From: Devosia sp.
GTDB lineage: Bacteria; Pseudomonadota; Alphaproteobacteria; Rhizobiales; Devosiaceae
DNA length: 35,538 bases
NCBI GenBank assembly: GCA_015657675.1
Contig: JACDQI010000116.1
Span: forward strand, 1-35,538
Direction: 5' to 3'
The notes beneath the pieces are model-generated. The model was not told the origin of the DNA. It ran no database searches and saw nothing but the letters and a program-made list of their open reading frames with translations. Shown here one piece after another: positions 1-35,538 of the stretch. Every line of letters begins with the position of its first letter. The stretch's first letter is position 1. The translations under genes and the position numbers were made by a program.

Positions 1-1
1 C

Positions 2-487
<486 letters not shown>

Positions 488-512
488 TCCGACTCGTCAT
501 AGTCGGACGAAG

Positions 513-540
513 AACGGGGGCCTCGGCCCCCGTTTGCATT
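513..540. terminator. Intrinsic terminator between ilvC and the b561 gene
   Basis: An 8-bp perfect stem AACGGGGG/CCCCCGTT (513-520 with 527-534), loop CCTCGG, followed by a T-containing tail (TTTGCATTTTC). It sits between the convergent stops of ilvC and the cytochrome b561 gene and could act on both strands, although the T tract favours the plus direction. Confidence 0.75.
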
Positions 541-547
541 TTCTGGC

Positions 548-1045
548 TCAGGCCTGCGGGCGAAGCATGCGGGTGAGGGTGCCGTCCTTGCGGATGAACT
601 GGTTGTAGAGCGCCGCGCCCGCGTGAATGGCGACGAGCACGATCAGAAGGGGCTTGGAGAGTCCATGGACTTCGCCGACATCCGCGAGGCCGTAGTAGGC
701 GACGAGGCCGCTGATCGGGACCGAAAGCAGCACGACGTAGAAGGCCCAGTGCAGGACCGACGCAGCCAGGTTTTGCAGCGGCGAGCTGCCGGGCGCGTGC
801 GCGGGAACGCCAGTCCGAAGACGGACGGCCAGGCGGAAAGCCATGGCGGCGAGAATGCCCAGGCCGAGCCAGAAATGCACGCTGCCCCAGAAGGCATCTC
901 CGGCCGAGACGGCTTCACCTTCTTCGATGGCTTCAACCATTTCGGTCATGTTTTCGCCGATGACGATCTGGATCACCACCATCACCATCACCAGCCAGTG
1001 CAGGCCGATCTGCAGCCCAGAATATCCATTGCGATGCGTTGCCAA
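548..1045 (-). CDS. Cytochrome b561 family membrane protein
   Basis: 165-aa four-helix membrane cytochrome of the bacterial b561 (CybB) type, expected to bind two b hemes and pass electrons between the quinone pool and other partners in the inner membrane. Helices lie near residues 15-30, 55-75, 95-118 and 130-148. Candidate heme-ligand histidines are H16 (LHW), H57 (VHFW), H99 (LHW) and H141 (AIH); H127 (VHG) is a further conserved one. The acidic loop between helices 1 and 2 (residues 31-50) is typical. It is convergent with ilvC and upstream of nothing obvious; its electron donor cannot be told from context. Confidence 0.9.
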   Translation of the reverse strand: MATHRNGYSGLQIGLHWLVMVMVVIQIVIGENMTEMVEAIEEGEAVSAGDAFWGSVHFWLGLGILAAMAFRLAVRLRTGVPAHAPGSSPLQNLAASVLHWAFYVVLLSVPISGLVAYYGLADVGEVHGLSKPLLIVLVAIHAGAALYNQFIRKDGTLTRMLRPQA

Positions 1046-1128
1046 AGTGATCCTCCTCGTGACGCCCGGGACGGGCCGGCGCGGAACCGATGGCAGCGTA
1101 GGCTGACGCGAGGCTGAAGGGCAGCGGA

Positions 1129-1599
1129 TTATTGCGGAACTTTGCCTTGGAGGTCGGCGTTGCTGACCCGCTCTTGGGTCAGCGTTTCGATCAGGCCGAT
1201 CAGCCGGCTGATGTCCTGCGCTCGCAGCAGGTCGATCTTTTCGTGCAGCGCGGTGATGTCGAGTTCAGCGCGCAGGTTCACGTCATAGTCGAGCTGCGCC
1301 TTGTGCCGGTCGATATCGGATTGCCGGTTCTGCGCCATCATGATGATCGGCGCGGTGAACGCCGCCTGAAACGACAACATCAGGTTGAGCAGGATGAACG
1401 GGTAGGGATCCCAGTGGGCGATCCAGGCGATGGAGTTGAGCACCAGCCAGATCGCCAGCAGACCGGACTGGATCAGGATGAAGCGCCAGGAGCCGACAAT
1501 GTTGGCGATCCGGTCGGAGGCGCGTTCGCCGAGCGTCCGGGCTTCGAGGTGCGGGGTCTTGTCGACAAGGCTGAAAGTGGAGGGGGAAGGAAGGCGCAT
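1129..1599 (-). CDS. DUF1003 family membrane protein
   Basis: 156-aa protein with two membrane helices (around SWRFILIQSGLLAIWLVLN and PFILLNLMLSFQAAFTAP), separated by the WDPYPF motif and followed by the MMAQNRQ..D motif and a helical tail. This arrangement is diagnostic of DUF1003, a family of unknown function. The frame stays open upstream to 1683, but I chose the ATG at 1599 because AAGGAG lies 7 nt before it on the minus strand. The C-terminal 50 residues look like a cytoplasmic coiled coil (LHEKIDLLRAQD..LIGLIETL). It is divergent from the hydrolase gene at 1751. Confidence 0.9.
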   Translation of the reverse strand: MRLPSPSTFSLVDKTPHLEARTLGERASDRIANIVGSWRFILIQSGLLAIWLVLNSIAWIAHWDPYPFILLNLMLSFQAAFTAPIIMMAQNRQSDIDRHKAQLDYDVNLRAELDITALHEKIDLLRAQDISRLIGLIETLTQERVSNADLQGKVPQ

Positions 1600-1750
1600 C
1601 TGGGAACTCCTTGATGGCTTTCCAACAGCCTTAGGACCCGACGGGGCGCCCCGGCAAGCACAACGCATTAAAACCGACGACACGGGAAGGCTTGCCGATC
1701 ACAGAAGTTTCTGAACAAATAGTTGAAATATGAATTATCAGGAGAGTCCG

Positions 1751-2410
1751 ATGGCCGAGTTGCACCCGATCCTGCCGTTCAACGGCGACGTTCCCAAGCA
1801 CGACACGGCGGTGCTCGTCGTCGACATGCAGCGCGCCTTCATGTCGGACACCGACTCGCTGGGCCGATCCGGGCTAGACATGTCGCCGCTGCGCGCCGCC
1901 ATCCCGGGCTGCGTCAAACTGGTCAACCTGGCGCGGGCGAGCGGCGTGCCGGTGATCTTTACGCGCTATGTGTACATGCCCGGCATGGTGGACTTTGGCG
2001 CGCTGCATGGCGTTGCGCCGGAAGCCCGGCTTGCCTCCAACTCGCTCGGCTTTGGCACCGAGGAAATCGAGCTGATCCCGGAGCTCGGGGCGCGGCCCGA
2101 TGAGGTGGTAATCGACAAGTCGCGGCCCAGCGCCTTCTACGGCACGCGGCTCGAACCGGTGCTGACCGGCATGGGCGTCCGCAATCTCATCATCTGCGGG
2201 GTGACCACCAATATCTGCGTTGAAACCACGGCGCGCGACGCCGGGCAGCGTGACTATGGCACCTATGTGATCAAGGACGCGGTGGCCGAGTTCCTGCCGG
2301 AGCGCAACCACTACGCGCTGTTCGGGATCGCCTGGATGTTCGGGCACGTGGCTGAACTGGCGCAGGTTGAACGCAGCTGGGCCGCAGTGCCGGCCAGCAA
2401 GGCCGGATGA
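1751..2410 (+). CDS. Isochorismatase-like cysteine hydrolase
   Basis: 219-aa member of the isochorismatase-like (nicotinamidase, N-carbamoylsarcosine amidase) superfamily. The catalytic triad reads D25 (VVDMQ), K123 (IDKSRPSAF) and C156 (TTNICVETTARDA), with the non-prolyl cis peptide region GVTTN before the cysteine. The catalytic Cys argues for an amidase-type hydrolase rather than true isochorismatase, which has Gly there. Substrate is unknown. An in-frame ATG at 1730 exists, but AGGAG at 1741-1745 points to the ATG at 1751. The gene ends in a hairpin shared with the convergent aldo/keto reductase. Confidence 0.9.
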   Translation: MAELHPILPFNGDVPKHDTAVLVVDMQRAFMSDTDSLGRSGLDMSPLRAAIPGCVKLVNLARASGVPVIFTRYVYMPGMVDFGALHGVAPEARLASNSLGFGTEEIELIPELGARPDEVVIDKSRPSAFYGTRLEPVLTGMGVRNLIICGVTTNICVETTARDAGQRDYGTYVIKDAVAEFLPERNHYALFGIAWMFGHVAELAQVERSWAAVPASKAG

Positions 2411-2432
2411 GGAGGGGCCTTTCGACCCCTCC
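2411..2432. terminator. Bidirectional hairpin between convergent genes
   Basis: Perfect 7-bp GC stem GGAGGGG (2411-2417) / CCCCTCC (2426-2432), loop CCTTTCGA. It fills the 27-bp gap between the stops of the isochorismatase-like gene and the aldo/keto reductase. There is no good T run, so termination efficiency is uncertain. Confidence 0.55.
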
Positions 2433-2437
2433 CAAAC

Positions 2438-3406
2438 CTACCAGGCGTAGTCTTCCGGAGCCGGCTTGTGGCCGGGGAAGATTTCGTCGAGGCGCTTGAG
2501 CGCCGCTTCATCGAGCTTGAGTTCGACGGCCCGTTCGGCGGCGTCAAGCTGGCCGGCGGTGCGCGGCCCGATGATCGGGGCGGTGACCGAGGGCTGACGC
2601 AGCAACCAGGCGAGGGCGACGTCGCCCGGTTCGTGGCCGAGTTCGGCGCAGAAATTCTCATAGGCTTCGATCTGCGGGCGGTGCGTCTTGACCGCCTCGG
2701 CCGAACGACCTTCGAGCCGGCGCTGGCCGTCTTCGGACTTTTTCAGGATGCCACCGAGCAGGCCGCCATTGAGCGGAGACCACGGAATCACGCCGATGCC
2801 GAAGTCGATGCAGGCCGGCAGCACTTCGAGTTCTACCGTGCGCTCGAAGAGGTTGTAGATCGACTGCTCGGACACCAGGCCGGTGTAGTTGCGCTTATTG
2901 GCTTCGGCCTGCGCCTTGGCGATGTGCCAGCCGGCAAAGTTCGAGCTGCCGGCATAAAGGATCTTGCCCTGCTGCACTGCCACTTCCATGGCCTGCCAGA
3001 TCTCGTCCCAGGGCGTGTCGCGGTCGATGTGGTGGAACTGGTAGAGGTCGACATAATCGGTCTTCAGCCGCTTTAGGCTGGCGTCGAGGGCACGGCGGAT
3101 GTTGAGGGCCGAGAGCTTGCTCTCGTTGGGCCACTCGCCCATGGCGCCATAGAGTTTTGTCGCCAGCACGGTCTTTTCGCGCCGGCCGCCGCCCTGGCTG
3201 AACCACTCGCCGATCAGCTCTTCGGTGACGCCGGGAACCGGTCGGCCATAGCGGTTGGCGGTGTCGAAGAAGTTGATGCCTTTGGCGTGGGCCGCGTCCA
3301 TCACCGCGAAGGAGTCCGCCTTGTCGGTGGTCCACGAGAAATTCATCGTGCCCAGGCACAGGCGGCTGACGGAGAGGCCACTACGGCCCAGATGGGTGTA
3401 TTGCAT
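2438..3406 (-). CDS. Aldo/keto reductase
   Basis: 322-aa NADPH-dependent oxidoreductase with a (beta/alpha)8 fold. The family tetrad is at the textbook positions D48 (FFDTAN), Y53 (NRY), K84 (LATK) and H125 (FHHID). The start (MQYTHLGRSGLSVSRLCLGTM) and the C-terminal cofactor-binding end (PIIGPRTAGQLDAA) are typical of the YajO/Tas-like bacterial branch, which reduces small aldehydes and ketones. A GAGGGA ribosome site lies 5-10 nt before the ATG at 3406. It is transcribed alone; the substrate cannot be assigned. Confidence 0.93.
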   Translation of the reverse strand: MQYTHLGRSGLSVSRLCLGTMNFSWTTDKADSFAVMDAAHAKGINFFDTANRYGRPVPGVTEELIGEWFSQGGGRREKTVLATKLYGAMGEWPNESKLSALNIRRALDASLKRLKTDYVDLYQFHHIDRDTPWDEIWQAMEVAVQQGKILYAGSSNFAGWHIAKAQAEANKRNYTGLVSEQSIYNLFERTVELEVLPACIDFGIGVIPWSPLNGGLLGGILKKSEDGQRRLEGRSAEAVKTHRPQIEAYENFCAELGHEPGDVALAWLLRQPSVTAPIIGPRTAGQLDAAERAVELKLDEAALKRLDEIFPGHKPAPEDYAW

Positions 3407-3591
3407 GAAGTTCCCTCGATTTTCGCTGAACGGCGGCCGGCATCGTCACGGGCCACCAGGAGTTGGACGTGCTGACATGTTAGCGCTGCCGGGCGCGCAG
3501 AGGCAAGGGCAGCGCTGCGGTTGACCCTAGTCCGTTAGGATCAGTGTCTGATTGAGGCAGTCGTTGACCCGCGCATCGAGATGGGCGCGGG

Positions 3592-3627
3592 GAAACGAAA
3601 AGGGCCCGGCGGAACGCGCGGGCCCTT
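3592..3627 (-). terminator. Rho-independent terminator of the DUF1127 gene
   Basis: Stem AAGGGCCCG (3600-3608) / CGGGCCCTT (3619-3627), 9 bp, loop of 10 nt, followed on the minus strand by TTTTCGTTT. It lies 36 nt downstream of the DUF1127 stop. Confidence 0.75.
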
Positions 3628-3663
3628 CAGATGCGAGCGGGGAGGTAATGGTCTGCCCGAGCT

Positions 3664-3837
3664 CTATTCATGCGCGAAGCTGCGCGGGGTGGTTGTCCGG
3701 CGCTTGATTGCCTGGTGAATGTCGGCACGCGACAGGCCGATATCGTTGAGCAGGCGGTCGTCGAGCTGCAGCAGGTGGTTGTAGCCGCGGTTGCGGGCGG
3801 AGCGCTGGAAAAGCGAAGCGAGAAGGTTCATGGTCAT
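3664..3837 (-). CDS. DUF1127 small Arg-rich protein
   Basis: 57-aa protein starting MTMNLLASLFQRSARN, with the signature LLQLDDRLLNDIGLSRADI and a basic tail (KRRTTTPR). This is the DUF1127 (YjiS-like) domain: a short helix ending in ND[IL]G[LI]xRxDI. DUF1127 micro-proteins are abundant in alphaproteobacteria; members have been linked to RNA turnover, phosphate and carbon metabolism, but no function can be given to this copy. ATG 3837 is used here; a second ATG two codons on is an alternative. It is divergent from the GFA gene and has its own terminator. Confidence 0.88.
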   Translation of the reverse strand: MTMNLLASLFQRSARNRGYNHLLQLDDRLLNDIGLSRADIHQAIKRRTTTPRSFAHE

Positions 3838-3944
3838 ATCCAATGTTCAGAAAGCCGGCCTCGTGCCGACAGCTGGGCGGCTTATGGGGGCGCGCTGCTG
3901 AATGTTTTCTGAACGGCGCGTTAAGCACTTGTTAGGAGCATGAG

Positions 3945-4415
3945 ATGGGCAAGCTGCCGCGTTTTCCGGTCGAGGGCGGGTGCCAGTGCGGCGCGGTGCG
4001 CTATAGCCTGAAGTCCGCGCCGCTCGCGGTCTATGCCTGCCACTGCAAGGACTGCCAGCGCTTTTCGGGCACCACCCATTCGCTCTCGATGGTGGTGCAG
4101 GAGGCCACCGTCGCACTCACCAAGGGAACGCCGGTGGCCTTCAACAAGGCCGCCGACAGCGGCCGCGTGGTGCGCATGCTGGGCTGTCCGGAGTGCGGCA
4201 CCAAGATCTGGAACGAGCCGGCGGGCAACACCGACATGCTGATCATCAAGGCGGGCAATCTCGATGATATCAGCTGGGCCCAGCCGATCGGCAATATCTG
4301 GACGGACAGCAAGGCGCCCTGGGTACTGATCGATCCGTCGGTGCCGAACTTTCCCGGCCAGCCGCCGAGCCGCCAGCCGTTGATCGACGCCTATACCGAG
4401 TACCTCGCGACCTGA
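3945..4415 (+). CDS. GFA/CENP-V domain zinc-binding protein
   Basis: 156-aa protein of the glutathione-dependent formaldehyde-activating enzyme (GFA/CENP-V) family. Zinc-ligand cysteines are visible: C13 and C15 (GGCQCGAVRY), C32, C34 and C37 (CHCKDCQRFSG), C81 and C84 (GCPECGT). Canonical Gfa combines formaldehyde and glutathione, but most short homologues have no proven activity, so I call only the fold. AGGAG (3934-3938) lies 6 nt before the ATG. It stands alone, divergent from the DUF1127 gene. Confidence 0.9.
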   Translation: MGKLPRFPVEGGCQCGAVRYSLKSAPLAVYACHCKDCQRFSGTTHSLSMVVQEATVALTKGTPVAFNKAADSGRVVRMLGCPECGTKIWNEPAGNTDMLIIKAGNLDDISWAQPIGNIWTDSKAPWVLIDPSVPNFPGQPPSRQPLIDAYTEYLAT

Positions 4416-4488
4416 TTTCGGCCGCGGCCCCTAGCGAAGGCCGGGCATTCTCGCTACACCGCTGGCGCGAACGGGGGAGGGGCCGGGA

Positions 4489-4986
4489 GTGAGCAGCGAA
4501 GCCGATATAGAAAAGATCGTGGAGCAGGAGCAGGGCCTGGTCTTCGAGCGGTTCGACGAAGACATCGCTTATCGCCTTGTCGGGCATGTGCGCGACGCGG
4601 CTAACGCTGCAGGCAAGGGCATCGCCGTTGGCGTCTATCTCTGGGACCGGACGCTCTGCATCGGCATGACAGCGGGTGCCTCCTCGCACAATATCACCTG
4701 GGCCGAGCGCAAGGTCGGCACGGTGCGGCTGCTGCACAAGAGCAGCTATCGGCTGGTCCTGGAGCGGGGCGACAAGCCACGTCTGCTTGAGCCATCCTGG
4801 GCAGCCGATCCGGCCAGCTATGCCATCGCCGGCGGCGCCTTCCCGATCCATGTGAAGGGCCTTGGCTTCGTTGGCGCCATCTCGACCTCGGGCCTGCCGG
4901 AGCGCGACGACCATGGTTTCGGCGTCGCAGCTGTCTGCGCTGCGCTGGGCCGCGATCCGGCCGACTGGATGCTGCGACCGGCTTGA
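4489..4986 (+). CDS. UPF0303 / heme-degrading-domain protein, copy 1
   Basis: 165-aa single-domain protein of the UPF0303 (YBR137W-like) group within the DUF336/Haem_degrading superfamily. Family features: N-terminal helix DIEKIVEQEQGLVFERFDE, central KSSYRLVLE, then GGAFPI and the SGLPERDDH motif near the C-terminus. Biochemical role is unsettled. It starts with GTG at 4489 behind a strong GGGGGAGGGG Shine-Dalgarno. It is followed 27 nt later by a clear paralogue in the same direction, so the two are probably co-transcribed and arose by tandem duplication. Confidence 0.85.
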   Translation: MSSEADIEKIVEQEQGLVFERFDEDIAYRLVGHVRDAANAAGKGIAVGVYLWDRTLCIGMTAGASSHNITWAERKVGTVRLLHKSSYRLVLERGDKPRLLEPSWAADPASYAIAGGAFPIHVKGLGFVGAISTSGLPERDDHGFGVAAVCAALGRDPADWMLRPA

Positions 4987-5013
4987 GCCGGCATACCAAA
5001 AAAGAGGGACACC

Positions 5014-5511
5014 ATGTCCAGCCAAGACGATATCGAACGCATCATCAAGCAGGAGCGGGAGCTGGTGTTTCCGCGCTTTGATGAAGCAGTGGCCTTTTCG
5101 CTCGGCATGCGGGTGCGCGAGCGCGGACTGCGCGATGAGCTTGGTCTCGTCTGCGACGTGCGGACCTGGGAGCGGCCGCTGTTTTACACGGCGTTGCCCA
5201 AGACCACTGGTGACAACCAGCACTGGGTGCGGCGCAAGGCCAATCTGGTGCAGCGGGTGGCCAAGAGTTCGTACCGGGTGGTGCTGGAGAACAAGAGCGG
5301 GGTCGACCATTTCCTGCCGCGGCGCGGGCTGGACGACGCCGACTTCGTGATGGCCGGTGGCGGCTTCCCAATTCGGGTGGCGAATGCCGGGATGATAGGC
5401 TGCATCACCATTTCGGGTCTCCACGAGCGCGACGATCACGCGGTGGCCGTACAGGCCTTGTGTGAGGAACTGGGCCTCGACACTGCGGCTTTTGCGCTAC
5501 CGCCGGCATAG
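5014..5511 (+). CDS. UPF0303 / heme-degrading-domain protein, copy 2
   Basis: 165-aa paralogue of the preceding gene, same length and collinear throughout: DIERIIKQERELVFPRFDEA, KSSYRVVLE, GGGFPI and SGLHERDDH align with copy 1. The central region (residues 35-80) has diverged most; for example the WDRTLCIG stretch of copy 1 is WERPLFYT here, which may mean different ligands. AGAGGGA lies 5 nt before the ATG. The first copy has GTG and this one ATG. Confidence 0.85.
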   Translation: MSSQDDIERIIKQERELVFPRFDEAVAFSLGMRVRERGLRDELGLVCDVRTWERPLFYTALPKTTGDNQHWVRRKANLVQRVAKSSYRVVLENKSGVDHFLPRRGLDDADFVMAGGGFPIRVANAGMIGCITISGLHERDDHAVAVQALCEELGLDTAAFALPPA

Positions 5512-5588
5512 CTGGTTTGCACGGCGCGCCAGCGGCTTGACTTGATGTGTGTCTGGCCGCCAGTTCTGCCTCAGCTTTGGAGCGTCAG

Positions 5589-6476
5589 ATGAAGCTGAAC
5601 TACCTCTTGCTCGACGTCTTTACCCGGGAGCGCCTCAAGGGCAATCCGCTCGCCGTCGTGCTCAAGGCCGACGGCCTGCTCGACGACCAGATGCAGGCCA
5701 TCGCCGCCGAGTTCAATCTCTCAGAGACGGTGTTCGTCCTCAAGCCGCAGGCCGAGCATCACACGGCCCGGGTGCGCATCTTTACGCCCGCGGTGGAGCT
5801 GCCCTTTGCCGGCCATCCGACGGTTGGCGCTGCGGTGGCGATGGGCTTGCAGCACCGGACGTCGGCCGTGCGGCTCGAGGAAGAGGTCGGGCTGATCACC
5901 TGCGTGATCGAAACCGACGGCAAGCGCGGCGGGTTTGCGCGCTTTGCGCTGCCGGCGCTCCCGCACAAGGTCGATGCGCCGCCGAGTTCTGCTGCCATGG
6001 CCGCTGCGCTGGGGCTTACAACGGCTGACATCGGCTGCGGCACCTACGCGCCGGCGGTCTACTCGGCCGGGGTGATTTTCTACCTCGTGCCGGTTCGTGA
6101 CGCGACCGCGCTGCGGGCGGTCAAGCCCAATACCGCAGGCTGGTCCGAGGTGTTTCCGCTTGGCCATCACTCGGTCTATGTCTTCACCGAGACGCCGGAT
6201 GAGCCGGACAACCAGCTGGCGGCCCGTATGTTCGCACCCGGCATGGGGCTGGGTGAGGATCCTGCGACGGGCGCTGCTGCTGCGGCGCTGATCGGGCTGC
6301 TTGCCGAGCACGCTCCTGACGGGCAGCAAGAACTCGTTCTCCGGCAAGGCACCGAGATGGGCCGGCCCAGCCAGATCGCCATCCAGTTGCGCAAGGATGG
6401 CGGCAAGCTCGTGCATGGCGGGATTGGCGGGCACGCCGTTGTCGTCGGCGAAGGCCTGCTCGATCTGAGCGACTGA
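5589..6476 (+). CDS. PhzF family isomerase/epimerase-like protein
   Basis: 295-aa PhzF-family protein (diaminopimelate-epimerase-like fold). Conserved features: GNPLAVV near the N-terminus, E46 in LSETVF (the catalytic acid in PhzF), H76 in FAGHPTVG and D224 in GEDPATGAAAAA. The true PhzF isomerises DHHA in phenazine synthesis; no other phenazine genes are present, so this is a stand-alone homologue of unknown substrate. The frame is open upstream to 5547, but the ATG at 5589, with GGAG 8 nt before it, gives the family-typical start MKLNYLLLDVFT. Confidence 0.9.
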   Translation: MKLNYLLLDVFTRERLKGNPLAVVLKADGLLDDQMQAIAAEFNLSETVFVLKPQAEHHTARVRIFTPAVELPFAGHPTVGAAVAMGLQHRTSAVRLEEEVGLITCVIETDGKRGGFARFALPALPHKVDAPPSSAAMAAALGLTTADIGCGTYAPAVYSAGVIFYLVPVRDATALRAVKPNTAGWSEVFPLGHHSVYVFTETPDEPDNQLAARMFAPGMGLGEDPATGAAAAALIGLLAEHAPDGQQELVLRQGTEMGRPSQIAIQLRKDGGKLVHGGIGGHAVVVGEGLLDLSD

Positions 6477-6568
6477 GCCCGCGGGTGCGGCACCCCGTGT
6501 TTTCCGCGCTGGCTGTCGCGCACAGGCTGAGCTAGCGTCAGTCCGAGAGTCTTGGTTTGGGGGAACCG

Positions 6569-7003
6569 ATGGACATTGCTGCAATACTCGCGGTGCTGCT
6601 GTTTTTCGTGCACATCGTGGCGTTCGTCGCTGGCGGATCGAACTCGGTGGTGATGCCGATCATCGCCGGCAAGATGGTGCAAGCGTCGCCGGAAGTCCGT
6701 GGAGAGCTGCTGGACTTCGCCAAGCGTCTGGCACGGGTGGGCAAGTACTCGATGATCGCGCTCATCGTCACGGGCGTGCTGGTGCTGTGGCTCAAGTGGA
6801 ACTTCGTCATTCCCAATGCCTGGTTCTGGGTGAAAATGGCCGGCGTCGTTGCCATGCTGGTGTTCATCGGCCTCAACGAGTCGATGGCCAAGCGCGTTGC
6901 GGCGGGCGATGCAGAGGCCGTGCAGCGGTCGGACCTGTTCGGCAGGCTGACCGGCGCGGCGTTTCTGGTGGTCATCCTCTCCGCCGTCCTTGCCTTCAAC
7001 TGA
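6569..7003 (+). CDS. Four-helix membrane protein of unknown function
   Basis: 144-aa integral membrane protein with four predicted helices (about residues 3-30, 52-74, 82-100 and 120-143). A histidine in helix 1 (FFVHIVAFVAGG) and the small-residue-rich loop could suggest a heme- or copper-linked CopD/DUF2269-like protein, but I cannot assign a family firmly. The ATG at 6569 follows GGGGGAA at a good distance; the TTG at 6557 is less likely. Its TGA overlaps the ATG of the VOC gene by one base, implying translational coupling. Confidence 0.8.
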   Translation: MDIAAILAVLLFFVHIVAFVAGGSNSVVMPIIAGKMVQASPEVRGELLDFAKRLARVGKYSMIALIVTGVLVLWLKWNFVIPNAWFWVKMAGVVAMLVFIGLNESMAKRVAAGDAEAVQRSDLFGRLTGAAFLVVILSAVLAFN

Positions 7004-7377
7004 TGCCGCGGCTCGACCACATCAACATCAATGTGGTCGATGGGCCTCGCATGGTGGCCTTCTTCACGCAGGTACTGGGCGCCGAGGAGGGGCCACGGCC
7101 CGATTTCGGTTTTCCGGGGCACTGGGTCTATGTCGATGGCATCCCGGCCATCCACCTCAATGTCGTGCAGCGGCAGGCCGACTATCCCGAAGGGATGATC
7201 AACCACGTCGCCTTCGGGGTCTATGACTTTGACGATGCCAAGGCCCGCATCGAGGCCTCCGGCTACAGCTACAAGCTCGCCGGCATTCCCGGCACGCCGA
7301 TCGGTCAGTTCTTCGTCACGGGTCCGGAAGGGCTGTTTCTCGAAGTGCAGTTTCGGCGCGCTGTCCCGCCCGCCTGA
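7003..7377 (+). CDS. VOC (glyoxalase/dioxygenase superfamily) protein
   Basis: 124-aa single vicinal-oxygen-chelate domain. It shows two beta-alpha-beta-beta-beta halves: MPRLDHININVVD with H6 as a likely metal ligand, IPAIHLNVV, NHVAFGVYDFDDAKARIEASG, and a final GPEGLFLEVQF with the metal-ligand Glu. Substrate unknown. The start ATG overlaps the stop of the membrane protein gene (TGATG). The stop directly abuts the stop codon of the convergent YCII-like gene, with no spacer. Confidence 0.88.
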   Translation: MPRLDHININVVDGPRMVAFFTQVLGAEEGPRPDFGFPGHWVYVDGIPAIHLNVVQRQADYPEGMINHVAFGVYDFDDAKARIEASGYSYKLAGIPGTPIGQFFVTGPEGLFLEVQFRRAVPPA

Positions 7378-7671
7378 TCAGTCCTCGGGCAGTTCGCGGA
7401 TTTCGACGGTACCGCCCGCTTCGAGCACCGGATTGCCTTCGACCAGGCGCTTTGCTTCATCCAGATCCTTGGCAGTGATACGGATAAAGCCCGTCAGATG
7501 GGCGCTGAGCGGCGCCGGTTCGGCAAAGCGCCGCCTGGTCGTGCCTGCACCGATCGAGCTGCCGCCCTCGAAGGCACCGATCTGGCGCAGCGAGCTCAGA
7601 TAGAGCTCCCAGAGCTTGCTGTTCTCAGGCGTCTGGGTGTCGTTGTGCATGAGCAGGATGAAGTCGGGCAT
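7378..7671 (-). CDS. YCII-related domain protein
   Basis: 97-aa protein beginning MPDFILLMHND, with GGSSIGAGTTRRR, TGFIRITAKDLDEAKRLVEGNPVLEAGGTVEIREL. This is the YCII/DGPF-type ferredoxin-like fold, often fused to or beside ECF sigma factors, though none is present here. The frame runs on upstream to 7833, but GGAGGA 5 nt before the ATG at 7671 fixes the start. Role unknown. Confidence 0.85.
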   Translation of the reverse strand: MPDFILLMHNDTQTPENSKLWELYLSSLRQIGAFEGGSSIGAGTTRRRFAEPAPLSAHLTGFIRITAKDLDEAKRLVEGNPVLEAGGTVEIRELPED

Positions 7672-7807
7672 GGTGTCCTCCGCGTTCGAAGTCAGCCGCC
7701 GGGCAGGGGGGCTGCAAGCTGGCCCGGTGGCGCGCGAGATTTTACTGACCCCCGGTTGCCTTTGCCCGGATTCTCGCGCATGATTAAGAGGTAATCGGAT
7801 TTTCGCC

Positions 7808-7933
7808 ATGCAGCGCTCTCGCGCCATCGCCATCGCAGTTGCCGAACAGAAGGCCCGGGAAACCCGGCTGGTGTTTGCTGCTGGATTGCTGCTGCTTCCT
7901 GCGGCGCTCCTTCTCCTTCTTATCAGCCCCTGA
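7808..7933 (+). CDS. Leu-rich 41-codon ORF before leuA (candidate leader peptide)
   Basis: Reads MQRSRAIAIAVAEQKARETR followed by a 21-residue tail with a run of four Leu, PAA, then five Leu, and ends ISP. Ten of the last 21 residues are Leu. The Leu block uses CTT, CTC and TTG heavily, whereas neighbouring genes mostly use CTG and CTC. It ends 116 nt before the leuA ATG. Two readings: an attenuation leader sensing Leu-tRNA, or a small single-span membrane protein. No good Shine-Dalgarno is seen at the ATG (AGAGG is about 16 nt away); an in-frame GTG at 7871 would give a shorter peptide containing the whole Leu block. Confidence 0.45.
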   Translation: MQRSRAIAIAVAEQKARETRLVFAAGLLLLPAALLLLLISP

Positions 7934-8004
7934 TCACCGGCAGCTCGGAACGCGAGCGGGTCGTCAGGGGATAGCGCGCTAGAAACCGAACAGTTTTGTC
8001 CGGT
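7927..8004 (+). promoter_or_regulatory. Candidate leuA leader RNA hairpins
   Basis: Two hairpins follow the Leu block. CCCCTGA (7927-7933, including the leader TGA) pairs with TCAGGGG (7964-7970), enclosing GCTCG/CGAGC (7943-7947 with 7953-7957). Then ACCG-ACA (7985-7992) pairs with TGT-CGGT (7997-8004) with one mismatch. A rival pairing GCGCT (7904-7908) with AGCGC (7973-7977) would involve the leader's own coding part. No T-rich intrinsic terminator is visible, so a control by translation or Rho would be needed if this is an attenuator. Confidence 0.35.
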
Positions 8005-8049
8005 CGCGATTGGTCATTGGACCCCGGCCGCCCGATAGGAAGACGATTT

Positions 8050-9612
8050 ATGACCACCGAAACCAACAAAGACCGCGTCTATATCTTCGACACGACGCTG
8101 CGCGACGGCGAGCAGAGCCCCGGCGCCACCATGACGCTCGAAGAAAAACTGCAGGTCGCAGAAGCCCTGGACGAGATGGGCGTCGACATTATCGAAGCCG
8201 GCTTCCCGATTGCCTCGAACGGCGATTTCGAAGCTGTCGTCGCCGTCGCCAAGCACGTCAAAAACGCGGTGGTTGCCGGTCTCGCCCGCGCCATCCCGGC
8301 CGATATCGCCCGCGCCGGCGAGGCGGTGCGCCATGCCAAGCGCGGCCGCATCCACACGTTCGTTTCTACCTCGCCGATCCATCTGGCCCATCAGATGAAA
8401 AAGACCGAGGAGCAGGTACTCGAGATCATCTCGGCCACCGTGGCGCAGGCCCGCGGCCTCACCGACAATGTCGAGTGGAGCGCCATGGACGCCACCCGCA
8501 CGCCGCTCGATTTTCTGGCGCGCTGCGTGGAGCTGGCGATCAAGGCCGGCGCCACCACCATCAACTTGCCCGATACGGTCGGCTACGCGGTTCCGGAAGA
8601 GCACGAGGCGATGTTCCGCTCGATCATCGAGCGCGTGCCGGGCGCCGAGAAGGTGATCTTTTCGGCCCATTGCCACAATGACCTGGGTCTGGCTGTCGCC
8701 AACTCGCTGGCCGCGGTGCGGGGCGGGGCGCGGCAGGTCGAATGTACCATCAACGGCCTGGGCGAACGCGCCGGCAATGCGGCGCTCGAAGAGATCGTCA
8801 TGGCGCTGCGCACGCGCGCCGACGCCTTGCCCTACCATACCGAGATCGAATCCACGCATCTCAGCCGCGCCAGCAAGATCGTGTCCGCGGCGGCGAACTT
8901 TCCGGTGCAGTACAACAAGGCGATCGTGGGCAAGAATGCCTTCGCGCATGAGAGCGGCATCCATCAGGACGGCATGCTGAAGAATGCCCAGACCTACGAG
9001 ATCATGACGCCGGCCAGCGTCGGCATCAAGGAAACCACCCTGGTGATGGGCAAGCATTCTGGCCGTGCCGCCTTTAAGGACAAGCTCAAGGAGCTGGGGT
9101 ACGAACTGGGCGACAACGCTTTCCAGGAAGCCTTCCAGCGCTTCAAGGACCTGGCTGATCGCAAAAAGCACGTCTACGACGCCGATATCGTGGCGCTGGT
9201 CGATGACGAAGCTGGTTCGGTCGACGACCGGATCAAGCTGGTCGACATGGAAGTGGTCTCCAAGACTGGCGGCGTGCATCGCTGCAACATCAAGGTGACC
9301 ATCGACGGGCGGGAAATCTCCACCACCTACGACGGCACCGGTTCGGTGGATGCGATCTTCAACGCCATCAAGCAGGCTGTGGGCACCGACCCGAACCTGG
9401 TGCTCTATGCGGTGGATGGCGTCACCGGCGGGACCGATGCGCAAGCCAGCGCGCATGTCCGCCTTGAAATGAACGGCCGCATCGCCTCTGGCAATGCGGC
9501 TGAGCCCGATACGCTGGTGGCCTCGGCCCGCGCCTATCTCAACGCTGTGAACCGTCTGATGATCGAGCGGGGCGGCTCGGCGCAGGGCGCCATGGAAAGC
9601 GCGGCGGGCTAA
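8050..9612 (+). CDS. leuA: 2-isopropylmalate synthase
   Basis: 520-aa enzyme condensing acetyl-CoA with 2-ketoisovalerate, the committed step of leucine synthesis. The catalytic TIM barrel starts with [15 protein letters not shown] (metal ligand D14, R18) and includes SAHCHNDLG with metal-ligand histidines H207 and H209. The C-terminal part (from about residue 390, [19 protein letters not shown] to VRLEMNGR) is the LeuA allosteric dimer domain that gives leucine feedback. The ATG at 8050 follows AGGAAG; the frame's earlier TTG at 7996 is unlikely. It heads a tight cluster with an SDR and an aldolase. Confidence 0.97.
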
Positions 9613-9616
9613 GCAG

Positions 9617-10396
9617 ATGGACCTCGGGATCGCCGGCCGTAAGGCCATTGTCTGTGCTTCGAGCCGCGGCCTTGGCCGCGGCTGTGCCACCGCCCTTGCC
9701 GCCGAGGGCGTCGAGGTGGTGATCAACGGCCGCGATGCCAGCCATCTGGAAAAGGTGGCGGCCGAGATCCGGGCGCTCACTGGCGGCACGGTGATCGCCG
9801 TTGCGGCTGATGTCGGCACGGCCGAAGGGCAGGCGGCGCTGTTCGCGGCCTGTCCGGAGCCCGACATTCTCGTCAACAACAATGGCGGCCCGCCCTTCCG
9901 GGACTTCCGCGAACTCGACCGCGAGAAGCTGCTTGCCGGCGTTGTCGGCAACATGGTGACGCCGATCGAGCTCATTCAGCGGGCCATCGATCCGATGATT
10001 GCCAAGGGTTTTGGCCGGATCATCAACATCACCTCCAGCTCGGTGAAGGCGCCGATCGCCGGGCTCGACCTGTCGTCGGGCGCGCGGGCCGGGCTCACAG
10101 CCTTTCTCGCTGGCGTCGCACGTTCGGTGGCCGGCAAGGGCGTCACCATCAACAACCTGTTGCCGGGCTCGTTCGATACCGACCGACTTCGCTCGGGCCA
10201 GCAGCGGAGCGCCGAGCAACGCGGCGTCAGCATCGAGACGATAGCTGACGAGAACCGCAAGAAGATCCCGGCGCAGCGCTTCGGCCAGCCCGACGAATTC
10301 GGCGCCGCCTGTGCCTATCTCTGTTCGGTGCAGGCCGGCTACATCACCGGGCAGAACCTCCTGATCGACGGCGGCGCCTTCCCGGGCGCCTTCTAG
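9617..10396 (+). CDS. SDR-fold protein, BKR-like, lacking the catalytic Tyr/Lys
   Basis: 259-aa Rossmann protein of the short-chain dehydrogenase/reductase superfamily, starting 4 nt after leuA. The nucleotide-binding site is atypical (ASSRGLGRG rather than TGxxxGxG) and the NNNGGPP stretch replaces NNAG. In the active-site region SSSVKAPIAGLDLSSGARAGL there is a Ser, but the canonical YxxxK is replaced (SGAR in place of YxxSK). The end, GYITGQNLLIDGGAFPG, is standard. This fits the divergent BKR-like SDR subgroup known for an imperfect tetrad. Activity, if any, is unknown; operon position next to leuA and the aldolase suggests a carbon-metabolism role. Confidence 0.88.
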   Translation: MDLGIAGRKAIVCASSRGLGRGCATALAAEGVEVVINGRDASHLEKVAAEIRALTGGTVIAVAADVGTAEGQAALFAACPEPDILVNNNGGPPFRDFRELDREKLLAGVVGNMVTPIELIQRAIDPMIAKGFGRIINITSSSVKAPIAGLDLSSGARAGLTAFLAGVARSVAGKGVTINNLLPGSFDTDRLRSGQQRSAEQRGVSIETIADENRKKIPAQRFGQPDEFGAACAYLCSVQAGYITGQNLLIDGGAFPGAF

Positions 10397-10398
10397 GC

Positions 10399-11169
10399 AT
10401 GCGCCCGATCGCGCCCAACGCCTTCAAGCGGCGCCTCGCCGACCGCACGCAGCAGCTCGGCTTCTGGCTCTCGCTCAACAGCCTCGCCGCGACCGAAATG
10501 GCTGCCGGGGCAGGGTTTGACTGGCTGCTGCTCGATATGGAGCACAGCCCGATCGACATCGAGAGCGTCGAGCAACACTTGCTCGCCGCACGACATGGTG
10601 GCGATGCCGAGTTCGTGGTCCGCATTCCGAGCGTCGATGCAGTTCTGGTCAAGCGCCTGCTCGATACCGGCGTCCGCAGTTTCATGTTCCCGTACGTGCA
10701 GACGGTGGACGAGGCCCAACTGGCGGTAGCCGCCACGCGCTACCCGCCAGCCGGCATCCGCGGCTATTCCGGCATCAACCGGGCCAACCGCTTTGCAGGT
10801 AATCCTGGTTATGCGGCGCAGGCGCACGAGGACATTGTCGTCATCCTCCAGGTCGAGACGCCGCAGGCCATCGCCAATATCCCGGCCTATGGGGCGATCG
10901 AGGGCGTGGATGGCATTCTGATCGGCCCTAACGACCTTGCGGCCAGCATTGGGCTCCTCGGTCAATCCTGCCATCCAGACGTGCTCAAACGCGTCGGCGC
11001 GGCACGTGAGGCGATTCTGAGCAGCGGTGTTGCGGCTGGCATGCTCGACTTCAACCCGGGTACGGCAAACGGCCTTCTGGCCGATGGCTTCGGTTTTGTC
11101 GCCATCGGCGGCGATGCGACGACCCTCGTGCGTGGCATGAAGCAGCTTTTGGGCAGCTTCACGCGTTAA
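10399..11169 (+). CDS. HpcH/HpaI family aldolase
   Basis: 256-aa class II pyruvate aldolase-type protein. Conserved residues: H49 (LLDMEHS, general base), R75 (FVVRIPS), E153 (LQVETPQA) and D179 (IGPNDLAAS), the latter two being metal ligands; PPAGIRGYS is also a family motif. Relatives cleave 4-hydroxy-2-oxoacids such as 4-hydroxy-2-oxoheptanedioate or 2-keto-3-deoxy-L-rhamnonate. The ATG is 2 nt after the SDR stop, so the two genes are almost certainly one operon. The exact substrate cannot be read from sequence. Confidence 0.92.
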   Translation: MRPIAPNAFKRRLADRTQQLGFWLSLNSLAATEMAAGAGFDWLLLDMEHSPIDIESVEQHLLAARHGGDAEFVVRIPSVDAVLVKRLLDTGVRSFMFPYVQTVDEAQLAVAATRYPPAGIRGYSGINRANRFAGNPGYAAQAHEDIVVILQVETPQAIANIPAYGAIEGVDGILIGPNDLAASIGLLGQSCHPDVLKRVGAAREAILSSGVAAGMLDFNPGTANGLLADGFGFVAIGGDATTLVRGMKQLLGSFTR

Positions 11170-11194
11170 GTGGCCCAAATCTGAGGAGTTGCAG

Positions 11195-11647
11195 ATGGGC
11201 CTTGAACTGCGCGCGGTGCAGACGGACGAAGAATGGGCAGCGATGCACGACATTCGTCGGCGCGTCTTGTTCGCGCCCGGCCGGCACAGTCCCGACATCA
11301 TCTATGACGAGAATCATCCCGAGGATCGCGCTGACGGGAATGTTCCGCATCTGCTGATGCTCGAGGAAATCCCGATCGGGGTTGTTCGCCTCGATCTGCG
11401 CGACACCGTCGCCATCGTCCGGCTGGTAGCCATTGAGCCGGCGTACCAGGGGCAGGGTCATGGCAGCCTGATGGACGAACTGGTGACGCAGAAGGCCTGG
11501 GGCCTTGGCGTGCGGCAGCTGCGGGTCAACGCGGCGCGCACCGCCGTCGGGTTCTACCAGAAGACCGGCTGGCAGGAAGCCGAGTGGGACGCCGATGAGC
11601 TCGCTGGCCTCGCGGCCGACTGCGTTCAGATGGTCAAGGACATCTGA
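11195..11647 (+). CDS. GNAT family N-acetyltransferase
   Basis: 150-aa Gcn5-related acetyltransferase. The acetyl-CoA loop is in VAIEPAYQGQGHGSLMDELV (motif A, Q-G-Q-G-H-G), followed by the beta-bulge region LRVNAARTAVGFYQKTGW typical of motif B. GAGGAG lies 6 nt before the ATG at 11195. It comes 25 nt after the aldolase and may share its transcript. Substrate unknown. Confidence 0.9.
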   Translation: MGLELRAVQTDEEWAAMHDIRRRVLFAPGRHSPDIIYDENHPEDRADGNVPHLLMLEEIPIGVVRLDLRDTVAIVRLVAIEPAYQGQGHGSLMDELVTQKAWGLGVRQLRVNAARTAVGFYQKTGWQEAEWDADELAGLAADCVQMVKDI

Positions 11648-11671
11648 TGCAAATCACTGATTTTTATTGTC

Positions 11672-11707
11672 TTTTCCACAGTGCCTGCTTTGGGGTGGTT
11701 ATCCACA
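11672..11707 (+). promoter_or_regulatory. Two DnaA-box-like 9-mers
   Basis: TTTTCCACA (11672-11680) and TTATCCACA (11699-11707), same strand, 18 bp apart. The second is the perfect DnaA consensus and the first also fits TTWTNCACA. They lie in a 253-bp gap between the GNAT gene and a 66-aa ORF. The upstream flank is A/T rich (ATTTTTATTGTC). Confidence 0.5.
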
Positions 11708-11900
11708 CGTCAGCATCCGCGCCCGCGTGGCGAAATGCTAACGCTGTCAGTCAGTTGCGGGTTAGGCGGCAATTGAGCCGATCTTGCGATAAATCCCGCC
11801 GGTTTGAGCAAGCTCCACGAAAGCATGACTCGGCGAGCCTTACGGGCAACACAAGGCGAATTGTGTTCTTTCCTTAAATGCAAAATTGACGGAGCTTTTC

Positions 11901-12101
11901 ATGCAACGCACTTACCTCCTCGCCCGCGATCATCTCGAACAGGCCGCAGCGATCCTGCGCGGCGCCGACGATCACTCGATCCAGCTGCGCAATATCGTCG
12001 AGCGGACGATCGCCATCATGATGGAATACGAGGATGCACAGAAAGAAACCGGGAACGTGGTGCGCTTTGACAGCTACTGCAACCCGCGACGCACCTATTG
12101 A
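11901..12101 (+). CDS. Small protein of unknown function (66 aa)
   Basis: Starts MQRTYLLARDHLEQAAAILRG and continues as an amphipathic helix pair (HSIQLRNIVERTIAIMMEYEDAQKE) with a short basic tail ending NPRRTY. GGAG (11891-11894) lies 6 nt before the ATG, a good initiation site. No signal peptide or membrane segment. I do not recognise the family. Its 253-bp upstream region carries two DnaA-box-like sites. The stop overlaps the stop of the convergent aminotransferase by a few bases. Confidence 0.65.
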   Translation: MQRTYLLARDHLEQAAAILRGADDHSIQLRNIVERTIAIMMEYEDAQKETGNVVRFDSYCNPRRTY

Positions 12102-13198
12102 GCCGCAGCGCGCAGGGCCCGTGGCAGGTCCTCGGCAAGGATGTCCAGTTCGTAGGGCTTGCCGACGCTGACGCGGATACAGCGGTCGAGGCCGGGCGCC
12201 ATGGGCTTTCGCACAAAGACATCACGGGCTTCGAGCTCTCGGAGGACGCGCAGCGCGTATACACCGTCCCGGCCGCATTCGATCGTCACAAAGTTGGTTG
12301 CCGAGGGCAGGGCCTTGAGCCCGTTCTCGGCAGCGATGCCGGCGATGATCTCGCGTCCGGCGGCGACCTGATCGACCACGTGGCGCAGCCAGTCCTGGTC
12401 GGCCAGGGCCGCAAGCGCCGCCACTTGGCTGAGTCGGGTGACGCCAAAATGATTGCGCACCTTGTCGAAGGCGCGGATGAAGCCGGCCTCGCCAATGCCG
12501 TAGCCGACGCGCTGCCCGGCGAGGCCATAGGCCTTGGAAAAGGTCCGGGTGCGGATCAGATTTTCGCGCGAAATGTCGATGGCGGGCAGGGCGGTCGCTG
12601 GCGCCGTCTCGCAATAGGCTTCGTCGAGAACGATCAGGGTTTCCTCAGGCACCGCGTCGATGAAGTCGGCGACCTCGGAGGCATTCCACCACGAACCCAT
12701 CGGATTGTCGGGGTTGGAGACATAGACGACGCGAGCATGTTCGCGACGTGCCGCGTCGGCCAGCGCTGCCAGATCTTCCTTGTCGGCCCGGTAGGGCACT
12801 GCCACCGTGCGGCCGCCAAAACCAGTGACGTGGTAGGTAAAGGTTGGATAGGCGCCCAGGGACGTCACCGCGACATCGCCGGGCCTGATCACCAGCCGGG
12901 CAATGAGACCGTGCAGCCCGTCAATACCCTCGCCGACCACGACGTTGTCCGCTGGCACGCGCAGGTGGGCTGCCAGGGCGTGGCGCAGGTCGTGCACTTC
13001 CGGGTCGCCGTATTTCCATACCGTGCCAGCGGCCGCCTGCATCGCTTCGATCACACGTTGCGATGGGCCGAAGCTGCTTTCGTTGGCGCCCAGACGGGCG
13101 CGTATCGGCCGGCCGGTGCGCCGTTCGATGGCTTCCGGGCCGACAAAGGGGATGGTGTCTGGCAGCGACAGGGCGAGCGGAGTGAGCAGCGAGGTCAT
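12095..13198 (-). CDS. HisC-like PLP-dependent aminotransferase
   Basis: 367-aa class I/II fold type I aminotransferase close to histidinol-phosphate aminotransferase. Active-site residues: N165 in SNPDNPMG, D192 and Y195 in LDEAYCE, and the PLP-binding K222 in TFSKAYGLAGQRVGYG with R230. RVSVGKPYELDIL near the end is the substrate-carboxylate region. It is not in a his operon, so it may act on aromatic amino acids or another substrate; I therefore give no symbol. It is divergent from msrA. Confidence 0.88.
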   Translation of the reverse strand: MTSLLTPLALSLPDTIPFVGPEAIERRTGRPIRARLGANESSFGPSQRVIEAMQAAAGTVWKYGDPEVHDLRHALAAHLRVPADNVVVGEGIDGLHGLIARLVIRPGDVAVTSLGAYPTFTYHVTGFGGRTVAVPYRADKEDLAALADAARREHARVVYVSNPDNPMGSWWNASEVADFIDAVPEETLIVLDEAYCETAPATALPAIDISRENLIRTRTFSKAYGLAGQRVGYGIGEAGFIRAFDKVRNHFGVTRLSQVAALAALADQDWLRHVVDQVAAGREIIAGIAAENGLKALPSATNFVTIECGRDGVYALRVLRELEARDVFVRKPMAPGLDRCIRVSVGKPYELDILAEDLPRALRAAAQ

Positions 13199-13302
13199 GG
13201 CTGCTATATAGTGCGTCGGAAATTTCGCGCACGCGAGTTTGTTTTGCGTGTGAAGCGCGACGGGCTCAACTAGTCTTTCAGAACCTCAGGGAGAAAACTG
13301 CG

Positions 13303-13947
13303 ATGCGGAAGAACAAACTGGCGATTGCCGTGGCCGTAGCCGGCGCCATGGTCACCTGCAGCGCGCAGGCGGCGGAAACCGCCGTGGCGATCTTTGCCGG
13401 CGGCTGTTTCTGGTCGATCGAAAGCGACTTCGATCATGCCCCGGGCGTGATTTCGACAACCTCAGGCTATATCGGCGGCCATGTCGACAACCCGACCTAC
13501 GAAGAAGTCGTTACCGAAACCACCGGGCACCGCGAGGCCGTCAAGGTGGTCTACGACCCCAGCGTCACCAGCTATGAAACGCTGCTGGATACCTTTTTTC
13601 ACCTGATCGACCCGATCGAGACGCGCGGGCAGTTCTGTGACTATGGCGAGAGCTACACCACTGCGGTCTATGCCGGTACGGACGCAGAACTGAAGCTCGC
13701 CGAGGCGGAGAAGGCGCAGGTCGCTGCTGAGCTGGGCAAGCCCGTTGCCACGATCATTGCCATCGCGCCGACCTTTTATCCAGCTGAGGACTATCACCAG
13801 GACTTCTGGACGGGCACCGACAAGCTCAACAACGGCCTGACGCGTGCCGAGCACTATGCCCGTTACCGTGAGGGCTGCGGCAAGAACCGTCAGGTCGAAG
13901 CCATCTGGGGCAAGGACGCCTTCCGCGGTCTGGACGGGCACGCGTAA
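13303..13947 (+). CDS. msrA: Peptide-methionine (S)-S-oxide reductase, exported
   Basis: 214-aa MsrA that reduces Met-S-sulfoxide in proteins. Residues 1-23 (MRKNKLAIAVAVAGAMV then CSAQA) form a Sec-type signal peptide with an AxA cleavage site, so the enzyme should be periplasmic. Catalytic C35 is in FAGGCFWSIE; YIGG, GHREAVKV and DPIETRGQFCDYG are the expected substrate-pocket motifs. A likely resolving Cys is near the C-terminus (EGCGKN). AGGGAG precedes the ATG. Periplasmic MsrA normally needs a membrane electron donor; none is adjacent. Confidence 0.93.
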   Translation: MRKNKLAIAVAVAGAMVTCSAQAAETAVAIFAGGCFWSIESDFDHAPGVISTTSGYIGGHVDNPTYEEVVTETTGHREAVKVVYDPSVTSYETLLDTFFHLIDPIETRGQFCDYGESYTTAVYAGTDAELKLAEAEKAQVAAELGKPVATIIAIAPTFYPAEDYHQDFWTGTDKLNNGLTRAEHYARYREGCGKNRQVEAIWGKDAFRGLDGHA

Positions 13948-13966
13948 GGCTGCCGCTAGGGTAAGT

Positions 13967-13995
13967 CTCCCTTCTCCCGCAAGTGGAGGAGGGAG
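13967..13995. repeat. Palindromic intergenic repeat/terminator, copy 1
   Basis: Stem CTCCCTTCTCC (13967-13977) with GGAGGAGGGAG (13985-13995), one G-T wobble, loop CGCAAGT. It lies between the convergent msrA and mscS-type genes. The core CTTCTCCC-AAGTG recurs in the hairpin after acs (20607-20639), which marks it as an interspersed element rather than a unique terminator. Confidence 0.55.
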
Positions 13996-14005
13996 GCCTG
14001 ACTGC

Positions 14006-14863
14006 CTAATGCCCCAGCTCGGGGGTCTTCTCGCCTGGCTTGAGGGTGTGGGGGTCGTCGGCCACCGAGATTTCCGCGTGCTCGCTGCTGCCAGCGAGCA
14101 TGCGGTTGATGGCGAGCTTGGCCTTTTCGGTCAGGTCGCGCAGCGCGTCGAGATAGTCCGGCGTCGGCACCCAGGCCCGCATCTGCAGGATGATGCGGTC
14201 GCCCACGAAGGTGTCCACATGCACGGTGGGGGGCGGGTTGATTTGCACCCGCTCGTCTGAGGTGGCGATCTTCAGCATCGTCTTGCGTGCCTTATCGAGG
14301 TCGATCGAGTCCGGCACATTCACATTAACGTCGATGCGCCGCCGCGGTTCGCGGCTGTGGTTGGTGATGGCGCTGTTCCACAGCTTGGTGTTGGGCGTGA
14401 AGATGTAGAGCCCGCTGGTTGAGCGCAGGCGCGTGCCGAACAGGCCGATTTCTACCACCACACCGGCGACACCGTCGCCAGTGATGTACTCACCGATCGA
14501 TATTGGCCGCAGCCAGATCAGCATGATGCCAGCTGCGATATTGGAGAGCGTGCCCTGCAGCGCCAACGCCACAGCGAGCCCCGCCGCGCCCAGCACGGCG
14601 TAGATCGAGGCGCTGGAGACGCCGAGAAAGCTCAAGGCCGTGACCAGGCCGAAGATGATGGTGCCGTAGCGCGCCGCCTGGGCCAGCAGCGGGGCGAAGT
14701 TCTTGTCGACGCCGGGCGCCTGCGGCAGCAGATTCTTGATGGTCCGGTAGAGGAACTTGCTGAGATAGAAGGCGAAGATCAGCACCGCGATGGCCGAGAG
14801 CAGGGCCACGGCAGTGCCGGCGAGCCAGTCGACCGGGATAGAAAAGAGATCGGCTATCTGCAT
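14006..14863 (-). CDS. Small-conductance mechanosensitive channel (MscS family)
   Basis: 285-aa MscS-type channel that releases solutes on hypo-osmotic shock. Three membrane helices are visible: about residues 13-38, 65-85 and the pore helix GAAGLAVALALQGTLSNIAAGIML (95-118). The beta domain follows with RPISIGEYITGDGVAGVVVEI and PNTKLWNSAITNHS, then the alpha/beta C-terminal domain. The length matches E. coli MscS (286 aa). The C-terminal tail (PHTLKPGEKTPELGH) is variable. It is divergent from the tRNA-Lys gene. Confidence 0.95.
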   Translation of the reverse strand: MQIADLFSIPVDWLAGTAVALLSAIAVLIFAFYLSKFLYRTIKNLLPQAPGVDKNFAPLLAQAARYGTIIFGLVTALSFLGVSSASIYAVLGAAGLAVALALQGTLSNIAAGIMLIWLRPISIGEYITGDGVAGVVVEIGLFGTRLRSTSGLYIFTPNTKLWNSAITNHSREPRRRIDVNVNVPDSIDLDKARKTMLKIATSDERVQINPPPTVHVDTFVGDRIILQMRAWVPTPDYLDALRDLTEKAKLAINRMLAGSSEHAEISVADDPHTLKPGEKTPELGH

Positions 14864-14998
14864 GCGAAAAGTCCTGAATCCTGCCGCTCAGCGCCCGCTT
14901 CGGCGCAAAGCCCAGTCTGATTAAAACGCGAAAGTTGGCAAGCGGATGGATTAGTGCTGGACATGGAGTCAAACTCTTTGTATCTCCCCGCCCGGACC

Positions 14999-15074
<76 letters not shown>

Positions 15075-15198
15075 ATCCCCCTTGCCATGGGTTTTTCTCT
15101 GCAACTGCGCGGTGAATACGGCGTTTGTTGCTTCCCATATGCTGATCGGCTGCATACATAGCCTCGTTCAGCCCAAATGAATTCCGGAGAAGTCCCGC

Positions 15199-15897
15199 AT
15201 GCTAGGCCTCGATCCTGTCGCGATTTCGGCCTTCGTGCAGGTTATCCTCATCGATCTGGTGCTGGCGGGCGATAATGCCGTGGTCATCGGCCTTGCGGCC
15301 GCCGGGTTGCCGAAGGAACTGCGTCAGAAGGCCATCCTGATCGGCATTGCCGCCGCGACGGTGCTGCGCATCGGCTTTGCGCTGATTACCACCCAATTGC
15401 TGTCGCTCGGCGGCGGTCTGCTGGTTGCGGGCGGGCTGCTGTTGCTCTGGGTCTGCTGGAAGATGTATCGCGAGCTTTCAGTCTCGCACGCCGAGGAGAA
15501 TGAGGCGAACGAGGCGCTCTCGGAAAGTGACCTCAACCAGGACGGGACGATCGCCAAGGGGCCGCGCAAGACGTTGCGCGGCGCGGTCATCAACATCATC
15601 ATTGCCGACGTCTCGATGTCGCTCGACAACGTGCTGGCCGTGGCCGGCGCGGCGCAGCACCATTTCGAGGCCCTGATTTTCGGGCTTGGTCTCTCGGTGG
15701 TGCTGATGGGCATTGCCGCGAGCTTCATCGCGCGCCTCCTCACCAAGCACCGCTGGATCGCCTGGCTGGGCCTCGTGATCATCCTCTATGTGGCGCTCAA
15801 GATGTTCTACGAGGGCGCCAACCAGGTGTTCGATCACTCGCTGCCGTTCATTCCCTTTGTCGGTGGTGGGGCTCCCCCGGTTCCCGGCGCGCACTAG
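15199..15897 (+). CDS. TerC family membrane protein (YjbE/YkoY type)
   Basis: 232-aa protein of the TerC family, whose members move or protect against metal ions (Mn2+ export is established for several). Helices near residues 7-30, 40-85, 130-195 and 185-210. The two conserved acidic motifs are present: VLAGDNAVVIGLA (first repeat) and IIADVSMSLDNVLAVAG (second repeat), the paired Asp/Asn sites of the internal repeat. The loop between them (about residues 95-125) is acidic and contains DLNQDGTI, an EF-hand-like stretch. I see no clear yybP-ykoY riboswitch in the 124 bp upstream. Confidence 0.9.
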   Translation: MLGLDPVAISAFVQVILIDLVLAGDNAVVIGLAAAGLPKELRQKAILIGIAAATVLRIGFALITTQLLSLGGGLLVAGGLLLLWVCWKMYRELSVSHAEENEANEALSESDLNQDGTIAKGPRKTLRGAVINIIIADVSMSLDNVLAVAGAAQHHFEALIFGLGLSVVLMGIAASFIARLLTKHRWIAWLGLVIILYVALKMFYEGANQVFDHSLPFIPFVGGGAPPVPGAH

Positions 15898-16004
15898 CTT
15901 TTGGGTAACCAAAGCCGCGCATTTGGGGCATTTGCCCAACTCCAATAGGGATTTGCTCACTTTGTGGGCTTAGCGTCCCGGCACGTACAGGCCGGGGACG
16001 CCGC

Positions 16005-17136
16005 ATGTCGAGCTTGACCGAAACGCTGGAATATCCGTTTGCCGACCAGGCCAGTTCTGCGGCCGTCGGCACGTTGCAGCGCGTCTCCGATGCCCAGTGG
16101 GAAGCCACCGTTGCCCATTTCGACGGGGTCTCTCAGGAACAGCTGATCACCTTCGCGCGGCCGCTGGCCCAATGTCGGGCTCGAGCCGGTGCTGATTTCA
16201 AGTGGTGGAGGTGTCATCGGTGCCTGCCTCGTCATGATTCAGCGCCTGCCGCTTGGCGTCGCTCAGATCGCCATTGCCAAATGGGGTCCGTTCCTCGCTT
16301 CCGAGCAGGGCGACGCCATCGGCCGTTATGGCCTGATGGTCGAGGCGCTGGTCAAGGAATATGCCCGAAAGCGGCGGATGATGCTGTCGCTGCTGCCGCT
16401 TCCGGCGCTGGACGACACCAATGCCGAATTCGACCACCTGCTGTCGCGCGGTTTCCATCGCGGGGCGCAGATGGAGTGGAACGATCGGTACATTGTCCGC
16501 CTCGATCTCAGCGCCGAGGAGCAACGCAAGAGCTTCGGCCAGACCTGGCGCCGCCAGTTGGGCAAGGCCGAAAGGGCCGGCCTCAGTTTCGAGCGGGCAG
16601 GGCCCGAACGGCTGGGTGAGTTCGACGCCCTCTACAATCGCATGGTCGATCGCAAGGGCTTTGAGGACCGCTCGGCCTACCGGCAGACCATCCCAGCACT
16701 GATGGCGATGAGCGACGAGACGCTGCGGCCAGAGCTGTTTCTCGTTTCCGAGGGCGGCGAGGTGATCGCGGGAGCTATCATCTTCAAGGCCGGCGACCGT
16801 GCTGTCTATCTCTATGGCGCCACGCTCGACCGGGCGCTGCCGCTGCGCGCCGGCTATTTCCTCCACTGGCACATTATCGGCTGGCTGCGCGAGAATTCTC
16901 GCGCGCGCTGGTATGACCTGGGCGGAACCGACGGCTTCCAGGGTCTGCATCAGTTCAAGAAGGGCATGGTCGGCGAAGCCGGCCGCATCGTGCCGGTGCC
17001 ACCCGTCGCCAATTACGCAGCCTATCGGTTACCGTTCATGCTCGGCGAAGCGGCCTTCGGCGCACGGGAAATGCTGCAGAAACTCAAGGCGCGGCTCCGT
17101 TCGCGCCCACCGGCCGGCGAGGAAAGCGCATCGTGA
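16005..17136 (+). pseudogene. FemAB-like GNAT acyl/aminoacyltransferase, frameshifted near 16160
   Basis: Residues from two frames make one protein: MSSLTETLEYPFADQASS..LITFAR in the frame of 16005, then RWPNVGLEPVLISSGGGVIGAC onward in the +1 frame to the TGA at 17134. One extra base in the GCGCGGCCGC tract around 16155-16163 accounts for it. The rest is intact and FemAB-like: QTWRRQLGKAERAGLSFE, GAIIFKAGDRAVYLYGA, and WYDLGGTDGFQGLHQFKKGMVGE, the family's closing motif. FemAB/GNAT_6 proteins add amino acids to peptidoglycan stems or act in polysaccharide export systems. Either a sequencing error or a recent inactivation. Its stop overlaps the GTG of the next gene (GTGA). Confidence 0.75.
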
Positions 17137-18454
17137 AGCGGCTTTTTGCTAAACTTTTCTCGCACTCCAACATCATTTTCGGCACCCGGCTGGCCGGCGC
17201 CGGTGTGGTGTTTCTCGCCCAGGCGGCCATTGCCCGCTTCTGGGGTGCGGAAGCGTTGGGCGACTTCCTCCTCGTCCTCGCCGCGGCCAACATCGTCGCC
17301 GTACTGTTGCCGCTCGGCTTCGAGACCACCGGCACCTTCTTTGCCGCCGAATACCGCGCCGCCGGCGATGGCCGGCACCTGCGCGGCTTCATGCACAGGG
17401 CCTATGGACACGTCACGCTGATGTCCGTGGCGCTGCTGATTGTCGGCTATCCGCTCGCTGGCCTCCTCGGCGCGCGGGGCAGGTGGTACAGGCGCATTTC
17501 GGCGCCGTGGCGCTGATGAGCTGCGCGACGGCACTGGTCTATTGCAATTCCGCCCTGCTGGTGGGCTTGAAGCGGCCCTTTGCGGGGTTCTTCGCCGATA
17601 CGGTCTTCCGCCCGATGCTGATGATCCTGGCGCTCGCCATTGCCACGCTGGCCTTTGGGAGTGGCCCGTTCGACGCTTTCGTCTGGGTCCTCGCCGGCGG
17701 TTTCTCGCTGATCGCACTGGGGCAGTTTGTCTGGCTGCTGCGGGCTGTGCGCGAGGTGCCGGTAACCGGCGCGTTACGCAAAGGCGAAGTGCGCCGCTGG
17801 TGGCGTTTTGCGCTGCCCTGGGTGGTGATCGCGCTCGCCACGGACCTGTTTTTCGATATCGACCTGATCCTCCTCTCCAACCTCATGGATCGCGAGACGC
17901 TCGCCGTGTTCGGCGTCTGCACAAAGGTGTTCTCGCTGGTGTCGTTCGGCGTTGCCGCCGTCTATTCGGTAGTGCTACCCGACATGTTCGATCTCGCCAA
18001 GGATCGCGAAGGGCTACTGCGCAAGATCGGCGAAGCCAATCTGGCAGCCGCAGGCATTGCGCTGGCGCTGTTCTTCTTTGTGGCGCTGCTCGGGCCCGTC
18101 GCGCTGCTGCTCTTCGGGCCGGCCTTCGTGTCCGGCGCGCTGCCGATGACGGTGCTCTGCGCCACGTTGATGGTCCGCGCCTTCTTTGGCCCCAGCTCGG
18201 TCGTGCTGTCGATGAACGACCGCCCGCATGAGGTGCTGCCCGCCATCGCGCTGGGGATGAGCGTCCTGGTTGTCGCCAACCTGCTGCTGGTGCCGCCGCT
18301 CGGATTGCTTGGCGCCGCGCTGGCGGCCGTGCTGGCGCAGACGGTGTGGTCGGCGGCGCTGTGGTTCACGGCGCTCAAGCGCACCGGGCTCGATGTCTCG
18401 CTCTGGCCGCGGATCGCCGAGCTGCTCGCCGCCCGTCGGGCGCAAAAGACCTGA
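17133..18454 (+). pseudogene. Polysaccharide flippase (Wzx/MATE-like), frameshifted near 17475
   Basis: About 440 residues over two frames: GTG 17133 MKRLFAKLFSHSNIIFGTRLAG..PLAGLLGA, then a shift in the GGCGCGCGGGGCAGG tract, then GQVVQAHFGAVALMSC onward to the stop at 18454. One base short (or two extra) explains it. It shows the 12-helix topology of Wzx-type lipid-linked oligosaccharide flippases and MATE relatives (IIFGTRLAGAGVVFLAQ; RWWRFALPWVVIALATDLFFDID; LGAALAAVLAQTVWSAALW). It is translationally coupled to the FemAB-like gene, which suggests a shared envelope polysaccharide or peptidoglycan job. Confidence 0.75.
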
Positions 18455-18476
18455 GGTCTTCTCCCGAGAGAAGACC
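18455..18476 (+). terminator. Hairpin after the flippase gene
   Basis: Perfect 9-bp stem GGTCTTCTC (18455-18463) / GAGAAGACC (18468-18476), loop CCGA, starting directly at the stop codon. No strong T run follows. The CTTCTCCC core is shared with the hairpins at 13967 and 20607. Confidence 0.6.
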
Positions 18477-18647
18477 ACCTTCGACAATGGTCTTCTTGTA
18501 TCGCGCGCGGCGTCTGGGTAACCTGAGAATGTCGTACGTGCCGACTTGGTTCTGAAAAGGGCGGAACCTGGTGCGGACGGCAGGCGCATGATCCTGCCCC
18601 AGAGCCGGCAGGTGCCCGCTCGGGATCGTGCCCACCGGGAGGATTTC

Positions 18648-20594
<1,947 letters not shown>

Positions 20595-20606
20595 GTACAG
20601 GCTTCC

Positions 20607-20639
20607 GGCCTCCTTCTCCCCAAGTGCGGGAAGGAGGCC
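20607..20639. repeat. Palindromic intergenic repeat/terminator, copy 2
   Basis: Perfect 10-bp stem GGCCTCCTTC (20607-20616) with GAAGGAGGCC (20630-20639); inner part TCCCCAAGTGCGG. It follows acs by 12 nt. It shares the CTTCTCCC-AAGTG core with the hairpin at 13967-13995. Confidence 0.6.
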
Positions 20640-20759
20640 ACGCGGCCCTGCAGACGTTCGGTGAAATCACCCAAAATCCCTGCATCTCAAGCCTCTTGGC
20701 CAACAGATTGGTAACTTCGTTGCTGCACTGTTGCTGACCAACACGGGGCCGGCAGCCAT

Positions 20760-23516
20760 TTGGACAGCAAGTTAAGGGTCGTTCTTACCCTGCTCATCTG
20801 GAGCCTGGTCATGGCGGCCGGGTTTTTCGGCTCGTTCCGTGCCATTGACGATGCGCTGCGCGATCTGCGCTTTGCCTCCAACCTGAGACCGCCTACCGGC
20901 AGTATCGTCTTCGTCGACATCGACGCGCGCAGTCTCAGTACCGTGGGCGTTTGGCCATGGCCGCGCAGCGTGCACGCAGAGCTGGTCGACCGGCTGATGG
21001 ACGCCGGGGCCGACGATGTCGCGTTCGACGTCGATTTCAGCTCAGCTTCGAACGATGTTGAAGACCAGGCGTTCGAGGATGCACTGTCCCGCGCCGGCGG
21101 CTTCGTGCAGTTGGCCGCCTTGCGCCAGCTCGGCGATACGCATGGCGAGGAACGCTATAACCTTCCTTTGCAGCGCTTTGCCCAATATGCCGACCCGGTC
21201 ACCGTCAACGTACCGATCGGCACCGGCGGCCTGGTGCGGACCTATCCGTTCGGCATGCAACTGGGCGATGAGACCTATCCGTCGCTGGGCGCGGCGCTCA
21301 CCAGCGTGCGTGGTCCACCGGACCGTGCCTTTGTCATCGACTATTCAATCGATGTCGCAAAAATCGACCGCATCCCCGTATCCGACCTCCTGGATGGTTC
21401 GGTCGATCCAGCCCGCATTGCCGGCAAGGCCGTGGTGATCGGCGCTTCGGCGCTGGAACTGCGTGACACGTTCGTCGTGCCGCTGCACGGCGTCATTCCC
21501 GGCGGCATGGTGCAGATCCTTGCCGCCGAGACCCTGCGGCAGGGGCGCCTGCTCGAATCCACCGGTTGGGGTCCGGTGGCGCTGATGGTCGCGCTGATGG
21601 GCTTTTACGGCTTTGCGTTGGGCGGTCGAGTGTCGTTGGGCTGGACGATCGCCGGGGGTCTTGCGCTGTCGGTGTTGGCCGAAGTGGCGGCGCTGCTCAT
21701 GCAGGTGCATTTCGGCATGCTGCTCGATACTGCCGCCATCCACGTGGCGCAGGCAGCCTTCATCGTCAACGCGCTGCTGATCGAAGTTCGCTTGCGACAG
21801 CGCGCACATGCCGAGGCTTCGCACCAGCGCGATGCGACGCAGGGCATTCTCGACCGCGTCATCGCTGACAACTTTGACGGCGTGGTCGTGGTGGATGCGG
21901 ATGGCTGCATCGTCGCGGCCAGCCGCCTCGCCGAAGAGATCCTCGGAGCAGGGCTGGTCGGCGCCCAAGCCAAGGACGTGCTGCCCCCCAAGATCGATGT
22001 GGCACTTCGGACGCTGCTGGCAGCCCCGACGGTGGCCGCGCATCCCTTGCCTGCCGAACTCCGTCTGCCCAATGAGCAGGGCGACGAGCGGGTGCTCGAA
22101 TACGCCATCACGCGCTCCGAAGTGATTGGCGCCGGGGGCCGACAGCCGGCCAAGCGCGTTGCCTGTCTCACCTTCCGCGACATTTCCGAACGGCGACGGT
22201 CCGAGGAGCGGCTGCGCTTCCTTGCCAGCCACGATCCGCTGACCGGGGCGTTGAGCCGGTTGGAAATGGTCGAAGTTGTCCATGCTCATTGTTCCACAGA
22301 GCGCGGCCGCGCTGATGGGGTGACGATGATCGTCGTCGATCTCTCCCGCTTCAAGACCGTCAATGAGACGCTGGGCCACAGCTATGGCGACATGGTGCTC
22401 AAGCAGGTCGCGAGCCGGTTGCATGCGTGCAGCGCCGATGCGATCGCGCGCGTCGGTGGCGACAGTTTCGCGCTCTTTCTCCGCCGGCGCATGTCCACCG
22501 AGGAACTGCTCGCCTATTGCAACGAGATCATCCAGCGGGTCGCCGCCCCTTACTCGCTGAGTGGCGGCCATCAGGCGCTGATCGCGGCAAGCGCCGGGGC
22601 GACCCATTCCGGGCTCTCGGGGTATGATCCGGATGTGCTGCTCAGCCATGCCGATATGGCGCTCTCGGTCGGCAAGGATGCGCCCGGCGGCGGCGTCGCG
22701 CTGTTTTCCCAGGAGATGGACGACCGTCTCAAGGAAAAGCAGGACATGGACGTCGCCTTGCGCGAGGCGATCGAGAACCGCGAGCTTTCGCTTACCTTCC
22801 AGCCGCAGGTCTCGCTGGTTGACGAGCGGTTGGTTGGGGTCGAGGCGCTGGTGCGCTGGACTCATCCGGAACTTGGCATCGTCTCTCCTGCCCGTTTCAT
22901 TCCGGTGGCCGAGGAGACGGGCCTGATCATCGAGATCGGCCGTTGGGTGCTGATCGAAGCCTGCCGCCAGGTCGTCCACTGGCCCGATGAAGTGCGGTTG
23001 GCGGTCAACGTCTCGCCGATCCAGTTCGAGATGAGCGACGTGGTGCGGGAAGTGCGGGAAGCGCTGGAGATCTCCGGCATGCCGCCCAGCCGGCTGGACA
23101 TCGAGATTACCGAAGGCATGTTCGTGGCCAAGTCGCAGGCCATCATCGACACGCTCAAGCGTCTGCGCGACATGGGCGTCGGCGTGGCGCTCGACGATTT
23201 CGGCACCGGCTACTCGTCGCTGAGCTACCTGGGGCGCCTGCCGCTCGACAAGATCAAGATCGACCAGAGCTTTGTCAAAAGCCTGCCGAGCGATGCCGAG
23301 GCGGGCGCGATTATCCGCGCCGTGATGACGCTCTCGGAGACGCTCGACAAGGTCGTAGTGGCCGAAGGCATCGAAACAGCCGACCAGGCCTGGATGCTCA
23401 AGATGATGGGCTGCCAGATCGGGCAGGGGTATTATTTCGGCCGCCCCCGCACCGGCGCCGAAATGCTGGCATGGTTTGCCGATCACGGCGCTGAAACGCG
23501 CCCGATGAGCGCCTGA
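20760..23516 (+). CDS. CHASE2-PAS-GGDEF-EAL c-di-GMP protein
   Basis: 918-aa membrane signalling protein. Order: TM near residues 5-25; extracytoplasmic CHASE2 sensor (about 26-265, IVFVDIDARSLSTVGVWPWPRS, VVIGASA); TM bundle (about 268-340); PAS (about 368-470, DNFDGVVVVDADG); GGDEF-like domain (about 485-635) with the motif changed to GGDSF (566-570); EAL domain from 650 with E695-A-L, NVSP, EITEG, D812-D-FGTGYSS, KIDQSF and EGIE. EAL looks catalytically competent; the GGDEF has lost the key Glu, so the protein is probably a phosphodiesterase with a regulatory GTP-binding domain. The start is TTG 20760; ATG 20811, with a good GGAG, would delete the first TM. Confidence 0.93.
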   Translation: MDSKLRVVLTLLIWSLVMAAGFFGSFRAIDDALRDLRFASNLRPPTGSIVFVDIDARSLSTVGVWPWPRSVHAELVDRLMDAGADDVAFDVDFSSASNDVEDQAFEDALSRAGGFVQLAALRQLGDTHGEERYNLPLQRFAQYADPVTVNVPIGTGGLVRTYPFGMQLGDETYPSLGAALTSVRGPPDRAFVIDYSIDVAKIDRIPVSDLLDGSVDPARIAGKAVVIGASALELRDTFVVPLHGVIPGGMVQILAAETLRQGRLLESTGWGPVALMVALMGFYGFALGGRVSLGWTIAGGLALSVLAEVAALLMQVHFGMLLDTAAIHVAQAAFIVNALLIEVRLRQRAHAEASHQRDATQGILDRVIADNFDGVVVVDADGCIVAASRLAEEILGAGLVGAQAKDVLPPKIDVALRTLLAAPTVAAHPLPAELRLPNEQGDERVLEYAITRSEVIGAGGRQPAKRVACLTFRDISERRRSEERLRFLASHDPLTGALSRLEMVEVVHAHCSTERGRADGVTMIVVDLSRFKTVNETLGHSYGDMVLKQVASRLHACSADAIARVGGDSFALFLRRRMSTEELLAYCNEIIQRVAAPYSLSGGHQALIAASAGATHSGLSGYDPDVLLSHADMALSVGKDAPGGGVALFSQEMDDRLKEKQDMDVALREAIENRELSLTFQPQVSLVDERLVGVEALVRWTHPELGIVSPARFIPVAEETGLIIEIGRWVLIEACRQVVHWPDEVRLAVNVSPIQFEMSDVVREVREALEISGMPPSRLDIEITEGMFVAKSQAIIDTLKRLRDMGVGVALDDFGTGYSSLSYLGRLPLDKIKIDQSFVKSLPSDAEAGAIIRAVMTLSETLDKVVVAEGIETADQAWMLKMMGCQIGQGYYFGRPRTGAEMLAWFADHGAETRPMSA

Positions 23517-23576
23517 GACATTGTTTTTGCCGCATTGAGCGGGCAGGGTCGCCGCATCTGATTTGCGGAGCTCTGA

Positions 23577-24679
23577 TTGACCCCCTTCCGTTTGCTGCCT
23601 CTCGTGCCGGCGCTTCTCGTCGGCTGGCTGTCCCTGTCGGCGCCCGTTGCGGCGCAGAGCCTCGAAGAAATGGCCGGACAGATGATCATTGTCGGCTTTA
23701 CCGGCGACAGCGTCGACGCCAAGGGGGTGAAGGCGGCGCGCGCGAGATCGCCGAGGGGCTGCTCGGCGGGGTCATGTATCTCAAGACCAACGTCAAATCG
23801 CTGAAGGCCGTGCAGGCGATGAACGCGGCCTTCCAGTCCGCCTCGCCGGGCCTGCCGCCGTTTCTCACGCTCGACCAGGAGGGTGGGCTAGTCGAGCGAC
23901 TGACCAAGGCTGTTGGTTTTCCCGAAACGCCAAGTGCGGCTGATGTGGCCGCCAAAGGCATCGAGAACGCGCGCGCGACCTACAACAAGATGGCGGCAGG
24001 GATCGCCGATGTCGGCTTCACGGTCAATTTCGGGCCGGTAGTCGATCTCAACCGCAACAAGAACAATCAGATCATCGCCAAGTTTGGCCGAGCCTATGGC
24101 TCAGGCGCCAATACCGTGACCATCTTTGCCGAGCAGTTCATCGCCGCCCACCATCAGGCCGGCCTCGTCGCCTCGCTCAAGCATTTTCCGGGCCACGGCT
24201 CCAGCACGGCTGATAGCCACGAGGGCTTTGTCGACATCTCGAACACCTGGGACCCGGTCGAGCTCGAGCCCTACCGGGCGCTCTTTGCCCAGGGCTACCA
24301 GGACTTCGTCATGGTCGGGCACCTCTATCACAAGGATTATGTCGGCTCGGGCAAGGTCAAGCTTCCCGCCAGCCTCTCGCCGGAATGGATCACCGGTGTA
24401 CTGCGCGAACAGCTCGGCTTTAACGGCGTGGTGATCAGCGACGACCTCGAAATGGGCGCCATCCGCGAGCATTTTGACCTCGAAGAGACAGTCATCCGTG
24501 CCGTGGGCGCCGGTATGGATGTGCTGTTGTTCTCCAATACGGCCAAGGCCCGTCCGACGCTGGCAGCGGAAATCCGTGCCATCCTCGTCGCCCAGGCCGA
24601 GGCCGATCCCGCCTTCAAGGTGCGGATTGAGCAGAGCTACGCACGCATCGTCGCCATGAAGCAGCGGATCGGCAATTGA
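23577..24679 (+). pseudogene. Exported NagZ-like beta-N-acetylhexosaminidase (GH3), frameshifted near 23735
   Basis: The N-terminal part starts at TTG 23577 (GGAG 7 nt before) with a signal peptide ending VAAQ, then SLEEMAGQMIIVGFTGDS..GVKAA. The frame then changes within GCGGCGCGCGCGAG and continues EIAEGLLGGVMYLKTN to the stop at 24679. A dinucleotide (CG) expansion or one lost base would explain it. GH3 NagZ motifs: LDQEGG, LKHFPGHGSSTADSH (His-Asp dyad) and ISDDLEMGAI (nucleophile Asp). NagZ removes GlcNAc from muropeptides; the usual enzyme is cytoplasmic, while the signal peptide suggests export. Its stop overlaps the next start. Confidence 0.75.
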
Positions 24680-25176
24680 GCCGGCCGCTGTCGAAATCCG
24701 AAGTGATCGCTGCGCTTGGCCTCAGCGGCCATTTCGAGGGCGGCTACTTTCGTGAGACCTTTCGGCCGACGCATCGGCCCAAGCTGGAGACGGCGCGCGG
24801 GCTGCGCGGCACGATGACCAGCATCTACTACATGCTGACCGACGACTCGCCGGTCGACCATTTCCACACCAAGCATTCCGACGGCATCCAGTACCACCAC
24901 TTTGGTGCGCCTCTGACCTATCACCTGATCCATCCGGACGGGCGCTATGAGGCCGTGGTGCTCGGTCCGGACCTGCGGGCAGGGCAGGTGCCGAGCCTTG
25001 CCGTTGCGGGTGGCGTCTGGAAGGCCGCTGAACTGCCGGCGGGCGAATATGGCCTTGTCAGCGAGGTGGTGGCGCCGGGCTGGGAAATGGACGACATGAT
25101 CGAGATCACCCGAGCCGACCTGCTGGCGCGCTTCCCGCAGCATGCCGAGGTCATCACCCGGCTCACTGCCGGCTGA
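24676..25176 (+). CDS. DUF985 cupin protein
   Basis: 166-aa cupin_5/DUF985 protein: LGLSGHFEGGYFRETFR, TSIYYMLTDDSPVDHFHTKHSDGIQYHHFG, and the closing SEVVAPGWEMDDM. The HFHTKHSDG and YHHF histidines are probably metal ligands. Function unknown. The TTG start at 24676 overlaps the TGA of the NagZ-like gene (TTGA), indicating coupling; no other in-frame start fits the conserved N-terminus. Confidence 0.87.
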   Translation: MSRPLSKSEVIAALGLSGHFEGGYFRETFRPTHRPKLETARGLRGTMTSIYYMLTDDSPVDHFHTKHSDGIQYHHFGAPLTYHLIHPDGRYEAVVLGPDLRAGQVPSLAVAGGVWKAAELPAGEYGLVSEVVAPGWEMDDMIEITRADLLARFPQHAEVITRLTAG

Positions 25177-25372
25177 CAGCGAATCAGTTCGACGACCGCT
25201 TTGCGATCAACGGCCGCCAGCGATTGCGCGTCCGCTCGTCCATCGGCGACGGAAGCGGCTGACATGTCAGGGTTTTCTGGGCATTTCGGGGCGCCGTCGC
25301 ATGCCTGTCGCGGCTGAACTGTTTCTTCTGCGGGACAAACAGCCTAAACTGGCGGGATGACGCGAAGGGATA

Positions 25373-26191
25373 GTGCGATTGACCAATGAGGCGAGGGAAG
25401 TGCGGCGCGTCCGTGCGCTGTTCCTTTCCGACGTACATCTGGGCATGCGGGCCTCGCGGGTCGTGGAGCTCATAGATTTTCTGCGCTGGCACGAGGCGGA
25501 GGTCATCTATCTGGTGGGTGACATCGTCGACGGCTGGCGGCTGGCCAAGGGCTGGCACTGGCCGGCCGAATACCATCAGCTGATCGACCTGATGCTGGCC
25601 AAGGCGCAGGCTGGCGCCCGCATTGTCGTGCTGCCCGGCAATCACGACGAGTTTTTGCGCGAATATCTCGGCACCTATTTTGGCGAGGTCGAGTTTGTCG
25701 ACCGTACCATCCACACCACCGCCACCGGCAAGACCTACCTCGTCATCCACGGCGACCAGTTCGACGTGGTCGTCGAGCACGCCAAGTGGCTGGCCCATGT
25801 GGGCGACTGGGCCTATCGCTCGGCGCTGCGGATCAATGGCGTGGTCAACTGGGTGCGCCGCCGCATGGGGCTGACCTACTGGTCGCTGTCGGCCTGGGCC
25901 AAGCACAAGGTGAAGAACGCCGTCTCCATCATCGGCCGCTTCGAGGAAGCATTGTCGCTGGAAGCGCGCGAAAGCGGCGTGCAGGGCGTGATCTGCGGCC
26001 ATATCCACTATGCCGACATGCACGACCGGATGGGCGTCCACTACGTCAATACCGGCGACTGGGTGGAAAGCTGCACGGCCGTGGTGGAAACCCCCGAGGG
26101 CGAGTTGCAGATCGTCAAATGGAGCGAGGCGCCGGAAAAACGCCCCAAGCTCCGGCTCGGGCGCTTGCGCGAACGCGAGGCCGGCGAATAG
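25373..26191 (+). CDS. LpxH-like calcineurin-type phosphoesterase
   Basis: 272-aa metallophosphoesterase resembling UDP-2,3-diacylglucosamine diphosphatase, the lipid A step that yields lipid X. Di-metal motifs in order: FLSDVHLGMR (D20, H22), GDIVDGW, LPGNHDE, VIHGDQFD and GHIH, then HYVNTGDWVESC. Start is GTG 25373 as drawn, but TTG 25379 sits 8 nt after AAGGGA and is equally likely. The 196-bp gap before it holds nothing I recognise. Homologues of this size in alphaproteobacteria are often annotated LpxH-like without proof. Confidence 0.85.
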   Translation: MRLTNEAREVRRVRALFLSDVHLGMRASRVVELIDFLRWHEAEVIYLVGDIVDGWRLAKGWHWPAEYHQLIDLMLAKAQAGARIVVLPGNHDEFLREYLGTYFGEVEFVDRTIHTTATGKTYLVIHGDQFDVVVEHAKWLAHVGDWAYRSALRINGVVNWVRRRMGLTYWSLSAWAKHKVKNAVSIIGRFEEALSLEARESGVQGVICGHIHYADMHDRMGVHYVNTGDWVESCTAVVETPEGELQIVKWSEAPEKRPKLRLGRLREREAGE

Positions 26192-26261
26192 GCCTCACGA
26201 GTTGCTTTTTGCGTGGCGTCCGGCATTAGTGCGCTCGGGCCGAATCCGGCCGGAGCCTCCC

Positions 26262-27440
26262 ATGTCGCCACCGTCCGAAGGCAAGGGTTTTTCGCCCGAG
26301 CTGCGCGCCTCGATCTTTCACTTCATGGTGTTTGCCTCGACCGGCGTGTCGTCGGTCTATTTTGCCATTTGGCTCAGCAATCGCGGCATCTCGCCGGACG
26401 AGACCGGCATCATCACCGCGGTCCCAGTGCTGGTGATGCTGGCGATCAACGTGCTGGTCGGCCGCCTTGCCGACAAGGCCAGCGACTGGCGCAACGTCAT
26501 CATTATCCTGTCGCTGATCGGCGGCGCTATCCCGATCGGCATGTACTTCGTCTCCGGCTTCTGGGGCATCCTGCTGGTCTGGACGCTCTGCGTCGTACCG
26601 GCGGCGGCGCTGGTGCCGGTGATCGACGCGGCAACCCTGCGGATGACGCAGCGGCGCGGCACCAATTTTGGCGTCGTCCGCGCCTGGGGCACTGTCGGCT
26701 ACACCGTCACCACGGCGCTGGCCGGACCGGTAATCGGCATTTTCGGCGAGTCCGCATTCCTGCCGCTGTTCCTCGCCTTCTCGCTGCTGCGGGCGCTGAT
26801 CTCGCTGCAGCTGCCGCGCTTCCGCGCGCCGGTGCAGACCACGCCCGAACCGGCGCGACCGACCGCCCGGCGACTGCGCGACGCGCTCAAACCCTGGTTC
26901 GTGTTGCCGATCTTCGGGTTGGGTATCCTCTATTCGACCCACGGCGTGCTGGCCTCGTTCGCCGCGCTCCTCTGGAAGCAGCAGGGCATTCCCGAGGGCA
27001 TCATCGGCCCGCTGATCGCCGTGGGCGCCGCCGCTGAAGCTCTGATGATGTTCGTCTGGCAGCGCCTCAACCTCAAAGTCTCGGCGCGCCATCTCATCAT
27101 CTTTGCCGCCCTGGTGGCGGTGGTGCGCTGGTCTCTGATGGCCTTTTCGCCGCCGATCTGGCTGCTGGTCATCCTGCAGCTGCTCCACTCCGTCACTTTC
27201 GCAGTCGGCTATCTGGGCGGCATCTACTTCATCGCGAACTGGACCGACGAGGACATCGCTGCTGAAGCGCAGGGCTTCTCCTATGTGGTGCAGCAGGGGA
27301 TGACTGTCGTGGCCCTCCTCGGCTTCGGCTGGTTTGCCGGCCAGTTCGGTGCCGGTGCCTGGCTGGCACTGGGCGCCTTTACCTTCGTTGGCGCCGTGCT
27401 GGTGTGGATCTCGCTCCGGCTGCGGCCGGCGCATAACTGA
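26262..27440 (+). CDS. MFS permease, PPP/HcaT-like
   Basis: 392-aa 12-helix major facilitator of the MFS_1_like group (3-phenylpropionate permease HcaT-like). N-terminal half: FMVFASTGVSSVYFAIWLSNRGISPDETGIITAVPVLV, then VGRLADKASDWRN, the loop 2-3 motif; GTNFGVVRAWGTVGY is typical of this subgroup. The C-terminal half starts near residue 210 (LKPWFVLPIFGLGILYSTHG). Start ATG 26262 with GGAG 7 nt before. The gap to the phosphatase is 70 bp. Substrate unknown. Confidence 0.9.
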   Translation: MSPPSEGKGFSPELRASIFHFMVFASTGVSSVYFAIWLSNRGISPDETGIITAVPVLVMLAINVLVGRLADKASDWRNVIIILSLIGGAIPIGMYFVSGFWGILLVWTLCVVPAAALVPVIDAATLRMTQRRGTNFGVVRAWGTVGYTVTTALAGPVIGIFGESAFLPLFLAFSLLRALISLQLPRFRAPVQTTPEPARPTARRLRDALKPWFVLPIFGLGILYSTHGVLASFAALLWKQQGIPEGIIGPLIAVGAAAEALMMFVWQRLNLKVSARHLIIFAALVAVVRWSLMAFSPPIWLLVILQLLHSVTFAVGYLGGIYFIANWTDEDIAAEAQGFSYVVQQGMTVVALLGFGWFAGQFGAGAWLALGAFTFVGAVLVWISLRLRPAHN

Positions 27441-27462
27441 CGGTGGGGGGCGACGGAGGCAC

Positions 27463-27864
27463 ATGCTCGACATCGCTGCCGACCTTCCCGCTCACTTCTG
27501 GGACGTCGTCTATGACGGTACCAGCACGCCGCTGAACACTCCTGACCTCGCGGGCCGGGCCAATTGCCAGGTCTTCGCCTATGCCGTGTTGAAGCACTTC
27601 GGACGTGTTGTCCCGCCTCTGCGGTCGAGCGAGCTCTGGACCGATCCGACCGGCATTTCCGCAGTGGCGCCGCTTGAGTCGTTGGACCTTTTGCTGTTCG
27701 CTCCGACTACCGATCCCTTCGGCGCGCATGTCGCGGTGAGCCTAGGCGAAGACCGTGCCCTGCATCTCGCCAAGCAGGTTGGGCGACCGGCGATCTGGAC
27801 GCTTGCCCAGTTCGCGGCTCTGCCTGAGTACCGCGTCCTGCTCGGCGGTCGGCGGTATCTCTGA
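27463..27864 (+). CDS. NlpC/P60-like cysteine hydrolase (putative)
   Basis: 133-aa protein with the layout of a small NlpC/P60-superfamily domain: a candidate nucleophile Cys in RANCQVFAYAVLKHFG, an acidic strand (LESLDLLLFAP), and a His in GAHVAVSLGEDRALHLAK, the HVxxxLGxxxxLH pattern of the family. It has no signal peptide. NlpC/P60 enzymes cleave peptidoglycan stems or act as amidases; the match is by motif spacing only. GGAGG precedes the ATG at 27463. The upstream frame overlaps the permease and is not used. Confidence 0.65.
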   Translation: MLDIAADLPAHFWDVVYDGTSTPLNTPDLAGRANCQVFAYAVLKHFGRVVPPLRSSELWTDPTGISAVAPLESLDLLLFAPTTDPFGAHVAVSLGEDRALHLAKQVGRPAIWTLAQFAALPEYRVLLGGRRYL

Positions 27865-27929
27865 GCTTCGGTGGGCGCTCTTGCCCACTCACCGGTTGGG
27901 CATGCCCCCGAACTCTCCACATCCACCGC

Positions 27930-28009
27930 TGTCACCCCAGCGAAAGCTGGGGTCCACGTCTCCGCCAGCGCGGGCGGTGAGGTGGATCCCTGCCTTCGCA
28001 GGGATGACA
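27930..28009. repeat. Inverted pair of REP-like 28-mers
   Basis: Two 28-nt arms in opposite orientation (27930-27957 and 27982-28009), 23 of 28 positions matching as reverse complements, with a 24-bp GC spacer. Each arm is itself a hairpin: CCCCAGC..GCTGGGG and ATCCCTGC..GCAGGGAT. When translated they give WTPAFAGVT/WIPAFAGMT, the familiar signature of the abundant proteobacterial palindromic repeats. No transposase (RAYT) is nearby. Confidence 0.8.
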
Positions 28010-28083
28010 TCTGTGGTTGGGAGGTGTCTGCGCTCATCACGACGCCGGCAACGCACGCCCACCGCCCACATCGCATCCCCCTG

Positions 28084-28116
28084 AAAGAAAACGGCCCCGG
28101 GTTCCCACGGGGCGTC
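28084..28116 (-). terminator. Terminator of the giant coiled-coil gene
   Basis: On the minus strand GCCCCG..CGGGGC (6 bp plus flanking A-C/G-T pairs, loop about 8 nt) followed by GTTTTCTTTC. It lies about 25 nt after the stop at 28140. Confidence 0.65.
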
Positions 28117-28139
28117 GAGTTTGACGCTTTGGAGGTCGC

Positions 28140-31100
28140 TTAGCTGACGCGGCCGCTGGCGTGGGCCAGCATGGTGTAGACGCGTCCGCGATCGGACAGC
28201 AGGAACTCGCGGGCGGCGGCCGCCGGGTTGCTCGACTGGGCAGCCTGCTGCAGCAGCTGCTCGAACTCGCTCATATAGGTCGCCGAGGTGCGGGCGAATT
28301 CCGGGTCCTGCTGCAGGCGCTTGCGCACCTGATCGTAGGTGCCCTGGCCGCTGAGGGTATAGATGCGGCGCGAGAAGACGTTCTGCTCGCCATTCTGGTA
28401 GCGGGCCCAGGCTTCGGCGAGAGCCGTCTGGTCCATCGCCTTGGCGATTTCCTCGGTCAGGTTGGTCAGGTTGGGCTGGGCCGGCGCAGCGCTGGCCTGG
28501 GCCGTGGCATTGCGCAGCACGTCGCGGAGCCAACCGCCACCTTCTTCAGTCTTGGCGGCTGCCGCGGCAGCCGGCGCGGGCGCCGGTGCCGGAGTGGGGG
28601 CAGGAGCCGGAGCGGCGGGACGCGATGCCGTGACGGTTGCGGCGGCCGGTGCGGGAGCCGGACGGGGTGCAGGAGCCGCAGCGCGGGCAGGTTCGGGGGC
28701 ACGCACCGGCTCAGGAGCGCGGGGCGCGGGGGCCTCGCGGACCGGTTCGGCACGCAGTTCTTCACGGCGCGGCGTCGGCGGCGGAGCACGGCGACCATCG
28801 TTGAGGTCGTGCGTCGCCGGCTGGGCGCGGACGATGGCGTTGAGCTCGCTCAGCGCTTCGATCTGCTCGGCCACGACGCGGCGCATGGCAGCGGCGCTGG
28901 CCTTGGTTTCTTCCGGCAGTTCCATGACGCCGCGGGCCAGTTCCGAGCGGGTCGATTCGAGTTCCGAACCGACTTCGCGGGCCGTGGCACGCATGGCGTC
29001 GGCGGTCTCGTTGAAGCGCTTGGTGGCTTCCTCGAGCGCCTGCTGCATCTCGAGGATGAGCGTCGTCTGGGTCTGGCGCAGCGCGTCGGCGGCGCGGTCG
29101 CTTTCCGAGCTGGCCGCAGTGGTGAACTGGCTGAGCTGACCGGTGACCTTTTCCGAGGTCGAGGAGAGGGCGGCTTCGAGCAGGTTGGTGGTCTCGTTCA
29201 GCACACCCTGCATTTCGCTGGTGCTGGTCTCGAGTGCCGACTGGACGCGCGTCGTGGTGGCGCCAAGCACGCTCTCGAGATGATTGGTGGTCGCCGTCAG
29301 CACGGTTTCGAGCTGGCCGGTGGTGTTGGTCAGCACGGTCTCGAGCTGGCCAGTGGTCTCGTTGAGCGCCTGCTGGATCGAGCCGGAGGTGTTTTCCAGC
29401 GTCTCGGCCACCGAAGTCGTCGTGGTGGTGAGCAGCTCTTCCATGCTCTTGCGAGCGGTGAGCAGGCGGTGCTCGGTGTCGTTGACCGTGTCGGCGATCG
29501 ACTGGGCAAAGCCACGCATGCGCTCATCGATGTCGTCGGCGCGGGCGGTAAAGCTCGAGGCGAGGGCGTCCATGGCCGAGCGGCGCTCTTCGAGCATGCC
29601 GATGGTCTGGCCGCTGGCAGCGTTGAGGCCCTCAGCGGCGCGGTCGATGCTGCTGGCTTCGGCGTTGAGGTTGCCCAGCACAGAGCTGAATTCCTGCACC
29701 ATGGCAGCGATGGTCGTCTGCAGCGCACCGACATGTTCGGTGACCAGGCGGCCGGCTTCCTCGGTCGAACCGATGGCTTCGCGGACAGTGGCCGAGTAGG
29801 TCGAGGTCTGCTCGGCGACGCTGGTTTCGAGCTGGCTGAGGTTCGCGGTCGAGGCGTCCAGCACCTTCTGAAGCAGAATGTTGCTGTCGTTGAGCTTGCC
29901 CAGCGCCGAGGTCACATCGGTAAGGATGCGCGAGGTCGACTGGCTCATCAGATCCTCGGCTTCGCGGGCATTCTGCGAGAGCGCGTGGTTGAGGATGTTG
30001 CTGTGGTTCTGCAGCGCCATCTCAAGCTGGGCCGACTTGTCGGTGACCAGGGCCGAGAAAGCGTCGGTCTGTTCGGTAACGGCGCGATTGATCTCGGCCA
30101 CCTTGCCACCGATGGCATCGGCAGCGGCGACGGCCTTGATCGAGATGAGTTCGTCGATCGAGCGCGAGGCAGTTTGGATCTGCTCGAGCGCGTTGCGCAC
30201 GGCCACATCCATCCGGTCGGCCGTCTGGGTGACGTCGTCCGAGATCGAGGCGGTTGCAGCGACGATGCGCTTGGAGATGGTCTCCTCGATGCGGTCGGCG
30301 CCGGTCTCGAGATCGGTCATCGACTGCACGAGTGCCGTGTTGATCGCTGTATTGAGCGAAGCGAGGCGCTCCGCCGTAATGTCGGCGCGGGCGGTGATGG
30401 CCTCGGGCAGGGTGCCCAGGCGCTGGTCGACCATGTCGGTGATCGCCTTGCGCGCCGCGTTGACGCCGGTTTCGATGATGTCGGCAGCAGCGCGGGCGCT
30501 ATCGCCCACGGTCGCCGCAGCGCCATCGATACGGGCTGTGACGCCACCTTCGGCATCAGCCATGCGCAGGATCGCGTTGTCGATGCCGCGGCCGAGGTTC
30601 TCGGTGACTTCGCCGACCTTGCTGGCAATCAGCGTGGTGACGGTCTGAGCGCGCTCGGTCATGGTGTCGTTTACGCTGCGCAGGCTCTGGTCGATCTTGT
30701 CGCGGGCAGCATTGCCCTGCGCTTCGATGGTGCGTGCCAGTTCGGCGGTGCGGTCGCCAATGGCGGCTGCAATGCCGACCGTGTGGCTGCCGAGCGTATC
30801 GGCGAGCTGCTGCGTGCGCGTGTTCAGCGCTTCGCTGAGTTCACTCGACCGCGTGCCGACGGCCTGGGCCAGCTGCTGGGTGCGGCTGTCGAGATTGTCG
30901 CTGAGCTGGCGGGTGTACTGATCGAGCGTCGAGTCGAGTGCCACATTGCGGCTTTCGAGCGTCGAGTCGAGTTCGCGAGTGCGGCCCGACAGCAGCTGGT
31001 CGAGTTCCTGAGCCCGCGACGAGACACGGCTCTCGATCTCTTCGGCACGGCCGCTGAGCGACTGCTCGAGGGCCTGCGAGCGGCTTGCGAGGGCGCGGTC

Positions 31101-33176
31101 GATTTCCTGCGTCCGGCCGGCAAGGCTGCGGTCGATTTCCTGGCCGCGGGTCGAGAGGCTGCGATCGATCTCCTGAGCGCGGCTGGCGAGGTTGCCATCG
31201 ATCTCGCCGGAGCGGCTGGCAAGTGCCGAGTCGATTTCCTGCGAGCGCACGAGGATCGCCTGGTCGAGTTCGACCGTGCGGCTGGCCAGCGAGGTGTCGA
31301 TCTCCTGCACGCGTGTCGCGAGGGCGTCGGCCAGTTCGGTGGTGCGGGTCTGCAGCGTCTCGTTGAGCAGCTGGGTGCGGCCGTCGAGGGCGTCGGCGAT
31401 GATGTGGGTATGGCCTTCGAGCGAGTCAGAGATCTCGCGGCTGCGATTGCCGATGGTCTCGGTGATCTGCTTGACGCGCTGGCCGAGGGTCTCGGTCATC
31501 TCGCGGGTGCGCTGGGTGACGATCTCGTTGAAGTGGCCCGACTTCTCGTCGAGGGCCATTTCCAGCACGTTGGCGCGGGCGGCGAAGCTGGCGTTGGTCT
31601 TGTCGAGGGCGTTCATCAGCCGCTCGCCCTTGTCGCCGATCACTCCGTCGAGCGTCTGCAGGCGGGTGTCGATCAGGCCGGCGATCTCGTCGAGGCGCGA
31701 GTCGAACTGGCTGAGGTTCTGCGAACCGGCGCCCATCAGGGTGACGCGAGCGCGTTCAGTGGTGTCGTCGAGTGCACCGGCAAGTTCGATCATCGCCGTC
31801 TGCAGGCGCGATTCCATCGAGTTGACCTGCACCTGCACGCTCTCGTCGAGCTGGCGTGAAAGGCCGGAGAGCAGCTGCTCGGCTTCATGCGCGCGGCTCG
31901 AAATGTCCGAGGCGATGCGCGTGCCGATCATGTCGAGAGCGCCCGACACTTCATGGCCGCGGTCACGCAACTGGTCGAGCAGGGTGATGCCGCCCTGGCT
32001 GAGGAGCTTGGCGAGCGAGGAGGTACGGTTGTCGATGGCGTCCGAGAGCGTCACGGCGCGGCTGTCGAGCGCTTCGGTGAGCGAGGACATGCGGCCGTCG
32101 ATGACGTTGGAGAGCTCCATCGTGCGGTTCTCGAACGCCGTCGAAATGGTGCTGGCGCGGTCTTCGAGCGTCAGGTTGAGGCGCGAGGCGCTGTCGTCGA
32201 GGGCGACGAGCAGGTGGCTGGTGCGCTGGTCGATCAGCGACACGAAGCTTTCGGTGCGCTCGCCAAAGGCCGAGTTCAGGGAATTGCCGGCGGTTTCGAG
32301 TGCCTTGGTCAGGTTGCCGCCCGATTCGACGATGGTGCCGGCGATGCGCTGGCTGATCATGTCGAGGTCGAAGACGAGGCCGGTGTGGCTCTCGGTGATG
32401 GCTTCGCGGACGCGCTCGGTATTGGTGATCACGGCCTCGCGCTGGCTGGCGAGTTCCTGGATCAGGGCGCGCATGCGCGATTCATTGTCCGAGTAGGTGC
32501 GTTCGAGCGCGGTGACCTCGTTGTGGATCATCACTTCGAGCTCGCCGGCGCGGGAGAGGGCGCGTTCGAGGCCATCGCCCAGCGCGTTGACTTCGCGGCG
32601 CACGGCCTGGCCGACGGAGGCGACCTTTTCAGACGCAGTTGTTTCGGGTTCGGCCAGCCGAATGGCGGCCTGGGTCACGGCGGTTGCGGCGTTGCGCAGG
32701 TCCTGCGCACGGCGAATCAGCGTGGAGATGGCGAAAAAGCCCACCACCGGAATGATGGCGATGGCGACGAGGCCGATGAAGTCGTTCGAGCCGAAGAAGG
32801 CAGGGCTGCTCATCTCGGCGCCGTTGCGGATCATGGCCACCAGAATGATGGCGAGCACCCAGCCGGCGGCGACGAGGCCGGCGATCAGCGTCGGGGTCTG
32901 GCTGGTCTTGGACTGCAGCCCATAAAGGATGCGCGAGCCCTGGAAGCGGTCGTCATTGGCGACCGAACCGGCCTGGGCGGCGATCTTGTCGGCGGCGCGG
33001 TCCCGGGCAGCACGCTGGCTGGTGTCACGCTGCACCGGGCGAGGGCCCTGCGGTGCTGCGGGTTTTTCCTCAGGCTCATCGAGCCCGGCAAACACCGAGT
33101 CCTTGAGCGCGTCCTCGACAGCCGAGAATGCCAGAGTAGCTGGATCGTTTTGGGTGGTGGTCGATTTCTTCGCCAT
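28140..33176 (-). CDS. Giant two-TM hendecad coiled-coil protein, growth-pole-ring (GPR)-like
   Basis: 1678 aa. Residues 1-95: charged cytoplasmic N-terminus; two helices at about 97-116 and 133-154 with a short loop. From 160 on it is coiled coil: 20 strictly consecutive 11-residue units (307-526), a 7-residue break TNASFAA (527-533), then 26 more (534-819), most units starting with Arg (RTQEIDRALAS type); weaker 11-mers continue to about 1140 and again near 1290-1370 (TTGQLETVLT). A Pro/Ala linker (about 1460-1550) leads to a folded C-terminus (about 1550-1678, VFSRRIYTLSGQGTYDQVRKR). The layout resembles the apolipoprotein-like GPR ring protein of Agrobacterium (about 2,100 aa), which is needed for polar growth. 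Identity with GPR is inferred. The frame is open to 33284; I chose ATG 33176 (MAKKSTTT). Confidence 0.85.
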   Translation of the reverse strand: MAKKSTTTQNDPATLAFSAVEDALKDSVFAGLDEPEEKPAAPQGPRPVQRDTSQRAARDRAADKIAAQAGSVANDDRFQGSRILYGLQSKTSQTPTLIAGLVAAGWVLAIILVAMIRNGAEMSSPAFFGSNDFIGLVAIAIIPVVGFFAISTLIRRAQDLRNAATAVTQAAIRLAEPETTASEKVASVGQAVRREVNALGDGLERALSRAGELEVMIHNEVTALERTYSDNESRMRALIQELASQREAVITNTERVREAITESHTGLVFDLDMISQRIAGTIVESGGNLTKALETAGNSLNSAFGERTESFVSLIDQRTSHLLVALDDSASRLNLTLEDRASTISTAFENRTMELSNVIDGRMSSLTEALDSRAVTLSDAIDNRTSSLAKLLSQGGITLLDQLRDRGHEVSGALDMIGTRIASDISSRAHEAEQLLSGLSRQLDESVQVQVNSMESRLQTAMIELAGALDDTTERARVTLMGAGSQNLSQFDSRLDEIAGLIDTRLQTLDGVIGDKGERLMNALDKTNASFAARANVLEMALDEKSGHFNEIVTQRTREMTETLGQRVKQITETIGNRSREISDSLEGHTHIIADALDGRTQLLNETLQTRTTELADALATRVQEIDTSLASRTVELDQAILVRSQEIDSALASRSGEIDGNLASRAQEIDRSLSTRGQEIDRSLAGRTQEIDRALASRSQALEQSLSGRAEEIESRVSSRAQELDQLLSGRTRELDSTLESRNVALDSTLDQYTRQLSDNLDSRTQQLAQAVGTRSSELSEALNTRTQQLADTLGSHTVGIAAAIGDRTAELARTIEAQGNAARDKIDQSLRSVNDTMTERAQTVTTLIASKVGEVTENLGRGIDNAILRMADAEGGVTARIDGAAATVGDSARAAADIIETGVNAARKAITDMVDQRLGTLPEAITARADITAERLASLNTAINTALVQSMTDLETGADRIEETISKRIVAATASISDDVTQTADRMDVAVRNALEQIQTASRSIDELISIKAVAAADAIGGKVAEINRAVTEQTDAFSALVTDKSAQLEMALQNHSNILNHALSQNAREAEDLMSQSTSRILTDVTSALGKLNDSNILLQKVLDASTANLSQLETSVAEQTSTYSATVREAIGSTEEAGRLVTEHVGALQTTIAAMVQEFSSVLGNLNAEASSIDRAAEGLNAASGQTIGMLEERRSAMDALASSFTARADDIDERMRGFAQSIADTVNDTEHRLLTARKSMEELLTTTTTSVAETLENTSGSIQQALNETTGQLETVLTNTTGQLETVLTATTNHLESVLGATTTRVQSALETSTSEMQGVLNETTNLLEAALSSTSEKVTGQLSQFTTAASSESDRAADALRQTQTTLILEMQQALEEATKRFNETADAMRATAREVGSELESTRSELARGVMELPEETKASAAAMRRVVAEQIEALSELNAIVRAQPATHDLNDGRRAPPPTPRREELRAEPVREAPAPRAPEPVRAPEPARAAAPAPRPAPAPAAATVTASRPAAPAPAPTPAPAPAPAAAAAAKTEEGGGWLRDVLRNATAQASAAPAQPNLTNLTEEIAKAMDQTALAEAWARYQNGEQNVFSRRIYTLSGQGTYDQVRKRLQQDPEFARTSATYMSEFEQLLQQAAQSSNPAAAAREFLLSDRGRVYTMLAHASGRVS
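30720..31577 (-). repeat. 26 tandem 33-bp coding repeats (hendecads)
   Basis: 858 bp, exactly 26 x 33, encoding residues 534-819 of the giant protein. Consensus unit R-[ST]-x-E-[IL]-[DS]-x-[AS]-[LI]-x-[ST]. The most alike units lie at about 31080-31260 (RAQEIDRSLST, RGQEIDRSLAG, RTQEIDRALAS). Eleven residues make close to three helical turns, giving a nearly straight coiled coil. Confidence 0.9.
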
Positions 33177-33534
33177 ACTCTTTACAACTCTCGCATAGGC
33201 TGATGCGCCGCAATGGCATAGTGAGTTGTCATGGACCCACGCCCGTTTCCGGGTCTGTGACCATTTAGGTAAAATGCGACACAAATGCCGCCTTTCACCT
33301 TCGATAACCCACGCCGCCGCACGCTAGGTGGACCTCACATATACAAGCAATTTGAGGCAAACCGAACCGTTTATTAATTGAAGGTTAATTTCGTGGCAGC
33401 CGTAAGGCTACCTGCGGGTTCTCAGGAACTGGGGATAAGTCTCTGGACCCGCACCACTTAACACGGTGTTCACTCGGGCTCCGTTAGGTTCGGCAGGCGC
33501 CAGAAAGGCGCGAACCGTCCTGCAGGGGAAAGTT
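33177..33534. promoter_or_regulatory. Divergent promoter region with CtrA full site
   Basis: 358-bp gap between the giant coiled-coil gene and the HPt gene. It contains TTAATTGAAGGTTAA (33374-33388), a perfect TTAA-N7-TTAA CtrA site in the most A/T-rich part (TTTATTAATTG). The site is 198 bp from the coiled-coil ATG and 147 bp from the HPt GTG, so it could act on either promoter. No other gene is seen here. Confidence 0.7.
33374..33388. promoter_or_regulatory. CtrA binding site TTAA-N7-TTAA
   Basis: Exact match to the alphaproteobacterial CtrA consensus with the correct seven-base spacer (TTGAAGG). TTAA is rare in this GC-rich sequence, so a chance perfect pair exactly in the divergent promoter is unlikely. 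Confidence 0.75.
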
Positions 33535-34388
<854 letters not shown>

Positions 34389-34573
34389 CGCTCCGGCGCA
34401 TGTTTTATTCCAATGGCGGCAACGCCCGCGGATTCTTTTGGCGGCGAGAGCATCTGCACCCTGTTCGCGTTCTAACCGCCCGGTCTGGCTTGGAAAATAA
34501 AAGCGATTGAATATCAATGGCTTGTGGGTCAGCTCTAGTTTGAGTAGGTTCCGCGCTTCAACACAGGTCTCAA

Positions 34574-35538
34574 ATGGGTGCACTGAATACTTTTCCAGTG
34601 AGCGTGAAAGTCGAGGGCCAGCGCATCGTCATTGTCGGCGGCGGCGCAGAAGCCCTCAACAAAGCCCGATTGGCCATAAAGACGACCGCTGAGGTCGTGA
34701 TTGTTTCCCGGACCATTGAAGAAGACTTTTCCGCTCTGCCGGTAACGGTGCGCGAGCGGCCCTTTGTGCCCTGCGACCTCTTCGGCACGGCCATGGTGTT
34801 CGTCGCCGATCACGGCGAGGACGGCGCGGCAGCACAGCGGATGGCGCGTCTCGTCGGCGTGCCGCTCAATGTCGTCGACGTCCCGGACAGTTGCGATTTC
34901 TACACGCCTTCGATCATCGACCGGGCACCGATCTCAATCGCCATCGCCTCGGAAGGCGAGGCGCCGGTGCTGGCTCGGCTGGTGCGGGCGCGCATCGAAG
35001 CCATGCTGTCGCCCGATCTTGGCGCCGTTGCCCGGCTCGCCGGTTCACTCCGGGATCGCGTGGCGAACCTGCTCTCCAAACCGCAGGCCCGGCGTTTCTA
35101 CGAGGCGCTGGTCACCACCAATTCGCCCGACGTCGAAGCACTGCTCGAAAGCCACCGCGGCGAAGCCGAGGGCATCGTCTGGCTGATCGGGGCAGGGCCG
35201 GGGGCCGAGGACCTGCTCACCCTGCGGGCCCAGCGCCTGCTGCAGGAAGCCGACGTCATCGTGCACGATCATCTGGTCCCCGACGCCGTCGTCGAAATGG
35301 GTCGCCGCGATGCCGAGCGCATTTCGGTCGGCAAGAAGAAGGGCCACCATTCTTTCACCCAGGCGCAGATCAATGCGCTGATCGTGCGGCTCGCTGCTGA
35401 GGGTAAGCGCGTGGCGCGCCTCAAGTCCGGCGATCCGATGGTGTTTGGCCGCGCCGGCGAGGAAATCGCCGCCTTGCGCAAGGCCGGCATTCCCTATGCC
35501 ATCGTGCCCGGCGTTTCTGCGGCGCTCGCCGCTGCTGC
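34574..35538 (+). CDS. cysG: Siroheme synthase, N-terminal and start of methylase part (3' end outside window)
   Basis: Open from ATG 34574 to the window end (321 codons plus 2 nt). First half: precorrin-2 dehydrogenase/sirohydrochlorin ferrochelatase, MGALNTFPVSVKVEG then VIVGGGAEALNKARLA (NAD site), DFYTPSIIDRAPISIAIASEG. Second half from about residue 197: SAM uroporphyrinogen-III methyltransferase, VWLIGAGPGAEDLLTLRA, DVIVHDHLV, VARLKSGDPMVFGRAGEE, VPGVSAALAAA. The fused CysG makes siroheme for sulfite reductase; the sulfite reductase genes would be expected just beyond the window. The 185-bp upstream gap is A/T richer (GGAAAATAAAAGCG) and may hold the promoter. Confidence 0.96.
   Translation, partial: MGALNTFPVSVKVEGQRIVIVGGGAEALNKARLAIKTTAEVVIVSRTIEEDFSALPVTVRERPFVPCDLFGTAMVFVADHGEDGAAAQRMARLVGVPLNVVDVPDSCDFYTPSIIDRAPISIAIASEGEAPVLARLVRARIEAMLSPDLGAVARLAGSLRDRVANLLSKPQARRFYEALVTTNSPDVEALLESHRGEAEGIVWLIGAGPGAEDLLTLRAQRLLQEADVIVHDHLVPDAVVEMGRRDAERISVGKKKGHHSFTQAQINALIVRLAAEGKRVARLKSGDPMVFGRAGEEIAALRKAGIPYAIVPGVSAALAAA

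Follow-up and report, generated by a model that had tools for sequence, protein, structure and literature searches.

The window analysed here is a 35,538-nucleotide stretch of DNA from Devosia sp., and its main feature is a minus-strand gene of the RgsE/GPR type (Table 1). The plus-strand frame across the same interval contains a stop and is not open. A search with the C-terminal sequence found a single match to the RgsE/GPR-type protein in its own genome. Upstream of the gene, and divergent from it, lie genes for an Hpt-domain protein and a [2Fe-2S] ferredoxin. Just downstream is a small convergent gene (27436-27864, plus strand) that lacks a Pfam match; its product gave no blastp match (E 1e-4) in 114 loci, with short downstream flanks in some of them. 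A CHASE2-GGDEF-EAL protein, likely a c-di-GMP enzyme, is encoded 4.6 kb downstream of the RgsE/GPR-type gene (20760-23516, plus strand).

Table 1 Features of the RgsE/GPR-type gene and its divergent neighbours in the window.
Feature	Position	Strand	Details and basis
RgsE/GPR-type gene, 1678 aa	28140..33176	-	ATG at 33176; stop codon 28140-28142 included; open frame; orthology tests
First TM helix	32817..32897	-	residues ~94-120; hydropathy, AF2 helix
Second TM helix	32706..32798	-	residues ~127-157; hydropathy, AF2
Conserved juxtamembrane helical block	32307..32699	-	residues 160-290; several invariant R and E columns (alignment A2, 50 sequences)
20 hendecads	31599..32258	-	residues 307-526
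Single heptad insert TNASFAA	31578..31598	-	residues 527-533
26 hendecads	30720..31577	-	residues 534-819
Weaker 11-mer helical rod	28836..30719	-	residues 820-1447; local periods 3.61-3.67
Pro/Ala-rich linker	28542..28835	-	residues 1448-1545; read from sequence
Conserved all-helical C-terminal domain	28143..28541	-	residues 1546-1678; homologue search, AF2
Divergent Hpt-domain gene	33466..33924	+	Pfam Hpt 9.4e-9; true start probably downstream, similarity from ~33592
[2Fe-2S] ferredoxin gene	34014..34388	+	Pfam Fer2 6.7e-12; probable start ATG 34068

An earlier, sequence-only reading had described the product as a protein with two N-terminal TM helices and a Pro/Ala linker that carries a folded C-terminal domain of about 130 residues. 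The helices are borne out by hydropathy, which places the TM stretches at about residues 93-120 and 126-157, and by AF2, and the linker and terminal domain by sequence and AF2. Calculated with a 50-sequence alignment, the AF2 model shows a TM hairpin continuing into a long helix (mean pLDDT 93.5, pTM 0.47). Both ends of the protein are presumably cytoplasmic, as would agree with published PhoA fusions to RgsE; membrane anchoring of RgsE has likewise been described.

Reading the protein in steps of 11 residues reproduced the repeat organization noted earlier, namely two hendecad arrays that flank a single heptad and are followed by weaker 11-mers. Over the 46 units, a hydrophobic residue (LIVMFWY) occupies position 5 in 93% and position 9 in 100% (46/46), and arginine occupies position 1 in 33. 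The per-position variance of hydrophobic occupancy is 240, compared with a maximum of 29.7 in 20,000 shuffles, which excludes a chance origin of the pattern. The spectral peak across both arrays lies at 3.67 residues (11/3) rather than 3.5. Each 11 residues include two strong hydrophobic positions and one small-residue position; a narrow stripe of T/A, L/I and L with 3-4-4 spacing results, and this stripe would fit a hendecad coiled coil. The sole proline from residue 178 to residue 1420 is P924, and none occurs in 307-819. The predicted helix of about 1,240 residues thus contains one proline; by arithmetic that assumes one straight helix, 1,243 helical residues at 0.15 nm per residue would span ~186 nm. 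The 11-residue periodicity extends to RgsE/GPR-type relatives, as 97 of the 100 proteins examined have a higher identity at lag 11 than at lags 7, 10 and 12. The place of the heptad insert is aligned without gaps in all four Devosiaceae relatives compared (G005, G056, G093 and Devosia sp. ZB163), so that the insert in the window's protein is probably constrained within the family; in G093, gaps occur further on, past the insert. The term "hendecad" was not found in the related literature searched.

AF2 predicts an all-helical C-terminal domain, with a mean pLDDT >90 in each block of ten over the last 100 residues. Its conserved residues include W1590, G1596, Y1606, F1638 and G1675. A Pfam search with the window's domain gave no family over its cut-off, and in a search with 47 members no family matched more than four of them (best E 0.0024). 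Foldseek against the PDB gave no fold match with E <0.7, and a PDB sequence search nothing better than E 0.08. In the genome counts given here and below, "order" denotes Rhizobiales and "own family" Devosiaceae, assignments taken from the named matches. Used as a query, the last 149 residues matched 115 of 121 order genomes (own included) at one place each, and 104 of the 106 high-quality ones; no match was obtained in G026, G036, G068, G078, G113 and G114. G036, G078 and G113 (99%, 76% and 86% complete) are all three sampled genomes of one family (f36), in which neither an RgsE C-domain, by single-sequence search, nor a true MreB was found, and the elongation mode of this family is worth asking about.

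A tblastn search of a plasmid collection with the same 149 residues matched a 3.7-Mb Sinorhizobium meliloti record in a gene annotated "kinesin" (LZK74_25975, CP090106.1), the product of which has 2089 residues. As this equals the published length of RgsE, the "kinesin" was taken as RgsE. The public annotation "kinesin" is attached to CP090106.1 2044121-2050390, and the record, labelled pSymB, carries chromosomal-looking genes such as those for cytochrome bc1 and folP.

The two terminal modules of the window's protein, each aligned alone, find their counterparts at the matching places in RgsE, with 41% identity for the N-module (E 9e-50) and 39% for the C-module (E 7e-40). The rod overall is only about 25% identical, in an alignment dominated by the repeats. 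In Agrobacterium, the C-module is 38-40% identical in three records (among the best 80 of 594 confirmed stretches) and the N-module 37-38% in two records, both with Hpt and ferredoxin neighbours; one of these two is an A. tumefaciens MAG (N-module identity 38%, E 2e-47), where the frame has 2137 codons. Identity to the protein of Devosia sp. ZB163 reaches 84% in the N-module and 76% over 1610 aligned residues. In the C-domain scan of named genomes, Devosia, Maritalea, Pelagibacterium and other Rhizobiales account for most of the top rows among the best 80 of 594 confirmed stretches. The top row of these 80 is labelled as a Burkholderiales MAG, which is probably a binning error.

The protein shares with RgsE of S. 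meliloti (SMc00190) the two TM helices, the 11/3-periodic rod, the C-terminal domain and the divergent Hpt and [2Fe-2S] neighbours, but has 1678 rather than 2089 residues and a more regular rod (lag-11 identity 0.195 vs 0.144). Comparison with Agrobacterium records shows that it agrees with GPR of Agrobacterium tumefaciens in layout, in the two terminal modules and in synteny. GPR is longer (2115 aa) and is the one with ring, depletion and deletion data. The link to GPR proposed in the sequence-only reading is thus upheld by the terminal modules, the TM-rod-C-domain layout, the single match per genome and the neighbours in common. The protein is very probably orthologous to RgsE/GPR and comes from a Devosia-like bacterium that probably grows at its pole.

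The divergent Hpt and ferredoxin genes were used as the family-defining locus, a choice of our own rather than one adopted from a paper. The S. meliloti locus has the same gene order (divergent Hpt, then [2Fe-2S]). The window ferredoxin is 70% identical to its S. meliloti neighbour, and the Hpt proteins of the two loci were aligned by blastp over 25 residues only (E 5e-10). In ~1.0-1.5 kb of upstream sequence from five named genomes, both genes were found in Devosia ZB163, the A. tumefaciens MAG and A. rubi, the Hpt gene only in S. meliloti 4H41 and the ferredoxin gene only in B. pseudogrignonensis. Of the order loci, 98 have 3 kb or more of upstream sequence, and HMM searches of these detected a divergent Hpt gene in 77 and a divergent ferredoxin gene in 90, with both in 74 and neither in five; in three of these five, which belong to one family, both genes lie close by on the gene's own strand. 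Control rpoBC loci contained neither (Hpt 0/80, ferredoxin 0/80). At four loci (L080, L091, L092 and L093, from G085, G088, G094 and G074, respectively) the C-domain frame is short although no contig edge is reached; in G088, G094 and G074 a distance of 2.6-3.0 kb separates the short frame from the upstream Hpt gene, as if a long frame were interrupted, and G088 also has runs of N.

Outside the order, the best 26 of 51 N-module matches, from 15 families, provided loci with 0.4-1.4 kb of upstream sequence. A divergent upstream Hpt gene is present in 13 of these 26, from 6 of the 15 families, and a ferredoxin gene in none. On these short flanks, the Hpt link therefore appears older than the ferredoxin link. 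In the plasmid collection, searches with C-domains from outside the order matched only Sinorhizobium, Shinella and one Sphingomonas record. A hypothetical protein of Sphingomonas parapaucimobilis (WP_347091011.1, 774 aa) contains the C-terminal domain (E 3e-24) as well as two TM helices, and its divergent neighbour carries an Hpt annotation; the N-module profile does not match it. The Hpt-like neighbour in Sphingomonas (L364:3637-3930) scores 16.6 bits, under the Pfam Hpt cut-off of 24.6; it has leucine in place of the histidine and keeps the K-G of what we take to be the Hpt motif. A simple H-x-[ILMV]-K-[GS] match is also absent in 10 of 78 order Hpt frames. Some Hpt partners may thus be structural only. 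Neither "Hpt" nor "phosphotransfer" occurs in the main text of the two principal papers on RgsE and GPR (PMC7327166 and PMC8262873).

By Krol et al., Rgs proteins and MreB are reported as mutually exclusive, and RgsE homologues outside Rhizobiales as only more distant ones, in Emcibacterales and Rhodospirillales; their first search applied a size filter to candidates, which for RgsE had to fall within 50% of the reference. In the present sample, frames matching at E 2.7e-58 or better were called true MreB and those at E ~1e-17 or weaker DnaK/FtsA-type, calls that reflect our reading of E-values and frame lengths. By these calls, 15 of 121 order genomes have a true MreB (E 1.8e-113 or better), and all 15 also contain the C-domain, 13 of them in an intact frame with two TM peaks. 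The absence of MreB is therefore not diagnostic of RgsE/GPR. In G109, G090, G031 and G074 an RgsE-type gene and MreB reside on one contig (with a short C-domain frame in G074), which rules out contamination as the cause of the co-occurrence in these four. In a class-wide draw of 285 genomes outside the order, the C-domain was found in 102, of which 95 have MreB, and the N-module profile matched in 51. Both modules occur in one frame and in the right order in 43 genomes, all with MreB; the other 59 genomes with the C-domain yielded no N-module, or none in that frame. Judged by these matches, the RgsE-type family is widespread and compatible with MreB. As full-layout relatives exist in MreB-bearing bacteria, the layout alone is no proof of polar growth. 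In the window's own genome, an 85% complete MAG, neither a true MreB nor MreC was found, and these absences mean little by themselves as even the rpoB domain searched was absent. The three Devosiaceae genomes sampled, which are 99-100% complete, contain no true MreB.

The length of the rod was measured from TM2 to the C-domain, with approximate ends set at the final peak of hydropathy within residues 1-420 and at 115 residues from the C-terminus. Of 115 genes, nine with frames cut by a contig edge were left out, as were seven more without two hydropathy peaks (in G119, G085, G088, G094, G074, G045 and G042). In the remaining 99 intact order genes the rod comprises 534-2438 residues, and 1230-1564 in four of the own family. 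The rod measures 592-1157 residues (median 700) in 13 order genomes with MreB and 534-2438 (median 1522) in 85 without; G009, which has an MreB fragment, is in neither group. On an RpoBC tree of 80 of the 99 genomes (12 omitted with same-family relatives kept, and seven for missing or partial rpoB, including the MreB-bearing G018), the association of rod length with MreB, p = 7e-6 when uncorrected, vanished (p = 0.31, lambda 1; 79 genomes, 12 with MreB). A causal tie between rod lengthening and MreB loss was therefore rejected. Outside the order, five MreB-bearing genomes from two families have frames of 1691-2121 codons.

The sequence-only reading had suggested that the long uniform rod sets a fixed distance or ring geometry, and uniform hendecads with one interruption, as well as a heptad insert conserved in the family, are what a molecular ruler fixing ring diameter or distance from the pole tip might display. 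The suggestion fares poorly against the spread of rod lengths within the order and even within the family, which makes a precise family-wide ruler unlikely; each species could have its own length, and overall we regard a ruler as quite improbable. Only slightly better placed is the reading of the protein as a bacterial apolipoprotein, in which the 11-mers would be amphipathic helices that bind lipid and so coat or shape the membrane. GPR has been published as an apolipoprotein, and the whole protein of the window scores 153.8 bits with Pfam Apolipoprotein (PF01442; cut-off 90) and matches human ApoA-IV in phmmer (E 1.3e-9). However, two column shuffles of the window stretch, in which the composition of each of the 11 positions is kept and residues are swapped between units, scored 110 and 102.2 bits vs 92.1 for the real sequence, and those of a 330-residue RgsE stretch 83.4 and 72.3 vs 75.3, none of which reaches the cut-off. 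When each stretch was shuffled fully, once, the Apolipoprotein match was gone. The match is thus explained by the 11-residue pattern, as column-shuffled repeats score about as well or better. The scarcity of strongly hydrophobic positions (just two per 11) and the proline-free arrays also argue against lipid-binding helices, which leaves this reading improbable. As a pattern control, the shuffles remove the sequence argument for lipid, and contact of the rod with lipid remains compatible with them. The apolipoprotein class of GPR loses sequence support with this control, which was done on the window's protein and the RgsE stretch rather than on GPR itself.

A tail-type anti-phage protein such as ZorA is marked by a MotA/TolQ-type membrane domain and an adjacent zorB. 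The NCBIfam model ZorA_1 does match the protein (E 9.2e-10, best over residues 1196-1435), but at 37.4 bits vs a cut-off of 190. Moreover, the protein has two TM helices and no Pfam match to a MotA/TolQ-type domain, and none of eight neighbouring proteins scanned (including Hpt, Fer2, CysG and MFS) is ZorB-like; the chance that it is a ZorA is negligible, and this identity was rejected. A more serious contender, though still an unlikely one, is a general polarity landmark, similar to TipN, that has no special growth role in this organism. It would account for the same-layout relatives in MreB-bearing genomes across the class, and a similarity between GPR and TipN has been noted in print. Against it stand the three nearly complete or complete family genomes without true MreB and the published observation that rod shape and growth suffer when the orthologues are lost.

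The assignment to RgsE/GPR connects the window's protein to a body of published orthologue data. GPR, RgsE and the Brucella homologue localize to the new pole, in Agrobacterium as a 200-nm ring of six foci. Depletion abolishes rod shape and overexpression leads to branching or extra poles; the C-terminus is important, and association with RgsA, RgsS and TolQ is described. In the mechanism that we propose, the narrow T/A-L-L stripe would bring several copies side by side in a nearly straight hendecad coiled coil, rather than lay them on lipid. Anchored in the inner membrane at the new pole, bundles of these rods would form a scaffold that gathers envelope-synthesis proteins, and the C-terminal domain at the far end may dock partners or join rods. 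The strongest candidate for a regulator or accessory subunit is the Hpt protein encoded next to the gene, and this is the least certain part of the proposal.

The RgsE/GPR kind of protein is already known, as is, in print, the similarity of GPR to TipN of Caulobacter crescentus (882 aa), a new-pole marker that is called similar or analogous to GPR by published remark only. The pattern control against the apolipoprotein label, the co-occurrence of RgsE and MreB, and the Hpt linkage were not found in the literature searched, nor was a paper joining "Hpt domain", TipN, polarity and Caulobacter; subscription papers lay mostly outside these searches. A tentative wider view, which we consider possible though somewhat less probable than its negation, is that an ancient Alphaproteobacterial polarity module existed before MreB was lost, with RgsE/GPR as its rhizobial form. 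Such a module would combine a membrane-pinned hendecad scaffold with a divergently encoded Hpt-fold partner, would possibly include Caulobacter TipN, and through Hpt might link a phosphorelay (or, with the histidine lost, a structural contact) to the site of envelope growth.

The protein described here extends the known family to a Devosia relative. The published mutual exclusivity of Rgs and MreB does not extend to RgsE in the present sample of genomes, and the range of the family exceeds Rhizobiales and two other orders. The conserved Hpt neighbour offers a concrete gene with which to ask how the growth pole receives signals. If the wider view is true, a polar scaffold that already existed would have been adopted for wall growth in Rhizobiales, not invented there.
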